Source: Anaerolineae bacterium (lineage in GTDB: Bacteria; Chloroflexota; Anaerolineae; DUEN01). From it: DNA of 64,000 bases. Where the stretch lies: positions 219,577 through 283,576 of the forward strand of contig JANXBS010000001.1 in the NCBI GenBank assembly GCA_025060615.1. Reading direction: 5' to 3'. Shown here one piece after another: positions 1-64,000 of the stretch; position 1 is the first letter of the stretch; each line of letters starts with the position of its first letter. A program made the translations under genes and the position numbers. Below the pieces are notes generated by a model. It ran no database searches. It worked only from the letters and a program-made list of their open reading frames with translations, and had not been told where the DNA came from.

Positions 1-1037
1 TGCGCGCTGTCGTCGTCCCGGAACCCGGACATATCGAGCTCCGAGACGTGCCTGAGCCGACCTACGGTGAGTACGAGGCCCTGACCCAGATCCTCACCTG
101 TTCCATTTGCTCAGGCACCGATACCCATGTGATAGATGGACAATTCCCCATCCGCACTTTTCCGGCCATCCTCGGCCATGAAAGCGTCGGCCGCGTCGTG
201 GCTTGCGGACCACGGGTGCGCCACTTCAAGCCAGGCGACCTCGTGCTGCGCCCTTGTGCCGTGCGTCCCGGCGAAACCCTCGGTGGCTATCACTCCATGT
301 TCGGCGGTTTCGCCGAGTATGGCGTCGTCGCGGACGCGGCCGCGATCATCGCCGATACCCCACGCGGCCAGACGCCATCACTCCCTCCCTTTGCCGCCGC
401 TCAACAGGTCCTCCCTTCCGATTTCGACCCCGAGCTGGCCGGCGCCTTCATCACCTTCAAGGAGACGCTCAACTTCCTCTACCGCCTCGGCGTACAACAT
501 GGGCGCAGCCTCCTTATCCTGGGCAGCGGCACGGTCGGCCTGAGCTTCATCATGGCTGCCAAGCTCATCGGCGCCCACCCGGTGCTCGTGACCGGCCGCC
601 GACCGGAGCCCTTAGCGCGAGCGATGGAGTTCGGCGCTGACGCGGTGATCAACATGTCTAGCGAGGACCTGGTCCAAGCCGTGCGCGCCTATACCCAGGG
701 CCGAGGGGTGGACTTTGCTGTGGAAGCCGTAGGTAACTGGCAGGTCCTACAGGATGGCATCCGCGCCCTCGCTGATGGCGGCCAAATCGGCATCTATGGG
801 CTGGCTCCTGAAAGCGTGGCCACTCTTGACTGGTCCGGCACGCCTACCAACTGGTCGCTTCGCTTCCTACATCCTATGGAGGAAGAAGTCCACCAGCAGG
901 TGATCGACCAGGTGCGGCTGGGGCTAGTGAACCTACGCCGGCTTATCTCCCACACGATCACTATGGACGAGATCGCGTATGGCTTTGAGTTGGTGCGCCG
1001 AAGGCAAGCCACCAAGGTGGTGGTCCGAATCCGGTGA
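1..1037 (+). CDS. Zinc-type medium-chain alcohol/polyol dehydrogenase, 5' end cut by window edge
   Basis: This is an NAD(P)-dependent medium-chain dehydrogenase of unknown alcohol or polyol substrate. The frame is open from base 3, encoding RAVVVPEPGHIELRDV before the GTG at 48, and bases 1-2 are TG. The window therefore most likely starts at the second base of the ATG, and almost the whole protein of about 345 residues is present. Seen: a GroES-like half with CSICSGTD and GHE (catalytic metal ligands), then a Rossmann half with GSGTVGL. The four-cysteine structural-zinc loop that is present in the relative at 20298-21314 is absent here. A hairpin follows in the next gap. The family is clear; the substrate is not. 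Confidence 0.88.
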   Translation, partial: RAVVVPEPGHIELRDVPEPTYGEYEALTQILTCSICSGTDTHVIDGQFPIRTFPAILGHESVGRVVACGPRVRHFKPGDLVLRPCAVRPGETLGGYHSMFGGFAEYGVVADAAAIIADTPRGQTPSLPPFAAAQQVLPSDFDPELAGAFITFKETLNFLYRLGVQHGRSLLILGSGTVGLSFIMAAKLIGAHPVLVTGRRPEPLARAMEFGADAVINMSSEDLVQAVRAYTQGRGVDFAVEAVGNWQVLQDGIRALADGGQIGIYGLAPESVATLDWSGTPTNWSLRFLHPMEEEVHQQVIDQVRLGLVNLRRLISHTITMDEIAYGFELVRRRQATKVVVRIR

Positions 1038-1163
1038 AGCTGGGACCGCAGCTCACAGACGGCGGACATCTCTTGTTGTCCATCGTCTACCCCCTGGATG
1101 TCTCCTAACATAGGGACACTTTTGACTGCGCAACCGACGTATTAGCGGATCGTTAGATGCAAT

Positions 1164-1194
1164 GGAGCCTGGGGTTCAAGTAGAACCAGGCTCC
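1164..1194 (+). terminator. Hairpin, likely terminator of the dehydrogenase
   Basis: GGAGCCT plus GGTTC (with a two-G bulge) pairs with GAACC plus AGGCTCC, giving a 12-bp stem with a 5-base loop. The sequence after it is CTATTT, a weak T tract. Position between two co-directional genes fits a terminator. Confidence 0.6.
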
Positions 1195-1198
1195 CTAT

Positions 1199-1228
1199 TT
1201 GGCGATTTCACGCGCTCACTGGTATAAT
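1199..1228 (+). promoter_or_regulatory. Sigma-70-like promoter upstream of 1367
   Basis: A perfect TATAAT lies at 1223-1228 and a partial -35 box TTGGCG at 1199-1204, with 18 bases between them. The start codon is about 140 bases downstream, so the transcript would have a fairly long leader. Confidence 0.5.
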
Positions 1229-1366
1229 TCTCTTTTGGGGATTTCTTCTCCAGGGGGACGATTGAGCTCACCGTACCGTGTGGAAGTTAGGAATAGATGT
1301 TTTTAGCAGAGCCTTCGCAAAATCTATGTTGCGTGTTTATGTTGCGTGTAACGGAGGTTCCCGAGC

Positions 1367-2956
1367 GTGCTTCAGCGCAAGACTCAGACGCCAGAATACT
1401 GGGAACAGGAGTTTGAGGTCCATCGTGAGGACCTGGAGCATTTATATAGCCTGGTTTTGGAGCGCGGCCGTCCTGTTTCCACTGATGAACTTGTATTAGA
1501 AACAATTCGCTATCGATGTCAACAGGAAGAACAGCGGATGCAGGCGGAGCTCTCGCGGGGCATGATCTATCAGCCACGCGAACGCTACGCCATCGGCGAT
1601 CAACTAGTCTTTCCGGTGTTTGACTATCGTTTAGGCACGGTGGTTTCGATCCGGCCTGGACGAAATCCCGAGCACGGCGAGTTCGACGTGATCACCGTGG
1701 AGTTCGAGCACGATGGCAGCCGTAAGGAGTTCGCTGCCAACCTAAAGACGCCGCACAAGCTCAACCGGGCTCGCGACGGAGATAGTCTGTGGGAGGTAGC
1801 CAATCTCATCCCGCCAGAGGAGCTATATAAGGCCCATGGCCAGCGAGTACGTACGCTATTGACGGGAGCGCTGGCCCATTCTGATTTCGATTTCGTTTCC
1901 TTCGACGACCAATGGCTGCTTCAAGGGCTACTGGTGGAAATTCACGTCGGCCATCTCAATCTGGCAGAGGCTCTCATCGAGGTAAAGGGACAGCCGCTGA
2001 GCGCACGGGAGATCCTAGCCGAGTTAGACCTGCCATCCGAGGTGCCCGAGCCGATCCGTATCTTCTCACTGAACGTCGCTTTACAGCGCGATGAGCGATT
2101 CGACTTGATCCATAGTCACGATGGGGATCGGTGGATGCTGCGGCGGTTGGAGCCGGAGGCAGCGCTCAGTATCCCTGTCCACCTTGTCCACAGGCCCGTC
2201 CGTTATAACCGAGCCTTCCTCACGGTGGAAATGCTCCAGGTCGAATGGGAACTAGATGACGAATGGACCGAAGGTGGAATCAGCACAGAATCCGTCTTCC
2301 GGTTGCCCAGCACAACACTCGTGCTGACATATCCACACTGGAAAGCCGGTACGCTGCCGTTGAACTCCCGCAGCCGGCCTTTCTTCCCGTCGGGCGAGCG
2401 TGGACGTGGCTTGGTCACGTTGATTGACGGCCGCTGGGGACAGCGTTTCTCCGGTTGGGTGGTATATGAAGGAAAGTACGTCTGCGGGCTGACCCCCTGG
2501 ATTGAGCAGCACAAACTGCCAGTAGGCGCTTATATCACACTGGAACGCACAGCGAACCCTGGCGAAGTGATCATTGACTTTCGCCCACGCCGCATGCGCC
2601 GTGAATGGGTGCGGATGGCCGGCGTGGAAAATGGCAAGCTAGTTTTCCGCATGCAGAAGCAGCCTGTCTCCTGCGAATACGACGAGCACATAATCCTGGG
2701 CGAGGAAGACGAGAGAGGGCTGGACACGCTACGCTCGCAGTTGGCCGAACGCAACGCGCCCATCTCCGAGCTGCTGGCGATGGTGTTCCCAGAGCTGGCC
2801 AAGCTGAACCCTCAAGGCACTGTGCACCTGAAGACGTTGTACTCGGCGGTCAACGTGCTGCGGCGTTGTCCACCGGGGCCAATCTTTGCGGCGCTGGCTT
2901 CGGACCAATCCTATCGTGAGGTGGGCGGTGGCTACTACGCTCTAAACATTCAGTAA
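1367..2956 (+). CDS. Conserved hypothetical protein, 529 aa
   Basis: I do not recognise a named family. The GTG start is supported by GGAGG nine bases upstream. The protein is soluble, with no signal peptide or membrane segment. Residues about 60-130 form a small beta-rich block (IGDQLVFPVFDYRLGTVV followed by IRPGRNPEHGEF) that resembles an SH3/Tudor-like or CarD-type barrel. The last 60 residues (RRCPPGPIFAALAS, then GGGYYALN) look like a winged-helix end. The next gene follows after 15 bases and is probably co-transcribed. A nucleic-acid-associated role is a guess from these two shapes. The reading frame is certainly real (length, codon use, RBS); the function is unknown. Confidence 0.8.
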   Translation: MLQRKTQTPEYWEQEFEVHREDLEHLYSLVLERGRPVSTDELVLETIRYRCQQEEQRMQAELSRGMIYQPRERYAIGDQLVFPVFDYRLGTVVSIRPGRNPEHGEFDVITVEFEHDGSRKEFAANLKTPHKLNRARDGDSLWEVANLIPPEELYKAHGQRVRTLLTGALAHSDFDFVSFDDQWLLQGLLVEIHVGHLNLAEALIEVKGQPLSAREILAELDLPSEVPEPIRIFSLNVALQRDERFDLIHSHDGDRWMLRRLEPEAALSIPVHLVHRPVRYNRAFLTVEMLQVEWELDDEWTEGGISTESVFRLPSTTLVLTYPHWKAGTLPLNSRSRPFFPSGERGRGLVTLIDGRWGQRFSGWVVYEGKYVCGLTPWIEQHKLPVGAYITLERTANPGEVIIDFRPRRMRREWVRMAGVENGKLVFRMQKQPVSCEYDEHIILGEEDERGLDTLRSQLAERNAPISELLAMVFPELAKLNPQGTVHLKTLYSAVNVLRRCPPGPIFAALASDQSYREVGGGYYALNIQ

Positions 2957-2971
2957 GCGAGGGAAGCCCGT

Positions 2972-3397
2972 ATGAAAGCTTGGTCAAAGCCCACAGTAGA
3001 CACCAAATTCCACATTGATTATGAATGGTGGAAACGCAATAATCTGGATTTTCGCCTCTACCTGCGCAATCAGCTTTGCCCTCAGTGCCAAGAGCGATTC
3101 ACAGATCACCGCGAGACCGAGATTGTGGACTGGGTGGACCCGGATACCGGTGAGGTTAAGCAGACGGACGCGCTGCTAGAGTGCCTGCGCACCTATTGCG
3201 TGCATCACGCCGAGTTTATCAGCCCTCAGGTCCCTTTGGCTGCCGCAGCCTTTCGCCTGTTGCTGGTGAATGAGAACCGGCCCATGTCACCGCGAGAGAT
3301 GCACAAGGTGATCCATTGGCGTTCACCCGAAGCGATCTTGCAGGTATTGGCTGGGAAGCAAATCTACCTAGGAATCCGCCCTGTCAGCGAGAACTGA
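2972..3397 (+). CDS. Small cysteine-containing hypothetical protein, 141 aa
   Basis: Unrecognised soluble protein that starts at ATG 2972, 15 bases after the preceding unknown gene, so the two likely form an operon. Seen: CPQC near residue 30, then C-x4-C-x2-H further on (ECLRTYCVHH), which together could bind one metal ion. The C-terminal 50 residues (ENRPMSPREMHKVIHWRS, then a strand-like end) read like a winged-helix fold, similar in style to the end of its neighbour. It converges on the AI-2E-type permease, whose stop abuts its own with no spacer. Metal binding and DNA contact are inferences only. Confidence 0.75.
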   Translation: MKAWSKPTVDTKFHIDYEWWKRNNLDFRLYLRNQLCPQCQERFTDHRETEIVDWVDPDTGEVKQTDALLECLRTYCVHHAEFISPQVPLAAAAFRLLLVNENRPMSPREMHKVIHWRSPEAILQVLAGKQIYLGIRPVSEN

Positions 3398-4600
3398 TTA
3401 GATATCCAGCGTGAATGCGCTGTGCCGTATCCGGGCGAACGCAGCCGGCGGATCCAGCATCTCGTCCGAGAGCCGTAGATACACATACTTGAACACATCA
3501 CGTAAGATCGCCGTCAACGGCACTGCCAGCAGCATCCCCCAGATCCCCGCCAGCTCATTACCGATCACCAGCACCAGCATGATCAGGGCTGGATGAAGCT
3601 GCACATTCTGGCCCTGAATGCGCGGCACTAGGAAGATGTTCTCCACCTGCTGTACGCCCACGAACAATATCAGAGCCCACAGCGCCTTCGTCGGCGATTG
3701 AAGCAGGGCCACCAGGAGAGCCGGGATGGCTCCCAAGATCGGGCCGATGAATGGGAAGATCTCCAGGACGCCAGCGATCAGCCCTAGCAACAACGGGAAA
3801 TTTACGCCGATGATCGCTAGCCCAATCGAATCGATCACAAAGATGAAAAAGCATAACAGAAGCTGACCGCGGACGTAAGCGCTGAGCACACCATCAGCCG
3901 TCCGCAGCAAAAAGTGCGCATCCAGCCGATACCGTTCCGGTACTAGGCGCATCACTCCCGTCAAGACGCGCGCATGATCATTGAGAACATAAAAAAGCCA
4001 GAAGGGCAAGATCAGGATGCCCAATACAAAGCTCACCGTGCTGGTGATGACGCTCAGACTGCGCGTGATTCCCTGCTGAACGCCACTGATCACTAGATTC
4101 ACTGCGCGCTGAATCCATTCCAACAGCCACTGTTCCACTTGCGGGCGCAAATTGCCCTGTGCCACATCCTCTAGACGCACCCCAAAGTACTGCTCGGCCA
4201 GCCGGCTCACGTAATCCCACGCGTTCAGGTACCAGTCCGTCAGCCCCCAGTCCATGCGACTGCGAGCCCCCTCGAGGAGTGCAGGAAAGGCGGCCAGCAG
4301 TTCCTGAAGCTGTCCCCAGATCAGCGGCACCAAAAACGCGATGATTGTGACCGCCATGCCGATGATCAGCAGATAAACGATGAGAATCGCCAGCGGACGC
4401 GACATCCGCCGGCGCTGCAATACCACGGGCATATGCTCGTCCAGGAAGTTGACTACTGGATGGACGAGATACCCGATCAATAGGGCGATCAGATAGGGAT
4501 ATAGGCCACCTCTGGCTGACCAGATCACCCAGAGCACAGTCAAAGCCAGCAAGGCAATAAGTAAAGCCCGTTTGAACCGGGCATTCATGGACCAAAGCAA
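3398..4600 (-). CDS. AI-2E family (PerM/UPF0118-type) membrane transporter
   Basis: Polytopic inner-membrane protein of the AI-2 exporter/PerM family; members move small solutes, and the substrate cannot be read from sequence. About eight hydrophobic segments are visible, with the family's large soluble stretch (about residues 90-190) after the first helices and the conserved C-terminal block PFIGPILGAIPALLVALL followed by VQQVENIFLVPRIQG. I chose TTG at 4600 because AGGAGG lies six bases upstream. ATG 4588 (MNARFKR) is the alternative, and an ATG at 4642 lacks a ribosome binding site. It follows tlyA by 28 bases on the same strand, so the two are probably co-transcribed. Confidence 0.88.
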   Translation of the reverse strand: MLWSMNARFKRALLIALLALTVLWVIWSARGGLYPYLIALLIGYLVHPVVNFLDEHMPVVLQRRRMSRPLAILIVYLLIIGMAVTIIAFLVPLIWGQLQELLAAFPALLEGARSRMDWGLTDWYLNAWDYVSRLAEQYFGVRLEDVAQGNLRPQVEQWLLEWIQRAVNLVISGVQQGITRSLSVITSTVSFVLGILILPFWLFYVLNDHARVLTGVMRLVPERYRLDAHFLLRTADGVLSAYVRGQLLLCFFIFVIDSIGLAIIGVNFPLLLGLIAGVLEIFPFIGPILGAIPALLVALLQSPTKALWALILFVGVQQVENIFLVPRIQGQNVQLHPALIMLVLVIGNELAGIWGMLLAVPLTAILRDVFKYVYLRLSDEMLDPPAAFARIRHSAFTLDI

Positions 4601-4628
4601 GTCTTCCCTCCTACGTGCTTTGCCATCC

Positions 4629-5432
4629 TCACGAAGCGGCATGGGCCATCGCTACGCACTTGTCCACGGCATCATCCATGTCTGGCATGGACGGCATGTC
4701 CAGCCGGAAGTAAGCCAGAAATTCTACATTGCCAGCCGGCCCGCGAATCGGCGACGGGATAATCCCCTGAGGTGACAGGCCCAGATCTTGAGCGAACACC
4801 AGCACATTCCGCAGGACCTCCCGATGGACGGCCGGGTCCTTAACCACCCCCCCCCGCCCCACTTGGGCGCGACCTGCCTCGAACTGGGGCTTGATCAGGG
4901 CGATCACCCGCCCATCCGATCTCAGCCAATTTTTGACCACCGGCAGGATCAGACGCAGCGAGATGAATGACACGTCAACGGTGACCAGGTTCACCCGGAC
5001 ATCGCCGGGCAACACTGGAAGATACCGCGCGTTTGTACGCTCGAGCACCACTACCCGCGGGTCGTTGCGCAGAGACCATGCCAACTCGCCATAGCCGACG
5101 TCAATGGCAAACACACGGGCGGCACCGCGCTGGAGCAGACAGTCGGTGAATCCCCCGGTGGAAGCGCCGACGTCAGCGCAGATCCAGCCAGCCGGGTTGA
5201 CCTGGAATGTATCTAGCGCAGCAGCCAACTTGATGCCCCCTCGGCTCACATAAGGGAGCGGAGCTATGATCTCGATCTGGGCCTGCGGCGAGATCATACG
5301 GCCAGGCTTGTCCACCGGTTTGCCATCCACGCGGACTTTGCCCTCTAGGATCAACGCCTGAGCCCGCGCTCGGGTTTCCACGAGCCCTCGCTGCACCATG
5401 ACCACATCCAACCGCGCTTTTTCCGGGCTCAT
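4629..5432 (-). CDS. tlyA: TlyA-type rRNA 2'-O-methyltransferase
   Basis: S-adenosylmethionine-dependent methyltransferase of the TlyA/hemolysin A family, which 2'-O-methylates cytidines in 16S and 23S rRNA in characterised members. The 267-residue length is typical. Seen: N-terminal S4-like RNA-binding domain ([19 protein letters not shown], residues about 7-65), then an FtsJ-like Rossmann domain with [14 protein letters not shown] (SAM site), DVGYGELAW, and K-D-K-E-type residues ([19 protein letters not shown]). The ATG at 5432 (MSPEKARLD) matches the family start; longer upstream reading lacks homology. It is divergent from the UbiA-family gene, with promoters expected in 5433-5569. Confidence 0.93.
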
Positions 5433-5569
5433 CGCATGTTGACGATTCCCGTCAAGTGACGTAGAATCCTCTCTTGATCGCCTACGACGGCGATATGGCC
5501 TCGGCTGTGCACGCAACCGCCACCGGGCAGGCTCTGAGCGTCTGAGCCTGAACAACAGGAGTGATCGTC

Positions 5570-6439
5570 TTGCTGCGCGCTCTGTGGAAAACAATGCGGC
5601 CACGTCAGTGGACGAAGAACGTCTTTGTCTTCGCCGCGTTAGTATTCGACCAGAAGCTCACTCAGTTGCCACTGCTCTTCAACACCTTGGCCGCTTTTCT
5701 CTTCTTTTGCCTGATCAGCAGCGCCGTATACATCGTCAACGATGTGGCCGATCGAGAGAGGGATCGCGCTCACCCTGTTAAGCGGCTGCGCCCTTTGGCC
5801 TCAGGACAGCTCTCCCCGAGCGTTGCAAGCAGCACAGCTATCGGGATGGCGGCGATCGCGTTAGCGGGCGCGTTCGCAGTAAAATCGGCACTGGGCTGGG
5901 TCATGTTGGCCTATCTGCTGCTGAACCTGGCCTATTCGTTTTATTTGAAGAACATCGTGATCGTGGATGTGATGAGCATTGCAGCTGGCTTTGTGCTGCG
6001 TGTGCTGGCTGGTGTGGTCGTGGTTCAGGTGGCACGGTTCTCCCCCTGGCTTTATGTATGCACAACACTATTAGCGCTTTTCGTGGGCCTGGGCAAACGC
6101 CGGCACGAGATCATCCTCCTGGCGGAGAACGCCAACTCGCACCGCGCCATCCTGGATCACTACACCGTCCCCTTCCTCGATCAACTGATCAGCCTGGTCA
6201 CCAGCACTACGGTGATCGCCTACTCGCTGTACACCTTTTCCGCGCCTAACCTGCCGCCCAATCACCTGATGATGCTCACGATCCCCTTCGTGCTATATGG
6301 ATTGTTTCGCTACCTGTATCTCATCCATGTGCGCGGGCTAGGCGGGGCCCCCGACGAGCTGCTGTTGCAAGATGTGCCCCTGCTGCTCAGCGTGGTGCTG
6401 TGGGCCGTTTCCGTGGTAGCGATCCTTTACCTCGATTAA
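5570..6439 (+). CDS. Decaprenyl-phosphate phosphoribosyltransferase-like UbiA-family enzyme
   Basis: UbiA-superfamily membrane prenyltransferase most like decaprenyl-phosphate phosphoribosyltransferase, which moves 5-phosphoribose from PRPP to a polyprenyl phosphate for arabinan-type donors. Seen: [17 protein letters not shown] at the N-terminus, the Mg-binding [16 protein letters not shown] motif, and the second motif [13 protein letters not shown]; about eight to nine membrane helices fill the rest. I prefer TTG at 5570 because AGGAG lies eight bases upstream. GTG 5561 sits directly on that AGGAG, so its spacing is poor. In non-mycolate bacteria the lipid product could differ. No arabinose epimerase partner is nearby. 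Confidence 0.85.
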
Positions 6440-6807
6440 GCTGTTAAGCTGCACGCGCTCGGAATCCTTATCGGGCAAGAACTATCGCCAGGGGCTTTTC
6501 GTCCCCTGTTGGGTCATGTCATAATTTATCTTGATGGTCCCATTGGGTATCCGCTGCACTAAGTCGCATCGGCATTTGCCCGCCCATCGCCGTGCTCGCT
6601 TTCGCCTGCTGCCGCCGATTCGCATCGCCTATTCAGGCTTTGGCCGTTTATACAATACATGCGCCTGGGATATCCCGACCTGTTGTATCCTGTAGGTGAT
6701 CGCTCGCTGCCCTGAACACGCACTGCGATGTGCTATGTGTGCGGCGCCATTGTACCATAACCCAGAGAAGAGGCCAACATGACGTGCGGAGAGCCGAGGA
6801 GGAGATT
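6440..6807. other. Intergenic region with one hairpin
   Basis: This 368-base gap shows no gene with a ribosome binding site. A short hairpin at 6489-6508 probably ends the upstream transcript. A TACAAT box at 6651-6656 could be a -10 element, but I find no good -35 partner. Confidence 0.45.
6489..6508 (+). terminator. Short hairpin, possible terminator
   Basis: CAGGGG pairs with CCCCTG across an 8-base loop, 50 bases after the UbiA-family stop. No T tract follows, so termination would be weak or factor-assisted. Confidence 0.4.
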
Positions 6808-7779
6808 ATGACAGCGTATGGCGGCATTACTGACGTCCCTGGCATTCGAGTCGGCCATGCCACCGATGAACAAGGGATTACCGGCTGCACGGTGGTGCTG
6901 TGCGAGGCCGGTGCAGTAGTGGGGGTGGATCAGCGCGGCGGCGCGCCGGGCACCCGTGAGACAGATCTGGCGCGCCCCATGCGCTTGGTGCGGGAGGCTC
7001 ACGCGGTGGTATTGGCCGGTGGTAGCGCCTTCGGCCTGGCCGCAGCCGATGGGGTCATGCGCTGGCTGGCCGCCCGCGGCGTAGGATACGGCGTCTATGG
7101 CGTCCGAGTGCCCATCGTGCCCTCGGCCATCCTCTTTGACCTCGCTATTGGCGACCCGCGCGCGTTTCCCGATGCGGAGATGGGCCAGCAAGCCTGTGAA
7201 GCAGCCAGCGATGGCCCGGTCGAGGAGGGGAGCGTAGGAGTGGGGACTGGGGCCACAGTAGGAAAAGCGCTAGGAATGGCCTGGGCGATGAAGGCCGGTG
7301 TGGGCACTGCGGCTGAAGACCTGGGCAACGGGCTCATCGTGGCCGCGTTGGTCGCCGTTAACGCGCTGGGCGACGTGATCGATCTCGCTACCGGGCGCAT
7401 CTTGGCCGGCGCCCGTATGCCCGATGGCCGTTTTGCCGATACACTTGCGCTCATGCGTGGTACGCCTGTGAACGCTGCGCCAGGCGAGGCGACGGTCATC
7501 AGTGTGGTAGCCACCAGCGCCCGTTTGGACAAGGAGGGCGCATGTAAAGTGGCCCAGATGGCGCAAGATGGGCTAGCGCGCGCCATACGTCCTGCTCACA
7601 CAATGTATGACGGCGATACGATCTTCACTCTGGCCACAGGGGCCGTTGCCGCGGACGTCAACGTGGTCGGCGCATATGCGGCCGAGGTCGTCGCCCGCGC
7701 CATCGTGCGCGCTGTGCAACTCGCAAAAGGGCGCGGCGGGGTGCCTGGTTTGGCGGACCTCTCTCCGTCCGACATTTGA
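6808..7779 (+). CDS. P1/DmpA family peptidase (beta-aminopeptidase-like)
   Basis: Member of the S58 (DmpA) family of N-terminal-nucleophile peptidases, which self-cleave and then release N-terminal residues from small peptides or beta-peptides. Seen across 323 residues: ITDVPGIRVGHATD at the N-terminus, the VLAGGSAFGLAAADGVMRWL block, GATVGKALGM, ALVAVNALGDVID, and the autoprocessing region GEATVISVVATSA, whose Thr is the expected nucleophile. ATG 6808 is preceded by AGGAGGAG at 6797-6804, which rules out the longer reading from 6730. It appears to be a single-gene unit; the substrate is unknown. Confidence 0.9.
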   Translation: MTAYGGITDVPGIRVGHATDEQGITGCTVVLCEAGAVVGVDQRGGAPGTRETDLARPMRLVREAHAVVLAGGSAFGLAAADGVMRWLAARGVGYGVYGVRVPIVPSAILFDLAIGDPRAFPDAEMGQQACEAASDGPVEEGSVGVGTGATVGKALGMAWAMKAGVGTAAEDLGNGLIVAALVAVNALGDVIDLATGRILAGARMPDGRFADTLALMRGTPVNAAPGEATVISVVATSARLDKEGACKVAQMAQDGLARAIRPAHTMYDGDTIFTLATGAVAADVNVVGAYAAEVVARAIVRAVQLAKGRGGVPGLADLSPSDI

Positions 7780-8006
7780 CAGAACCCCTAAAATGCGCTA
7801 CAGTAGCCGACGGTTAGCCGCAACGCCGGGTGGCTCGCGCGAGTCGCCGTTAGCTGCTCTAATTTCAACCAATTTTTTAGCCAAAAACTTTCCCGATTGG
7901 TGGACAAATTACATTAGGGCCCCGTGCTGTGCAATAGATTGGGATTGAGTGAGCTGGACGCTGGCAAGCGCTCACTTTTAACAACATTGTACGGAGGGAA
8001 TTTGAC

Positions 8007-8306
8007 ATGACCCATGTAATTACAACCATTTGTATCCGGGACGGGGCTTGTGTCGAGGTCTGCCCGGTCGAGTGCATCGTCCCCGGTCCTAAGGACGACC
8101 CACAGTGGGGCAAGTATTTTTATATTGACCCAGACACCTGCATTGACTGTGGGGCATGCGTGCCGGAATGCCCGGTGGAGGCGATCTTCCCAGAGGAGGA
8201 TTTGCCGCCCGAGCATGCCCAAGATGCGGAGATGAACGCCGCTTACTTCCGAGAAGGGCCCGGCTACTGGGATTTCGATCTGGAAGAGCAGCGCGTGCGC
8301 GGGTGA
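8007..8306 (+). CDS. Ferredoxin with two iron-sulfur clusters
   Basis: Small cytoplasmic electron carrier of 99 residues. Cysteines at 9, 15, 19 and 23 (C-x5-C-x3-CP-x2-C) and a classical CIDCGACVPECP block place it in the 7Fe/8Fe ferredoxin group typified by actinobacterial FdxA. The C-terminal 35 residues are acidic. ATG 8007 has GGAGGGAA upstream at a suitable distance. It is flanked by a strong terminator at 8335-8358, so it is a single-gene transcript. No oxidoreductase partner lies next to it. Confidence 0.93.
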   Translation: MTHVITTICIRDGACVEVCPVECIVPGPKDDPQWGKYFYIDPDTCIDCGACVPECPVEAIFPEEDLPPEHAQDAEMNAAYFREGPGYWDFDLEEQRVRG

Positions 8307-8334
8307 TTTTCTCACAGACAAGGTGAGATAAGAG

Positions 8335-8358
8335 GGGCCAGCTTTCTGGCCCTTTTTT
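8335..8358 (+). terminator. Intrinsic terminator of the ferredoxin gene
   Basis: GGGCCAG (8335-8341), loop CTTT, CTGGCCC (8346-8352), then six T residues. This is a textbook rho-independent terminator 28 bases after the stop codon. Confidence 0.95.
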
Positions 8359-8376
8359 ATTTGAGTTCCGTTAGCC

Positions 8377-8405
8377 TTGTCGAGCCAGCACGCATGTGCT
8401 ATGAT
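8377..8405 (+). promoter_or_regulatory. Promoter of the Lhr helicase gene
   Basis: TTGTCG (8377-8382) and TATGAT (8400-8405) are separated by 17 bases, and the ATG lies 39 bases beyond. It sits just after the ferredoxin terminator, consistent with independent transcription. Confidence 0.65.
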
Positions 8406-8444
8406 GCCTCTGTGGACTTTCCTTAGAGGGTGTAGAACAGATTG

Positions 8445-11400
8445 ATGGAAAACCCGCTTGAGTTATTCTTGCCGGCTACGCGACAGTGGTTCATCACCAC
8501 CTTTGGCGAGCCGACGCCGCCACAGACGGCTGGCTGGCCGCCAATCCAGCGCGGAGATCACACCCTGATCCTCTCCCCTACTGGCTCTGGCAAGACGCTG
8601 GCCGCCTTTCTGTGGGGGATCGATTCGATCTTTCGCGAGCTCAGCAAATCAGCAGGGAGACAGGGCGATGAGACAACAAGGCAGCGAGGAAAAGAACAGG
8701 AGAGCGCGCTGCGCCTGGTCTACGTCTCCCCGCTCAAGGCGCTGAACAACGATATCGAGCGCAACCTGCGCGTGCCGCTAGCCGGCATTCGTCACGCTGC
8801 CCATGAGCTGGGCAAGCCACTCCCGCCGTTGAGCGTGGCAGTGCGCACTGGTGACACGCCCTCTTCCGCTCGTGCCGCCATGGTGCGCCGTCCACCTCAT
8901 ATCCTGATCACCACTCCTGAATCGCTCTATTTGCTCCTCACCAGCCCTGTGGCAAGGGCGATGTTCCGCGGCGTGCGTACGGTGATCGTGGACGAGATCC
9001 ATACGTTGATGGGTAACAAGCGCGGCGCGCATCTGGCCCTTTCCCTCGAACGGTTGGAGCGGCTGGCGGGGATCCCCGTGCAGCGGATCGGCCTCTCCGC
9101 CACGATCCGTCCTTTGGAGGAGGCGGCGGCGTTTCTGGGGGGACAAGTGTGGGGTGAAGCTCCTCACCTCCGTCACCCGTTTTCGGGAATGGGAGGGGAG
9201 ACAGGAATGGAGGCGAGGGCTAATGTTTCCCTGATGCCCCGCCCGGTCACCATCGTGAACGCTGTCCATCCAAAGGGACTTGACTTGCAAGTGCAAACCG
9301 TGGTGGAGGATCTCAGCCAGCTCCCCGGTGACTCCATCTGGCCATCCGTCATCTCCCATCTGACTCAGCTTATCCGCCAACACCGCACCACGCTCATCTT
9401 CTGCAACAGTCGCCGCCAGGCCGAGCGCACCGCCGACCGCCTCAATGAGCAATTGGTGGCCGAGGCCGAGGGCCGCGTGCCGCCGAGCGTCAGCGCCATG
9501 CTCCTGCCCCATCCCAAAGGCGGCGAAATCACCCCGGGCCGTGGCATTTTCACCGCAGGCGCTAGCGGTCCTATCCGCGCCCACCACGGCTCAATGTCTT
9601 GCGAAGCCCGACGGCAGATGGAAGAACAGCTCAAGCGCGGTGAGCTGCCAGCTCTGGTGGGCACTTCCTCGCTCGAGTTAGGCATTGACATCGGCGCGAT
9701 TGACCTGGTGGTGCAGCTGGGCAGCCCGAAGAGCGTCTCCCAAGGGCTGCAACGCGTAGGCCGATCCGGCCATCTGGTCGGTCAGACTTCGGTTGGGCGC
9801 ATCATCCCACTTCACCGCGAAGACTTGATGGAGGCCGCTGCTATTGCCCGGGGCATGCTCCGCGGCGACGTGGAGCCCATCTACTCGCCTCGCAATCCGC
9901 TCGACGTGCTAGCTCAGCAGGTCGTGGCAATGGTGGCCGTGGAGACATGGCGGGTGGACGAGCTATACGCGCTAGTGCGACAGGCGTATCCATATCGGGA
10001 TCTCTCCTGGCAAGCGTTCCAGGCGACACTGGAGATGCTTGCTGGGCGATACCCGTCTACCGTGCACCGAACGCTGCGACCGCGGCTGGTATGGGATCGC
10101 GTGCACAACACCGTGAGCGCTCTACCCGGTAGCCGGCTGCTCGCATTGCGCAACGGCGGCACCATCCCCGATCGCGGTGCTTATAGAGTTTATCTGTCCG
10201 ATGGACGCACCCAGTTAGGCGAGTTGGACGAGGAGTTCGTGTTTGAGACGCGCCCGGGAGACGTGTTCCTGTTCGGCTCGCACACCTGGCGCGTGCTGGA
10301 AATCACCGAGGATCGTGTAATTGTAGCGGATGCTGCGGGCGAAGTGCCGCGTATGCCGTTCTGGCGCGGCGACTTCCCTTGGCGGCCTTATGCCCTAGGG
10401 CGATCAGTAGGAGCGTTCCGCCGCGAGCTCAGCGAGCAGATTGCCACGGCATCGTCCGTCGTCCATCGCCCACCGCTCGAGCCGCTGATGGCGGACGGCC
10501 AACGACCGGTGACAGCGAATGGCCCGGCTGAAGGCGGCGACTGGCTGGACTCCTACACAGAGGTGGCCACTTGGCTCGAACGAGAATGCGCCCTCGATCG
10601 CAACTCGGCCCGTAATCTGATCGCATATGTGCGGCATCAGCTCGACGTGATGGGCGCCATCTCATCAGATCGTACGATTATCATTGAGTCATTTGAGGAT
10701 GCAATCGGTGAGCCGCGCATTGTCATCCATTCGCCGTTCGGAGGGCGGGTGAACGGGCCGTGGGGCCTGGCACTAGCATCAGCGCTGCGTGAGCGGATCA
10801 ACGTCGAGGTCGAAGTGCAAATTGGTGACGACGGCATCCTCCTTCGCTTTCCCGGTGCCGATCAACCGCCGCCATTGGACGTGATCCGAGGGATGACGCC
10901 CGCTGAGGCCCGCGAGCGGATCCTGCGCGAGCTGCCCCACTCGGCCGTATTTGGCGCGCAGTTCCGCCAGAACGCAGCGCGAGCCCTTCTCCTTCCTGCG
11001 TTGGGTGGGAAGCGTACGCCGTTCTGGCTGCAACGGCTGAAGGCCAAGGACTTGCTAGCCACAGTGCGCCAGTTTCATGATTTCCCCATCGTGGCTGAGA
11101 CATACCGCGATTGTCTGAGCGATGTCATGGACCTGGCGGGGCTGGAGGAAGTGCTGGGCGGGATCCAATCCGGGCACATCCGGTTGATCACCGTCGAGAC
11201 GGCTGTCCCCTCACCTGTGGCAGCCAGCCTCCTATTCGAGTTCATGAGCGTTTACATGTACGAATGGGACATGCCCAAAGCTGAGCGGGAGTTGCAACGA
11301 TTAACCATTAACCGCGAACTGCTGGCCGATCTCATGGGCTGTCCGGAGATGGCACAACTGTTGCGGCCGGAGGCCATCGTCGAAGTGACCGCCCGCGCTC

Positions 11401-13391
11401 AACGCACCGATCCGGCTTTCCAGGCGCGCTCGGCCGATGAGCTGGCCCTGTTGCTATTAGAAATGGGAGATCTGAGCGAGGCGGAGATCGCGACGCGATC
11501 GCAGCCGGGATGGAGGGAGTGGCTAGATGATCTGGCCGCCCAAGGCCGCGTGATGCCGGTGGATATCCCTGCCGGCGACGGGCTCGCCCGGCGTTGGATC
11601 GCCAGTGAGGCCTATCCACGCTACCGAGACGCCTTTGGCCTACCGGAAGTGCCGCCGATGCCATTACCCGGGGCTTGGCTGGGAGAGCGCTGGCCCGCTG
11701 AGCAGGCCCGTCGGCGCATCTTGAGCGATTTTCTGCGCCATAGCGGCCCACTCACCCGGGAGGCCATCCTGGCCCGTTACGCTTTCCCCTCCGCTTGGTT
11801 GGACGCGGCCCTGGCTGATATGCTCGCCCGTAAAGAGATCGTGCAAGGGCGTTTTGCCGCGCCAGCAGCGCTCGGCGAGCTGGCGAATCGGCGAGTTGGC
11901 GAGCTAGCCATCGGTGGTCAGCCATCCGAAATCCAATTCCTTGATGCCGAGAATCTGGCTAGCATCCACCGCCGCACCCTCGCCATTCTGCGTCGAGAAG
12001 TGCAACCGGTCTCGCTGTACGCATTTGCTGATTTCCTGACCCGTTGGCAGCATCTGCACCCAAACCATCGGCTTTCCGGCCCTGAGGGGTTGGCGCGCAT
12101 CCTACAGCAACTGCGGGCGTTACCAATTACAGGCCTGGCCTGGGAATCAGACGTGTTGCCAGCGCGATTGGCCCGCTATGATCCAGGCGAGTTGAACGCG
12201 CTGTGCCAGAGTGGCGAGCTAATCTGGGTCATCGCAGGCGGAGCTGATCCCAGGCGAGCGCGCGTGCGCTTCCTCTTCCGCGGCGAGGGTGGTGCCTTCC
12301 TGTCGGAGCTGAGAGACGATCTGGCCGATCTGGATGAGATCGCCTATCGAGTTCTGGCCTTTCTACGCGAGGAGGGGGCTTGCTTCACCGCCGACATAGA
12401 GGAAGCTCTGGGGTTGACGGAAGCTCAGGCTGAAGAGGCACTGCTCGCCCTGACGATGGCCGGTCTAGTTACCAACGACAGTGTGCAGGTCCTGCGTGCT
12501 ATCCTGACGCGCGAGCCAGACGAGAGCGCACTGCGTCGCCCATTGAGCGCGCTGGAGGCCGAGCTGGCAGCCTGGCGCGCGCAGCGCCGGCCGGTCGTCT
12601 CTCGGCCCAGTCCCGTCGCCTATCGGGATGCTAAACGCCGGGTCGCCCGCCGGCTGGGCTACGGGCCCAAGCCCTCCCCGCCAATGCAGACCGGGCGCTG
12701 GTCACCAATACATCGGATGCGGGTGATGGGGAAACCCCTCTCGGCGGAGGAGCGGGCGGAGCAGCAGGCGCGGCAATTGTTACTACGCTGGGGCGTGATA
12801 GCACGTGAGCTGGTCCAGGCAGAGGGCGCGGGCTGGGAATGGGAAGTGCTGTATACGCGCCTGCAGTTGATGGAGATGCGTGGCGAGGTGCGCCGCGGAT
12901 ATTTTGTCGCTGGGCTCTCCGGCGCGCAGTTCGCGTTATCTGAGGCCATAGAGCAGTTGCGAGCCGCCGGCGATGAAGCGGCGCTCCCTGTCGTGATGAG
13001 CGCGTGCGATCCGGCTAACCTTTTTGGGTCGGCACGCCTGGACGTGCCAGAGGGCGAAGATGCTGGAGAACGGCGGTCAGATATTGGGCCGTTCGCCCGA
13101 TTGCCATCCACACACGTGGTGTTGTGGCAAGGGCAGCCGGCCCTGCTCTCCCAGGGTGAAGGGCGTTCGCTGCGGGTGAATAAGGCATTGCCGGAGGATA
13201 TCCTCCGGCGTTGCCTAGAGGCATTGCTAGCGCACTTGGCGGCGCGCGGCGGGATTGCGACGATCGCACGGCGCGTGCGCGTGGAGCAGTGGAACGGCGA
13301 GCCAGTACTAGGAAGCCTCGGGCAGGCGTTACTGGAATCGCTCGGCTTCTACCGTGATCCGCCAGGGATGACATGGGAGGGGTTTGTTTAG
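8445..13391 (+). CDS. lhr: Lhr-type large DEAD/DEAH ATP-dependent helicase
   Basis: Very large superfamily 2 helicase (1648 residues) of the Lhr family; characterised members unwind DNA or RNA-DNA hybrids 3' to 5' and are linked to repair. Seen: Walker A SPTGSGKT near residue 45, motif II DEIH, motif III SAT, then the second RecA domain with FCNSRRQAE, GTSSLELGIDIG and QRVGRSGH; after it come the Lhr winged-helix and core regions (PFGGRVNGPWGLAL) and a long C-terminal extension. ATG 8445 is chosen over TTG 8442, one codon upstream. Two stretches inside the helicase core (8643-8706 and 9147-9235) look like in-frame inserts encoded by purine-rich DNA. Its end overlaps the next gene by 19 bases. 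Confidence 0.95.
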   Translation: MENPLELFLPATRQWFITTFGEPTPPQTAGWPPIQRGDHTLILSPTGSGKTLAAFLWGIDSIFRELSKSAGRQGDETTRQRGKEQESALRLVYVSPLKALNNDIERNLRVPLAGIRHAAHELGKPLPPLSVAVRTGDTPSSARAAMVRRPPHILITTPESLYLLLTSPVARAMFRGVRTVIVDEIHTLMGNKRGAHLALSLERLERLAGIPVQRIGLSATIRPLEEAAAFLGGQVWGEAPHLRHPFSGMGGETGMEARANVSLMPRPVTIVNAVHPKGLDLQVQTVVEDLSQLPGDSIWPSVISHLTQLIRQHRTTLIFCNSRRQAERTADRLNEQLVAEAEGRVPPSVSAMLLPHPKGGEITPGRGIFTAGASGPIRAHHGSMSCEARRQMEEQLKRGELPALVGTSSLELGIDIGAIDLVVQLGSPKSVSQGLQRVGRSGHLVGQTSVGRIIPLHREDLMEAAAIARGMLRGDVEPIYSPRNPLDVLAQQVVAMVAVETWRVDELYALVRQAYPYRDLSWQAFQATLEMLAGRYPSTVHRTLRPRLVWDRVHNTVSALPGSRLLALRNGGTIPDRGAYRVYLSDGRTQLGELDEEFVFETRPGDVFLFGSHTWRVLEITEDRVIVADAAGEVPRMPFWRGDFPWRPYALGRSVGAFRRELSEQIATASSVVHRPPLEPLMADGQRPVTANGPAEGGDWLDSYTEVATWLERECALDRNSARNLIAYVRHQLDVMGAISSDRTIIIESFEDAIGEPRIVIHSPFGGRVNGPWGLALASALRERINVEVEVQIGDDGILLRFPGADQPPPLDVIRGMTPAEARERILRELPHSAVFGAQFRQNAARALLLPALGGKRTPFWLQRLKAKDLLATVRQFHDFPIVAETYRDCLSDVMDLAGLEEVLGGIQSGHIRLITVETAVPSPVAASLLFEFMSVYMYEWDMPKAERELQRLTINRELLADLMGCPEMAQLLRPEAIVEVTARAQRTDPAFQARSADELALLLLEMGDLSEAEIATRSQPGWREWLDDLAAQGRVMPVDIPAGDGLARRWIASEAYPRYRDAFGLPEVPPMPLPGAWLGERWPAEQARRRILSDFLRHSGPLTREAILARYAFPSAWLDAALADMLARKEIVQGRFAAPAALGELANRRVGELAIGGQPSEIQFLDAENLASIHRRTLAILRREVQPVSLYAFADFLTRWQHLHPNHRLSGPEGLARILQQLRALPITGLAWESDVLPARLARYDPGELNALCQSGELIWVIAGGADPRRARVRFLFRGEGGAFLSELRDDLADLDEIAYRVLAFLREEGACFTADIEEALGLTEAQAEEALLALTMAGLVTNDSVQVLRAILTREPDESALRRPLSALEAELAAWRAQRRPVVSRPSPVAYRDAKRRVARRLGYGPKPSPPMQTGRWSPIHRMRVMGKPLSAEERAEQQARQLLLRWGVIARELVQAEGAGWEWEVLYTRLQLMEMRGEVRRGYFVAGLSGAQFALSEAIEQLRAAGDEAALPVVMSACDPANLFGSARLDVPEGEDAGERRSDIGPFARLPSTHVVLWQGQPALLSQGEGRSLRVNKALPEDILRRCLEALLAHLAARGGIATIARRVRVEQWNGEPVLGSLGQALLESLGFYRDPPGMTWEGFV

Positions 13392-14038
13392 CCTTGCTGT
13401 CCACCCTTTTTGTGAACGAAGACGTGATCGCAGTGAACAAGCCGGAGGGCCTCGCCTCAATCCCAGAGCCGAGGGTGAAAGACTGCTTGCTCTCGCTGCT
13501 ATCGGCGGCGTTTCCAGAAAAGCTCTACGTGGTCCATCGCCTGGACAAAGAAGCCAGCGGCGTGATCCTGTTGGCCAGGAACGCAAGGGCTCATCGCTTT
13601 CTGTCCGAACAATTCAGCAGCCGAAGCGTCCAGAAGACGTATGTGGCGCTCACGCATGGCATCATCGCGGCGAGCACTGGCATCATAGATAAGCCCCTGC
13701 GCGAGTTCGGTTCGGGTCGTATGGGGGTGGATTTTCAGCGGGGCAAGCCCAGCCTTACCGAATTTCGCGTGCTCGAACGGCTTGCGGCATACACGTTGGT
13801 AGAGCTGCATCCGCGGACCGGGCGACGGCATCAACTTCGGGCTCACTGCTACAGCATCGGTCATCCCATCGTGGGAGACTTACGGTATGGCGATCGGGCG
13901 CTTCAGCGACAATTCCCACGTTTGATGTTGCATAGCTGGAAGATCACGTTTATACTTTCATCGGGTGAAGAAGTGACGGTCAAAGCCCCTATTCCCCAAT
14001 CTTTTCAAGCGGTGATAGAGGCTGCACGCAAAGGCTAA
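13373..14038 (+). CDS. RluA-family RNA pseudouridine synthase
   Basis: Converts specific uridines of rRNA or tRNA to pseudouridine. Seen in 221 residues: VNKPEGLASIP near the start, the catalytic HRLDKEASGV block (Asp nucleophile), QKTYVALTHG, and ELHPRTGRRHQLRAHC with the GHPIVGDLRYG motif. There is no S4 domain, as in short RluA/C-like members. ATG 13373 overlaps the Lhr stop by 19 bases and has AGGG upstream. A TTG at 13394 following GGAGGGG is an alternative start. The overlap implies translational coupling to the helicase. Target site unknown. Confidence 0.9.
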   Translation: MGGVCLALLSTLFVNEDVIAVNKPEGLASIPEPRVKDCLLSLLSAAFPEKLYVVHRLDKEASGVILLARNARAHRFLSEQFSSRSVQKTYVALTHGIIAASTGIIDKPLREFGSGRMGVDFQRGKPSLTEFRVLERLAAYTLVELHPRTGRRHQLRAHCYSIGHPIVGDLRYGDRALQRQFPRLMLHSWKITFILSSGEEVTVKAPIPQSFQAVIEAARKG

Positions 14039-14079
14039 TCGAGACGAGCTTTCCCTTATTCCACAGAAGGAGGCGAGAG

Positions 14080-15702
14080 ATGTCAAGACGTCCGAGCATC
14101 CTTAGAGGCCTGATCTTACTGGCGTTGATATTGGCCGCCTGTGCCCCACAAGCGGCTCCTCCTGCTGCCCCCGCCGCGGCTCAGCCTACTCCGTCCCCAG
14201 TGGCGAGAGAGGGCGGGACCATTATCGTGGGATTACAGGCCGAGCCGACGACCCTGGATTCGCAGCAGATCAGCGATTACAACTCGCACCGAGCCGCTTA
14301 CGGCATCTATGACCACCTGCTGCGCTTTAAGGACGAGAGCACGGAGGTGGAGCCGGGATTGGCCGAGTCATGGGAGATCTCAGAGGATGGGCTTGTATAC
14401 ACTCTCTATCTACGGAAGGGTGTGAAGTTCCATGACGGCACCGATTTCAATGCTGAGGCAGTCAAGTTCAACCTAGAGCGGCAAATTGATCCCAATCACC
14501 CGTATCACAACACCGGTGAGTTCCCCTACGCGGAGTTCACCTGGGGGATGGTGAAGCAGATAGACGTGCTGGACGACTACACGGTTCGGATCACGCTAAA
14601 GGAGCCATTTGCGCCTTTCCTAAATCACCTTGCGATGCATCCGGCGGCGATGGCCAGTCCCGCTGCCATTCAGAAGTACGGACGTGACTTCTCGATCCAT
14701 CCCGTAGGCACCGGCCCCTTTAAGTTCGTGAGCTGGACGCCCGGGGTAGAGGTAGTGTTAGAGAAGAACCCGGATTACTGGCGTGGGGCTCCCAAGGTCG
14801 ACCGGGTGATCTATCGCCCTATCATCGAGGATCAGGCTCGCCTAACCGAGCTAGAAGCCGGCGGCGTCAATTTCATCGTGAACGTCCCCCCCGATGAGTT
14901 AGCCCGCCTGAAGCAGGACCCTCGCTTTACCGTGGTCGAGCAGCCCGGCATGCACACTTGGTGGATCGCCTTCAATCACCTAAAGGCCCCTTTCAATGAC
15001 AAGCGTGTGCGCCAGGCGATGAACCACGCCGTGAACAAGCAGGCCATCGTGGACAACATCCTGAAGGGCACTGGCATCCTGGCGATCAACCCATTGCCAC
15101 CGGTGGTATGGAGCTATACCGATGATGTCCCGCGCTACGATTATGACCCCGAAAAAGCCAAACAGCTCTTGGCCGAAGCCGGCTATCCCAACGGCTTCTC
15201 CTGCTCCCTTTGGGTGCCTGAGTCCGGATCTGGTATGCAGCAACCGGTGACCATGAGCACTGCTATTCAGGCTGATCTCAAGGCGGTAGGAATTGATTGC
15301 AAGATCGAGATCTTTGAATGGGGCACTTACCTAGACAAGGTGATCGTACCGCCCGAAGAGGCCGAATACGACTTGTTCGCGATGTCCTGGATCGGGGATA
15401 ACGGTGACCCTGACAATCACTTGTATATCCTGTTGAGCGGGGACCAGTGGCCTCCACGCGGCTATAACATGGGCTTCTACAAGAACGAGGAGGCTGATGC
15501 GCTCATGCGGGAGGCCCGTACCACCCTCGATCGCGCCAAGCGCACCGAGCTGTACACGAAGGTCCAAAAGTTAATCGTGGCCGACGCGCCCTGGATTATC
15601 ATTGATCACGAGACGCAGATCGTGGTTATGGATCAAAAGATCAAGAACTTCAAATTGCATCCCACCGGCCCTTTCCGGTTTGAGAATGTGTGGATCGAAT
15701 AG
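14080..15702 (+). CDS. ABC transporter substrate-binding lipoprotein (oligopeptide/nickel family 5)
   Basis: Extracytoplasmic binding protein of the SBP_bac_5 family, anchored as a lipoprotein: a short basic N-terminus, a hydrophobic stretch and lipobox LAAC at about residue 21, followed by a Pro/Ala linker. Family blocks seen: GGTIIVGLQAEPTTLD, LAESWEISEDGLVYTLYLRK, GVKFHDGTDFNAEAVKFN, VGTGPFKFVSW and EKNPDYWRGAPKVD. It has 540 residues, normal for the family. AGGAGG precedes the ATG. No permease or ATPase gene adjoins it; the nearest permeases, at 35719-37671, come with their own binding protein. Its ligand may be a peptide or an oligosaccharide. Confidence 0.92.
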   Translation: MSRRPSILRGLILLALILAACAPQAAPPAAPAAAQPTPSPVAREGGTIIVGLQAEPTTLDSQQISDYNSHRAAYGIYDHLLRFKDESTEVEPGLAESWEISEDGLVYTLYLRKGVKFHDGTDFNAEAVKFNLERQIDPNHPYHNTGEFPYAEFTWGMVKQIDVLDDYTVRITLKEPFAPFLNHLAMHPAAMASPAAIQKYGRDFSIHPVGTGPFKFVSWTPGVEVVLEKNPDYWRGAPKVDRVIYRPIIEDQARLTELEAGGVNFIVNVPPDELARLKQDPRFTVVEQPGMHTWWIAFNHLKAPFNDKRVRQAMNHAVNKQAIVDNILKGTGILAINPLPPVVWSYTDDVPRYDYDPEKAKQLLAEAGYPNGFSCSLWVPESGSGMQQPVTMSTAIQADLKAVGIDCKIEIFEWGTYLDKVIVPPEEAEYDLFAMSWIGDNGDPDNHLYILLSGDQWPPRGYNMGFYKNEEADALMREARTTLDRAKRTELYTKVQKLIVADAPWIIIDHETQIVVMDQKIKNFKLHPTGPFRFENVWIE

Positions 15703-15720
15703 GGCTATCACCGTCCCAAT

Positions 15721-15761
15721 CCCTCCTCTTCCCTTTCCGTTGCGGAAAGGGAAGAGGAGGG
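15721..15761. terminator. 19-bp perfect hairpin after the binding-protein gene
   Basis: A pyrimidine arm at 15721-15739 (starting CCCTCCTCTTCCC) is perfectly complementary to a purine arm at 15743-15761, with a TTG loop. There is no T tract. It probably ends or protects the upstream mRNA. Its arm shares the 11-mer CCCTCCTCTTC with the hairpin at 24559-24590. Confidence 0.7.
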
Positions 15762-15822
15762 CAACGGGCTCGCAAGGGTAGTTTTGCAGCTACGGCTATT
15801 CTTTACCCGAACGGGATGGTGT

Positions 15823-15957
15823 GGAGGGAAAACCCCTCTACAAAATCCTTTCCTTAGCCATCTACCTCTTTGCTCTTAGCCTTATCCCAAGAGGTTAAAG
15901 CTAAGAGAGACGGGTAATAAGCTGGGAAGAGGATTTTCTGGAGGGACGTTTCACTCC
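15823..15957. repeat. 135-bp imperfect palindrome, MITE-like
   Basis: Two 58-base arms (15823-15880 and 15900-15957) are imperfect reverse complements around a 19-base centre. Matching blocks include the innermost CTCTTAGC/GCTAAGAG, the middle AAAATCCT/AGGATTTT and the outer GGAG/CTCC. No open reading frame is inside. I see no obvious target-site duplication. It could be a miniature inverted-repeat element or a structured RNA. Confidence 0.65.
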
Positions 15958-16050
15958 TTTAGGTCTATCTTCAGTCCTTGGCACAGCTGACATGATCACC
16001 AGGCCCAACAACTTGCCCTTGTGAATAGGAGAAGTCAGAAGAGAGTAGCA

Positions 16051-17118
16051 ATGTCGAGGTTTTCAGAATCCGGTGAGCTATTGTTGCGGGAGTATACTCC
16101 TCGATCCCGTTTGTCGGTGAAGCAGACGCTGGTCGAGCGCCCTCGTTTCCCTGTTTTTGACGCCCACAATCATCTGGGACCCACCTTCGGTGGCGATTGG
16201 GGAAGCCGCCCGCCGGAAGAGCTGCTCGCCGTGCTGGACGAGGCCGGCGTGGAGGCGATTGTGGACCTGGACGGCGGCTGGGGAGATGCTCTGGCGCAGC
16301 GCATTGAACGATTTCAGCGCCCCTATCCAAGCCGTTTTTTCATCTTCGCGCAGCTCGATTGGGATCGCTGGGCTTCTGATCCCGATTTCCCACGCTATGC
16401 CGTGGAAAGTCTGCGCCACAGCGCGGCTCTGGGAGCGCGGGGCCTGAAAGTATGGAAGACCCTGGGGCTGCGGGTTCGCGATGCCAGCGGTCGGCTGGTG
16501 CCGGTAGATGATGAACGGCTAGATCCACTATGGGCCACGGCTGGCGAGCTGGGCCTGCCGGTGCTGATTCATGTGGCGGATCCTGTAGCGTTCTTCGATC
16601 CGCTGGATCGCTTCAACGAACGTTGGGAGGAGCTGCGCGCACATCCTGACTGGCATTTCTACGGGCCAGAATTTCCTTCGTTTGAGACGATTATCGGCCA
16701 GTTCGCCAACCTAGTGCGCCGACACCCCCACACAATCTTTATCGGAGCGCACGTGGGCTGTTACGCCGAGAACCTGGCCTGGGTGTCCGCGCTGCTGGAG
16801 GCCTGCCCCAACCTGTATGTGGACATTGCAGCGCGTATCGCCGAGCTGGGACGTCAGCCGTATACGGCTCGCCGCTTCCTGATCCAACACCAAGATCGAG
16901 TGCTGTTCGGGTTAGATGAGCCGGCCAATCCAGCGGTATATCGCATCTACTACCGCTTCCTGGAGACCGACGATGAGTATTTCCCCTACGGGATCGAGGA
17001 AGTGCCACGCCAAGGCCGGTGGCGTATCTATGGAGTGTACCTACCAGACGAGGCGTTACGCAAGATCTACCACGAGAACGCGCATCGCCTGTTTGGCAGA
17101 TGGCTCACAAGCTCATAG
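16051..17118 (+). CDS. Amidohydrolase-family (TIM-barrel metal-dependent) hydrolase
   Basis: Metal-dependent hydrolase of the amidohydrolase_2 type (355 residues), a family of hydrolases, lactonases and decarboxylases. Seen: the N-terminal metal motif FDAHNHLG, a mid-protein LIHVADP histidine, FIGAHVGC, and [10 protein letters not shown] near the C-terminus, in the usual barrel order. I start at ATG 16051 (MSRFSES) because AGAGAG precedes it; GTG 16021 is possible but has no homology support. It is the first gene of the catabolic run that continues to 23807, so a lactone or ring-opening step in sugar breakdown is plausible. Confidence 0.85.
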
Positions 17119-17132
17119 GAGTGAACAACCGT

Positions 17133-18155
17133 ATGGATACTACGTCGCTCACCGAAGTCGCGATCATCGGCTGTGGGGGCATGGCACGCCATCATATCCG
17201 GGCCATGCTGCAACAAACGGACACCACACACATCGCAGTCGTTTGCGAGCCATCGCCCGAGGCCTATGCGGCGACGGCTGAGATCTTTGCCGGGATGGGC
17301 ATGCAGCCACCCCCTAACCAGCCCGACCTGGACCGACTGCTAACTGAGTATGGCGGCGCGCTGGATGCGGCCTTTATCATCACGCCGCACGTTTATCACC
17401 ATGACCAGGCGAAGGCCTGCATGGAAGCCGGGCTGGACGTCTTGCTGGAAAAGCCGATGGTGATGAACACGGCCGAGGCGCGCAGCCTGATCGAGGCGCG
17501 CGATCGCACAGGAAAGCTGCTAGTTGTGGCCTTCCCAGGCAGCCTTTCGCCGCAGATCCGCACAGCCGTCGCCATGCTACGCTCCGGCGAGCTGGGTACG
17601 CTCTTGAGTATCAGCGCAGTTGTGTGGCAAAATTGGGGGCCCAACACGGTGGGGACTTGGCGGCAGCAGCCCGAGCTCTCAGGCGGAGGTTTCCTATTCG
17701 ACACAGGCGCGCACATGCTGAACACCGTCGCCGACCTGGCGGGGGAGGACTTCGTCCAGGTGGCGGCCTGGCTGGACCATCGTGGCCGGCCAGTGGACGT
17801 TATGGCAACGGTGATGGGCCAGCTAGCCAGCGGCGCGCTGGTCACTATGCATGCCTGTGGCGAGGCGATCCCCTCATGTGCCTCGGATGTGCGGGTGTTC
17901 TGCAGCAAGGCCATCCTGCGCACCGGCATTTGGGGCGAACGCTTAGAGATCCAGCGATATGGGCGGAAAACCCTCAGGCCAGTGAGGGTGCCCCCTTCGC
18001 TGGGGGTATGGGAACAGTTCCTGGCCGTGCGCACAGGGCGGATCTCCAACCCCTGTCCACCAGAGGTCGGCCTGCGCATGGCCCGGCTATGGGATGCTAT
18101 TCGAGCTTCCTCAGCGCAAGGAGGAGCGCCAGTAACTGTTTGCGAATCCATTTGA
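17133..18155 (+). CDS. Gfo/Idh/MocA-family NAD(P)-dependent dehydrogenase
   Basis: Oxidoreductase acting on a sugar, cyclitol or sugar acid with a bound dinucleotide. Seen: Rossmann motif [12 protein letters not shown] at the N-terminus, then [13 protein letters not shown] (the EKP signature with catalytic Lys), and a C-terminal alpha/beta domain with [14 protein letters not shown] containing the Asp/His residues typical of the family. Length is 340 residues. ATG 17133 is preceded by AGGAG, and the gap from the previous stop is 14 bases, so the genes are coupled. The substrate cannot be assigned from sequence. Confidence 0.9.
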
Positions 18156-18167
18156 GGAGAACCACAT

Positions 18168-19148
18168 ATGCAAACGCGCCAACTAGGATACACGGACTTG
18201 CATCTGACCACCATCGGGCTAGGAGCCTGGGCGATCGGCGGCGGCGGCTGGGCGTATGGCTGGGGACCGCAGGATGATGCCGATTCCATCGCTACTATCC
18301 AGCGCGCCCTCGACCTGGGCATCAACTGGATTGACACGGCCGCTGTCTACGGCCTGGGGCACTCAGAAGAGATCGTAGGACAGGCGATCGCTGGCCGGCG
18401 GGACAAAGTGATCATCGCTACCAAATGTGGTCTAGTCTGGGATGAGGGCAGCACCGTGCCATACGGGCGGCTCAAGGCCGACAGCGTTCGTCGCGAGCTC
18501 GAGGCCAGCTTACGCCGTCTGAAGACCGACTATGTAGACCTATACCAAATCCACTGGCCTAACCCGGACGAGGACATCGAAGAGGCATGGAGCACCATTG
18601 CCGATCTCATCCGGGAGGGCAAGGTACGCTATGGTGGCGTGTCTAACTTCAGCGTGGCACAGCTTCAACGCGTTCAGCCGATCCATCCGGTCGCCTCGCT
18701 GCAGCCGCCCTACAGCATGATCCGGCGAGAAGTAGAAGCAGAGCTGCTGCCGTATTGCGCTGCCCATCGGATCGGCGTGATTGTTTACAGCCCGATGCAG
18801 TCCGGGTTGCTGACGGGTAAAGTCACCCGCGAGTGGGTCCAGCGGCTTCCGGAGGATGACTGGCGTCGACGAAACTCACACTTTCAGGAGCCGGAGCTAA
18901 GTGTGAACTTGAGGCTGGTCGAAGGGTTACGACGGATTGCCGAGCGAAATGGCAGGACAGTCGCGCAGCTCGCCATCGCCTGGGTGTTGCGGCGTCCTGA
19001 GGTGACGGCGGCCATTGTGGGCGCTCGTAAGCCCTCTCAGATCGAGGAGACGGCGCCTGCGGCGGATTGGACTCTCTCATCGGAGGATATCGCCGAGATT
19101 GATGCGCTGCTGGCCGAGCGAGAGCGGGCGCTGGCGGGGCTCCAGTAA
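18168..19148 (+). CDS. Aldo/keto reductase
   Basis: NADPH-linked reductase of aldehydes or ketoses, (beta/alpha)8 barrel, 326 residues. The catalytic tetrad is visible: Asp in WIDTAAVYG, Tyr in the same block, Lys in ATKCGLVWD and His in YQIHWPNPDED. The cofactor-binding C-terminal region IAWVLRRPEVTAAIVGAR is typical. GAGGAG precedes the ATG and only 12 bases separate it from the upstream dehydrogenase. In this operon it may reduce or oxidise a sugar intermediate. Confidence 0.92.
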   Translation: MQTRQLGYTDLHLTTIGLGAWAIGGGGWAYGWGPQDDADSIATIQRALDLGINWIDTAAVYGLGHSEEIVGQAIAGRRDKVIIATKCGLVWDEGSTVPYGRLKADSVRRELEASLRRLKTDYVDLYQIHWPNPDEDIEEAWSTIADLIREGKVRYGGVSNFSVAQLQRVQPIHPVASLQPPYSMIRREVEAELLPYCAAHRIGVIVYSPMQSGLLTGKVTREWVQRLPEDDWRRRNSHFQEPELSVNLRLVEGLRRIAERNGRTVAQLAIAWVLRRPEVTAAIVGARKPSQIEETAPAADWTLSSEDIAEIDALLAERERALAGLQ

Positions 19149-19168
19149 GGGGCCTGGAAGAGGTCAAA

Positions 19169-20155
19169 ATGACCGAGTGGATGATGGGCAAAGTGCGCGG
19201 GTTACAGATGACATCCTCAGCCCGTGGTGTCTTCACGATCCTGGCGCAAGATCATCGCGATTCATTGCGCCGTTTCATCTGCCCTTCGGATCCCGAATCC
19301 GTTTCCGATGAGCAAATGATAGCCTGGAAGCGCCGGATCGTGGGCGCGCTGGGGCCGTATGCTAGCGCGGTGTTGCTCGACCCACAGTACGGCGCAGGCC
19401 AATGCATCGCCTCGGGCGACTTGCCTGGCCATGTGGGGTTGCTGGTCTCGCTGGAGGAGACGGGCTATGAAGGCGATCCCCTGGCGCGCGGCTCGCGATT
19501 AGTCGAAGGGTGGTCAGTGGCCAAGGCCAAGCGCATGGGCGCCTCCGCATGTAAGCTGCTGGTCCACTATCACCCGCAGGCCAGCAACGAAGCGACGCAG
19601 CGGGCGCTGGTGGAGCAGGTGGCCGAGGAGTGTCGTCGCTATGATATCCCGCTTTTCCTGGAGCCGGTTTCCTTCAGCATCCAAGCTGGTGTAAGTAAGG
19701 ATTCGGACGCGTTCGCGCGGGATCGTCGGCGAGTGGTGATCGAGACGGCGCGTCGGCTGTCAAGGCTGGGCGCAGATGTGCTGAAAGCGGAGTTCCCTGT
19801 GGATCCCCTGCAGGAAAAGGACGAGCGGATATGGTGGGAAGCCTGTCGTGAGTTGACTGAAGCGTCGGCAGTGCCGTGGGCTTTGCTGAGCGCTGCCGTG
19901 CCTTACGAGGTGTTTGAGCGCATGGTGATTGTGGCATGCGAGGCTGGTGCATCTGGCTTCATCGGCGGGCGCGCCATCTGGGCCGAGGCCTTTCGCGTGC
20001 CCGATCCCGAAGTGCCGCAGGCATTGCAGCGGGCAGCCGATCGCCTAAGACGCTTGAGTGCCCTAGCCGATGAGAAGGGTACCCCATGGCGTGAGCGGCA
20101 TCCGCTTGCGCGGACGCTGACACAGGTTCCCGTTGGCTGGTATCTCGCTTATTAA
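19169..20155 (+). CDS. LacD-type class I aldolase (tagatose-bisphosphate/sulfofructose-phosphate aldolase family)
   Basis: Schiff-base aldolase of the DeoC/LacD family, 328 residues. Seen: FTILAQDHRDSLRRF at the N-terminus, SAVLLDPQYG, CKLLVHYHP, PLFLEPVSF, the Lys-bearing motif ADVLKAEFPVD (expected Schiff-base Lys), and GFIGGRAIWAEAF. Known relatives cleave tagatose 1,6-bisphosphate (LacD) or 6-deoxy-6-sulfofructose 1-phosphate (YihT). The PfkB-type kinase at 21323 could supply the phosphorylated substrate, which is inference from context. It lies 20 bases after the aldo/keto reductase. Confidence 0.85.
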   Translation: MTEWMMGKVRGLQMTSSARGVFTILAQDHRDSLRRFICPSDPESVSDEQMIAWKRRIVGALGPYASAVLLDPQYGAGQCIASGDLPGHVGLLVSLEETGYEGDPLARGSRLVEGWSVAKAKRMGASACKLLVHYHPQASNEATQRALVEQVAEECRRYDIPLFLEPVSFSIQAGVSKDSDAFARDRRRVVIETARRLSRLGADVLKAEFPVDPLQEKDERIWWEACRELTEASAVPWALLSAAVPYEVFERMVIVACEAGASGFIGGRAIWAEAFRVPDPEVPQALQRAADRLRRLSALADEKGTPWRERHPLARTLTQVPVGWYLAY

Positions 20156-20297
20156 AAGTGCGTGGCAGACGAACAAAAACCTGCAGATGAAAGGTTGATG
20201 GGTAGGCAAAAGTGATACCTTCACGATCCTTCGAAAAGGCTCTTGAAAGTTCTCGATTGAGAAAGGCTGTGTGGGGAGCCTTCGCTGAGGAGGACGG

Positions 20298-21314
20298 ATG
20301 AAAGCATTGGTGTATACAGCTCCCTATCGTGTGGAGCTTCAGGAGTTGCCACAGCCACGGCCGGGGCCGGGTGAGGTGCTGATTCAGGTGGCGGCGGCGG
20401 GGATCTGCGGCTCGGATGTGCATGGTTTCCGAGGGCGCAGTGCCCGCCGTAAGCCGCCGTTGGTAATGGGGCATGAGTTCACCGGACAGGTGGCTGCTCT
20501 CGGCCCTGGGGTAGACGACCTGCCGATGGGCCAGATGGTGGTGGTCAATCCATTGTTGCCTTGTGGCGTTTGTGAGTGGTGTCTGGCTGGCCGTGGTTAT
20601 ATCTGCCCCTATCGCAAGTTGATTGGCATGGATCGGCCAGGCGCGTTTGCTGACTATGTGGTTGTGCCGCGCCGAGCGATTTTCCCGCTGCCCGATGGGA
20701 TGAGCCCCACCCTGGGCACCATGGTTGAAGCACTGGCTAACTCAGTCCACATCATCCAGCAGAACGCTGCCGGACTGATGCATGGTGTGGCCGTGATAGG
20801 CGCGGGCACACAAGGGCTGCTGGCTTTGCAGATGGCCAAGCTGATCGGCATCTCGCCGCGTCTCGTCACTGATGTGGAGCCATATCGGTTGGAGATGGCA
20901 CAGCAGCTTGGTGCGGACCTGGTCATTCACGCGAGCGAGCAAGACCCAGTGCAGGCGATGCTCGACTTCACCAACGGACGTGGCGTAGACTTAGTAATCG
21001 AGGCGGTTGGGCACAGCATGACTCGACAGCAGGCTATTGCCATAGCAGCTCCAGGAGGGCGAGTTGTGTTCCTGGGGTTACACGAGGTATGGTCTGAGCT
21101 GGACTGCCAGACCATCGTCGCCCGCGAGCTAACCGTGCGCGGCTCATATGCTTACTCTTCTTTCGAATTCCGTACCGCACTGGATCTGCTGGCAAGCGGG
21201 CGGGTGGAAGTTAGCTCCTGGCTGGACGAGGCACCGTTGACGGACGGGCAACGGATCTTCGAAGCGTTGGCGGATCAACCGGGGCGGTTGATCAAGGTGG
21301 CGTTGATCCCGTAG
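20298..21314 (+). CDS. Zinc-dependent medium-chain dehydrogenase (sorbitol/threonine dehydrogenase type)
   Basis: Oxidises a polyol or hydroxy acid with NAD. Seen in 338 residues: catalytic zinc site GICGSDVHGF and MGHEFTG, complete structural-zinc loop PCGVCEWCLAGRGYIC, and Rossmann motif VIGAGTQGLLALQMAKL. The start ATG follows GAGGAGGACGG. The 142-base gap before it is the largest in the operon and may hold an internal promoter, though none is clear. With the kinase nine bases downstream it suggests polyol to ketose to ketose phosphate, a proposal only. Confidence 0.92.
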   Translation: MKALVYTAPYRVELQELPQPRPGPGEVLIQVAAAGICGSDVHGFRGRSARRKPPLVMGHEFTGQVAALGPGVDDLPMGQMVVVNPLLPCGVCEWCLAGRGYICPYRKLIGMDRPGAFADYVVVPRRAIFPLPDGMSPTLGTMVEALANSVHIIQQNAAGLMHGVAVIGAGTQGLLALQMAKLIGISPRLVTDVEPYRLEMAQQLGADLVIHASEQDPVQAMLDFTNGRGVDLVIEAVGHSMTRQQAIAIAAPGGRVVFLGLHEVWSELDCQTIVARELTVRGSYAYSSFEFRTALDLLASGRVEVSSWLDEAPLTDGQRIFEALADQPGRLIKVALIP

Positions 21315-21322
21315 GTAGCCTC

Positions 21323-22273
21323 ATGCAACCATATGATGTGCTAGTAGTGGGCGAAATCAATGTGGATCTGATCCTGCGAGCCCACGAGATCATCCCCGTC
21401 TTTGGACAGGAAAAGCTGGTAGAGGACTGCGAGCTGACCATAGGCAGTTCCTCGGTGATTGCCGCTTGCGGCATGGCCCGGCTGGGGCTGCGCACGGCCT
21501 TTTTCGGCCGCGTGGGTGATGACGAGTTTGGGCGCTTCATGCTGCGGGAGATGCAGGCACGCGGCGTGGATGTATCACCGGTGATCGTGGATCCCTCGGT
21601 TAAGACTGGGATCACCGTCAGTCTCTCCACGCCGCGTGACCGCGCGATGTTAACGCACTTGGGCGGTTCCATTGATGGGTTAGAGCCTGGTGATGTGCCG
21701 CTGGCTCTACTGAGACAGATCCGGCACCTTCACATGGGCAGCTTCTTCCTGCACACCCGACTGCAGCCAGGGCTAGCTAAATTGTTCGCCGAAGCACATG
21801 CTTATGGCGTCACCACCTCGCTCGATGTCGGCTGGGATCCACATGAGCGATGGAATGGTGGCCTGTGGGAGGTGTTAGCCCACACCGACGTCTTTCTGCC
21901 CAACGAGACGGAAGCCATGCACATCACCCAGCAGCGGGATGTGGAAACAGCCTTGGCATGCCTGGCTGAGCACACACCCACGGTCGCCATCAAGCTAGGG
22001 GCGCAAGGGGCTATCGCCCGCCGCGGCGGAGAGACGGTGCGAGCGCCGATCGTCCCGGTCACCGTGATGGATACGACTGGCGCCGGCGATTCATTCAACG
22101 CCGGCTTTCTCTATGGCTTCCTCAGCGGTTGGCCGTTAGCGCTGACCTTGCACATGGGGACGGTATGCGGGTCGCTGTCCACGCGCCGGGCAGGCGGTAC
22201 CGCTGGACAACCCACACTGGAAGAGGCATTAGCGGTCCTGCGCGAGATGGGGATGCAGGTGCCTGTCCCGTAA
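21323..22273 (+). CDS. PfkB-family carbohydrate kinase
   Basis: ATP-dependent sugar or nucleoside kinase of the ribokinase/PfkB superfamily, 316 residues. Seen: VVGEINVDLILRAHE at the N-terminus, the FFGRVGDDEFGRFM block, substrate-lid strands, and the C-terminal signature DTTGAGDSFNAGFLYGFL with the catalytic Asp. It begins eight bases after the dehydrogenase stop and is probably translationally coupled. Its stop TAA shares bases with an ATG of the following reading frame. Co-occurrence with a LacD-type aldolase suggests it makes the aldolase substrate. Confidence 0.92.
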   Translation: MQPYDVLVVGEINVDLILRAHEIIPVFGQEKLVEDCELTIGSSSVIAACGMARLGLRTAFFGRVGDDEFGRFMLREMQARGVDVSPVIVDPSVKTGITVSLSTPRDRAMLTHLGGSIDGLEPGDVPLALLRQIRHLHMGSFFLHTRLQPGLAKLFAEAHAYGVTTSLDVGWDPHERWNGGLWEVLAHTDVFLPNETEAMHITQQRDVETALACLAEHTPTVAIKLGAQGAIARRGGETVRAPIVPVTVMDTTGAGDSFNAGFLYGFLSGWPLALTLHMGTVCGSLSTRRAGGTAGQPTLEEALAVLREMGMQVPVP

Positions 22274-22317
22274 TGCAAGGCATCACCCAAAGTAAACACA
22301 TGTTGGGAGTAAAGGCC

Positions 22318-23106
22318 ATGCAATGGGAGCAATTAACGGGTGGAGAGTTCCCCGCGGCAGTGGAGCGGGCACAGGGGGTATGCGTCCTCGCCATCGGCGT
22401 CATCGAATACCATGGGCCGCATTTACCGCTGGGCACGGACGTGTTTACTGCCCATGCGGTCGCCTGTGAAGCGGCGCGGCGAGAGCCGGTCATCGTGTAC
22501 CCGCCATATTACTTCGGTGTCAACACGGAGACCAAGCACTTCCCTGGTGGCATCGTACTCAAAGACCGCTTGCTGTTCGAGCTGTTAGACAATGTGTGTG
22601 ATGAGATCAGCCGTAACGGGCTGAAGAAGATCATCCTTCTCAGCGGGCATGGTGGCAACCGCTTTTTCCTACCGCTATTCGTCCAACTTGCTCTGGACAA
22701 GGGCAAAGACTACACGCTCTACTACGTGCAAGACCTCCGTGATCCGGAGCTGCATCGCCAGGTCACGGAGACTGAGGTGCACGGCCATGCCTGCGAGTGT
22801 GAGACAAGCATCGCATTACACATTAACCCGCAATTGGTGAAGATGGAGGCGCTCGATCCGGACCACTGGTGGCAGCCACAAGAGCAGCTTAAGGGGATTA
22901 GCGAGCGTCTCTACACGCCAGCCGATTGGTTTAGCCGGTTTCCGGAACACTGCGCCGGCGATCCACGCCCGGCTACAGCCGAGAAGGGCAAGATACTGTT
23001 TGAGGCGGCCGTGACGAGCCTGGTGGAGATCCTACGAGCGGTCAAAGCAGATCAATCGGCGCCGGGCGTCTATGCGGCTTTCAACCAGCAGATCTACCGT
23101 CGATAA
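22318..23106 (+). CDS. Creatininase-family amidohydrolase
   Basis: Metal-dependent cyclic amidohydrolase or related lactonase fold (creatininase/MftE-like), 262 residues. Seen: GVIEYHGPHLPLGTD with the metal-binding Glu, His and Asp; LLSGHGGN with the conserved His; and HGHACECETSIAL with the conserved Glu. I take ATG 22318 (MQWEQL) because GGGAG precedes it by about nine bases. ATG 22273, which overlaps the kinase stop as TAATG, and ATG 22300 are alternatives. Creatinine itself is an unlikely substrate in this sugar operon. Confidence 0.87.
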   Translation: MQWEQLTGGEFPAAVERAQGVCVLAIGVIEYHGPHLPLGTDVFTAHAVACEAARREPVIVYPPYYFGVNTETKHFPGGIVLKDRLLFELLDNVCDEISRNGLKKIILLSGHGGNRFFLPLFVQLALDKGKDYTLYYVQDLRDPELHRQVTETEVHGHACECETSIALHINPQLVKMEALDPDHWWQPQEQLKGISERLYTPADWFSRFPEHCAGDPRPATAEKGKILFEAAVTSLVEILRAVKADQSAPGVYAAFNQQIYRR

Positions 23107-23114
23107 TAAAAGTG

Positions 23115-23807
23115 ATGAATCTGTCTCCCCTCACCCTTGAAGAGCTGGAAGTACTGCGTTCAATTCCGACGCCAGCCGTCGCCAACGCAATTGAGACGTT
23201 CAACCTCCGCCCGCGCACGGCGGGCTTTATGGGACCGGAGATCCGGCAGATGTTTCCCTCGCTGCCCTCGATGATCGGCTATGCAGTGACCGCGCGGGTC
23301 GTAGCTGCCCATGAGCCTGGCCCTCGGGGACCAGCCTCTCGCGCCGACTACTGGCGCTATATTGAGGCCAGCAGCCTTGGGCCGCGTATCGCCGTAGTGG
23401 AGGACCTAGACGACCCGCCGGCCATTGGTGCGTTCTTCGGCGAGGTGAACGCGAACATCCACCGCGCTCTCGGATGCGTGGGCGCAATTACCAACGGTGG
23501 CATTCGTGATCTAGACGAGGTTGAGGCACTTGGCTTTCCGATCTGGGCCGGCAGTGTACTTGTCTCTCATGGCTATGTGCATCTGGTGGACTTTGGTGCG
23601 CCGGTGCGCGTGGGCGGCCTGGTGGTCCGGCCTGGCGATCTGCTGTTGGCCGATCGGCACGGCGTGATTCAGATTCCGCCAGAAATCGCCCGCGAAATCC
23701 CAGAGGCGGTACAAAGGATCGAGAAACGGGAGAAGGCCATCGTCCGATATTGCCAATCGCCCGACTTTAGCGCCGATGGACTGGTGGACTTGATGGCGCG
23801 GCTGTAA
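23115..23807 (+). CDS. RraA-family protein (HMG aldolase/demethylmenaquinone methyltransferase-like fold)
   Basis: Member of the RraA/4-hydroxy-4-methyl-2-oxoglutarate aldolase family, 230 residues; proteins of this fold cleave or decarboxylate oxo-acids or regulate RNase E. Seen: IPTPAVANAIETF at the N-terminus and the signature GAITNGGIRDLDEVE, whose Arg-Asp pair binds Mg and substrate in the aldolases. That pair argues for an aldolase or decarboxylase role in catabolism. GTG 23112 directly before ATG 23115 is an alternative start. It is the last gene of the plus-strand catabolic run; a hairpin follows. Confidence 0.87.
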   Translation: MNLSPLTLEELEVLRSIPTPAVANAIETFNLRPRTAGFMGPEIRQMFPSLPSMIGYAVTARVVAAHEPGPRGPASRADYWRYIEASSLGPRIAVVEDLDDPPAIGAFFGEVNANIHRALGCVGAITNGGIRDLDEVEALGFPIWAGSVLVSHGYVHLVDFGAPVRVGGLVVRPGDLLLADRHGVIQIPPEIAREIPEAVQRIEKREKAIVRYCQSPDFSADGLVDLMARL

Positions 23808-23820
23808 AGGGGTGAGAGTT

Positions 23821-23859
23821 GGACAAGGCCAAAATTTTTAAATTGGCCCATCCTTGTTC
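23821..23859 (+). terminator. Hairpin ending the catabolic operon
   Basis: GGACAAGG pairs with CCTTGTTC and, inside, GGCCAA pairs with TTGGCC around an AT-rich loop. It lies 13 bases after the RraA-like stop. No T tract follows, so the terminator assignment is by position. Confidence 0.5.
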
Positions 23860-23888
23860 TAGTACAGGCCATGTAGGTGGAGGGATCA

Positions 23889-24536
23889 GTGTCAGCGCAA
23901 GAGGAGCTTGAAAAGATCGCTGCCGAGGTGCGGGCTTGCACCCTTTGCCCGTTGTCTAGGGGGCGAACCCGGGCCGTGCCAGGCGAAGGGCCTGCCGACG
24001 CTGAGATCATGTTCATCGGTGAGGGGCCTGGCTTTCACGAGGACCGACAGGGTCGGCCCTTCGTAGGGGCAGCCGGCCAATTCCTAGATGAGCTGTTAGC
24101 GAGCATCGGGATGCGCCGGGACCAGGTATATATCACCAATGTGGTCAAATGTCGTCCGCCTGGCAATCGCGACCCTCTGCCCGAGGAGGTGGCGGCCTGT
24201 AAGCCGTACCTGGACCGTCAAATCGAGGCCATTAAGCCTAAAATCGTGGTGACGCTGGGACGCCACTCAATGGCCCGTTATCTGCCTGGCGCTTCTATCT
24301 CCAAAGTGCACGGGCAGGCCAGAAAGGTGGGGAATGTGATCTGCTTTCCCATGTTCCATCCTGCAGCCGGGTTGCATCAACCCCGTTGGAAGCCCCTCAT
24401 CGAGGAGGATATCAAGAAGCTGCCTGCGCTGCTAGCTGAGGCGCGGCGGCAGGCCAACGCGTCAGAACGGGCGCAAGTGGCCGCTCCTGAAGACGCCGAA
24501 AGTCCAGAGGATTACCAGCAATTGAGCCTGTTTTAG
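23889..24536 (+). CDS. udg: Family 4 uracil-DNA glycosylase (iron-sulfur)
   Basis: Removes uracil from DNA to start base-excision repair; family 4 is common in thermophiles. Seen: ACTLCPLSRGRTRAV and CRPPGNRDPLPEEVAAC, which give the four cysteines of the 4Fe-4S cluster; active-site block GEGPGFHEDRQGRPFVGAAG; and the C-terminal FPMFHPAA motif. I choose GTG 23889 because GGAGGGA lies about six bases upstream; GTG 23877 would add four residues. Length is 215 residues. It is followed by a hairpin and RNase J on the same strand. Confidence 0.93.
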   Translation: MSAQEELEKIAAEVRACTLCPLSRGRTRAVPGEGPADAEIMFIGEGPGFHEDRQGRPFVGAAGQFLDELLASIGMRRDQVYITNVVKCRPPGNRDPLPEEVAACKPYLDRQIEAIKPKIVVTLGRHSMARYLPGASISKVHGQARKVGNVICFPMFHPAAGLHQPRWKPLIEEDIKKLPALLAEARRQANASERAQVAAPEDAESPEDYQQLSLF

Positions 24537-24558
24537 CTTGACATGCCGGCTGAAGAAC

Positions 24559-24590
24559 GAAGAGGAGGGGAGTCGCTTGCCCTCCTCTTC
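24559..24590 (+). terminator. Hairpin terminator after the uracil-DNA glycosylase gene
   Basis: GAAGAGGAGGG (24559-24569) pairs perfectly with CCCTCCTCTTC (24580-24590) and is followed by TTCGCTTTAT. The 11-bp arm is the same sequence found in the hairpin at 15721-15761. Confidence 0.75.
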
Positions 24591-24623
24591 TTCGCTTTAT
24601 CAAGCTTGTGGAGGTGGACGTAG

Positions 24624-26270
24624 GTGACGGAGGGCCTGTTGCGAATCGTGCCCCTGGGTGGGGTGGGTGAGATCGGCAAGAACATGATGGTCATGGAATA
24701 CGCTGACGACGTGATCGTGATTGATGCCGGCCTCATGTTCCCAGAAAGCGATATGCTGGGCGTGGACCTGATTATCCCGGACATCGAGTACCTGTTGGAA
24801 CGACGCGATCGTATTCGGGGGTTGATCCTGACCCACGGCCACGAGGACCATATCGGCGCGCTGCCTTATCTCCTCCCGCAGCTCGAAGTGCCGATCTACG
24901 CCCCCCGGCTCACTCGCGGCCTGGTCGAGGTGAAACTGCGAGAGCATCGTCTGCTGCGCCAAGCGGACCTCCACACCATCAGCGAGGATGACGTGCTTCA
25001 GCTAGGCATCTTTACCGTGGAATTTTTCCACGTGTGCCATAGCTTCCCTGACACTTTAGGCGTGGTCGTGCGAACGCCCATGGGCACAGTCGTACATGCC
25101 ACTGACTACAAGTTCGATCCCAATCCGGTGGATGGACGGCCCACCGATGAGGCCAAACTGTCCCGGCTGGGGGACGAGGGTGTATTGTTGCTGCTCTCTG
25201 ATTCCACCAATGTTGAGATCAGCGGCTACACCCCGTCTGAGCAGGAGCTAGGAGAGACGCTCGAGCGGCTGTTCGCCGAGGCTCCCGGCCGCATCATCGT
25301 GGCCACTTTCGCCTCTAACCTCTCGCGTGTGCGCCAGGTGTTTGATATCTCCCGCCGATATGGGCGGCGCATTGGAGTGGTGGGACGCAGTATGCTCAAC
25401 AACGTGCGCATGGCTATCGAGCTGGGCTATCTCGATCTGCAGGGAGATGAGCTGCTGACCACTGAGGAGATGAACAGCCTGCCCGCTCGTCAGGTCACTA
25501 TCATCTGCACTGGCAGCCAGGGTGAGCCGACCTCGGCATTGGTACGGATGGCGCTAGGTGAGCATCGGCAGATCGCCATTCGGCCCGGTGACACGGTGGT
25601 GCTCTCCGCCAGACCGGTGCCCGGCAATGAGACGATGGTGCACCGCACGATAGACAATCTGTTCCGACAGGGCGCGGACGTCTGTTACCAGGAGCTTCTA
25701 GACGTGCACGTGTCGGGACATGGCAGCCAAGAGGATCATCGGATGATGCTGCGCCTGACGCGGCCGCGCTTTTTCGTCCCAATCCACGGCGAGTATCGGC
25801 ATTTGGTGCTGCACGGTCGGCTGGCCGCGTCGCTGGGGATCCCAAAGGAGAACATCTTCGTTATCGAGAGCGGGCAAGCACTAGAGTTGGGGCCGGATTC
25901 GTGTCGTTTGGGCGAACGTGTGACGAGGGGGCATGTCTTTGTGGACGGCCTAAGCATTGGCGATCTCAGCCAAGTGGTCTTGCGGGATCGTCATCATCTA
26001 GCGCGGGATGGCTTCGTGGTGGCGATCATCGCCCTGGATGAGACGACCGGCCAAATGGTAGCGCCACCGGAGATCCTCACGAGGGGTTTTGTCTACGCGC
26101 AGGAAGAGGCGGATTTCATCGAGATGGCCAAGGCGCAAATCGAGCGTGCTCTGGAAAACGGCTATTCACAGGCAGCGATCACCGCTAGGATCCGCGAGAT
26201 CCTGGCCGAGCTGTGCTACGAGGAAACGCATCGCCGGCCAATGGTCCTGCCTGTGGTGCTGACCGTATAA
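24624..26270 (+). CDS. rnj: Ribonuclease J
   Basis: Metallo-beta-lactamase/beta-CASP ribonuclease with 5' exonuclease and endonuclease activity in mRNA turnover and rRNA maturation. Seen in 548 residues: PLGGVGEIGKNMMVMEY, zinc motif LTHGHEDHIGALPYLL, HSFPDTLGVVV, DSTNVEISGYTPSE, beta-CASP residues in GSQGEPTSALVRMA, VSGHGSQEDHRMMLRLTRP and the C-terminal domain. The length matches a typical RNase J. GTG 24624 is preceded by GGAGG. It converges with the large membrane protein at 26358. Confidence 0.95.
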   Translation: MTEGLLRIVPLGGVGEIGKNMMVMEYADDVIVIDAGLMFPESDMLGVDLIIPDIEYLLERRDRIRGLILTHGHEDHIGALPYLLPQLEVPIYAPRLTRGLVEVKLREHRLLRQADLHTISEDDVLQLGIFTVEFFHVCHSFPDTLGVVVRTPMGTVVHATDYKFDPNPVDGRPTDEAKLSRLGDEGVLLLLSDSTNVEISGYTPSEQELGETLERLFAEAPGRIIVATFASNLSRVRQVFDISRRYGRRIGVVGRSMLNNVRMAIELGYLDLQGDELLTTEEMNSLPARQVTIICTGSQGEPTSALVRMALGEHRQIAIRPGDTVVLSARPVPGNETMVHRTIDNLFRQGADVCYQELLDVHVSGHGSQEDHRMMLRLTRPRFFVPIHGEYRHLVLHGRLAASLGIPKENIFVIESGQALELGPDSCRLGERVTRGHVFVDGLSIGDLSQVVLRDRHHLARDGFVVAIIALDETTGQMVAPPEILTRGFVYAQEEADFIEMAKAQIERALENGYSQAAITARIREILAELCYEETHRRPMVLPVVLTV

Positions 26271-26357
26271 AACGGGGGTCAAGAGCTGAATTGCTGCTAG
26301 CAGCTTGGATAAGCGTACCCTACCGACCGGGAGGATAATCGTGAAAGGCGCTTAAGC

Positions 26358-28829
26358 TTATCGCACGTGCACCACGTCCTCCAACAAGATGCGATCTCCC
26401 CATGACGCGCCATCGAGTCCCGTCACTGGCAGACGAACGCCTGTGGCTGGATCGTACAGCCCGATCTTCAGATCATAACGGCCCGGTGGGGCATCCAGAG
26501 CGACAGAGAAAGCGTACGGGTCGCGTACGTGATCACCTGGCCGCCACAGCGGCAACGGCTGGGTCCCAAAGACAGGTGGGTTATCTTGCTGGCCACGCAG
26601 CGTCCCGTTTCCATCTAGAAGATGGACGAAGACAGTGTACGCGAGCGCTGTTTCGGCCAATGCCTGCCAGTATAAGGTTATGCGCACCTCGCCACCTGGA
26701 CGTACTACGGGCGTCTCTACATCATAACCGAGCAGTTGTGCTACATTGCCCACGCGAGCGTCTACTCGATGGGCGATCCGCTCTGAAAGGCGATTCCGAA
26801 ATTCCGGCAAGGGCGTTGGGCGGCGCGGGCCATTGCGATAGCGCATCAGATGCCATAGCGTCCCCTCGCCTAACAGCCGCGGCGCTAGCTGGCTTTCCCT
26901 CACCTGTGGCCGCAGACGAAGCCCTACATTCCATACATCTACTCGGCCAGACGCTAAGGTGCCATCCAAGATCCCTAGTGCTACCGAAAACTCCGAAAGC
27001 TCTCCGGACCACCAGGTGAAAGTGTCAGCGACTACTCGCACTATCTCACCGGGTCGCCAGCGGTTAGTTGGGTACCATACCAACGTCATCTGGGGTACTT
27101 CGGTGGCGCCTCGTAGCTGGTATCGTTCATCGGCCAGGTATAGGGTTACGGCGTACTCATGTGTGAGCGGCTGCAAAGCCTGAAAGTAGAGCACATAAAA
27201 CGGCTCGCCGTCGCGCCGCGGCAGCAGGTCAAATCCCAAGAACCGGATGAGTGCCTCCCTCGTATCCGGACGGACGAAATCCACCGTGGCAGGGTATTGC
27301 GGCGCTGCACTCGACACGCGGGCGAAGTCATAAAAGGCATCGGGCAGAGGCCGGACAGGGGCACCGCGCCGCAACAGCACGTAGCCATCGGCTGCGTCCA
27401 CCACACCGTAGCCGGGCCGCTCAGCTACATTGCTCTTCAGCCAGGCGTGAATATTGAGGTAATTATACCCTGGATAGGTGGTCACATCGAGCAACAGGTA
27501 CTCGCCGCTCACATCGTAAGGGATGATGGTGATCTGCTCTCGTTGCGACAGGTGTGGATTTAGGTTCTGTTGGGTGGACACGCTGGCGTTGGGTGGGATC
27601 TGAGCTAGGAAGCGGGCTAGCAAGCGATGGTGTGCGGTCAACTGTGGCGGATCATAATCCCGTGCCAGCGGGGTGAACCCGTACTCCCACTGCGCAGCGA
27701 GGCTGGTCCATAAGGTCAGCGCGGCCAGTATGCCGGTTGCATGTCTTGCAAAATGGAAGAGAGGCGAGCCACCAGGGATGCGGGATGGGGGATGGTCAAT
27801 GGCTGATAACAGGCGGCTGATGGTGGCGATTCCCATCACGGCCGCAATGGCCACCACTGGCGCGATGGGGGCCACGTAATGGCGGCCCAGGACGTGTTGG
27901 GTTGGGTTATTGCTGAGGAGGTTGAGGGCAACGGAAGGTGCTGCGATGAGCAACGCCGGCCATCCCGCAAGAGGAAGGAAAGCCATCGGCCATAGCATCC
28001 CGACTAAATAGCGGACAGTATCCCAGGTCAGCAGGCCGCGAACGACAGCCACTAGCAACATAGGCAAGTTAGCTAGGGTGAGTCCTCCTGGACCGAGCAC
28101 GTCGGCATAACGTCCTAGATACTGTGACTGCCCGCCTAATGTATAAGCTGGGATGACCACGAAGACAGCGATCGTGAACCATACTGCAGCCGCGACCATT
28201 GTGCCCAGGCCTATAGCGCGCTGACGTTCCCATAGGAACGCATATAGCCCCATCATGCCCATCAACAACGGCATGTCCTCTTTGGTCGCCATGATGAGCA
28301 GCCCTAGCAGGGCGAACCATCCCCATCGCCGTCGACGTAGAGCCCAGAAGGCAAATGGAATCATCCCGCCTACCAGCGTCACCGCGTGGAAGTCGTCCAG
28401 CAGAGCCCATTGCAGCGGCGCATAGAGGAGAAAGGCAGCCGCCAGCATCGCAGCAGGCCAGGGATGGACGAGTTCATCTAACCCCAGCCGGTAGACCGCC
28501 CAGGCTCCAGAGGCTACTACTGCGGCCTGAAGGACAAGCAGCAGACGGACATCGCTCCACAACCAGTACAGTGGCGTGATCAGGAAGTAAATCGGCTCGA
28601 AGTGCATGGCCAGCCGTGATGGGTATCGGAAGTCTTCGCTCTTGCCAATCCAGTTGGTGAATTGAAGGATACGCCCGTGGGCCGTGTTCCAGATCGCCTG
28701 ATCCACGTTGCCTAGATCGTATCCACGCGAGTTGAGAGTCTCATGACGTAGCACCGCCAGATACCCGAACCAGGCAGCATAAGCTAATACCAAAGCGAGG
28801 ACCACGCTAGCGGCAAGCCGTTGGCTCAT
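26358..28829 (-). CDS. DUF2079-family polytopic membrane protein with C-terminal beta-sandwich modules
   Basis: Large inner-membrane protein, related in layout to lipid-linked-sugar glycosyltransferases; true activity unknown. Seen: first membrane helix at once after the start, the DUF2079 block YDLGNVDQAIWNTAHGRILQ, about ten helices up to residue 400, then a soluble C-terminal half. That half ends in two related beta-rich modules (about residues 530-633 and 694-823), the latter reading QLLGYDVETP, ITLYWQAL, VFVHLLDG, GRYDLKIGLYDP. I favour ATG 28829 (AGGG seven bases upstream); ATG 28862 or a TTG at 28895 overlapping the upstream stop are possible. It follows the GT39-like gene and is probably coupled to it. 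Confidence 0.82.
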   Translation of the reverse strand: MSQRLAASVVLALVLAYAAWFGYLAVLRHETLNSRGYDLGNVDQAIWNTAHGRILQFTNWIGKSEDFRYPSRLAMHFEPIYFLITPLYWLWSDVRLLLVLQAAVVASGAWAVYRLGLDELVHPWPAAMLAAAFLLYAPLQWALLDDFHAVTLVGGMIPFAFWALRRRRWGWFALLGLLIMATKEDMPLLMGMMGLYAFLWERQRAIGLGTMVAAAVWFTIAVFVVIPAYTLGGQSQYLGRYADVLGPGGLTLANLPMLLVAVVRGLLTWDTVRYLVGMLWPMAFLPLAGWPALLIAAPSVALNLLSNNPTQHVLGRHYVAPIAPVVAIAAVMGIATISRLLSAIDHPPSRIPGGSPLFHFARHATGILAALTLWTSLAAQWEYGFTPLARDYDPPQLTAHHRLLARFLAQIPPNASVSTQQNLNPHLSQREQITIIPYDVSGEYLLLDVTTYPGYNYLNIHAWLKSNVAERPGYGVVDAADGYVLLRRGAPVRPLPDAFYDFARVSSAAPQYPATVDFVRPDTREALIRFLGFDLLPRRDGEPFYVLYFQALQPLTHEYAVTLYLADERYQLRGATEVPQMTLVWYPTNRWRPGEIVRVVADTFTWWSGELSEFSVALGILDGTLASGRVDVWNVGLRLRPQVRESQLAPRLLGEGTLWHLMRYRNGPRRPTPLPEFRNRLSERIAHRVDARVGNVAQLLGYDVETPVVRPGGEVRITLYWQALAETALAYTVFVHLLDGNGTLRGQQDNPPVFGTQPLPLWRPGDHVRDPYAFSVALDAPPGRYDLKIGLYDPATGVRLPVTGLDGASWGDRILLEDVVHVR

Positions 28830-28891
28830 GGTATTACCCTGGGCATAATGTAAGGCTCTCATAACTCGAACCCCGTCGAGCCATGTTCGGT

Positions 28892-31807
28892 TCAACGGAC
28901 CTGTAGCGGTGACACTAGAGGGATGGTATCCGCACCCTCAGCTGTGGTCAAACGCTGGCCGGTGAGAGGATCGTAGAAGCCAATAACGAGATGATAGGAA
29001 CCTGAGGGTAGAGTAGCCGGCAGGATAAGCTCAAAGGTATCGGTCATGATCTCGCCGGCGATCCAACTAGTTGTAGGGAACGCACCGTTCCCCGGCACAC
29101 CATCATGCTGAGCGACAATCTGGCCATCCGCTAGGAGGTGAGTAAAGCGAGTGTAGTTCTGGTCCGGTTCACTCAGTGCCTGCCAGTACAGCGTGACCGT
29201 GATGGGCTGGCCACTTTGAGCTACGGCCGGCAGCTCGTATCCCAAAAGGCGAGCGACACCGCCTAGATCTGCGCGTTGCGAGAAGGCGGGATGGGGCAGC
29301 TGAAAGGAGCGCTGACGTGCATGCAACTCGATGGTGCCTAGCCCAAGCACGGGCACCGGAAATTGTGAGCCCGTATCGGCCACGATCTCAAGTTGATAGA
29401 GGCCGCTGGGCGCATCGGCAGGCAACAGGGCCTCCCATACCTCGCGGACGAGCTCCCCAGTTGTCCACTGGGATGGTGGATAGCTCCCACCGATGGGATG
29501 GCCACGCGCGCGCCGCCAGACCTCGTCGCCGGCTCGCAACTGCAGGTAAAGCGAGGCCCTCTGGACAGGCGGAGTTTCACTTGCCTGCCAGAGCAAGGTG
29601 ATGGGGACCGCCTCACCTGCGAGCAAGGGGCGACCACCCCTATCTTCCTCGCTAGCTAGCTGCGGCCACTCATAGCCGACTAGGCGTATCCCCCCGACAG
29701 GGATGTCAACGCGATGAGCGATCTGCCAATCAGTTTCAGGAGATGGAGGATGCTCTGGCCTGCGGACGGTAAGCGTAGTGAGCGCCGCAGCCGTGCCGCG
29801 CGGGCCATCCGGGCCGTAAATCTCCAATGCTTTTTGAAGCTGAGAGGAGAAGAAACCAACTTCTAAAGTGTACGTACCAGGCGGGGTGCCAGGGGGGATG
29901 CGGATGGCGTGTACGTCGCGGACGATCTGTCGTGTGGGCCATGGCCACTGGTAGACGGGCAAAAAGCCCCCGACGGGGGGACTATCGGACTTGGCAAGGC
30001 GCTGGCCATCCTGGTTGCGAAGCCCCACGTAGACCGAATAATCGGGCGCATCGAAGGGGGCGATGGCCTGCCAGTAAAGCGTGAGGGTGGCAGTATAACC
30101 TGCAGTGACTTCAGGCGTCTCCACCTCAAAGCCCAACAGAAGAGCAGAACCGCCAAAGTTTAGACGGACGGAATTAGGCAACTGCGAGGCTTCGGACAAG
30201 GGCACGTTAGGACCGCGGTAGATACGAATGTAATCGACGCCGCCGTGATGGATTACATACACCGGTCTTTGTATCTCGAAGTAGCGAATGAGCTTTGGGC
30301 TTGGTTCCAGACGTTGGATCTGGTTAATATACAACATGACGTAGTTTGTATCCAGCCACCTATAAAAGACTTGCGTTGGCCCATGATAATATGGTGCAAA
30401 GCTTCGACTGTACCAAGTCGCAACAGAAGCCTTCTGAGGAGTTGCGTGGACATTAAGCCAATTCGCAGCCTGATCGAGAAGCTCACCATTACCAATCATG
30501 AGAAGCCGAACAGCTTGGGAGATGCCGCCGAAGAGCGGGTTGAAATAGGTGAGATAATACGGTGCATGCAGCAGGAGAATAGCGAGTTGAAGCGCAAAAG
30601 CGGCAGGGACTAAAATGCGAAAGAGGCGAGTGGTGAGAGCAACGAGAGAAGCAGCAGTCAGCAGAGCCAGGCCAGGAAAGAGAGGGATGACATAACGATC
30701 TATCTTAGTAGCCTGAACAGAGATAGCGAGGAGGACTATGGCAAGGGCAAGAACCAATGGAATGAAAGAGATGGCGTTGGGAAGGCGATACCTCCAGCTT
30801 GGTGCAAAGAGCACCACTAGTCCCACGAGAGCGCCGATCAGTAACACTGGTGAGGTCCGGTATGCTAGTACTACTAGGTAAAACGAGGGGCCAGGGGCGT
30901 TGGTGGGCTGGCCTAAGAAAAACTGTTTATGCCCTTCCAACTCCACATCGAAGAGATCATAGGCGAAGCGATGCCATGTGCCGACAGGATTGGCCCAAGT
31001 AGCGGGCCAAAGGACCAGGATAGCGCCCAACACCAAGGCGAGCCAGAGGACAAGATCAGCGATGATGATCCGCCAAGGCTTCCAAGGCCTAGGGGTGGCG
31101 TTCATGAAATGAAAGAGGAAAGCGAAGAGGAAGCCAGGCAGAAAGAGCAAGGCAGCCACTTTGCTAAGCAGTGCTATGGCAAAGGTAAAGGCAGAGAGTG
31201 CCAGCCAGCGGCGAGGATGGGTGCAGGAACGGAGATATAGAAAAAAGGCCAACAAAGCCAGCCAAGTGAAATTACTCTGGAGCCCATCGGTGGTAAGGGC
31301 ACGCTGATAGGCGAGAAAGAAGGGTTCCAGCGAGAGCAAAACGGTGGCCAGCCGGGCGGTAAGATCACCAAAGAGTCGGCGGCAAAGGGCGTAAAAGGCT
31401 ACCACGCCGCCAGACGTAACAAAAGCAAACAGGAGACGTGCGGTCAAGTAAAGCGCTAGTGGGGAGGGGATCTCCATCCCGGCCAGCCGCTGTAGATAGT
31501 CCAGCAGCGATGTGCTCTGCCTGGCTAGATCGTCGGCAGGCAGAAGGGAGCGAAGCAAGTAGCGAAAAGAGAGGCTAGCACCGATCAACCACATGTTCGT
31601 GACGCCGGGATGATGACGAAGGTAGGTGTCGGCTGGATGGCCACTGAGAAGGGCGGCCAGAAACTGAGGACCGCGGCGAATCCAATGCCCCTCATCCACG
31701 TTAATAGGGACATCCATCCTCACCAGCCGCAGCAACACCCCCACTACAAAAAACAGCAGCACAATCCACAAATTTGAGCGGCTGTGTGCCTTGGCGGTCT
31801 GATTCAT
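28892..31807 (-). CDS. GT39/ArnT-like membrane glycosyltransferase with three C-terminal beta-sandwich repeats
   Basis: Integral membrane glycosyltransferase of the PMT/ArnT (GT-C) type, expected to use a polyprenyl-phosphate sugar donor outside the membrane. Seen in 971 residues: first helix, then the acidic loop motif MDVPINVDEGHW (the catalytic Asp/Glu loop of GT-C enzymes), roughly eleven more helices up to residue 500, then three tandem modules (about 550-690, 705-826, 847-971), each with LLG[FY]E, LYWQA-like and P[PS]G-Y-LE patterns. ATG 31807 (MNQTAKAH) is chosen because the longer frame upstream is basic, non-homologous and overlaps the SDR gene. Donor and acceptor are unknown. Confidence 0.85.
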   Translation of the reverse strand: MNQTAKAHSRSNLWIVLLFFVVGVLLRLVRMDVPINVDEGHWIRRGPQFLAALLSGHPADTYLRHHPGVTNMWLIGASLSFRYLLRSLLPADDLARQSTSLLDYLQRLAGMEIPSPLALYLTARLLFAFVTSGGVVAFYALCRRLFGDLTARLATVLLSLEPFFLAYQRALTTDGLQSNFTWLALLAFFLYLRSCTHPRRWLALSAFTFAIALLSKVAALLFLPGFLFAFLFHFMNATPRPWKPWRIIIADLVLWLALVLGAILVLWPATWANPVGTWHRFAYDLFDVELEGHKQFFLGQPTNAPGPSFYLVVLAYRTSPVLLIGALVGLVVLFAPSWRYRLPNAISFIPLVLALAIVLLAISVQATKIDRYVIPLFPGLALLTAASLVALTTRLFRILVPAAFALQLAILLLHAPYYLTYFNPLFGGISQAVRLLMIGNGELLDQAANWLNVHATPQKASVATWYSRSFAPYYHGPTQVFYRWLDTNYVMLYINQIQRLEPSPKLIRYFEIQRPVYVIHHGGVDYIRIYRGPNVPLSEASQLPNSVRLNFGGSALLLGFEVETPEVTAGYTATLTLYWQAIAPFDAPDYSVYVGLRNQDGQRLAKSDSPPVGGFLPVYQWPWPTRQIVRDVHAIRIPPGTPPGTYTLEVGFFSSQLQKALEIYGPDGPRGTAAALTTLTVRRPEHPPSPETDWQIAHRVDIPVGGIRLVGYEWPQLASEEDRGGRPLLAGEAVPITLLWQASETPPVQRASLYLQLRAGDEVWRRARGHPIGGSYPPSQWTTGELVREVWEALLPADAPSGLYQLEIVADTGSQFPVPVLGLGTIELHARQRSFQLPHPAFSQRADLGGVARLLGYELPAVAQSGQPITVTLYWQALSEPDQNYTRFTHLLADGQIVAQHDGVPGNGAFPTTSWIAGEIMTDTFELILPATLPSGSYHLVIGFYDPLTGQRLTTAEGADTIPLVSPLQVR

Positions 31808-31869
31808 CGCTGCATTACCCGTCGATATTTTATCATACCTGATGATTAAGAAGGCCCTTCGGAATACTC

Positions 31870-32607
31870 CTATCGATAGCCGTATCGTTCGCCTCCATCT
31901 ACTGTGATCACTTCGCCGGTGATATAATCGGCACGGATCAGGAACAGCACAGCCTCTGCCACGTCCTCTGGAGTGCCCCAACGTCCGAGCAGAGTTCTCT
32001 GTGCGATACGGGCGATCTTTTCCTCACTATAGCCAGGCGGTGGTAGGACGGGGCCAGGCGCTACAGCGTTTACACGCACCATAGGAGCCAATTCCAACGC
32101 CAATTGACGGGTCAACGCAAGCAACGCGGCCTTGCCCACGCTGTGGGCGGCGAACCCTGGCCATGGTTGCCAGGCCGAGAGGTCCACGATGTTGATGATG
32201 GCACCTGTACCCCGCTCCAGCATCAACGGGGCGACAGCGTTGGCACAGTAAAACGAGCCGTGGATGAGGATGCCGGTCACGCGGTGCCAGGCGCTTAGAT
32301 CACGGGTAGGGAATGGAGTCTTTTCAAAGCGAGAAGCACTGTTGATCAAGATGTCCACCCGGCCAAAGTGCGCCTGCGCGGTTGCCACCATGGCCTCGAC
32401 TTGTCGAAGGTCTGCCACATCAGCCTGAATCGCTAGAGCTTCCACGCCCCTTGCGCGCGCTTCTGCTGCCGTCGTCTGGGCAGCTTCATGAGAAGTGTAA
32501 TAGTTGATGATCACATGCGCACCTGCCTGCGCCAGCGCCAGCGTAATCGCCTTGCCCACACGGTGTGCGCCGCCGGTGACGAGCGCGACCTTTCCTTTTG
32601 GGTCCAT
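31870..32607 (-). CDS. SDR-family oxidoreductase, pteridine-reductase-like, with catalytic Tyr replaced by His
   Basis: Short-chain dehydrogenase/reductase of 245 residues. Seen: cofactor motif TGGAHRVGKA (TGGxxRxG variant typical of pteridine-reductase-like SDRs), INSAS with conserved Asn at 89, NIVDLSA, and GFAAHSVGKAAL where the YxxxK active site reads HxxxK (His155, Lys159). The codon is CAC, one transition away from TAC (Tyr). The rest of the fold is intact, including VNAVAPGPV and TGEVITVDGG. It lies 62 bases upstream of the GT39-like gene on the same strand. Activity may be altered or lost. Confidence 0.88.
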   Translation of the reverse strand: MDPKGKVALVTGGAHRVGKAITLALAQAGAHVIINYYTSHEAAQTTAAEARARGVEALAIQADVADLRQVEAMVATAQAHFGRVDILINSASRFEKTPFPTRDLSAWHRVTGILIHGSFYCANAVAPLMLERGTGAIINIVDLSAWQPWPGFAAHSVGKAALLALTRQLALELAPMVRVNAVAPGPVLPPPGYSEEKIARIAQRTLLGRWGTPEDVAEAVLFLIRADYITGEVITVDGGERYGYR

Positions 32608-32688
32608 AGCTCCCTTCTCCTCTGCAAACTACATCCAGGTCTGAAACGGTGGCTCAGCAGCCGAGCGTTCTCCTAAGTGAGGCCTTTT

Positions 32689-33588
32689 CTAGGGTATACA
32701 ACCGGCCGCTCGAGCATAGGCCAGGCCCTGCTGAAGCTCTTCGCCTTCATAGTACCAGTCTAACTCAAACGTGCGGACGGCAGTCGCCGGCAGATGGCGG
32801 GCGAGGTAGGCGAAGTCAAGCTCTCCTAGGCCGGGCGGCAAATGATCGCGCAAGCCGATGACATCGTGCATATGCACCCCCACGATGCGGTCGGCGAGGG
32901 CATCAAGCCAGGCCTGATGCTCGTGGAAGCCCAGGTTGGCTAGAACCTGCACATGCCCCATGTCGTACCAGAAGCCCACCGTCTGCGGATCATGATCCCT
33001 CAGCAAGACGGCCAGCTCTTCCCAGGTGGGGATCTCCCGATAGAAGCGGCGGGATTCAATGCCGATGCGCACCCCCAGGCGCATAGCTGTCGCAGCCAGC
33101 TCGTCCAGGCTGCGACGGGCTGCGTCCAAATAAGGACCCTGGCGTTGAGCACGTTCGGCGATGATCTGATCACGCAGGCGGAGGAAGGAGGGCGATCCTA
33201 CCTGCCCGCCAAGATACCGTTGTTCGAGCGCCCACTCAAGGTGAGAGGGCATTTCGACGGTCCCCAAGTGGACACATACGGCCTGAGCGCCCATCTCGGC
33301 GGCGAACTGCAAGCTACGTTCTCCCTGGGCGACCGCCCAGCGACGTGCTGTTTCATCCAAAGAGGAGAGCAAGGCATCGGCAGAGTAACGGTAAGGCGAT
33401 GGCTCGGCCGGGGCCGGATAGTGGACAGAGGTGATCGGGATCTCGCCTGGGCGCACACCATCCACATGAGTGATCGTGGTGGTATGGCTGAGCTCGACAG
33501 CCGGGAAGCCTAACACGGCGGCGGCTTGCGCCAGCGAGCGTACATCTTCAAAGCGGTGCTGAGCCCACATGGACGAGAGTGCAAACAT
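32689..33588 (-). CDS. Sugar phosphate isomerase/epimerase-like TIM-barrel protein
   Basis: Xylose-isomerase-like (AP_endonuc_2 fold) protein of 299 residues; relatives isomerise or epimerise sugars, inosose or hydroxypyruvate with a divalent metal. Seen: FPAVELSHTTTITH, AVCVHLGTVEMPSH, a metal-ligand Glu in RIGIESRRFYREIP, FWYDMGHVQV with Asp/His, IVGVHMHDVIG with His, and FELDWYYEGEEL with the last Glu. ATG 33588 is preceded by AGAGGATC at a suitable distance; TTG 33603 is unlikely. It may belong with the downstream SDR. Substrate unknown. Confidence 0.83.
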   Translation of the reverse strand: MFALSSMWAQHRFEDVRSLAQAAAVLGFPAVELSHTTTITHVDGVRPGEIPITSVHYPAPAEPSPYRYSADALLSSLDETARRWAVAQGERSLQFAAEMGAQAVCVHLGTVEMPSHLEWALEQRYLGGQVGSPSFLRLRDQIIAERAQRQGPYLDAARRSLDELAATAMRLGVRIGIESRRFYREIPTWEELAVLLRDHDPQTVGFWYDMGHVQVLANLGFHEHQAWLDALADRIVGVHMHDVIGLRDHLPPGLGELDFAYLARHLPATAVRTFELDWYYEGEELQQGLAYARAAGCIP

Positions 33589-33726
33589 AACAGATCCTCT
33601 CAAGCCAAAGCTCCATCTCCCCTCCCGTGCAAAGGCTCAGGAGCAAATAAGCACCTCCAGGGGACGATGGCGTTTTGTCCTCATGTCTTCCCTGATTTTA
33701 CTCCCTTTGCCTCAACTCGTCATGTA

Positions 33727-33754
33727 TTGACACGGGGATGGCGTGTGCTATAAT
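33727..33754 (+). promoter_or_regulatory. Consensus sigma-70 promoter of the ABC importer operon
   Basis: TTGACA (33727-33732) and TATAAT (33749-33754), both perfect, lie 16 bases apart. Transcription would start near 33761, about 260 bases before the binding-protein ATG. A promoter this strong points to control after initiation. Confidence 0.85.
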
Positions 33755-33898
33755 CTCGAAGCAGCGAAGGAATATGCTACAACCTCTGTCCCAAGGCAGA
33801 AGTGTTCTGACACAGGAATGAACACCGGCAATTTCCAGAATCAAGACGAAGAGCCTCCATCTCATGACGGCAAAGCTATAGCCGGCATACATGCCTCG

Positions 33899-33940
33899 GG
33901 GGCAGCAGCCTGCCTGGGTTGGCTGCCCCTTTTGTCTTTT
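33899..33940 (+). terminator. Intrinsic terminator inside the transporter leader (possible attenuator)
   Basis: GGGGCAGC (33899-33906) pairs with GCTGCCCC (33922-33929) over a 15-base loop, followed by TTTTGTCTTTT. It lies between the promoter and the first gene on the same strand, the arrangement of an attenuator or expression-platform terminator. Confidence 0.75.
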
Positions 33941-34019
33941 GGGAGCCTCTTTCACCTGGTGCTGCGACTTCCGCTTGCCGCGTCCCAGCGTTTATGTTGG
34001 GCTGATCAGGAGGAAAATC

Positions 34020-35690
34020 ATGTGGGCCAAACGCTTCGCCATGCTTTTGGGCAGGATGCTGGTGATCGTCTGGCTAGCTGCCTGTGCTCCTGTGCGGCCT
34101 GTTCGTGCTCCAGCTCCTCAGGCGACATCGGCCGCTACAGCCCCTAAGACAATCTCCATCTCTTTCTTCGAGGAGCCGGACAGCCTGAATTTCATGTACA
34201 CCCAGATGTGGTTTGCCACGCTGGCGATGGACCTCATCCAGCGCGGGCTTTGGGTGTACGATGATCATCAGAACTTCGTTCCTGAGCTGGCAGTCGAGGT
34301 CCCCAGCCGTGAGAATGGCGGCATCTCCGAGGACGGCAAGGTCATCACCATCCGGCTGCGACAGGGGATACGCTGGCACGATGGACAGCCAGTCACCTCG
34401 GCCGACGTGAGGTTCACTTACGACGCAATCATGAACCCCAGCAACATCGTGGATACGCGCTACCCATATGAGGAGTATATCGAGACCGTAGAGACGCCCG
34501 ACGACTATACAGTGGTCATCCGCTTCAAGCAGCCTTTTGCGGGGTGGTGGACCATGTTCCCATACGTGCTGCCCAAACATCTTCTAGGTGAGCTTGAGTC
34601 GCTGGACACGGCGGAGTTCAATCGGGCTCCGGTAGGTTTCGGCCCTTTCAAGTTTAAGGAGTGGGTCTCGGGCGATCACATCACTCTGGAGAAAAATCCG
34701 GACTATTGGCGCGGCGAGCCAAAGGTGGACACCATCTATATCAAAATTGTGCCCAGTTCCGAGGTGCAGATGGCGGCGATCCAGGCCGGAGGCCAAGTCG
34801 ATATCGGCGTGTTCCACTCGTATGACGAGGTGCCTGTGCTAGAAAGGTTGGGCACAGTGGATGTGCAGGCGATCTACTACGCCTATAATGAGTTCTACCC
34901 GTTCAACCTCGATCCGAATCTCGGCCATCCAGCCTTTCAGGACGCACGTGTCCGCCGCGCTGTCGCTATGAGCATAGACCGGGAGAAGATCACCCAGACG
35001 CTGCTGCTGGGTTTGACCCAGCCGGCTCGCACGTTTTGGGATGGTACCGCCTACGCTAACCAGAACATCCCCTTGATCCTGTACAATCCCCAAGCGGCAG
35101 CAGCGTTGCTAGACGAGGCGGGCTGGGTTGATCATGACGAAGATGGCATTCGGGACAAGGATGGGATTAAGTTCTCGTTCATCCACAGGACGACGGCTGG
35201 GCGGAAGATCCGCGAGGACGCCCAGTTGGCTGTGCAGCAAATGCTGAAGGATCAGGGCATCGAGATGATCATCGAGAACGTGCCATATGACCTGTTCTTC
35301 GAGAGCTACGCCAACGGCGGGCCGATCTACAGCGGGCAGTATCACATGGCCGGCTGGTCGGATGGCTCGTTCCCCGATCCCGGCTCCGCTGCTTACTATT
35401 GGCTCTGCGACCAGATCCCCACCGAGGACAATCCGGAGGGGGGCAACTTCCAGCGATATTGCAATGAGGAGCTCGACCGGCTCCTGCGCGAGCAAGATGT
35501 GACAGTGGACCCGGCGAAACGCAAGGCCATCTTCGATCGCATCCAGCAGCTCATGTACGATGAAACGATCTTCGTGCCCATGTGGAATGACCCAGACCTT
35601 TGGTCCGTCAACCGGCGGCTGCATGCTGTGCGGCTTGGCGGCTGGACGCCGTTCTGGAACGCACACGAATGGGATGTGAGCTCCAATTAG
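34020..35690 (+). CDS. ABC transporter substrate-binding lipoprotein (family 5)
   Basis: Binding protein of the oligopeptide/nickel/oligosaccharide family, 556 residues. Lipobox LAAC at about residue 21 follows a hydrophobic helix. Family blocks: TISISFFEEPDSLNFMYT, VITIRLRQGIRWHDGQPVTSADVRF, VGFGPFKFKEW, EKNPDYWRGEPKVDTIYIK and a C-terminal NPDLW-like end. ATG 34020 is preceded by AGGAGGAAAATC; the longer frame from 33891 runs through the leader hairpin and is unlikely. Two permeases follow at once, then a GH5 glycanase. In Thermotoga, members of this family bind cello- and other oligosaccharides, which may apply here. Confidence 0.93.
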   Translation: MWAKRFAMLLGRMLVIVWLAACAPVRPVRAPAPQATSAATAPKTISISFFEEPDSLNFMYTQMWFATLAMDLIQRGLWVYDDHQNFVPELAVEVPSRENGGISEDGKVITIRLRQGIRWHDGQPVTSADVRFTYDAIMNPSNIVDTRYPYEEYIETVETPDDYTVVIRFKQPFAGWWTMFPYVLPKHLLGELESLDTAEFNRAPVGFGPFKFKEWVSGDHITLEKNPDYWRGEPKVDTIYIKIVPSSEVQMAAIQAGGQVDIGVFHSYDEVPVLERLGTVDVQAIYYAYNEFYPFNLDPNLGHPAFQDARVRRAVAMSIDREKITQTLLLGLTQPARTFWDGTAYANQNIPLILYNPQAAAALLDEAGWVDHDEDGIRDKDGIKFSFIHRTTAGRKIREDAQLAVQQMLKDQGIEMIIENVPYDLFFESYANGGPIYSGQYHMAGWSDGSFPDPGSAAYYWLCDQIPTEDNPEGGNFQRYCNEELDRLLREQDVTVDPAKRKAIFDRIQQLMYDETIFVPMWNDPDLWSVNRRLHAVRLGGWTPFWNAHEWDVSSN

Positions 35691-35718
35691 TCAGGATCTG
35701 ATCAGGGAACGAAAGCTC

Positions 35719-36684
35719 ATGACGCAGTACATTGTCCGTCGCCTCCTGCAAGCGGTCCCCTTGCTGTTGATTATCACGTTCCTGCTGTTCGCCCTGATAC
35801 AGGAAATGGGCGATCCGCTCTCGTTCTACGCTGGCCGCGGCCGTATCCGTCCGGAGGACCGGGTGCGATTGACCCGGCAGCTTGGACTAGATCAGCCGCT
35901 GGCAGTGCGTTATCTGATCTGGCTCAAGAACATGGCTACCGGTAACTGGGGTAACTCACTAGCTACGCGTCAGCCTGTGATCCGGATGATCGCTGAGCGG
36001 CTGCCCAACACGCTGCTCCTGATGCTCTCGGCCGAGGTAGTGATCGTGATCTGTTCACTCCTGCTGGGCACTTACTCTGCACTGCGGCGGCACTCGCTGC
36101 TGGACCACATCCTGACCACACTCTCCCTGATCGGTTACTCGATGCCGGTGTTCTGGGTAGCGCTGACGCTGATCTATATCTTCGGCGTCCACTTCAAGCG
36201 CTGGGGACTGCCCTATCTGCCCACAGGAGGAGTGTATGACCCCGCAGTGGGCAAAACGGTGCCCCAGGTGTTGTGGCATCTGATCCTACCGGTCGCCACC
36301 CTCTCCATCATCTCGATCTCGGGATATACCCGGTACATCCGGGCCACTCTGTTAGAGGTGGTGCATGAGGATTATATCCGCACGGCACGGGCCAAAGGGC
36401 TACGAGAGCGAGTGATCCTCTTTCGCCATGCGCTCAAAAATGCAGCGATCCCCTTTGTCACGCTTTTGGGACTGGACCTGCCCTTCCTATTAGGAGGAGC
36501 TATTGTCACCGAATCCATCTTCGCCTGGCCGGGCATGGGGAGGCTCTTCTGGGAGCATGCCGGCAAGGCCGACTATCCTGTGTTGATGGCGATCTTGCTG
36601 TTGATCTCTGTAGCGGTCGTAGTCTTTCAGCTCTTGGCTGACATCTGCTATACCTGGCTAGACCCGCGTATCCGATATCATTAG
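35719..36684 (+). CDS. ABC importer permease, DppB/OppB type
   Basis: Inner-membrane permease of the oligopeptide-type importer, 321 residues, six helices. Seen: N-terminal MTQYIVRRLLQAVPLLLIIT, the GLDQPLAVRYLIWLKNMATG block usual in DppB, and the EAA loop RTARAKGLRERVILFRHALKNA that contacts the ATPase, followed by GGAIVTESIFAWPGMGRL. It lies 28 bases after its binding protein. The matching ATPases (DppD/F type) are not encoded in this window, so they must be elsewhere. Confidence 0.95.
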   Translation: MTQYIVRRLLQAVPLLLIITFLLFALIQEMGDPLSFYAGRGRIRPEDRVRLTRQLGLDQPLAVRYLIWLKNMATGNWGNSLATRQPVIRMIAERLPNTLLLMLSAEVVIVICSLLLGTYSALRRHSLLDHILTTLSLIGYSMPVFWVALTLIYIFGVHFKRWGLPYLPTGGVYDPAVGKTVPQVLWHLILPVATLSIISISGYTRYIRATLLEVVHEDYIRTARAKGLRERVILFRHALKNAAIPFVTLLGLDLPFLLGGAIVTESIFAWPGMGRLFWEHAGKADYPVLMAILLLISVAVVVFQLLADICYTWLDPRIRYH

Positions 36685-36705
36685 CTGAGGGAGGCCTTCA
36701 CATTT

Positions 36706-37671
36706 ATGGCACAGTTGCAGGCGGCGGATATCCCGTTGCGGCCTCGGCTGGCCATGGCCGAGCTGCCGGAGATCGGGCTGCTGCAGAGGGCCTGGCGCCG
36801 CTTTCGGCGACATCGGATGGCGTGTCTGAGCGCGCTGATACTTGCTCTGATCTTGGCATATGTGACGCTGGGAGCGCTTATCCTGGACGAAAGTTATGCC
36901 AATCAAACGAATCTGACGCGGGGGCTGCAGGCTCCATCATGGGCACATCCCTTCGGGACCGATCGCACAGGACGGGATGTGCTAGCGCGAACGATCTATG
37001 GTGGGCAAATTTCGTTGCTTGTTGGCATCCTCTCGGTGATGGTCTCGGTGGGGATTGGCACGGCGATCGGCGCGCTGGCGGGGTTTTACGGCCGATGGAT
37101 GGACAGCCTCCTAATGCGGTTCACCGAGGCGATGTTGAACATTCCACAGCTCTTTCTCTTGATCGTTCTGAGCAAACTGCTGAGCTCGGAGCTCAGGTCT
37201 CTCACGATCCTAGGACGCACGTTCGATGGGAGCATGGTGATCGTGATCGGCATCATTGGTGTCACAAGCTGGATGTATGAGGCCCGGCTGGTGCGAGCGA
37301 ATTTCCTATCGCTGAAGGAGCAGGAGTTCGTCACGGCGGCCCGCGCTACAGGGGTGAAGAACTATCGGATCATCCTGCGCCACATCTTACCCAACACAAT
37401 GGCGCCGATCCTCGTGTCAGCCACCCTAGGGGTGGCCAATGCGATCCTGACTGAGGCCTACGCGAGCTTCTTGGGGCTAGGGGTACAACCGCCGACGGCC
37501 AGTTGGGGCAGTATGCTGGAGGATGCGCTGCCGTACCTAGAGACGGCGCCATGGCTGTGGCTCTTTCCCGGTTCGCTGATCCTGCTAACCGTAATCTCCA
37601 TTAATTTCCTAGGCGATGGTCTACGAGATGCCTTGGACCCGCGGACCATGGACCGCAAGGGAGGAGGATGA
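36706..37671 (+). CDS. ABC importer permease, DppC/OppC type
   Basis: Second permease of the importer, 321 residues. Seen: N-terminal OppC-type helix after AWRRFRRHRMACLSALIL, the conserved HPFGTDRTGRDVLARTIYG block, and EAA loop TAARATGVKNYRIILRHILPN, followed by LGLGVQPPTASWGSML. The ATG follows a GAGGGAGG-type site after a 21-base gap. Its stop TGA abuts the ATG of the GH5 gene, so transport and hydrolysis genes are translationally linked. Confidence 0.95.
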   Translation: MAQLQAADIPLRPRLAMAELPEIGLLQRAWRRFRRHRMACLSALILALILAYVTLGALILDESYANQTNLTRGLQAPSWAHPFGTDRTGRDVLARTIYGGQISLLVGILSVMVSVGIGTAIGALAGFYGRWMDSLLMRFTEAMLNIPQLFLLIVLSKLLSSELRSLTILGRTFDGSMVIVIGIIGVTSWMYEARLVRANFLSLKEQEFVTAARATGVKNYRIILRHILPNTMAPILVSATLGVANAILTEAYASFLGLGVQPPTASWGSMLEDALPYLETAPWLWLFPGSLILLTVISINFLGDGLRDALDPRTMDRKGGG

Positions 37672-38742
37672 ATGGTGCGACAAGAGGGAAGAATGACTTT
37701 GCTCTTGATTCTCTGGGTGATTCTAGCAGTGGTGGCTGGATGTGCTCAGGTGCCGGAGGGCTGGAAATTTCCCACGGCTACGCCGACGCCGGCGAATGAC
37801 CCATTCGTGCAGAATGCCCGACTAGGCCGTGGTGTGAACCTAGGGAACGCGCTCGAAGCCCCTTACGAAGGTGCCTGGGGGCTCGTTTTACGGGAGGAAT
37901 ACTTTCGGCTGATCAAGGAAGCGGGATTTCATTCGGTCCGTATCCCCATCCGTTGGTCAGCTCACGCGCTGGAAAAGGAGCCATACACTATTGACTCGCG
38001 GTTTTTCGAGCGGGTAGATTGGGCGGTTAACCAGGCGCTTTCGCAGGGATTGCTAGTGGTCATCAATATGCACCATTTCGGCGAGCTGATGGCGAGTCCC
38101 CAAGGACAGCGGGAGCGATTCCTGGCGTTGTGGAAGCAAATCGCGGAGCACTATCAAGGCTACCCGCCAGAGTTATTGTTTGAACTGCTTAACGAACCAT
38201 CCGAGCGGCTCACGGCAGCGATATGGAACGAGCTGCTGCGGGACGCGCTACGGGTTATCCGGGCCAGCAATCCTGATCGGAACGTCATCGTAGGGCCGGT
38301 GCAGTGGAACAATATCCGCGCCCTGTCCAGCCTAAAGTTGCCATCGGAGGATCGCCATCTGATCGTGACCATTCACTACTACGAGCCGTTCCAGTTTACC
38401 CATCAGGGGGCCGAGTGGGTAGCCGGGGCAAGGGCGTGGCTGGGGACCACCTGGCAAGGCACCGAGGCGGAAAGGCGCGCTATCGAAGCTGATTTCGATC
38501 TGGCTGCGACGTGGGCCAAGCGGGAGGGACGCCCTCTATACCTAGGCGAGTTCGGCGCTTACAGTACGGCCGATATGGACTCGCGGGCGCGCTGGACTAG
38601 CTTCGTAGCCCGGCAGGCCGAAGCGCGCGGCATGAGCTGGGCCTACTGGGAGTTCGGCGCGGGATTCGGCGTGTATGATCGAGCTCGGGGGGATTGGCAT
38701 AAGCCGCTTTTGGAGGCTTTGATCCCTCCTGATGATGAGTAA
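37672..38742 (+). CDS. Glycoside hydrolase family 5 lipoprotein (endo-beta-glucanase-like)
   Basis: Secreted, lipid-anchored beta-glycanase; GH5 members hydrolyse cellulose, beta-glucan or mannan with retention. Seen in 356 residues: hydrophobic N-terminus and lipobox VAGC, a short Thr/Pro linker, RLGRGVNLGNALEAP, VRIPIRW, INMHHF, acid/base Glu in FELLNEPSE, IHYYEPFQFTHQG, and nucleophile Glu in YLGEFGAY. ATG directly follows the permease TGA and is served by GGAGGAGG. Linkage to an oligopeptide-type importer suggests that it makes the oligosaccharides that the importer takes up (inference). Confidence 0.93.
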   Translation: MVRQEGRMTLLLILWVILAVVAGCAQVPEGWKFPTATPTPANDPFVQNARLGRGVNLGNALEAPYEGAWGLVLREEYFRLIKEAGFHSVRIPIRWSAHALEKEPYTIDSRFFERVDWAVNQALSQGLLVVINMHHFGELMASPQGQRERFLALWKQIAEHYQGYPPELLFELLNEPSERLTAAIWNELLRDALRVIRASNPDRNVIVGPVQWNNIRALSSLKLPSEDRHLIVTIHYYEPFQFTHQGAEWVAGARAWLGTTWQGTEAERRAIEADFDLAATWAKREGRPLYLGEFGAYSTADMDSRARWTSFVARQAEARGMSWAYWEFGAGFGVYDRARGDWHKPLLEALIPPDDE

Positions 38743-38772
38743 TTAAGAACCACCCGTCTCGGATATGAGCCT

Positions 38773-39852
38773 ATGCCCATGACCTTGCGCGAACGGCTGC
38801 TGGTCACCCTACGTGGCGGCATGCCCGACCGCATCCCCTGGAACATCTACGCCTGGCTCCTACCAGATACGCCCGCCGGGCATGCCCTGCACCGGTGGGG
38901 GCTAGGGCTGATGGGAACAGCCCGCATCTTTCGCCCGGTGTATGAGGGCGTCACGATCGCTGAGGAGCGAACGGAGATCGCCGGACAGCTGTGGATGCGG
39001 GTCCAAATCGAAACGCCCGTGGGCACGCTCACCGAGGAGGCCACCATTGAGCCGAACTACAACAGCCGCTGGATCCGGAAGTTCTTCATCACCAACCCAG
39101 ACGATTACGCGGCGGCGGAGTACTTCTTCCAGCACACCCGCTTTGAGCCGGATTTCGAGGCTTGGCAACGGGTGGACACAGCCATTGGCGATGGCGGGAT
39201 TACCGTTGGGGAGATCATGCCCATCCCCATCATGCATTTGATGGTCGCCTGGATGGGAGCCGAGGGTCTGGCCGAAGGGATCTACCTGTATTCGGAACGC
39301 TTGGATGCCTTACTCGATGCGCTACAGGCGCATTACGAACGGCAGATCCAGCTCGCCGCCGAGTGCCCAGCAGAGGTGATCTGGTTCCCCGACAACGTGA
39401 CCGGCACGATCATCTCCCCTGCGTTATTTGAGCGGTATTGCGCCCCCGTGTATGCGCGCGCCATGCCGGTCATGCGCAGCGCGGGCAAGATCCCCATCGC
39501 GCACTACGATGGCTCGAACCGACCGCTGGTCCACTGTCTGGCGCGGACAGAGCTGCCAGTGATCGAGGCGTTTACGCCGCCCCCGATGGGCGATCTAAGC
39601 GTGGCGGAGGCCAAAGCCGCCTGGCCTGACAAGGTGATTTGGGTTAACTTTCCCGGCCATCTGTTCCTAGAGCCGCCGGGGGTGATCGAAGCGTATACGC
39701 TGAAGCTCCTGCAGGAAGGGGCTCCCGGCGGACGATTCGTGTTGGGGTGCACGGAGGACTTTCCGGTGAGCGAATTCGAGAAAACGTTCATCGCCATCGG
39801 CCGGGCGCTAGCGGCTTATGAAGGATATCCCTGGCCGCCAGACGAGTCATAG
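38773..39852 (+). CDS. Uroporphyrinogen decarboxylase-fold protein, probably not a haem enzyme
   Basis: URO-D superfamily barrel of 359 residues. The Arg-rich substrate motif of true HemE near the N-terminus is missing; instead it reads RIPWNIYAWLLP. The Zn motif of MtaA-type methyltransferases (HxC) is also changed: the equivalent block reads IAHYDGSNRPL, with LGCTEDFP further on. Such URO-D-like proteins are often found in carbohydrate clusters with unknown function. It lies 30 bases after the GH5 gene. No other haem-synthesis gene is nearby. Fold assignment is firm, activity unknown. Confidence 0.82.
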   Translation: MPMTLRERLLVTLRGGMPDRIPWNIYAWLLPDTPAGHALHRWGLGLMGTARIFRPVYEGVTIAEERTEIAGQLWMRVQIETPVGTLTEEATIEPNYNSRWIRKFFITNPDDYAAAEYFFQHTRFEPDFEAWQRVDTAIGDGGITVGEIMPIPIMHLMVAWMGAEGLAEGIYLYSERLDALLDALQAHYERQIQLAAECPAEVIWFPDNVTGTIISPALFERYCAPVYARAMPVMRSAGKIPIAHYDGSNRPLVHCLARTELPVIEAFTPPPMGDLSVAEAKAAWPDKVIWVNFPGHLFLEPPGVIEAYTLKLLQEGAPGGRFVLGCTEDFPVSEFEKTFIAIGRALAAYEGYPWPPDES

Positions 39853-39891
39853 TACAGTGGTGCCAAATTCATCTCTACGAGGAGCAGGTTC

Positions 39892-41655
39892 ATGAACAAG
39901 CTAGGCTTTTACATCCACGTCCCTACTATTCCCGGTTTGATCGAGGCCATCCGGGCTGTGCAGCCACCGGTGATCCTCACCCATGCCGATAGCCGCGGCC
40001 TTCTGCGTGACATCCGCCGCGGCCTCTCGCCCGATTCCTTCGTGATCGGTCGGCTATTCCTCACACCGGCACAGCAAGACGCCATCCTGAACGCGCCTGA
40101 CCCCGAGGAGCAAGGACGTCAGTTCGCCGAACGCGTCCTCCGTCATGACTTCGAGCTGGCCCGTGAGCGCGCCCCCAACGGCCGTTTGCTCATTGACGCC
40201 TGGATGTCTCTCAACGAGGCGGTACCTGGGCCAGCCTCGCTGCGCGGCTATCAGATCGGCAAACCGCTGGAGACCCTCCCCGGCTTCCAGGAGATGGCGC
40301 GCCGGGCTGATGCCTTCGATCGCTTTCAAGCTGCGTTTCTGCGCCGCCTGCACCAAGAGGGCTTGGAAGGCGTGGCCTTCAACTTCGCCACGCTGAACTG
40401 GCTGGAGGGAGAACACTACATCCGTTTCTTCCCGCGCACTCTGGCTGAGGCGAAGTACCTAGGCTTCCACGAATACGGCTGGCCCACGATGATGGAAGAC
40501 CCGCAGCGGGGCACAGTCACTGGCTGTCTAGTGTACCGCCGTGTCATGACGGCCATTCGCCGCCAGTACGGCGATCAACACCGCGTGATCATCACGGAAT
40601 GCGGGCTGGCGCGTGCTGTCAAGCACGGGATGCCCGATGTCGGCTGGTTATATGAGGCAGATTCCATTCCTGAAGAGCAGTATGTAGAATCGCTACGCTG
40701 GTACAACCGAGAGCTGTGTCGAGATGTCTATGTGTTGGGGGGATGTCTGTACGAGGTAGGCCACGCCGGCGACTGGTATTCGTTTCGACACCTGGGCACC
40801 GACAATCGCGGCAAACCCCTTCGCGTGATCGAGCAGATCGCCCGATTCCGAGAGGAGCCGACACCCGAGCCGACGCCGCCACCGAGGCCAGCACCGCCTC
40901 CACCGGAACCTCAGCCACAGCCTAAGCCGCGCGTGCCTACTCCAGCGATTGAAGATGTGTCGGCGCAGTTGCCCGTCCATCCGCAACGTCGTTACTCGCA
41001 GCGCGCCGTGAGCGACATCCGCCGCCTGATCATCCACCACACCGGCGTCAGCTCGGATCCGGATCCCGAGGCCATCGCCCGCTATCAGGTGAGCCAGCGT
41101 GGCCTGCCCGGCATCGGCTATCACTTCTTGATCCGCTTCGACGGCCGCATTCAACAGACGCAGCCGCTGACTGTGGCCTCTGCGCATACCACACGCCACA
41201 ACGAGGACAGCGTGGGCATCGCCTTTGCTGGAAGCTTCATGCAGGGGATCCCCACGCCGGCGCAGCTCGCCAGTGGTGCCCACTTGTGCGCATACTTACT
41301 GGACCAGCTTGGCCTACCTATCAGTGCGATCGTTGGGCGGCGAGAAGTGGAAGGAGGGACAGCCTCACCGGGCTCGCAATGGAATGAAGGACTGCGCTGG
41401 CGGGAGACATTGCTGGCCGGGGTGACTCAGCGCTTGGAAGCGGCTGGCGTCCCCCTCATCGCCACGCGACGAGCCGGTGCTATAGCCAGCGAGGAAACCG
41501 AACCGAAGCGATCGCCCTTGGAAGAGCTGACGGAACTGCAACGCCTGGCCACACGGCTGCAAGCCGAGATCGCCGAGTTGGCCGACCGGCTGGCTGCGCT
41601 CGCCGAGGATATAACAACACAAGGAGAAGGTGAAGAAGGTAATAAGGCAAGATAA
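39892..41655 (+). CDS. Glycosidase-like barrel fused to a degenerate amidase_2/PGRP domain
   Basis: Fusion of 587 residues. Residues 1-320 look like a clan GH-A-type barrel, with LNEAVP near 110 and ITECG near 235 placed like acid/base and nucleophile glutamates; the family is unrecognised. Residues 321-350 are a Pro/Glu-rich linker. Residues 360-530 are an N-acetylmuramoyl-L-alanine amidase (PGRP) fold with RRLIIHHTG and GIGYHFLIRFDG, but the usual GHR...CPG zinc ligands read GRREVEGGTASPG, so His is Arg and Cys is Ser. A coiled-coil tail ends in TTQGEGEEGNKAR, encoded by purine-rich repeat DNA. No signal peptide is visible. It may bind rather than cut peptidoglycan. Confidence 0.8.
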   Translation: MNKLGFYIHVPTIPGLIEAIRAVQPPVILTHADSRGLLRDIRRGLSPDSFVIGRLFLTPAQQDAILNAPDPEEQGRQFAERVLRHDFELARERAPNGRLLIDAWMSLNEAVPGPASLRGYQIGKPLETLPGFQEMARRADAFDRFQAAFLRRLHQEGLEGVAFNFATLNWLEGEHYIRFFPRTLAEAKYLGFHEYGWPTMMEDPQRGTVTGCLVYRRVMTAIRRQYGDQHRVIITECGLARAVKHGMPDVGWLYEADSIPEEQYVESLRWYNRELCRDVYVLGGCLYEVGHAGDWYSFRHLGTDNRGKPLRVIEQIARFREEPTPEPTPPPRPAPPPPEPQPQPKPRVPTPAIEDVSAQLPVHPQRRYSQRAVSDIRRLIIHHTGVSSDPDPEAIARYQVSQRGLPGIGYHFLIRFDGRIQQTQPLTVASAHTTRHNEDSVGIAFAGSFMQGIPTPAQLASGAHLCAYLLDQLGLPISAIVGRREVEGGTASPGSQWNEGLRWRETLLAGVTQRLEAAGVPLIATRRAGAIASEETEPKRSPLEELTELQRLATRLQAEIAELADRLAALAEDITTQGEGEEGNKAR

Positions 41656-41656
41656 T

Positions 41657-41727
41657 AAGGCGACGAGGTGATAAAGCGATGAGCCTTGGAGTCCCATAGT
41701 CCTCGTTCTCTTATCCCTCGTCGCCTT
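41657..41727. repeat. Inverted repeat between convergent genes, likely bidirectional terminator
   Basis: AAGGCGACGAGG (41657-41668) is the exact reverse complement of CCTCGTCGCCTT (41716-41727), and the pairing continues imperfectly inward for some 15 bases per arm. It sits exactly between the plus-strand fusion gene and the minus-strand PfpI gene. Its purine-rich arm extends leftward into the coding tail of the upstream gene. Confidence 0.7.
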
Positions 41728-41736
41728 GCCCTTTCT

Positions 41737-42321
41737 TCACTCTGCCAGCGCAGCGATGATCGTCTGGCAGAATTCAGGCAAGTCGTCAGGCACACGACCG
41801 GTGATGATATTCCCATCTCGGATGGCTGGCACGTCTACCCACTGAGCTCCTGCGTGGATGAGGTCATCGCGCACGGCTGCATAACCGGTCACCCGTCGGC
41901 CTCTGGCGATGCCCGCTGAGGCCAGCACCCAAGGGCCGTGGCAGATGGCAGCGATGAACTTGCCCCGCTGGTGGTAGTCGCAAATGAGTTTAAGCGTCGG
42001 TTCGTGGATGCGCAGGGCATCGGGCGAGTAGCCACCAGGGAAGAGCAAACAGTCTACCTCCTCGCGGTTGAGATCCTCCAAGCTGGCCACGCGATAACGC
42101 TTTCCCTCCGCCATCACCGGGATGGGGACGGTATGCCCAAAGCGTCCTGTGACAGGCTTACCGTCCAGATAAGGGCGAGGGTGCAGCCCGGTAGGCACCG
42201 GCACGACGAGGACTTCAGCCCCCTCTTCGTTCAACCGCAAGATCGGGTAGAGCAACTCGATATCCTCGAACTCGTGAGCGACGATGATAGCGATCTTTTT
42301 GCCGTTTAATCTGCCAGCCAT
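41737..42321 (-). CDS. DJ-1/PfpI-family protein
   Basis: Flavodoxin-like class I glutamine-amidotransferase fold of the PfpI/DJ-1 family (194 residues); members are reported as proteases, glyoxalases or deglycases. Seen: KIAIIVAHEFEDIELLYP with the conserved Glu, VDCLLFPGGYSPD, and nucleophile elbow FIAAICHGPWVLASAG with Cys-His. It precedes the GH4 gene by 3 bases in coordinate terms and is the last gene of the minus-strand sugar cluster. A role in handling reactive carbonyls made during sugar breakdown is possible but unproven. Confidence 0.9.
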   Translation of the reverse strand: MAGRLNGKKIAIIVAHEFEDIELLYPILRLNEEGAEVLVVPVPTGLHPRPYLDGKPVTGRFGHTVPIPVMAEGKRYRVASLEDLNREEVDCLLFPGGYSPDALRIHEPTLKLICDYHQRGKFIAAICHGPWVLASAGIARGRRVTGYAAVRDDLIHAGAQWVDVPAIRDGNIITGRVPDDLPEFCQTIIAALAE

Positions 42322-42324
42322 GGA

Positions 42325-43662
42325 TCACCTCCTGAACTGTGGCAACCATTGCGCCTGGGCCTCAAACATCTCATTCACCATCGCCCGGATCTGCGGCAGC
42401 GTGCACACGGCTGCGGTCAGCGGGTCCAGCATCACGGCGTGCACGATCGCCTCTCGGTCGCCGGTGAGCGCGCCCTGTACCGCCAGCCCTTGAACGTTGA
42501 TCATGTTTCGATTCAACGCGGCCAGTTGCAGCGGCAAGTCGCCGACGTAGCACGGCCGAATGCCATTGCCGTCCACCAAACAGGGCACCTCCACACAGCA
42601 TCCCTCGGGCAGGTTGGTGATCAGCCCCGTGTTGGGCACGTTGCCATGGATCACTGTCGGCCGGTTCGTCACCATTGCCTCGATGATGTACGAGCCGTAC
42701 TCGTGTGTGCGTTGTGTCGGCAGCGGCCGCGTGCCGGCGATCTGCTCCTTTACCTCATCCAAATAGGTGGGAAGCAGCTCGACGCAGTGCTCATAGTAGC
42801 CACCCGTGCGCCCCCAGCGAAACCAGTGATCGTGCGGCGACTTGAACCGTGGCACCAGCTCCTCCTCGATCATCCTGGCGCTCTTGCGCAGGTAGGGCAC
42901 ATACTCCGAGGCGTGGCCACTCGACTCGGTGACGAAGTAGCCAAACTGTTCCATCAGCTCGATGCGCACCGGCTCCGTGCCGCGGATTTCCGGGTCCTGA
43001 GCCGCTTGACGGATCAAGGGATAGGCATCTTTCCCCTTCCACTTGAATTCCAGCATCCACGCCTGATGGTTGATGCCGGCGCACTTGTAGGTGACTTCTT
43101 CATAAGGCGCGCCGATCCAGCGGGCCAGCATCTCACTAGTTCCCTGCACGCTGTGGCACAACCCCACGTGTGGCCGGCCGCTATCAGTAGCGATCGCCCA
43201 GCAGTTGATGGACATCGGGTTAGAATAGTTGATGAGCAACGCCTCTGGCTTGCATAGTTCATCCATTTCCCGTGTGATCTCTTGTAAGATCGGGATGGTG
43301 CGCAGCCCGCGGAAGACGCCACCTGGTCCCAGCGTGTCGCCCACGCACTGGCCCACGCCGTACTTGAGCGGGATTTCGATATCTAGCTTATAGGCATCGA
43401 GCCCACCCACTTGGATGGTGATGATCACGAAATCAGCCCCCCGAATCGCCTCTCGCCGGTCGAGGGTGGCCTCCACTCGCGCTGGTAGCTTGCGCTCATC
43501 AATCATCCGCTGCACCAAATCTCGGGCCAGTTCCAGGCGCACGGGATCAATATCCATCAAGCTGATGACGCTATCCTGCAGGGCGGGCACGGTCAGGATG
43601 TCGCTAGTCAAGTTGCGAGTGAACACCACGCTTCCCGCGCCGATAAAAGTGATCTTGGTCAT
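42325..43662 (-). CDS. Glycoside hydrolase family 4, alpha-galactosidase-type
   Basis: NAD- and Mn-dependent glycosidase that works by oxidation, elimination and re-reduction. Seen in 445 residues: Rossmann start KITFIGAGSVVFTRNLTSDIL, the family block GDTLGPGGVFRGLRTIP, INYSNPMSINCWA with metal-site Asn, the group motif GLCHSVQGTSEML (CHSV points to alpha-galactosidases, MelA-like) and GINHQAWML with the metal His. It is followed by a PfpI gene and preceded on its strand by two Gfo/Idh genes, with an about 90-base gap before it. Alpha-galactosides or related sugars are the likely substrates. Confidence 0.92.
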   Translation of the reverse strand: MTKITFIGAGSVVFTRNLTSDILTVPALQDSVISLMDIDPVRLELARDLVQRMIDERKLPARVEATLDRREAIRGADFVIITIQVGGLDAYKLDIEIPLKYGVGQCVGDTLGPGGVFRGLRTIPILQEITREMDELCKPEALLINYSNPMSINCWAIATDSGRPHVGLCHSVQGTSEMLARWIGAPYEEVTYKCAGINHQAWMLEFKWKGKDAYPLIRQAAQDPEIRGTEPVRIELMEQFGYFVTESSGHASEYVPYLRKSARMIEEELVPRFKSPHDHWFRWGRTGGYYEHCVELLPTYLDEVKEQIAGTRPLPTQRTHEYGSYIIEAMVTNRPTVIHGNVPNTGLITNLPEGCCVEVPCLVDGNGIRPCYVGDLPLQLAALNRNMINVQGLAVQGALTGDREAIVHAVMLDPLTAAVCTLPQIRAMVNEMFEAQAQWLPQFRR

Positions 43663-43754
43663 AGCCTTAATACTCCTCTTCGAGATAGGGCAAGTGGGGA
43701 CGCGTGCATTACCCCGTGTGCTCCCGGAGAGGCCAGATGAGGCATCCCTCGCCC

Positions 43755-45002
43755 CTACAGTTGGTAATGCGCGTCAATGTCGGCCTGATACGCGGCTACA
43801 ACACCTGAAAGCACTTCTTCCACCGTCACGCGCCGCCCTAGCGTAGCTGATTCCAGCAGGGCGAAAGCGCACGCGAGGTCACGCAGCCCTTCGCGGCCGC
43901 TAGTCTCCGGGTCACAGCCCTGCTCGATGGCTCGCAGCCAATCGAGCTGTTGAATAGCAAAGGGATCGGTCAACCCCAACGGGAAGAAGCGCTCGCGCTC
44001 CTCTGCGCTCATCTCTCGCTCGAAGCGTTCCATCAATGACTCGCGTCGGCTATCGCCGTAAATGAGCTCACTACCTTTGATGCACCCCTCACTGCCGTAG
44101 AAGGCGGGCGTACCCGGGATCTCCAGCGGCTCACCGCGGCCTGCCCACGACCACAGCATCTGAGCGATGGCGCCATCTTCGAATCCAGCGACGGCTAGGT
44201 AGGTATCGTCCACATCCGCGGTCACTGTTTCCACGATACGGCCGGCCTCATCCCGGCGGTAGCGCACAGGCTCAAACGTGCGAGTCACTGCGCTCACCCA
44301 TGCTACCTCGCCTAACACATAGCGTAGCCAGTGAAAATGGTGCACGCCGATGTCCACCGCACCACCCCCGCCAGCCTCTAGCTTGCGATGGCGCCACGGC
44401 GTGTCGGCTACCACGCGGTCGGGTGACCATAAGCCGCCTAACGAGCCGATGATGGCCATCTGCGGCCGGCCGATCAGTCCGCGCCGCACAGCCCAGTGCG
44501 CAGCGCGCACGATGCGGAGCTGGCGTACGTTCTCGAAGACTCCCAACGTCAGCCCGCGCTGCTGCGCCAGCTCCACCATCCGCCGTGCCGCCCTCACCGA
44601 GATAGCTAGAGGCTTTTCGGTGAGCAAGTGCTTGCCGGCGGAGAGCGCAGCCAAGCCCACCTGGTGATGCATCGCCAACGAGGTGAAGTCGTTCACGGCG
44701 TCCACGGGCGCCCGCTCGAGCATCTCCCGGTAATCCGTGTACACCTGGACGTCCACGTCGTCCTGGAGATCGCTGAGGTAGGTATGCGGCGCGGCCAAGG
44801 GATCGCCTGATTCGGGGGGAAGCACGGGCGGCCGCGGCGGGGGGCCCTCGCCACGGCGCAAGAACATGCGAGCGTCGGCCTCACGACGGGCCACGAGCGC
44901 TGTGATGCGGAAGTTGTCGAGTCCCAGCTCACGGAGCTTTTTGTAGCCCTGCAGGTGAGCGTTCAAGATGCGTCCGCATCCCACGATGCCGATACGGATC
45001 AT
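43755..45002 (-). CDS. Gfo/Idh/MocA-family dehydrogenase
   Basis: Sugar, cyclitol or sugar-acid dehydrogenase of 415 residues, longer than usual because of a Pro-rich insert near residue 60 (RRGEGPPPRPPVLPPESG). Seen: IGIVGCGRILNAHLQG, LLTEKPLAISVRAARR with the catalytic Lys, and GGGGAVDIGVHHFHWLRYV with the Asp/His pair. ATG 45002 follows GGAGGTGACG and lies two bases after the stop of the upstream Gfo/Idh gene, so both are translated together. GTG 45014 is a less likely start. Substrate unknown; context suggests galactose- or uronate-type intermediates. Confidence 0.9.
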   Translation of the reverse strand: MIRIGIVGCGRILNAHLQGYKKLRELGLDNFRITALVARREADARMFLRRGEGPPPRPPVLPPESGDPLAAPHTYLSDLQDDVDVQVYTDYREMLERAPVDAVNDFTSLAMHHQVGLAALSAGKHLLTEKPLAISVRAARRMVELAQQRGLTLGVFENVRQLRIVRAAHWAVRRGLIGRPQMAIIGSLGGLWSPDRVVADTPWRHRKLEAGGGGAVDIGVHHFHWLRYVLGEVAWVSAVTRTFEPVRYRRDEAGRIVETVTADVDDTYLAVAGFEDGAIAQMLWSWAGRGEPLEIPGTPAFYGSEGCIKGSELIYGDSRRESLMERFEREMSAEERERFFPLGLTDPFAIQQLDWLRAIEQGCDPETSGREGLRDLACAFALLESATLGRRVTVEEVLSGVVAAYQADIDAHYQL

Positions 45003-45004
45003 CG

Positions 45005-46045
45005 TCACCTCCACAATGGCAACGGCAGGGAAACGGCGACACCATCGGCGGCGGAGATCAGCCCCGCCTCCAGGATCTCCTGTGCGTCACGGCCGACCTC
45101 TGCGCTGCACAACCCCTCGATGGGTTGGCCCTGAGCGATCCGGCTGAGGAAGTATGCGGTGGCGCTGCGCATCTCCTCCGGCAAGGGGGGCACCTCGATC
45201 GGGATGCCATCCTCGTGTTCACGGGTGGCCAGCAGGACACGGCCATTGGCTCCCGGCTCTACAAGCAGCGTTCCTTCACTGCCATAGATGGCCGTCACAT
45301 ACGAGGTCATATGCCCGATTTGCGTCCATGACGCCTCGGCAATAGCGACCGCGTGGGGCCACTGCATGACGATCACGGCGTTGTCCTCCACCGTGATATA
45401 GTGCTGCAAAAGGCGGCCGGCCACTCCCACCACCCGGCTGGGCTGCCCCAGCAGGTAACGGGCCAACGCTGCGCCGTAACAGCAGTAGTCCATCAGCGCG
45501 CCGGCACCGTTCAGATCGGCGTCATACAGCCAATTGTAGAAGTAAGGGGAGCAGCCGATGGCTTTAGGGCCAGCGTGGGCCGCTCGATACTTCACGCAGA
45601 AGAGTTGACCGATCTCACCGCCCTTAGCCATCGCCATCGCCTTCTGCAGCCCCGGCCACCAGGCAAACGGCCAGTTAACCATCAACAGCGTGCCGGCCAT
45701 GCGCGCCGCGGCTAGCATGCGATCGGCCCCTTCTAGATCGGCTGCCATCGGCTTCTCCACCATGACGTGGAGGCCGCGTTCGGCTGCCTTTTCAGCCAGC
45801 TCGGCGCCGGTGGCGTTGTCAGTAAAGATGTATACAGCGTCCAGCGATACCCGATCCAGCATTGCCTCGTACGAGTCGAACGTTTGTGGGCAACCGTACT
45901 CAGACTGAATCCGGTCGCGCAGCGGCGCGTTAGGATCGGCCGCCGCCACCAGCTCACCCAGAGGAGAGGCCTTCAAATCGGCCAGGTTTCCCCAGACGTG
46001 ATCATGGGTCAACCCTAAAACTCCTATCCGTAATTTCTCAGCCAT
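45005..46045 (-). CDS. Gfo/Idh/MocA-family dehydrogenase
   Basis: Second tandem oxidoreductase of this family, 346 residues, only distantly similar to its neighbour. Seen: RIGVLGLTHDHVWGNLADLK (an atypical nucleotide-binding start lacking the usual GxGxxG), HVMVEKPMAADLEGADR with the EKP Lys, and the C-terminal GAGALMDYCCYGAALARYLLG block. ATG 46045 is preceded by AAGGAGGAAAAC, a strong site. The altered glycine motif may change cofactor preference. It is the upstream partner in a coupled pair. Confidence 0.88.
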   Translation of the reverse strand: MAEKLRIGVLGLTHDHVWGNLADLKASPLGELVAAADPNAPLRDRIQSEYGCPQTFDSYEAMLDRVSLDAVYIFTDNATGAELAEKAAERGLHVMVEKPMAADLEGADRMLAAARMAGTLLMVNWPFAWWPGLQKAMAMAKGGEIGQLFCVKYRAAHAGPKAIGCSPYFYNWLYDADLNGAGALMDYCCYGAALARYLLGQPSRVVGVAGRLLQHYITVEDNAVIVMQWPHAVAIAEASWTQIGHMTSYVTAIYGSEGTLLVEPGANGRVLLATREHEDGIPIEVPPLPEEMRSATAYFLSRIAQGQPIEGLCSAEVGRDAQEILEAGLISAADGVAVSLPLPLWR

Positions 46046-46120
46046 GTTTTCCTCCTTCATAGCCTGTAGGATGCCTTTATGAGTCAGGGATTAACGGCCT
46101 GTTGAGCGCGCGCATCGCTC

Positions 46121-47260
46121 TCACCAGTTAGTCACCGAGCCATCCAGCCGGCGCAGATGCGGCGGCTCCATCATCTGGAACGGGTGCCGTTTCGCCGCCT
46201 CGCGGTCGAACTCGATGCCCAGCCCCGGGCGTGTCGACGGCAGCAAGTAACCATCCTCCCACTCCGGCTGCACGGGCACCACGTCGGTCAGCATAGTCCC
46301 CGGTTTCTGTGGCTGTTCCTGCACGCCGAAATTGGGCACCGCCAAGTTCAGTTGTAGACATGCGGCCGTGGAGACCGGCCCCAGCGGATTATGGACAGCC
46401 AACTTGATGTAGTGCGTCTCACACCAGCCGGCGATCTTCCTCGCCTCGGTGAAGCCACCTACGATGCAAAGGTCCACGCGCGCGTAATCAATCCACTCCT
46501 CTTCAATGAGCTGGCGGAACTCCCACTTGGAGCTGAACTGCTCACCGGCGGCCAGAGGGACGCGCGTACGCGGCCGCAACGTCTTAAATGAGTCGGGGTT
46601 CTCACAGCGCAGGGGATCCTCGATGAAGAACGGGTGAAATGGCTCGACTTCCTGGCATAGCCAGACAGCATCCGGCAAATCCAGACGAGTGTGCACGTCA
46701 AAGACGATCTCGATCTCGTCGCCGATGGCCTCCCGCACCGCCTGAAATTGCCGGATGGCGGCCAGGACGGCTCGGCGCGGCTCTAGGATCTCACCCTCTT
46801 GAGGCAGGCCCCAGCGCACGAACTTCCATCCCTCTTCCTTGGTCCTCAAGCACGACTCGACCAAGGGGGTGATTTCCATATCATGGCCGACATTGTGGGG
46901 ATAGCACACCACCCGGTCACGCACACGGCCGCCCAGCAACTCATAGACTGGCACGCCCAGCGCCTTGCCCTTGATATCCCATAAGGCGATGTCTATAGCC
47001 GAGATAGCGGCGGTGAGGATGCGTTGAGCAGGGAAAAAGCCACCGCGGAAGAGGATCTGCCAGAGATGCTCAGTGCGAAACGGATCCTGGCCGATGAGGA
47101 GCGGCTTGAAGTGCTCGATAGCGCCCATCACGGCGAGCTCGCGGCCGGTGATCCCTGCCTCGCCCACGCCGTAGATTCCCTCGTCGGTGTCCACGACGAC
47201 GAAGAGGAAGTTACGGAAGCCCCCCCAGACAGGATAAGGTTCGATCTGGGTGATTTTCAT
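46121..47260 (-). CDS. Enolase-superfamily sugar-acid dehydratase (mandelate racemase/galactonate dehydratase-like)
   Basis: Mg-dependent enzyme that abstracts a proton next to a carboxylate and usually dehydrates an aldonic or uronic acid. Seen in 379 residues: capping domain with YGVGEAGITGRE, barrel ligands Asp in VFDVHTRLD, Glu in FIEDPLRCEN and Glu in AAGEQFSS, then LAVHNPLGPVSTAA. The FDVHTR/EDP/GEQ/HNPLGP set points to the ManD/GalD group of D-mannonate or D-galactonate dehydratases. It sits upstream of the two Gfo/Idh genes, supporting a sugar to aldonate to 2-keto-3-deoxy route (inference). Confidence 0.88.
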   Translation of the reverse strand: MKITQIEPYPVWGGFRNFLFVVVDTDEGIYGVGEAGITGRELAVMGAIEHFKPLLIGQDPFRTEHLWQILFRGGFFPAQRILTAAISAIDIALWDIKGKALGVPVYELLGGRVRDRVVCYPHNVGHDMEITPLVESCLRTKEEGWKFVRWGLPQEGEILEPRRAVLAAIRQFQAVREAIGDEIEIVFDVHTRLDLPDAVWLCQEVEPFHPFFIEDPLRCENPDSFKTLRPRTRVPLAAGEQFSSKWEFRQLIEEEWIDYARVDLCIVGGFTEARKIAGWCETHYIKLAVHNPLGPVSTAACLQLNLAVPNFGVQEQPQKPGTMLTDVVPVQPEWEDGYLLPSTRPGLGIEFDREAAKRHPFQMMEPPHLRRLDGSVTNW

Positions 47261-47468
47261 AAGCCCTCTGTTCCCTTCAGCTCGTTCAGGATAACCGTTT
47301 AGATCACAGTCTGCCTTTGTATCGCAAAAAGGTGACCGCTACTCGGTGAGGACTTCCTCGTCACATGAGCAAGCACAGCTGTAATCGCCCGCAGACGTTT
47401 CACGGCCACAGTGGCCTGATCTCCTACGGGATGCATCGTCCAATCAAGATTTGGACATACCTTTCGGA

Positions 47469-48386
47469 TCAACGCGCGAACGCCCGAAACGGGTTCAATC
47501 GGGTCAACCGGGTGATGGTTTCTTCATCTACGCCGGCAGCCCGCAGCTTGGGCAGGAAGACCTCACTGATATACGTGAATGGCTTGGGGACGCCACCACC
47601 CGGCTGCGCCGGATCATACCAACCGCGGTCATGGCTAAGCAGCAAACGATCGCCCAAACCAGCGTCTAGAATCCGCTGAATCCATTCGATGTACACCTCG
47701 TCCGCCGGCCCATTGCCGATGCCGTCGTATTCGATCCAGCAACCGCGCTGAGCCATCTCCAGATGAAGGCTGAAGTCGGGTTCGGCCTGAGTGTGAATCC
47801 AGATAAAACGATCTGGCGAATAACCTGCGCTTTCGATGAGATCGAGCTGATCCCGCACCACACGGCCGCGAATAGTATGGCTGCCGATAACGGCGTTTGA
47901 CGCCCTGCCCGCAGCGGCAGCGGCGCGCAACACCTTGGCTTCCGTCGCCGTCAATCCGTCATCGCCGGCGCTGAGCTTGATCCAGCCGGCCTGCACGCCG
48001 GTGCTCTCGATCTCGCCCAGTAATTCGCTGATCATCCAATCCCGTAGGCGCTCCTGGCTTGCCTCGTGAACCCAGGGGGGGATCCACGGCTCGCGGTAGA
48101 CGCCAGTGGGAGCCAGCAGCGGAAAGCTAACAGCTTCGGAGACGGCCTTCAGGATGTCAGCCCGTCGCCCCACGCCGACGGTGCTGGATTCCACGATCGC
48201 AGTAATCCCCGCGGCTTTAGCCTTCTCCAGTTCGGGTGCCATCAAACGGATCACATCGGCCGTCTCAGCCTGAGCGTAACCGGGTTGATCCCAAGTGCGA
48301 AGGTCTACAAAGACATGTTCGTGGGGTAAAATCATGCCCATCTCACTGGCATCCTTAGGTCCGAGGGTGGTGATAAGCTGCGCCAT
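47469..48386 (-). CDS. Phosphotriesterase-family metal-dependent hydrolase
   Basis: Binuclear-metal TIM-barrel hydrolase of the phosphotriesterase/PHP family, 305 residues; members act as lactonases or on phosphate esters. Metal residues are visible in order: HxH in ILPHEHVFVD, bridging Lys in GWIKLSAGDDG, His in VIGSHTIRG, His in FIWIHTQAEPD and Asp in LLSHDRGWYD. In this sugar cluster a lactone hydrolysis step after sugar oxidation is more likely than phosphotriester cleavage, which is inference. It follows a strong terminator, so it needs its own promoter in the short gap 48387-48431. Confidence 0.9.
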   Translation of the reverse strand: MAQLITTLGPKDASEMGMILPHEHVFVDLRTWDQPGYAQAETADVIRLMAPELEKAKAAGITAIVESSTVGVGRRADILKAVSEAVSFPLLAPTGVYREPWIPPWVHEASQERLRDWMISELLGEIESTGVQAGWIKLSAGDDGLTATEAKVLRAAAAAGRASNAVIGSHTIRGRVVRDQLDLIESAGYSPDRFIWIHTQAEPDFSLHLEMAQRGCWIEYDGIGNGPADEVYIEWIQRILDAGLGDRLLLSHDRGWYDPAQPGGGVPKPFTYISEVFLPKLRAAGVDEETITRLTRLNPFRAFAR

Positions 48387-48420
48387 ACAATGCCTCCTGC
48401 TTCGGTTGGGAGAAGCGAGC

Positions 48421-48463
48421 CATAAAAAATAACCCCTCGCAGCACGATCAGCCTGCGAGGGGT
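48421..48463 (-). terminator. Intrinsic terminator of the tRNA/ftsB unit
   Basis: On the minus strand ACCCCTCGCAG pairs perfectly with CTGCGAGGGGT (11 bp) and is followed by TTATTTTTTATG. It lies directly downstream of tRNA-Met. Confidence 0.92.
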
Positions 48464-48491
48464 GATCTCATCGTTCCGGGCTCCACCTCAA

Positions 48492-48564
48492 TGGCGACGA
48501 CTGGACTCGAACCAGTGACCCAGCGATTATGAGCCGCTTGCTCTACCAACTGAGCTACGTCGCC
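48492..48564 (-). tRNA. tRNA-Met (CAT), elongator
   Basis: A 73-base cloverleaf on the minus strand: acceptor GGCGACG/CGTCGCC, D-arm GCTC-GAGC, anticodon stem AGCGG/TCGCT with loop CTCATAA, and T-arm ACTGG-TTCGAGT-CCAGT. The anticodon CAT reads Met. A tRNA-Ile with lysidine-modified CAT cannot be fully excluded. The CCA end is not fully encoded. Confidence 0.93.
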
Positions 48565-48610
48565 GAATGAAAAGCTGACGGCCTATACCTCTCGCCATCA
48601 GCCACTCAGG

Positions 48611-48682
<72 letters not shown>

Positions 48683-48741
48683 ACACCCAAAATTATAATT
48701 CACAAGAATCCCTCTGTCAAATTCAAATCATGCCCTTAATC

Positions 48742-49128
48742 TTAAGGTCCGAAGAACAACTCCCACCACTGACGCCAATGAGACGTTAATGACGGCTCTG
48801 CCCGTTGCGGTTCCTGCTTGAAAGGCTCCGGGCTTTCTACGATGACCTCTACCGGCACATCCCCTGGCCTTACCCATCCAAAGGCAGTGCGAGCTCGCTC
48901 ATCTACATACAGGTCCGTCTGAGCATACGAGAGTTCTTTCTCCAGGCGCTCGCGCTGCAGTCGTGCCTCTTTGACTCGCTGTTGCCACTGTTCCAGCTCC
49001 GCCTGGACCGCCTGGCTGGCAGCGACGCGCTGCATATAACCAATCCCCAACACCACCAGCAGCACAATCGTCGCCAGGATCATCCATTGTGACATGCCTA
49101 AAAGCGGACGAGGTGGACGGGGCGACAC
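48742..49128 (-). CDS. FtsB/DivIC-like septum protein
   Basis: Small bitopic membrane protein of 128 residues, like the divisome components FtsB/DivIC. Seen: Pro-rich basic start, one membrane helix (MILATIVLLVVLGIGYMQ), a coiled coil (about residues 38-68, rich in Gln, Glu, Arg, Leu), then the family-like end YVDERARTAFGWVRPGDVPVEV. The frame upstream runs through tRNA-Leu and cannot be coding. I choose GTG 49128 (AAAAGG upstream); ATG 49095 (MSQWMI) is the alternative. It lies between tRNA genes under one promoter. Confidence 0.82.
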   Translation of the reverse strand: MSPRPPRPLLGMSQWMILATIVLLVVLGIGYMQRVAASQAVQAELEQWQQRVKEARLQRERLEKELSYAQTDLYVDERARTAFGWVRPGDVPVEVIVESPEPFKQEPQRAEPSLTSHWRQWWELFFGP

Positions 49129-49203
49129 GGCTTTACCTTTTCTACGACATGGTGAAATCTCAGAACAAAATCCCAGCACTGCGCAGCAGGCTGGGATTAA
49201 CAT

Positions 49204-49291
<88 letters not shown>

Positions 49292-49311
49292 TTGGCTTTC
49301 AGGTGTTTCAA

Positions 49312-49340
49312 AGTGTAGCACGTCTCTGATAATTTGTCAA
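49312..49340 (-). promoter_or_regulatory. Promoter of the tRNA-Leu/ftsB/tRNA-Met unit
   Basis: On the minus strand TTGACA (49340-49335) and TACACT (49317-49312) are 17 bases apart and lie 20 bases ahead of the mature tRNA-Leu 5' end. Confidence 0.85.
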
Positions 49341-49463
49341 ACACGGCTGGCGGGTGTACCCTATATCCGACGAAGGCCTGGCCCACGAAGCGCCGCCATA
49401 TCGAGATGACTCTCGATTGCAGCTTAAAAGCCACATCACGTCTAGGAGAGGAGGAGTGCCCCT

Positions 49464-51032
49464 ATGAGCGGCCCCTGGCGAATCCTTATTATAGACGATA
49501 GTTTGACCGTCTGCCGATATCTCAGCCATCTCTTCACCCAAGTAGGGCACCTCGTGACCACTGCTCATGATGGCGCTGCCGGCCTCCAGCTTTGGGGGCA
49601 ATCCCCCTTCGATCTCATCTTGTTGGACTTGATGCTCCCCGATACAGACGGGCTTTCTCTCCTTCAACAAATTCGCGCCCGCGACCAGACAACGTGTATC
49701 GTGATGATCACTGGACACGGCGACGTGAAAACCGCTATCGAAGCAGTTCGACAAGGGGCTGACGGATACGTCGAAAAATCCCAGATCGCCATCGGTTCGA
49801 ATATAGAGGAATTCCTGCATGTAATCCAGCGGGCCGTCGAGTTTCGAGAAGCCCTGGTCAACCGCCAGCGCCTGGAACAGGAGATCTATGAAAGAAATCA
49901 AGAGCTAGAGGCCGCTGTCCAACAGCTCCAGCAGACTCGTAACGCGCTGATGGATGAGCGCAATAAGCTACGAGAGATCCTCTTCAGCCTCTCCGAGTTG
50001 GTGATTGTGGTGGATCGGGAGGGACGGCTGATCCTGATGAATCCCCAAGCCGAAAGAGAGTTCGAGATCTCTCAAGAAGAAGCTGCTGGCCGTCTGCTCG
50101 CCGAGTTTGATATCAACCAACAGATTCTCGAGGGCGTGCGGCATGTTATGGACACCGGAGACCTTCTGCGCTTGGAGCTATCACGTATACGCGCATCAAA
50201 GGACCAAGACGCACGCGTGTTCAGCGTTATCTTAAACCCGGTGCGATTGCACAGCGGAGAGCTCTTGGGGACGGTCATCACCCTGCACAACATCACTCAA
50301 GAAAAGGAACTGGAGCAGATGAAGGCTGAATTCTACTCCATGATCACTCACGATCTGCGCAGTCCTGCTACCTCTATCGTAGGCTTCGTGGACCTACTTG
50401 CGCAGGAGGCTGTAGGCCCCTTGAACGCGGCGCAGCGGGAGATCATCGCCATTCTCCAGCGATCTGTGCAGAAGCTCTTAAACCTGATCAATGATTTCCT
50501 TGACTATTCAGCGATTGATGCGGGTTTCCTACGGCTGGAGCGAAAACAAACGCGTCTAGATCAAATTCTGAGCGAGGCTGTGCAGGAAGCGCAACCACTG
50601 GCCAACCAGCGCCGTCACATGCTAGAGCTATCTCTACCCCCAGAGCCTGTGATCGCCTGGATAGACGGCGAGCGAATTGGCCAGGTGGTCACTAATCTCC
50701 TTAGCAACGCTATCAAGTATACCCCTGAAGGCGGGCATATTAGGGCCAGCCTACAAGCGGAAGGGAACTGGCTTGTAATTGAGGTGAGCGATAATGGAAT
50801 CGGCATCCCGGCCGATCAGATCCCTCTGTTGTTCTCCAAATACAAACGGGTGTCCGTTGATCACGTCCGGAAGATTCAGGGCACTGGCCTTGGCCTGCTC
50901 ATCGTCAAAGAGATTGTTAAGGCGCACGGCGGTGAAGTCTCCGTCAACAGCGAGCCAGGCCGCGGTAGCACTTTCCGCGTGATGTTGCCTCGTGGACACT
51001 TGACCCAAGGCGAGCACGCCTTCAGCGCTTAA
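49464..51032 (+). CDS. Response regulator-PAS-histidine kinase hybrid
   Basis: Cytoplasmic signalling protein of 522 residues with no membrane helix. Domains in order: receiver (1-120; phospho-acceptor Asp in LILLDLMLPD near 55, Lys in VEKS), coiled-coil linker (about 135-175), PAS (about 175-285, EILFSLSELVIVVDREGRLI), HisKA with phospho-acceptor His in MITHDLRSP near 295, and HATPase with NLLSNAIKYTPEGG, DNGIGIP and GTGLGL. The N-terminal receiver suggests it is driven by another kinase in a phosphorelay. No partner regulator adjoins it. The ATG follows GAGAGGAGGAG. Confidence 0.93.
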   Translation: MSGPWRILIIDDSLTVCRYLSHLFTQVGHLVTTAHDGAAGLQLWGQSPFDLILLDLMLPDTDGLSLLQQIRARDQTTCIVMITGHGDVKTAIEAVRQGADGYVEKSQIAIGSNIEEFLHVIQRAVEFREALVNRQRLEQEIYERNQELEAAVQQLQQTRNALMDERNKLREILFSLSELVIVVDREGRLILMNPQAEREFEISQEEAAGRLLAEFDINQQILEGVRHVMDTGDLLRLELSRIRASKDQDARVFSVILNPVRLHSGELLGTVITLHNITQEKELEQMKAEFYSMITHDLRSPATSIVGFVDLLAQEAVGPLNAAQREIIAILQRSVQKLLNLINDFLDYSAIDAGFLRLERKQTRLDQILSEAVQEAQPLANQRRHMLELSLPPEPVIAWIDGERIGQVVTNLLSNAIKYTPEGGHIRASLQAEGNWLVIEVSDNGIGIPADQIPLLFSKYKRVSVDHVRKIQGTGLGLLIVKEIVKAHGGEVSVNSEPGRGSTFRVMLPRGHLTQGEHAFSA

Positions 51033-51035
51033 TTA

Positions 51036-52424
51036 TCAGCCGGTCTCCTCTCCAGTCGGCTCTAAGTGAATCAATACCTCGGCCACATTGGGCAATGAAG
51101 CCGCGATTGCGGCTTCTAACTGCGAGGTCAAGCGATGCGCCTCAACCACTGAGAGCGCCGGGGCCGCTCGGCACTCGAAGGAAAGGAAGAGCCTGCCATC
51201 ACACAAGCGTGCCTGAATGTTGTGCGGCTCGCCCAGCTCCGGCATTGTGGCCACCGCTCTCGTGATCTGACACTCGATGTGCTGCCGCAACTCAGGGGAG
51301 ACCGCATGGCCAGGCAACACATCCTGGTTGGCCGGCTCGATATGGGTCTGGATGTGATTCACCTGCGGCAGGCGGGCGGCCGCTTCCCGTTCCAGCCGAT
51401 CCGCCAGCGTGTGTGCCTCGGCCAGAGAGATATGCGGAGGCACGCCTACGTGGATTTCCAAAGTAAGTTCGTCCTCGATCTGGTGAGCGCTGCTCTCATG
51501 GACGCGGACGTTGAGCGCATCAGCCACCTGCTTAACCGTCGCAAAGATCTCGCCGGCCTCCGGCTCAGGCCCCTTCTGCGCCTCCACGTGGATCGTCACA
51601 TCGCTTACGCCGTCCAACTGCAGAAGGCGACGGCGCACTTCGTCGGCGATCGCCTCGCCTTCCTGCACGGGACGTCGCGGGCTCACCCGCAGGTGCAGGT
51701 CCACGGCCACATTACCCGGGGCACCTCGGCTGCGGATGCGATGGAACGATTCGACGCCAGGCACTTCTGAGATCACCCGCGAGATCACCTCCTCGTCCAC
51801 GATCGCCTGGTCTACCAGGGCCGGCACGTTTTCCCGCACGATGTCTACGCCGATCTTAGCGATGAAGAGCGCAACTCCTGCGCCCAGTAGCGGATCTACC
51901 ACCGTGTATCCCAGCTTTACAAACACTATGCCTACCAAGACCGATAGCGAGATCAAGACGTTGGCTCGTGTGTGCAACGCGTCGGCCACCAAGATCTCTG
52001 ACCGCAACAAGCGTCCCTGGCGCAGCTCGTAAAAGCTGGTCGCGCTCTGTAATACGATGCCGAAGATCACAGCCGCAAAGGTCCACTCGTTAAGATCGGG
52101 CAGTTGCGGATGGCTAAAGCGATGGGCGGCATTGCGCAGCAGCTCCCAACTGGTCAGGAACAGCAACAGCGCGATCCCCAGCGCGGCCATCGTCTCGAAC
52201 TTGCGATGCCCGTACGGATGCTGCTTGTCGGGCGGATGCGCCGAAAGCGAGAGTCCTAGCAAACCTACGATGTTAGAAGTGGCGTCGAAAAGGGTGTCTA
52301 GGGCATCAGCCACTACCCCTAGCGAACCTGAGACGATCCCGGCTGCCAGTTTGACGCTGGTGGCCAGGAAGTTTAGCAACATCGTTGTGATCAACACTCG
52401 TCGAATGGAGGAGATGTCTCGCAC
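51036..52424 (-). CDS. Cation diffusion facilitator metal transporter with extended C-terminus
   Basis: Proton-coupled divalent-metal exporter of the CDF family, 462 residues against about 300 usually. Seen: six helices in residues 10-190, TM2 metal site DTLFD (Asp43, Asp47), HPYGHRKFET loop, and TM5 site HTRAN (His151, Asn155) where most members have HxxxD. After that come two or three repeated ferredoxin-like ZT-dimer domains (residues about 205-460), each with a DVTIHVE- or IQTHIEP-like strand. GTG 52424 is preceded by AAGGAGAACC, with a TATAAT box further up at 52462-52457. Metal specificity may be altered by Asn155. Confidence 0.9.
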   Translation of the reverse strand: MRDISSIRRVLITTMLLNFLATSVKLAAGIVSGSLGVVADALDTLFDATSNIVGLLGLSLSAHPPDKQHPYGHRKFETMAALGIALLLFLTSWELLRNAAHRFSHPQLPDLNEWTFAAVIFGIVLQSATSFYELRQGRLLRSEILVADALHTRANVLISLSVLVGIVFVKLGYTVVDPLLGAGVALFIAKIGVDIVRENVPALVDQAIVDEEVISRVISEVPGVESFHRIRSRGAPGNVAVDLHLRVSPRRPVQEGEAIADEVRRRLLQLDGVSDVTIHVEAQKGPEPEAGEIFATVKQVADALNVRVHESSAHQIEDELTLEIHVGVPPHISLAEAHTLADRLEREAAARLPQVNHIQTHIEPANQDVLPGHAVSPELRQHIECQITRAVATMPELGEPHNIQARLCDGRLFLSFECRAAPALSVVEAHRLTSQLEAAIAASLPNVAEVLIHLEPTGEETG

Positions 52425-52584
52425 GATGGTTCTCCTTGGTCACACGATTTGCTGGAATTATACCTCAGCCAGGGATATTCGCCCTTTTAAGGAACTTCTC
52501 CATAGGACCCTTGGCCTGTTAAAAAGCACTTTGCAAACTCGTTGATCCATCATGTATGGACCTGGCAGAAGGCAGGCACGCTAG

Positions 52585-52613
52585 TTGACATCCTAGCCGC
52601 TTTAGCGTATACT
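52585..52613 (+). promoter_or_regulatory. Promoter of tRNA-Lys
   Basis: TTGACA (52585-52590) and TATACT (52608-52613) lie 17 bases apart, and the mature tRNA 5' end is 12 bases downstream. Confidence 0.88.
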
Positions 52614-52624
52614 TTCCCCGGTGT

Positions 52625-52697
<73 letters not shown>

Positions 52698-52814
52698 CTT
52701 TTTTCGTTGTTGGCTTCCGTTGCTCTATTTTTGACAGAGTTGATCATCAGCCCCCCATTCCCATGTTGTGAACCCTTCCTCCTGTTCGCTGATTCGTCAG
52801 AGGGAGGTTAGTCT

Positions 52815-54032
52815 ATGTCAAGACCTTTGCCGGAGAGGCTCGGCTTTGCCACGCGCGCGGTCCACGCCGGCGAACGACTCCGCTACCTCGACGCTACGCC
52901 TGTAGCCTCACCAATCACCCCCAGCGTCAGTTACTGGTATGAAGAAGCTGAAACCTTGGACGCCGTGCTAGGCGGAGAGCGCCCAGGTCCTGTCTATGCT
53001 CGCTTCGGCACGCCGACCGTCATGGCCTTAGAGACGGCCATCGCTTCTCTAGAAGGAGCGGGCGGCGCGCTGGCTGTCAGCTCGGGGATGGCGGCTGTGT
53101 ACCTAGCATTGCAGGCCGCTGGCGCACGCAGCGGTGCCACGGTGGTGGCCGCGCGAGATTGCTTCGGCACCACCCACGCGCTCCTTAAGTACTTCCTAGC
53201 CGATCAGGGCGTTCGCGTGTGCTTCGTGGACATGAGCGATTTGGACGCGTTAGAACAGGCCCTTGTGCAGGAACAGCCGGCCGCAGTGATCCTAGAAACG
53301 ATCTCTAACCCGCTATTGAAGGTGGCCGACTTACCGGCTGTGATTGAACGCGCCCACGTTGCGGGCGCTGAAGTGATCGTGGATGCGACTTTTAGCACGC
53401 CGTGGCTATGCCGACCGTTGGAGTATGGAGCCGACTACGCGGTCCACAGTGCGACCAAGTATCTGGGTGGCCATGGCGACGTGATGGGCGGGGTGATCGC
53501 CACCAGTCGGCCCAAACGTCAAATCCTCTATGAGCTGCTCAAGCTATTGGGCTGCGTCCTAGGCCCGCACGAGGCATGGCTGATCCTGCGCGGCCTGAAG
53601 ACGTTGCCACTGCGCGTCCAACGCCAGTGCGAGAGTGCGCTGATCATCGCCCGCTGGCTGGAGGCTCATCCAGCCGTGGCCCGCGTGTACTATCCTGGCC
53701 TGCCTTCCCATCCCCATCACGAGCTGGCTACTCGGCTGTTCAGCGGTCGTGGCTATGGGGGCGTCGTCAGTTTCGAACTGAAGGCGAATGGCAGGGAAGC
53801 TGCCTTCCGTTTCCTAGAAGCGCTTCGCCTGATCCTGCCTGCTACCAGCCTAGGCGATATCTACTCTCTGGTCCTGTACCCCCCTATCTCCTCTCATCGC
53901 ACGCTTACACCGGAAGAGCGCGCGCAACTCGGCATCAACGATAACCTGCTGCGGCTCTCCGTAGGCATCGAGGAGGTAGCTGACATCCAGGCTGACCTGG
54001 ATCAGGCGTTGTGGGCCGCAGTAAAAGGGTAG
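52815..54032 (+). CDS. Cys/Met-metabolism PLP enzyme (cystathionine gamma-synthase/lyase-like)
   Basis: PLP-dependent enzyme of the trans-sulfuration family, 405 residues; members make or cleave cystathionine, add sulfide to acyl-homoserine, or release methanethiol. Seen: GFATRAVHAGE, YARFGTPTVMALETAIASLEG, SSGMAAVYLAL, VILETISNPLLKVADL, and the cofactor Lys in HSATKYLGGHGDVMGG, then SLGDIYSLVLYP and LRLSVGIEEVADI near the end. GAGGGAGG precedes the ATG. A distinct activity within the family cannot be chosen from sequence alone. The M20 peptidase follows 32 bases later. Confidence 0.92.
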   Translation: MSRPLPERLGFATRAVHAGERLRYLDATPVASPITPSVSYWYEEAETLDAVLGGERPGPVYARFGTPTVMALETAIASLEGAGGALAVSSGMAAVYLALQAAGARSGATVVAARDCFGTTHALLKYFLADQGVRVCFVDMSDLDALEQALVQEQPAAVILETISNPLLKVADLPAVIERAHVAGAEVIVDATFSTPWLCRPLEYGADYAVHSATKYLGGHGDVMGGVIATSRPKRQILYELLKLLGCVLGPHEAWLILRGLKTLPLRVQRQCESALIIARWLEAHPAVARVYYPGLPSHPHHELATRLFSGRGYGGVVSFELKANGREAAFRFLEALRLILPATSLGDIYSLVLYPPISSHRTLTPEERAQLGINDNLLRLSVGIEEVADIQADLDQALWAAVKG

Positions 54033-54064
54033 ACAATGGACTAGATGAGAGACAACAGAGGACG

Positions 54065-55240
54065 ATGATGAATCTAACCTCGTATCTTGAAAATCACATG
54101 CTAGATTACCTTTCCGATCTGCGTGCCTTAGTCGAGCTGGATTGCGGCAGCCACAACAAAGCTGGCGTGGATCAAGCCGGCGCTATCATGGCTGAGCATC
54201 TGAGGAAGCTGGGCTGTCGGGTCGAGCGCATCCCCCTGGCTGAGTACGGCGACTGTGTGATCGGGCGGCTGCACGGCCGTGGCCGCCTGCGGCTGCTGCT
54301 GTTAGGCCATCTCGACACCGTCTACCCGGATGGCACGGCCGCGCAACGGCCTTTACGTATCGAGGGAAATCGGGCATATGGCCCTGGCGTGGCAGACATG
54401 AAGAATGGGCTCCTAGCTGGGGTGTATGCGCTGCGCGCGCTTCAGGCTGCAGGCTTTGATGACTTCGCCGAGATCACCTTTTTCTGCAACAGCGAGGAGG
54501 AGCTTGGCTCACCTCTATCTCGCCATCTCTACGCGCCGTTAGCCGCCCAAGCGGATGCCGCCTTAGTGCTAGAAAGCGCTCGCGCCGATGGCTGTATCGT
54601 CACCCAACGTAAGGGAGGCGGCACGATCCACGCGCTGGTGACCGGGCGCGCTGCTCATGCGGGGGTGGAGCCTGAGAAGGGCGCCAGTGCCGTGCTAGAG
54701 CTGGCCCATCTCGTCCTAGCCGCGCATCGCCTGAACGGGGCTCGTCCTGGCGTCACGGTGAACGTGGGGGTTGTGCGCGGCGGGACGCGCGGCAACGTGG
54801 TGGCCGACCAGGCGGAAGCCGAGATAGATGTGCGGTTTGTTCAGCTCGAGGACCGGGAGGCCGTATGGGCGGGGCTCCAGCGGGAAGCGATACATCCAAC
54901 TGTGCCGGGCACGCGCGTGATCTTGAGCACGCGCGGCTTCACTGCGCCGATGCCACGCTCGCCTGCGATCGCTTTTCTGGCCGGGTTAGCGCGCGCCGAG
55001 GCAGAGAGGCTAGGCTTTGCAATCGAGGAGGCTAGCACCGGCGGCATGTCAGATGCCAACTTCTGCGCGGCAAGCGGCACGCCTGTGCTAGATGGGCTAG
55101 GCCCAGTGGGAGGAGCTGACCACAGTCCAGATGAGTATTTGGAACTGGACTCTATTGTGCCTCGTACAGCGTTGCTGGGAGGGCTGATTGTCCGAATTGC
55201 GCGGGCGGTGGACGAGCTGCGGGAGCTGCGGTCCAGGTAA
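54065..55240 (+). CDS. M20-family metallopeptidase (glutamate carboxypeptidase-like)
   Basis: Binuclear-zinc peptidase or deacylase of 391 residues. Zinc and catalytic residues are in family order: LLGHLDTVYPDG (His, catalytic Asp), GPGVADMKNGLL (bridging Asp), CNSEEELGS (general-base Glu and zinc Glu), ESARADG, and GGADHSPDEYLEL (last His). The dimerisation domain sits at residues about 190-300. ATG 54065 follows AGAGGACG; the longer frame overlaps the upstream gene and is unlikely. The CPG2-like pattern suggests a C-terminal glutamate or an N-acyl amino acid as substrate. Confidence 0.91.
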   Translation: MMNLTSYLENHMLDYLSDLRALVELDCGSHNKAGVDQAGAIMAEHLRKLGCRVERIPLAEYGDCVIGRLHGRGRLRLLLLGHLDTVYPDGTAAQRPLRIEGNRAYGPGVADMKNGLLAGVYALRALQAAGFDDFAEITFFCNSEEELGSPLSRHLYAPLAAQADAALVLESARADGCIVTQRKGGGTIHALVTGRAAHAGVEPEKGASAVLELAHLVLAAHRLNGARPGVTVNVGVVRGGTRGNVVADQAEAEIDVRFVQLEDREAVWAGLQREAIHPTVPGTRVILSTRGFTAPMPRSPAIAFLAGLARAEAERLGFAIEEASTGGMSDANFCAASGTPVLDGLGPVGGADHSPDEYLELDSIVPRTALLGGLIVRIARAVDELRELRSR

Positions 55241-55339
55241 AGCGGTGTGGGCTATTGCCATCGTCGTCTCGGATCATGGACTATGTCAGCGCGGTCATCC
55301 GGAGGCGGGTGGTGTGATGAGGGCTGCGTGAGGTGAAAG

Positions 55340-56083
55340 ATGGGCAAGTTGCGAGACCGATTGCTGGCGGTGCTACAAGGGCCTCCGATGTCAGAGGACG
55401 AACTTCGACGCTGCCTATTAGAGATGGCGATATCGCCGGCTCAACCACGCAAAATAACTTACGAAGAATTCCTAGCCTGGGCCGACGAGGACACCTGGGC
55501 CGAGTGGGTGGATGGAGAGGTCATCATGGTCAGCCCAGCATCAAGGCTCCACCAAGAGCTTGCCTTCTTTCTAGGGAGGGTAATAGGGCTCTACGCCGAT
55601 TTGTATGCGCTGGGCAAAGTCCTACTTCCTCCCTTTCAGATGAAGCTCGCCCGTTCGGGACGAGAACCTGATCTGATCTTTATCGCCAGTCAAAACCTAG
55701 AACGGCTACGAGAGGCATACCTGGACGGCCCGGCTGACCTGGTAGTGGAGATCGTATCGCCAGAAAGCATCGGGCGTGATCGAGGCGAGAAATTTTACGA
55801 ATATGAGCAGGCCCATATCCCCGAATATTGGTTGGTCGATCCGGAGGTGAGACGAGCCGAATTCTATCAATTGGGGGTTGATGGGCTGTTTCATTTAGTG
55901 CCCCCTGACTCTGAGGGAATTTATCGCTCGGCCAGTCTGCCTGGCTTTTGGATCAGGGTTTCATGGCTATGGCAGAACCCCCTGCCGATGGTGGAAGACG
56001 TCCTATTGGAGATCGGCGGCGAGGCCTACGCGCGCCGCTGGATCGAGCGCTTGCGGAAGCGAGGGTTCCTGCTGAATAGGTGA
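55340..56083 (+). CDS. Uma2-family (DUF820) PD-(D/E)XK-fold nuclease-like protein
   Basis: Soluble protein of 247 residues in the Uma2/DUF820 family, which has a restriction-endonuclease-like fold and is abundant in Cyanobacteria and Chloroflexota, with unknown biological role. Seen: KITYEEFLAWADEDTWAEWVDGEVI, the catalytic region REPDLIFIASQNL (Asp), DLVVEIVSPES (Glu of the E-x-K-like core), and KFYEYEQAHIPEYWLVDP. A slightly longer N-terminus than usual precedes the domain. It stands alone between the peptidase and the convergent adaptor gene. Confidence 0.88.
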   Translation: MGKLRDRLLAVLQGPPMSEDELRRCLLEMAISPAQPRKITYEEFLAWADEDTWAEWVDGEVIMVSPASRLHQELAFFLGRVIGLYADLYALGKVLLPPFQMKLARSGREPDLIFIASQNLERLREAYLDGPADLVVEIVSPESIGRDRGEKFYEYEQAHIPEYWLVDPEVRRAEFYQLGVDGLFHLVPPDSEGIYRSASLPGFWIRVSWLWQNPLPMVEDVLLEIGGEAYARRWIERLRKRGFLLNR

Positions 56084-56088
56084 TCGCC

Positions 56089-57570
56089 TTACGGCCCCGA
56101 TCGCGGCCCGTTGGCGCCGGCGCCGCTGGGCATCTGCATCCGAAACATAGGCCCAAAGCCACCTGGCCGCGGGCTCGCAGCCTCCCCTCGGTTCAGGAAA
56201 GAGGTTACGCTTCCGATCACCTGGTCTCCTGCTTTCAGCTCTGGAGATCGCACAAGAGTCCATTCACCTTGAGTCTCGCCGGGGGTGACCTGGATAGGTG
56301 TAGGAGCCCCATTGCGCAGCACCAGCACGAAGGTGCCGTTCTCACGTTGTTGGAGCGCGTTGGTTGGTATTAGCCAGCCCGTGCTGGCCTCCTCGTCGAG
56401 GAGATTGGCAACCGCTGTCATGCCGGGGCGTACTTCGCTCAGGTCAGGATCGGTCAACCGAATGGTGACCGGATAGTTGACGACACCCTGAGAAGAAGTG
56501 CTGGCAGGCGCGATGGGGTCTACTACCCCCTGGAATGTCCGACCGGGCAGCGCATCAATCGTCACCTCAGCTCGCTGGCCCACCCGGATGCGTGGGATAT
56601 CCACTTCAGCCACGTTCACGGTGAGCTTGAGCGCGCTTAAGTCGGCTAGGACGAACGCCTGTGTCCCCGCACCTACTTCCTGCCCGACTGTGATGTTGAC
56701 CTCCAACACAGTACCAGCGATAGGAGCGCGTAGCTCGGCCTGGGCCAGACGAGCTTCAGCTTCCTCGAGGCTCAAGCGGGCCTGCTCAACGCTAATCTCC
56801 GCCGCGCGCAGTTCCGCCTCGCTGGCGCCAGCCAACAGCGTTTCTAGTTGAGCCCTGGCGTTAGCCACCTGAGCCTGAGCCGAGGCTAACTCCGCCGCGC
56901 TGGGCCCCTTAGTAGCGGCTTCATAGGCGGCTTTAGCGGCCTCGTAGTCAGCAGTAGCCTGTTGGAGCGCTGCCGCCTGGGGGGTCATCCCGATGTCATT
57001 GCGCCAGGCAATCTTGTCATACGCGGTCTGTGCTTCCTTTAACGCTGCCTCCGCTTTGGAAAGGTTCGCCCGTAACTGCGCCAGCTCCTCTTCGCTAGCG
57101 CCTGCCAGCAGGCTCTTGTATTGTTCCTCGGCCGAGGCCAATGCCGCCTTGGCCGCCTCTAGCTCCGCCGGATTAGCCTTTTCCTGCAGCTTGTCCAACT
57201 GCGCCTGGCTAGCGGCGAGATTCAACTGCGCCTGTCGCACAGCGCGCTCCAGATTGCGCGTGTCCAAGGTTGCTAACACCTCACCGGCCGCGACGGTGTC
57301 GCCCACATCTACAGTGATGTTAGTCACTGTTCCCTCTACTTCGAACACGACATATCGCTTCTGCGCAATCTCAACATTGCCCGCTGCGCTCACCTTTGCC
57401 ACCTCACTCGCCGGCCGCACCGTAGTCGTGGGGAAACCAGCTTGAGGAGTAATCTGAGCTGCTGGGAATACAGAGCGAGCTACTGAGCGGGGCAAGACAC
57501 GGCTGCTCAAAAGGAAGCCTGCCCCTGCCAAGATGATCACCACCGCCAGAATCCATAGGAGCTTGCGCAT
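56089..57570 (-). CDS. MacA-type efflux adaptor (HlyD/RND periplasmic adaptor)
   Basis: Membrane-fusion protein linking an inner-membrane MacB-type ABC transporter to export, 493 residues. Seen: one N-terminal membrane anchor (WILAVVIILAGAGFLLSS), lipoyl half (VEGTVTNITVDVGDTVAAGEVLATLD), a long coiled coil (about residues 110-270, with Ala/Glu/Gln repeats), second lipoyl half (LRAPIAGTVLEVNITVGQEV), then beta-barrel (VTIDALPGRTFQGVVDPIAP) and a Gly/Pro-rich tail. It is intact, though its permease and ATPase downstream in coordinates are broken. It might serve another MacB, or be on the way to loss. Confidence 0.9.
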   Translation of the reverse strand: MRKLLWILAVVIILAGAGFLLSSRVLPRSVARSVFPAAQITPQAGFPTTTVRPASEVAKVSAAGNVEIAQKRYVVFEVEGTVTNITVDVGDTVAAGEVLATLDTRNLERAVRQAQLNLAASQAQLDKLQEKANPAELEAAKAALASAEEQYKSLLAGASEEELAQLRANLSKAEAALKEAQTAYDKIAWRNDIGMTPQAAALQQATADYEAAKAAYEAATKGPSAAELASAQAQVANARAQLETLLAGASEAELRAAEISVEQARLSLEEAEARLAQAELRAPIAGTVLEVNITVGQEVGAGTQAFVLADLSALKLTVNVAEVDIPRIRVGQRAEVTIDALPGRTFQGVVDPIAPASTSSQGVVNYPVTIRLTDPDLSEVRPGMTAVANLLDEEASTGWLIPTNALQQRENGTFVLVLRNGAPTPIQVTPGETQGEWTLVRSPELKAGDQVIGSVTSFLNRGEAASPRPGGFGPMFRMQMPSGAGANGPRSGP

Positions 57571-57579
57571 AAGAGCCTC

Positions 57580-58825
57580 CTATTCATAACGCAAGGCCTC
57601 GATCGGGTCGAGTTGAGTCGCACGCCAGGCGGGATACAATCCGAAGACCAGGCCGCTGGCCAGGCTAACACCCAGGGCCAGCACCAGGGAGTCGGGCTCG
57701 ATCTTCACCCGGAACGATATATCAGAAAAACGGCTGAAGACGGCGGCGACTAGATAGCTAAAGCTAATCCCCATTAGGCCGCCCAGCGCGCACAAAACGA
57801 GCGCCTCGGTCAAGAACTGCAGCAGGATGTCCCCATCGCGCGCGCCGACCGCTTTGCGCAGCCCGATCTCACGAGTGCGTTCGGTCACAGAGACCAGCAT
57901 GATGTTCATAATGCCAATCCCACCTACTAACAGACTGATCGCCCCGATGGCTCCCAAGAATACCGTGAGGGTCTGTGAGACCTCAGAGGCCACCTCCAAC
58001 AGACTAGCCTGGTTGAAGATCGAAAAATCATTCTCGGCAGTAGCCTTCAGATTGTGGCGCAGCCGCAATGTGGCTTCGATTTGCTGTTGAGCCGTATCCA
58101 TCTGGCTCTCGTCTGCCACTTGGACGTTGATGCTGGTGACGATGTATTCTCCCCGATGACGAGGGGCGTTGAACAACCGGCTTTGGGCCACCGAGATAGG
58201 AACGAAGGCTTGGGTGTCCACGCTCTCAAAGCCGAAACCACCGCGCTCCTTGAGCACCCCCACTACCTCAAACGGTTCATTGTTGATACGGACGCTCTGG
58301 CCAAGGGGATCTGTGAAGCCGAATAGATCGCTGGTGAGCGTAGCCCCTAGGATCACCACGCGGCGCTGTTCTTCAACGTCTTGCGAGGTCAGGAACCGCC
58401 CGCTGGCCACTTCCAGGTTGCGTACAGCAGCATATTCGGCCGTGGTCCCCACCACCTAGTTTTGACTGTTCTTGTTCCCGTAGACCAAGCGGGCACTAGA
58501 GCCATAGACCGGCGCCAGCCGTGTAATGAACGGATGCATAGTGTGATCGGCTAGGGCCTGTACATCGCCCATGGTCAGAGTGCGCGCTGATCCGTCGGCT
58601 TCCCGCAGCCCCCCCCACATTGCTAGCGCCGGGAATAATTACGAGCAAGTTCGTCCCTTGGCTTTGAATTCGCTCGGTGATGTTGGAGGTCGCCCCTCGC
58701 CCAATGCCCATGGTTGTCAACACCGCAGCCACACCGATGATGATCCCCAAAATGGTCAGGGCAGCCCGCAACTTATGCATTGCGATGCTTTCCAGAGAGG
58801 TTTGTATGTACCTAAGCCACCTCAT
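57580..58825 (-). pseudogene. MacB/FtsX-type ABC permease, broken by a frameshift and an in-frame stop
   Basis: Homologous to MacB-like permeases (FtsX domain; four helices, extracellular domain between the first and second). The N-terminal part starts at ATG 58825 ([20 protein letters not shown]) with a first helix ILGIIIGVAAVLTTMGIGRG. Reading fails at a run of eight G (58609-58616 on the plus strand as C): with seven, the frame continues as GGLREADGSARTLTMGD. A TAG at about 58455-58457 then splits GNKNSQN from VVGTTAEYAAVRNLEV. The C-terminal part (57580-58455) is intact with three helices. Either real decay or, for the homopolymer, a sequencing error. Confidence 0.85.
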
Positions 58826-59265
58826 AGGCGAACTCCACCGCCTGAGCAGGCTGCTCCTGAAGGACCAGGCCATCGCTTAGGGTGACAATCCGCTGCGCCC
58901 GACGTGCTACCTTGGGGTCGTGGGTGACCACGATCACGGTGAGCCCTTGGCTGTGCAACTCGTTGAAGAGATCAAGAATCTCGGCGCCCGTCTTGCTGTC
59001 GAGCGCGCCCGTGGGCTCGTCAGCCAGGAGCAAGCTGGGGTGGTTCACCAGCGCCCGGGCGATGGCCACCCTTTGCTGCTGCCCACCGGAAAGCTCCTCT
59101 GGCCGATGATGGGCGCGGTCGATTAGGCCCACACGAGAGAGCGCGGCCATAGCCATCTCGCGGGCTCGACGGGACGGCGTGCCGGCATAGAAAAGGGGTA
59201 ATTCCACCTGACGAAGAGCGCTGGCGCGCGGCAGTAGGTTGAACTGAAGAACGACCTAGAAATCC
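58812..59265 (-). pseudogene. MacB/LolD-type ABC ATPase lacking its N-terminal third
   Basis: The C-terminal part of an ABC ATPase: [16 protein letters not shown] (signature), [13 protein letters not shown] (Walker B), [17 protein letters not shown] (H-loop). Reading backwards, homology continues in frame past GTG 59207 as [16 protein letters not shown], the Q-loop region, then hits TAG at 59256-59258; a trace GGATTT at 59260-59265 may be the usual GF before it. The Walker A half (about 85-90 residues) is missing, and unrelated sequence follows. It overlaps the permease start by 14 bases. Without Walker A it cannot hydrolyse ATP. Confidence 0.85.
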
Positions 59266-59338
59266 CGCCCACTAGCGATCACTTTTTGATGGTATCATGA
59301 GATTGTGGAAATCTTGTGGAGGAATGGAGCCCGCGTTA

Positions 59339-60100
59339 TCACCTGGAGTCGTATACGCCTCGCAGATCGTTCCAGCGCACCATTAGCGTATCGCGCAAGT
59401 TGCGCAGCGAGTCCCGCAGCGGATGCACCTTGGTCTCCGTGCCGTAGTGCCATTCCACCGGCACCTCTTTCACGCGATAGCCCCGTTTGATAGCGAGGAA
59501 CAGCAGCTCTACATCGAAGCCGGTAACGGCCGCGCCCTTCACCCGCGGTGCGTCGTCAGCATACAGTCGTACCCGTCGGAAGAGGTCTTGCGCCACATCA
59601 TATCGGAACGCCTTGAATCCACACTGCGTGTCCTGAAAATGCCCCACTGCCACGATTCGTACAATCAGATTAAACACCCGCCCCATCAGATGGCGATACC
59701 ATGGCTCATCATAGCGGACGGCGCCCGCGCCCTCGCGTGAGCCGATGGCGATGTCATAACCGGCTTCCAAATGAGCGGCTAGCTTTTCCCATTCCTCGAT
59801 CGGCGTGGCTAGGTCGGCATCGCAGAACAGCACGTAATGCCCTCGAGCGGCCAGGACACCCGTGCGTACCGTGTACGCCTTGCCGCGGTGATCGTTGCGG
59901 ATCAAACGCAGGTTGGGATATACGGGAAGCATACGCTCGACGACGCTGGCCGTCCCATCCGTGCTGCCATCATCCACCACGACCACTTCCGTCACGTACG
60001 GTTTTGCCTTCATATAGGCGAAGACCCGCTCCAAGGTCCGCGGCAGCCTGCGCTCCTCGTTATAGGCTGGGATCACAATAGAGAGATACGGTCGCTCCAT
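59339..60100 (-). CDS. Family 2 glycosyltransferase (dolichyl-phosphate glucosyltransferase/ALG5-like)
   Basis: Transfers a sugar from a nucleotide donor to a lipid phosphate or similar acceptor, 253 residues. Seen: LSIVIPAYNEERRLPRTL, EVVVVDDGSTDGTASVVE (nucleotide site), GKAYTVRTGVLAARGHYVLFCDADLATPIEEWEKL with DAD metal motif, DTQCGFKAFRYDVAQDLF, and VTGFDVELLFLAIKRGYRVKEVPVEW. It has no membrane helices. The pattern matches synthases of polyprenyl-phosphate glucose or mannose, which would supply GT-C enzymes like the one at 28892. It lies 22 bases after the DUF92 gene. Confidence 0.9.
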   Translation of the reverse strand: MERPYLSIVIPAYNEERRLPRTLERVFAYMKAKPYVTEVVVVDDGSTDGTASVVERMLPVYPNLRLIRNDHRGKAYTVRTGVLAARGHYVLFCDADLATPIEEWEKLAAHLEAGYDIAIGSREGAGAVRYDEPWYRHLMGRVFNLIVRIVAVGHFQDTQCGFKAFRYDVAQDLFRRVRLYADDAPRVKGAAVTGFDVELLFLAIKRGYRVKEVPVEWHYGTETKVHPLRDSLRNLRDTLMVRWNDLRGVYDSR

Positions 60101-60122
60101 CCCCAGACTCGCTTCCCTGTGT

Positions 60123-60959
60123 TCACAGCCACCATAACGCCCATGCTGCGGTGACTAGTCCGCCCGTCAGCGAGCAGAGAAAGTTCACCCCGTCGTTGCT
60201 CAGCCATATCCACCCGCGCAGACGCCGAGTAGGCGTGCCGCAGTGGTGGACCGCTCGCTCTGTCTCCTTCTGGCAACGGTCGCACCAATACGTTGCCTGT
60301 ACGGTGGCTCCCAGTAAGCTATCGCACAGGGCGCCGATCCACCCTCCTACAGCAGCCCATAACGGCCACCATGTGGCCTCGTGAGCCAACGGCACACCGG
60401 TTAGCGTTGCAACTTGAGCCCAGGTCCACGCTGCTAGGCCAATCAACAGTCCCCCCGCCAACGCTGCCACGAATCCCAACGCCGTCACTCCGCCCGAGGT
60501 TCCTGCTGGCACCACCCGTCCCGTGGTGATCAAGCGAGGCCTTTGTCGACTGAGCACGCCCAGCTCGGTCGCCCAGGTGTCAGCGTTGACCGCCGCTAAC
60601 GTCCCTAGATATGCTGCAAAGATCAGCTCGCTAGGTGCCAGGACAGCTATGGCTGCTAATGCGGCACCCAATCCACCATTGGCCAGCACTTGGCCCAAAT
60701 CGCGCCGCCCGCCCTTGGCGAAGTGAGTTTGAATCGCCGTTTTTTCAGCTAGCCGAAAGCGAGAGAGCAGGCTGGACGACACAAAAAAGACGACCAGCAA
60801 CCATCCCCAGAGCCAGCCGCCCAGCCCTACGGTCAGCGTCCCTACGAGGGTAGCGCCGATCGCCCCGCTGCCGGAAAGCGCTTCCATACGATAACCGGTC
60901 AGGCTGATCACGAGGCTGAGAAGCAGGCCCAGCCCGATCCGGCCCCAATCCCATGGCAT
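60123..60959 (-). CDS. DUF92 family membrane protein
   Basis: Polytopic protein of 278 residues, seven or so helices, of the DUF92/TIGR00297 family; the plant relative VTE6 is a phytyl-phosphate kinase, and bacterial function is uncertain. Seen: SGSGAIGATLVGTLTVGLGGWLWG, the signature AAVNADTWATELGVLS, GTSGGVTALGF and GALCDSLLGATVQATYWC with CDRC and a C-terminal motif NDGVNFLCSLTGG. It is 18 bases downstream of the PH/DUF1648 gene and 22 upstream of the GT2 gene, so it is likely in one operon with them. A polyprenyl-lipid phosphate role would fit. Confidence 0.87.
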   Translation of the reverse strand: MPWDWGRIGLGLLLSLVISLTGYRMEALSGSGAIGATLVGTLTVGLGGWLWGWLLVVFFVSSSLLSRFRLAEKTAIQTHFAKGGRRDLGQVLANGGLGAALAAIAVLAPSELIFAAYLGTLAAVNADTWATELGVLSRQRPRLITTGRVVPAGTSGGVTALGFVAALAGGLLIGLAAWTWAQVATLTGVPLAHEATWWPLWAAVGGWIGALCDSLLGATVQATYWCDRCQKETERAVHHCGTPTRRLRGWIWLSNDGVNFLCSLTGGLVTAAWALWWL

Positions 60960-60977
60960 CCTGCCCCCCGTATCCGG

Positions 60978-61865
60978 TCATGGCGACATCAAATTGCCGA
61001 GGGCGATCCCCGCCAGGATTTGCACGATGAGAGTGCCGCTCCATAGCAGATAGGCGCCGGCCGGCTGGCGAGCGTAAAACCATCCCCCCCAGATGCCGTT
61101 GACGAGCCAGGTTAACAAGGCGATCATCGGCAGCACAAATAAGCCTGCACGCGGCCCAATGCGATCGGGCATGCCCTGGATGTCATAATGAAGGGGGATC
61201 TGCTCGGGCAGCCCTGGATAGGCTATACTGAGCCAGCCGAACAGCACCAGGGTGCCGAGGAGCCCCAATGCCAACAAGCTCAGCCCTAGGCGATCGCGCC
61301 ACATCGATGAGCTAGCAACGCGCGGTAACCGCCAGCCGGGCGTCAACTGTCGGGCCGGCCCTAGCCGAAACCGCTCCTGTAGAGCGGCCAAGAACCCCTG
61401 CGGGTCCGCCGGCGACAGCCCCACCACTCCGTTAGGTGTCACCAGCAAAAGCTGTTCCGGAAGGGGTCGCGTCGAGAAAGAAATGACTGAAGCATAGATG
61501 CCTCCATCCAATACAGCGATGTAGCGCGAAGGCCACGTCCACCATGGCCCTGGCCCGCGATCGGCAGCTCCTAGGACAATCTGTCGGATATGCGTCATGG
61601 GGATCACATAGCGGGCGAACCACCAAACCACAGTAACGCCATCGCGGTCAATCCAATACGCGAGCGTCATACACATCCAAGTACGGTATAGCAGATAAGC
61701 ACTGGCCGTGATCGTTCCCATGGCTAACATAGCCAGGGCGAAGGAGCCTCCCCCAAAGGGCAACACAAAGGCGCTCCCGAGCAATCCAACAGCCAGCAAG
61801 AGCAACACGCCACAGAGCGCCAAGGCTTGCCGAGTCTGTGGACAGGGGAGCGGATCAAAGCTCAT
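60978..61865 (-). CDS. Membrane protein with PH-like domain and DUF1648 segment
   Basis: Hypothetical protein of 295 residues. Seen: two N-terminal helices (LALCGVLLLLAVGLLG and a second), a PH-like domain (about residues 70-165: WIDRDGVTVVWWFARYVIPM, then strand-rich YIAVLDGGIYASVISFST), a further helix, then a DUF1648 signature LPEQIPLHYDIQGMPDRIGPR, followed by three helices. The second half resembles SdpI-type or regulator-coupled membrane proteins. Gap to SurE is 18 bases. Function unknown; structural assignment moderate. Confidence 0.78.
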   Translation of the reverse strand: MSFDPLPCPQTRQALALCGVLLLLAVGLLGSAFVLPFGGGSFALAMLAMGTITASAYLLYRTWMCMTLAYWIDRDGVTVVWWFARYVIPMTHIRQIVLGAADRGPGPWWTWPSRYIAVLDGGIYASVISFSTRPLPEQLLLVTPNGVVGLSPADPQGFLAALQERFRLGPARQLTPGWRLPRVASSSMWRDRLGLSLLALGLLGTLVLFGWLSIAYPGLPEQIPLHYDIQGMPDRIGPRAGLFVLPMIALLTWLVNGIWGGWFYARQPAGAYLLWSGTLIVQILAGIALGNLMSP

Positions 61866-61883
61866 AGCTGTGTGGCTAACCTC

Positions 61884-62663
61884 TCATGTTAACTCCCAGC
61901 GCTGTAGCTCTGGGAGGAAATCGTAGTCGGTCATATCCATGTTCAGTGGGGTCACCGAGGCGTACCCTTGAGCGAGTGCCCCGATATCGGTCTCGCCATC
62001 TGGATCGGAGATACCGGTAGGTGGTTCGCCGCCGATCCAGTAGTACGGTTTGCCCCGAGGGTCTATACGCTCGATCAGCACATCCCGATAGACGCGCTGA
62101 CCCAAGCGAGTGACCCGCAGACCTTTGAAGCGAGCTCGCGGCAGAGCGGGTACGTTCAGGTTTAAGAAGGTGTTCGGAGGCAATCCGTTTTGCAACACCC
62201 GAACAGCCAGCCGAGCCGCCAATTCCGCTGCCAGCTCCAAGTCTCGGTCTTGCCCCCAATCTTGCGATACAGCGATGGCCGGGATTCCGCTCACCACAGC
62301 TTCCATCGCCCCTGCGACTGTGCCGGAATACGTGATGTCAGCTCCCAGATTAGGGCCGTCGTTGATGCCTGAGACCACCAGATCCGGCCGGAAGGGAATC
62401 AGCCCTAGCAGTGCCAGCCCTACGCAGTCGGAAGGGGTACCAGTGGTCACCAGGGCGGGGGTGCCATCGGCCAGGTTGGTCTGAAACACCCGCAGAGGCT
62501 TGTGCATGGTCTTGGTATGCCCTGCGGCTGACCAATTGTGGTCTGGGGCGAATACCACCACCTCTCCTACCCTTTCTAGCGCTAGCTTGAGCGCCAATAG
62601 GCCAGGAGCGTGCACACCATCATCGTTGGTGATCAAGATACGCCTACGCTGTGTGTCAGACAT
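61884..62663 (-). CDS. surE: 5'/3'-nucleotidase SurE
   Basis: Metal-dependent phosphatase of 5' and 3' nucleotides, sometimes polyphosphate. Seen in 259 residues: RILITNDDGVHAPGLLALK with the paired Asp metal ligands, VVVFAPDHNWSAAGHTKT (Ser and His of the active site), TGTPSDCVGLAL, VVSGINDGPNLGADITYSGTVAGAMEA with Asn ligand. It starts the minus-strand run SurE - PH/DUF1648 - DUF92 - GT2 with gaps near 20 bases. Confidence 0.94.
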   Translation of the reverse strand: MSDTQRRRILITNDDGVHAPGLLALKLALERVGEVVVFAPDHNWSAAGHTKTMHKPLRVFQTNLADGTPALVTTGTPSDCVGLALLGLIPFRPDLVVSGINDGPNLGADITYSGTVAGAMEAVVSGIPAIAVSQDWGQDRDLELAAELAARLAVRVLQNGLPPNTFLNLNVPALPRARFKGLRVTRLGQRVYRDVLIERIDPRGKPYYWIGGEPPTGISDPDGETDIGALAQGYASVTPLNMDMTDYDFLPELQRWELT

Positions 62664-62702
62664 CGGACGCTTGAGAGAAGCTTTTACAGAATCTATCGCA
62701 TA

Positions 62703-62733
62703 TGCCCCTGACGTGTATGCTACAGTAGGGGCA
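62703..62733 (-). terminator. Hairpin between PBP and surE
   Basis: TGCCCCT (62703-62709) pairs with AGGGGCA (62727-62733) across a 17-base loop. It lies after the PBP stop and ahead of surE on the minus strand. No T tract follows, so the assignment rests on position. Confidence 0.45.
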
Positions 62734-62749
62734 TTGGACAGACCTTAGC

Positions 62750-64000
62750 TCACATTCTTCGGGCTCTGAAACGGCCGAAGAGCAGCTCGTTCACTGCGAC
62801 GGGCTCGTTAGGAAACCATATCGCGGCCCTCGACTGTTTCTCCACCTTTGGTTTACGAACCACCGAAATCGTCACCGGTGCTGTTGGAGTGGTGTTTCCA
62901 GCGCTGTCATAAGCCGTTACAGTGATGACATGGGTCTCAGTAATGGTGGTGGACATGGTAATGGTCCAACGGAGGCTGTAAGGGGCTACGGTGCTGGTGC
63001 CAAGCCGGTTCCCGTCCATAAAAAACTCCACCCGATCCATGGACCAGTCATCGGTAGCTTCCGCAGTAATGCTCACCCATTCATCGTCCTCCATGACATA
63101 GACCTTGCCATCTGGTGGATGGATGAGCTCTACAGTGGGCGCAGTGTTGTCCACTGTGACCTGAGTGGTGGCGATACGCACACCCCCATCGCTGCGTGTA
63201 ACGATCAGGCGCAGCGTATACAGCCCGTTAAACGGCGTCGTATCCCAGTACTCCAACACCCCATTGCTGATCTGATTGGTATGCTCAGGGCCGATCTGGA
63301 TCCACGCGCCGGGGTTCAGCCCTTCGCCGAACTCAACACGATAGCTGCGGAAGTCGCCCACCTGTGCATTGCCCACAATGGGGATGATCCCTCGCACGTA
63401 ACTATAAGCGCTGGGCTCGATAATGGCTACCTCTGGATCAGCCGGGCCAGGGCCGTAGGCGTCATCATATTGAGTCGGCGGCTGAGGAATCCCGTTTTCG
63501 CGCACCCAATCGGCGGCTTCCGGCGGGAAGATCTGATAGACGCGCCGCTCCACCAGCTCCGGCGGAGTGTACTGCGTCGCTAGTTTGCCGGTCTCACGGT
63601 TGACCTCAAAGGCTCGATAGAGAGTATCGTAGGTGGTCGGCTCGGTGCCGGCAATGAACAGCTCCTGGCGCGTGGTCGGACAGTCGCTGGTAGGAAGCAG
63701 GCCAGAGGGGACGCAAACCGTCACCCGCACCATGCCAGGCGGCTCCTGCCATGTTTCCACAGGCTGATCACGCATGGCGTATTTCATAACCTGATGAAAG
63801 ATGGGAGCTGCGCCCAATGAGCCGGGCATCTGATTCATCGGCCGGTTGTCAGTGTTTCCAACCCACACCCCTACAGCCAGCTGCGGCGTATAGCCGATGG
63901 TCCAGTCATCCCGATAGTCATTGGTTGTGCCAGTCTTGGCAGCGACAGGACGGTCCTCCAAAGTCAAATACTTGGAGAAGCTGCCAAAGGCCGCTAGGCG
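62750..64000 (-). CDS. Class A penicillin-binding protein (PBP1A-type), C-terminal part, cut by window edge
   Basis: The C-terminal 416 residues of a peptidoglycan glycosyltransferase/transpeptidase; the frame is open to base 64000, so the first part lies beyond the window. Seen: KTG box AAKTGTTNDYRDDWTIGYTPQLAVGVWVGN, typical of PBP1A transpeptidase ends, then residues to about 150 of the piece, and an Ig-like extension (AYSYVRGIIPIVGNAQVGDFRSYRVEFG; a second unit with DNTAPTVELIHPPDGKVY and VTAYDSAGNTTPTAPVTI). Two such external domains are unusual in length. The apparent start TTG 63967 is internal and not used. Confidence 0.92.
   Translation of the reverse strand, partial: RLAAFGSFSKYLTLEDRPVAAKTGTTNDYRDDWTIGYTPQLAVGVWVGNTDNRPMNQMPGSLGAAPIFHQVMKYAMRDQPVETWQEPPGMVRVTVCVPSGLLPTSDCPTTRQELFIAGTEPTTYDTLYRAFEVNRETGKLATQYTPPELVERRVYQIFPPEAADWVRENGIPQPPTQYDDAYGPGPADPEVAIIEPSAYSYVRGIIPIVGNAQVGDFRSYRVEFGEGLNPGAWIQIGPEHTNQISNGVLEYWDTTPFNGLYTLRLIVTRSDGGVRIATTQVTVDNTAPTVELIHPPDGKVYVMEDDEWVSITAEATDDWSMDRVEFFMDGNRLGTSTVAPYSLRWTITMSTTITETHVITVTAYDSAGNTTPTAPVTISVVRKPKVEKQSRAAIWFPNEPVAVNELLFGRFRARRM

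Follow-up and report, generated by a model that had tools for sequence, protein, structure and literature searches.

What is the work of a protein that joins a glycosidase-like barrel to a PGRP domain in which two of the three zinc ligands have been replaced? Such a protein, of 587 amino acids, is encoded by a single open reading frame on the + strand (39892–41655) of the window, the stretch of 64,000 nucleotides of an Anaerolineae genome that was analysed here. The answer that we consider probable is that it is a retaining, cell-wall-directed glycosidase from a GH-A family yet to be classified, and that it is kept on peptidoglycan by a pseudo-amidase PGRP domain that has become a “reader”.

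The gene and its neighbourhood

An earlier note on this DNA, made from the letters alone, had the coordinates and the Arg/Ser motif right: the open reading frame is exactly 39892–41655 (+), and GRREVEGGTASPG corresponds to residues 482–494. The possibility of a broken gene was rejected, the frame being uninterrupted. A Shine-Dalgarno-like GAGGAG (39879–39884) lies 7 bases 5' of the ATG. The protein begins with a (β/α)8 barrel of GH-A type (residues 1–322, 39892–40857), assigned from a model with pLDDT 90.7 and from fold matches. The barrel is joined, as the note had described, to an amidase fold by a Pro-rich linker (residues 321–352, 40852–40947), where pLDDT is low at residues 330–342. The PGRP/Amidase_2 domain that follows, without two of its zinc ligands, spans residues 350–513 (40939–41430), as placed by Pfam, the model and fold comparison, and the full-length model predicts a long helix in a coiled-coil-like tail (residues 542–577, 41515–41622). 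Pfam recognizes one domain in the protein, Amidase_2 at residues 375–494, with 71.8 bits against a cut-off of 26. The barrel has zero Pfam matches, and an NCBIfam scan of the whole protein gave no match.

The protein has no signal peptide, which agrees with the first impression from the sequence. An in-frame TAG at 39850–39852, the stop codon of the preceding URO-D gene, lies 39 bases before the ATG, so that at most 13 codons could be added at the 5' end and a longer, signal-bearing N-terminus is ruled out. The N-terminus itself has no hydrophobic character.

Five co-directional genes precede the barrel-PGRP gene (33891–39852, +), with gaps of 0–39 bases, and constitute a probable operon. They encode a family-5 solute-binding protein (SBP_bac_5), OppB-like and OppC-like proteins, a GH5-type protein whose N-terminus is strongly hydrophobic, and URO-D; the barrel-PGRP gene thus probably shares an operon with genes for an Opp-type importer. 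A sigma-70-like site (33727–33754) precedes the solute-binding gene (33891); it matches at 12 of 12 positions (TTGACA, a spacer of 16, TATAAT) and has a TG before the second hexamer. Four promoter-like sites were found against 2.8 expected, and it is only the perfection of the one at 33727–33754 that stands out.

Two interpretations of this neighbourhood were rejected. One was a peptidoglycan-recycling cluster, marked by a gene for an L-Ala-D/L-Glu epimerase; the MR_MLE gene close by obtains its best score as a sugar-acid dehydratase. The other was a phage or plasmid origin, with the protein as a prophage endolysin. No locus with barrel relatives was found in viral contigs, no phage genes were found nearby, and the neighbours are transport and sugar genes. 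Among phages, no record extends over 80% of the query's length; the best 20 of 110 align within the PGRP part alone, with identities of up to 33%; the plasmid matches, among those listed, are also confined to the PGRP part.

The genome has six Mur-ligase matches, because of which it is probable that the organism makes peptidoglycan. In several relatives, the barrel-PGRP gene adjoins and follows a tandem-PGRP gene, and in relatives a helical linker of about 190 residues separates the two domains. The window gene has neither the long linker nor the adjoining tandem gene, so the biology of the relatives may not carry over fully.

A tandem-PGRP protein with an intact last domain is encoded on another contig (C6) of the same genome (L052, 5422–8307). 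It has an N-terminal barrel that looks like GH-A, contains the motifs NEP and ITET and is without a name in Pfam, followed by a degenerate PGRP domain (SGMS at the ligand places), a coiled coil and the intact PGRP domain. Its C-terminal domain resembles a cell-wall-binding repeat by eye and has no Pfam match, and a ScpA gene lies directly 3' of it.

A GH-A-like barrel and its partners

Residues 1–326, modelled together with 26 aligned relatives, form a barrel of eight strands with helices at a mean pLDDT of 90.7. Foldseek followed by VIA-align, which re-ranks the Foldseek matches so that GH families outside its list may also fit, aligned the barrel with GH-A enzymes of many families. The best match has a Z-score of 17.9 (266 aligned, rmsd 3.7). 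Many GH-A families score alike, at Z 16–18, and none is singled out; identity between the barrel and these structures is 7–14%.

Members of clan GH-A typically have an Asn-Glu acid/base at the end of strand 4 and a nucleophile Glu on strand 7. In the window barrel, the putative acid/base Glu109 (40216–40218) sits just after strand 4 (N108-E109; strand 103–105), and the putative nucleophile Glu236 (40597–40599) is found on strand 7 (231–239). Both are invariant in an alignment of 16 divergent rows, made up of the window barrel and 15 relatives that are 23–59% identical to it, as is His193-Glu194-Tyr195 on strand 6 (40468–40476), a probable active-site motif. Sixteen columns of this alignment are invariant, including W104, N108, E109, H193-E194-Y195, Y215-R216, E236 and G238. 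Fold and Glu pair together support placing the barrel in clan GH-A, and it is most likely a retaining glycosidase, still putative, of an unnamed clan-GH-A-like family. The model, the fold matches and the invariance of the two Glu residues thereby bear out the earlier proposal of a GH-A-type barrel with Glu at plausible acid/base and nucleophile places, and structure prediction, suggested at the time as a check, returned both a confident (β/α)8 barrel and a confident PGRP fold.

At the sequence level, no glycosidase model of Pfam matches any of the 27 members of the barrel family, and a profile search of PDB sequences with the barrel found no credible relative. Kinship of the window barrel with the one that opens the tandem-PGRP proteins was also considered and rejected. 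Although both are GH-A-like, profile comparison gave a probability of only 0.2%, and no sequence kinship is therefore claimed.

When the collected genomes were scanned with a pattern, 27 barrel loci emerged, labelled as Chloroflexota groups except for L095, which is labelled only “bacterium”. Of 396 genomes of Anaerolineae scanned with a profile, 180 gave a barrel match at E ≤ 0.001, though many of these matches are remote and incomplete. An N-acetylmuramidase (PF11860) is the fusion partner in L047, L040, L090 and L095, where SH3_3 is above the cut-off in L047 and L095 and just below it in L090. The barrel is fused to peptidase M23 in L085, L083, L039 and L041, and occurs with CarboxypepD_reg domains in L043, L087 and L082. 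Pfam gave no match in the barrel proteins L048 and L086 and no credible match in L049 and L053. Remoter relatives (L134 and L138, 27 and 30% identity) carry LysM, and others (L130, L135 and L136), one from the window's own genome, have N-terminal signals that look by eye like twin-arginine and lipobox signals; the NCBIfam Tat signal model gives 16.2 bits for L136, just below its cut-off of 16.7, and none for L130. Taken together, the muramidase, M23 and LysM partners and the remote relatives with apparent signals suggest a role of the barrel family at the cell wall. A hydrophobicity scan of the remaining barrel-PGRP proteins showed no signal peptide, and their sequences begin directly at the barrel. 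Extracellular action of barrel-PGRP proteins would consequently need another route.

Three proteins that combine the barrel with SH3 and N-acetylmuramidase (L091, 7941–11969; L093; L095), also without a signal peptide, have a strongly hydrophobic C-terminal stretch, two segments by eye, that is possibly a self-anchoring or export device.

The PGRP domain and its lost zinc ligands

The PGRP fold is modelled with confidence. In the full-length model, pLDDT is 82–98 per ten-residue block over residues 351–520. The best fold match, 6srt, the amidase endolysin LysCS, has a Z-score of 23.2 (151 aligned, rmsd 1.7), and non-catalytic animal PGRPs score Z 18–20 (VIA-align). Two of the three ligands of the His-His-Cys zinc triad are substituted. 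By alignment to intact relatives, the first zinc ligand, His382 (41035–41037), and the residue at the catalytic Tyr position, Tyr410 (41119–41121), are retained, while Arg483 (41338–41340) replaces the second zinc His and Ser492 (41365–41367) the zinc Cys, exactly the exchange that had been read from the amidase motif.

A comparison of 22 Arg/Ser domains with 23 intact ones found fixed-pair differences only at columns 432, 483 and 492. Among the columns that separate the 22 Arg/Ser domains there is no new His or Cys. Both groups have in common His382, Tyr410, Pro493-Gly494 and Trp497, among others. At column 487 (41350–41352; Glu487 in the window protein), 17 of the 22 Arg/Ser domains have Asp or Glu, against 30% or less of the intact ones; an acidic residue there could contact ligand or metal.

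The effect of changing these ligands is known from other PGRP amidases. In the Ts2631 endolysin, the ligand mutants H131N and C139S are reported to have 3% and 12% of activity left (PMC4573324). For Drosophila PGRP-LB, crystals of the Cys-to-Ser mutant C160S are reported to contain no zinc, and the activity of ligand mutants to be lowered or abolished depending on the substrate, some activity being kept on some (PMC8124813). The Arg/Ser replacement in 12 of 12 barrel-fused domains, an answer to the question of whether homologues conserve it, together with the impairment of the equivalent Ts2631 and PGRP-LB mutants, makes the probable loss of zinc-amidase activity in the window PGRP well supported. 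The suspicion that the amidase is inactive was thus well placed.

The same distinction extends to other PGRP domains. In a set of 61 distinct domains, Arg and Ser occur in all 12 that are barrel-fused, and the triad is intact in 0 of 21 non-last tandem copies, 18 of 19 last copies and 5 of 9 single-domain proteins. A wider census took in 184 PGRP domains from 105 ORFs; 19 were excluded because a ligand column held a gap or X, and a separate count was kept of seven, two last and five single, whose ORFs run into a contig end. In this sample, which was picked by similarity to the window protein and not at random, and whose domains are mutually related, the triad is intact in none of the 12 barrel-fused domains and none of the 68 non-last copies in two- or three-PGRP proteins (66 of which have Ser for Cys), as against 51 of 53 last copies (plus 2/2 at a contig end; the exceptions are L039 and L145) and 20 of 25 single-domain proteins (plus 4/5). 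Because of this relatedness, Fisher values for such counts do not amount to probabilities from independent samples. The His places of the other non-last copies vary freely. Ligand loss in the window gene is therefore one case of a class-wide pattern in Anaerolineae and not an isolated event. Non-catalytic PGRPs are best known from animals, and no description of tandem or barrel-fused PGRPs like these was found in the open-licence PMC literature. In one finished chromosome, tandem-PGRP and barrel genes of the same region (L100 and L140) are split over several frames, through either sequencing error or real decay.

Selection maintains the PGRP domain in barrel-PGRP genes. In 10 pairs of 5 such genes, dN/dS is 0.054–0.074 for the barrel, 0.104–0.211 for the PGRP domain and 0.076–0.38 for the linker; these values are approximate, several dS being above 1, and exclude the window gene, which has no relative close enough. 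Since all 12 barrel-fused domains carry the same two replacements and PGRP dN/dS is 0.10–0.21, the Arg/Ser pair is not due to chance.

The window domain may have a history of its own. In the tree, a 22-row clade with support 100/99.7 consists mostly of Arg/Ser domains; the window domain is not part of it but lies near the intact L054/L055, and it has His432, as intact domains do. Tree position and residue 432 hint at a loss of ligands in the window gene independent of that in the remaining eleven barrel-fused domains. Forcing the window PGRP into the 22-row clade is not rejected (AU p 0.279), nor is a single origin of all 38 degenerate rows (AU p 0.113). The values obtained when the 12 barrel-fused (AU p 0.009) or the 22 Arg/Ser domains (AU p 0.002) were made a clade were not used, since these sets cut across the clade for other reasons.

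Proposed function, rival readings and known systems

In the reading that we favour, the barrel would hydrolyse glycan by a retaining mechanism with Glu109 as the acid/base and Glu236 as the nucleophile. The PGRP domain, presumably empty of metal, would no longer cut stems but instead grip a stem peptide or muropeptide, in the manner of animal recognition PGRPs that bear the same Cys-to-Ser exchange, and the flexible linker would allow the barrel to work on the glycan beside the bound stem peptide. The protein would reach the wall by lysis-dependent export or by some other route. Wall targeting of this kind, though putative, fits the other partners of the barrel, namely N-acetylmuramidase, peptidase M23 and LysM. 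A more far-reaching idea, offered tentatively and with more doubt than confidence, is that Anaerolineae have a counterpart of animal PGRP recognition in which, across the class, signal-less wall proteins combine pseudo-amidase readers, altered from Cys to Ser as in animals, with one active PGRP or with a new family of GH-A glycosidases, so that glycan or stem would be cut only where a reader holds peptidoglycan.

The main rival would keep the protein inside the cell, as a cytoplasmic regulator or sensor that tunes wall synthesis or recycling, much as CwlM does, its pseudo-amidase having as partner a precursor, a synthesis enzyme or a muropeptide from recycling. We think this unlikely. The muramidase, M23 and LysM domains of barrel relatives act on assembled wall, a conserved GH-A Glu pair would need a glycan in the cytoplasm, and CwlM differs in fold, being a member of a different amidase family, Amidase_3. 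In favour of this rival, barrel-PGRP proteins have no signal peptide, and the window gene probably shares its operon with an Opp-type importer. CwlM itself has no secretion signal, has sites that are intact or degenerate according to species and acts as a regulator (PMC4946905). It is more doubtful that the pseudo-amidase serves as an activator or docking partner of the cell's intact PGRP amidase, like EnvC or DipM with their degenerate LytM domains. The barrel-PGRP gene of relatives usually adjoins a tandem reader-plus-amidase gene, and inactive LytM proteins are described as regulators of autolysins (PMC10336132); in the window genome, however, the two genes are on different contigs, and the residues common to Arg/Ser and intact domains (His382, Tyr410, Pro493-Gly494, Trp497) are those expected to persist if a ligand groove is kept.

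The earlier note had also allowed that the amidase uses different metal ligands, a suggestion that found little support. Continued metal-dependent activity, for instance with the acidic residue of column 487, the sole and weak candidate, is quite improbable. The enrichment of Asp/Glu at that column and the residual activity of PGRP-LB ligand mutants on some substrates would be consistent with it, but no conserved His or Cys was gained, 22 of 22 domains have Arg and Ser where the ligands would be, the His places of other non-last copies vary freely and the Cys-to-Ser PGRP-LB crystal is described as being without zinc (PMC8124813). That the domain is a decaying remnant without function, as the loss of two catalytic ligands might suggest, is scarcely credible and was already disfavoured, given the dN/dS of 0.10–0.21, the identical replacement in 12 of 12 and the confident fold.

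If the proposal of a wall-held glycosidase with a PGRP reader is right, bacteria show the same division of PGRP copies as animals, between cutting and reading, often in one polypeptide, in which the last copy is intact and the earlier ones are not. With this last-copy-intact rule, ideas on how pseudo-amidase readers arose and what they are used for can be tested. The barrel, which has a conserved Glu pair, wall partners that recur and no library name, is a candidate new family of glycosidases. Since the signal peptide is missing, it must also be asked by what means barrel-PGRP proteins leave the cell, if they do so at all.

Several known systems resemble parts of this protein. CwlM of mycobacteria is likewise an amidase homologue without a secretion signal, some of whose homologues are degenerate, but it is a regulator of MurA (PMC4946905) and has no glycosidase barrel. 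In the degenerate LytM regulators EnvC and DipM, an inactive hydrolase domain is also used in wall biology (PMC10336132), but theirs is another fold and they activate partners, whereas binding is proposed for the window PGRP. PGRP-type endolysins (Ts2631/LysT, Ph2119, PhiKo, LysC) are among the nearest solved or phage relatives by sequence and fold and are annotated as amidases or endolysins, Ts2631 being demonstrably active (PMC4573324); the window protein lacks two ligands, is chromosomal and has no phage genes that were found beside it. With clan GH-A glycosidases (GH5, GH39, GH53, GH2, GH128, GH158, PslG), the barrel has the fold and the Glu pair of strands 4 and 7 in common, but it differs from them in its low identity (7–14%) and in having no relative among Pfam glycosidases or PDB sequences. 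The non-catalytic animal PGRPs (PGRP-SA, PGRP-SD, PGRP-LE, PGLYRP1) have the PGRP fold in common with the window domain (Z 18–20). Bumblebee PGRP-SA has SPG for CPG in the aligned stretch, and hence the same Ser for the zinc Cys, although Ala is found at the zinc-His place where the window PGRP has Arg. Whereas animal PGRPs are secreted or membrane receptors, the window protein is bacterial, lacks a signal peptide and is fused to a glycosidase-like barrel.
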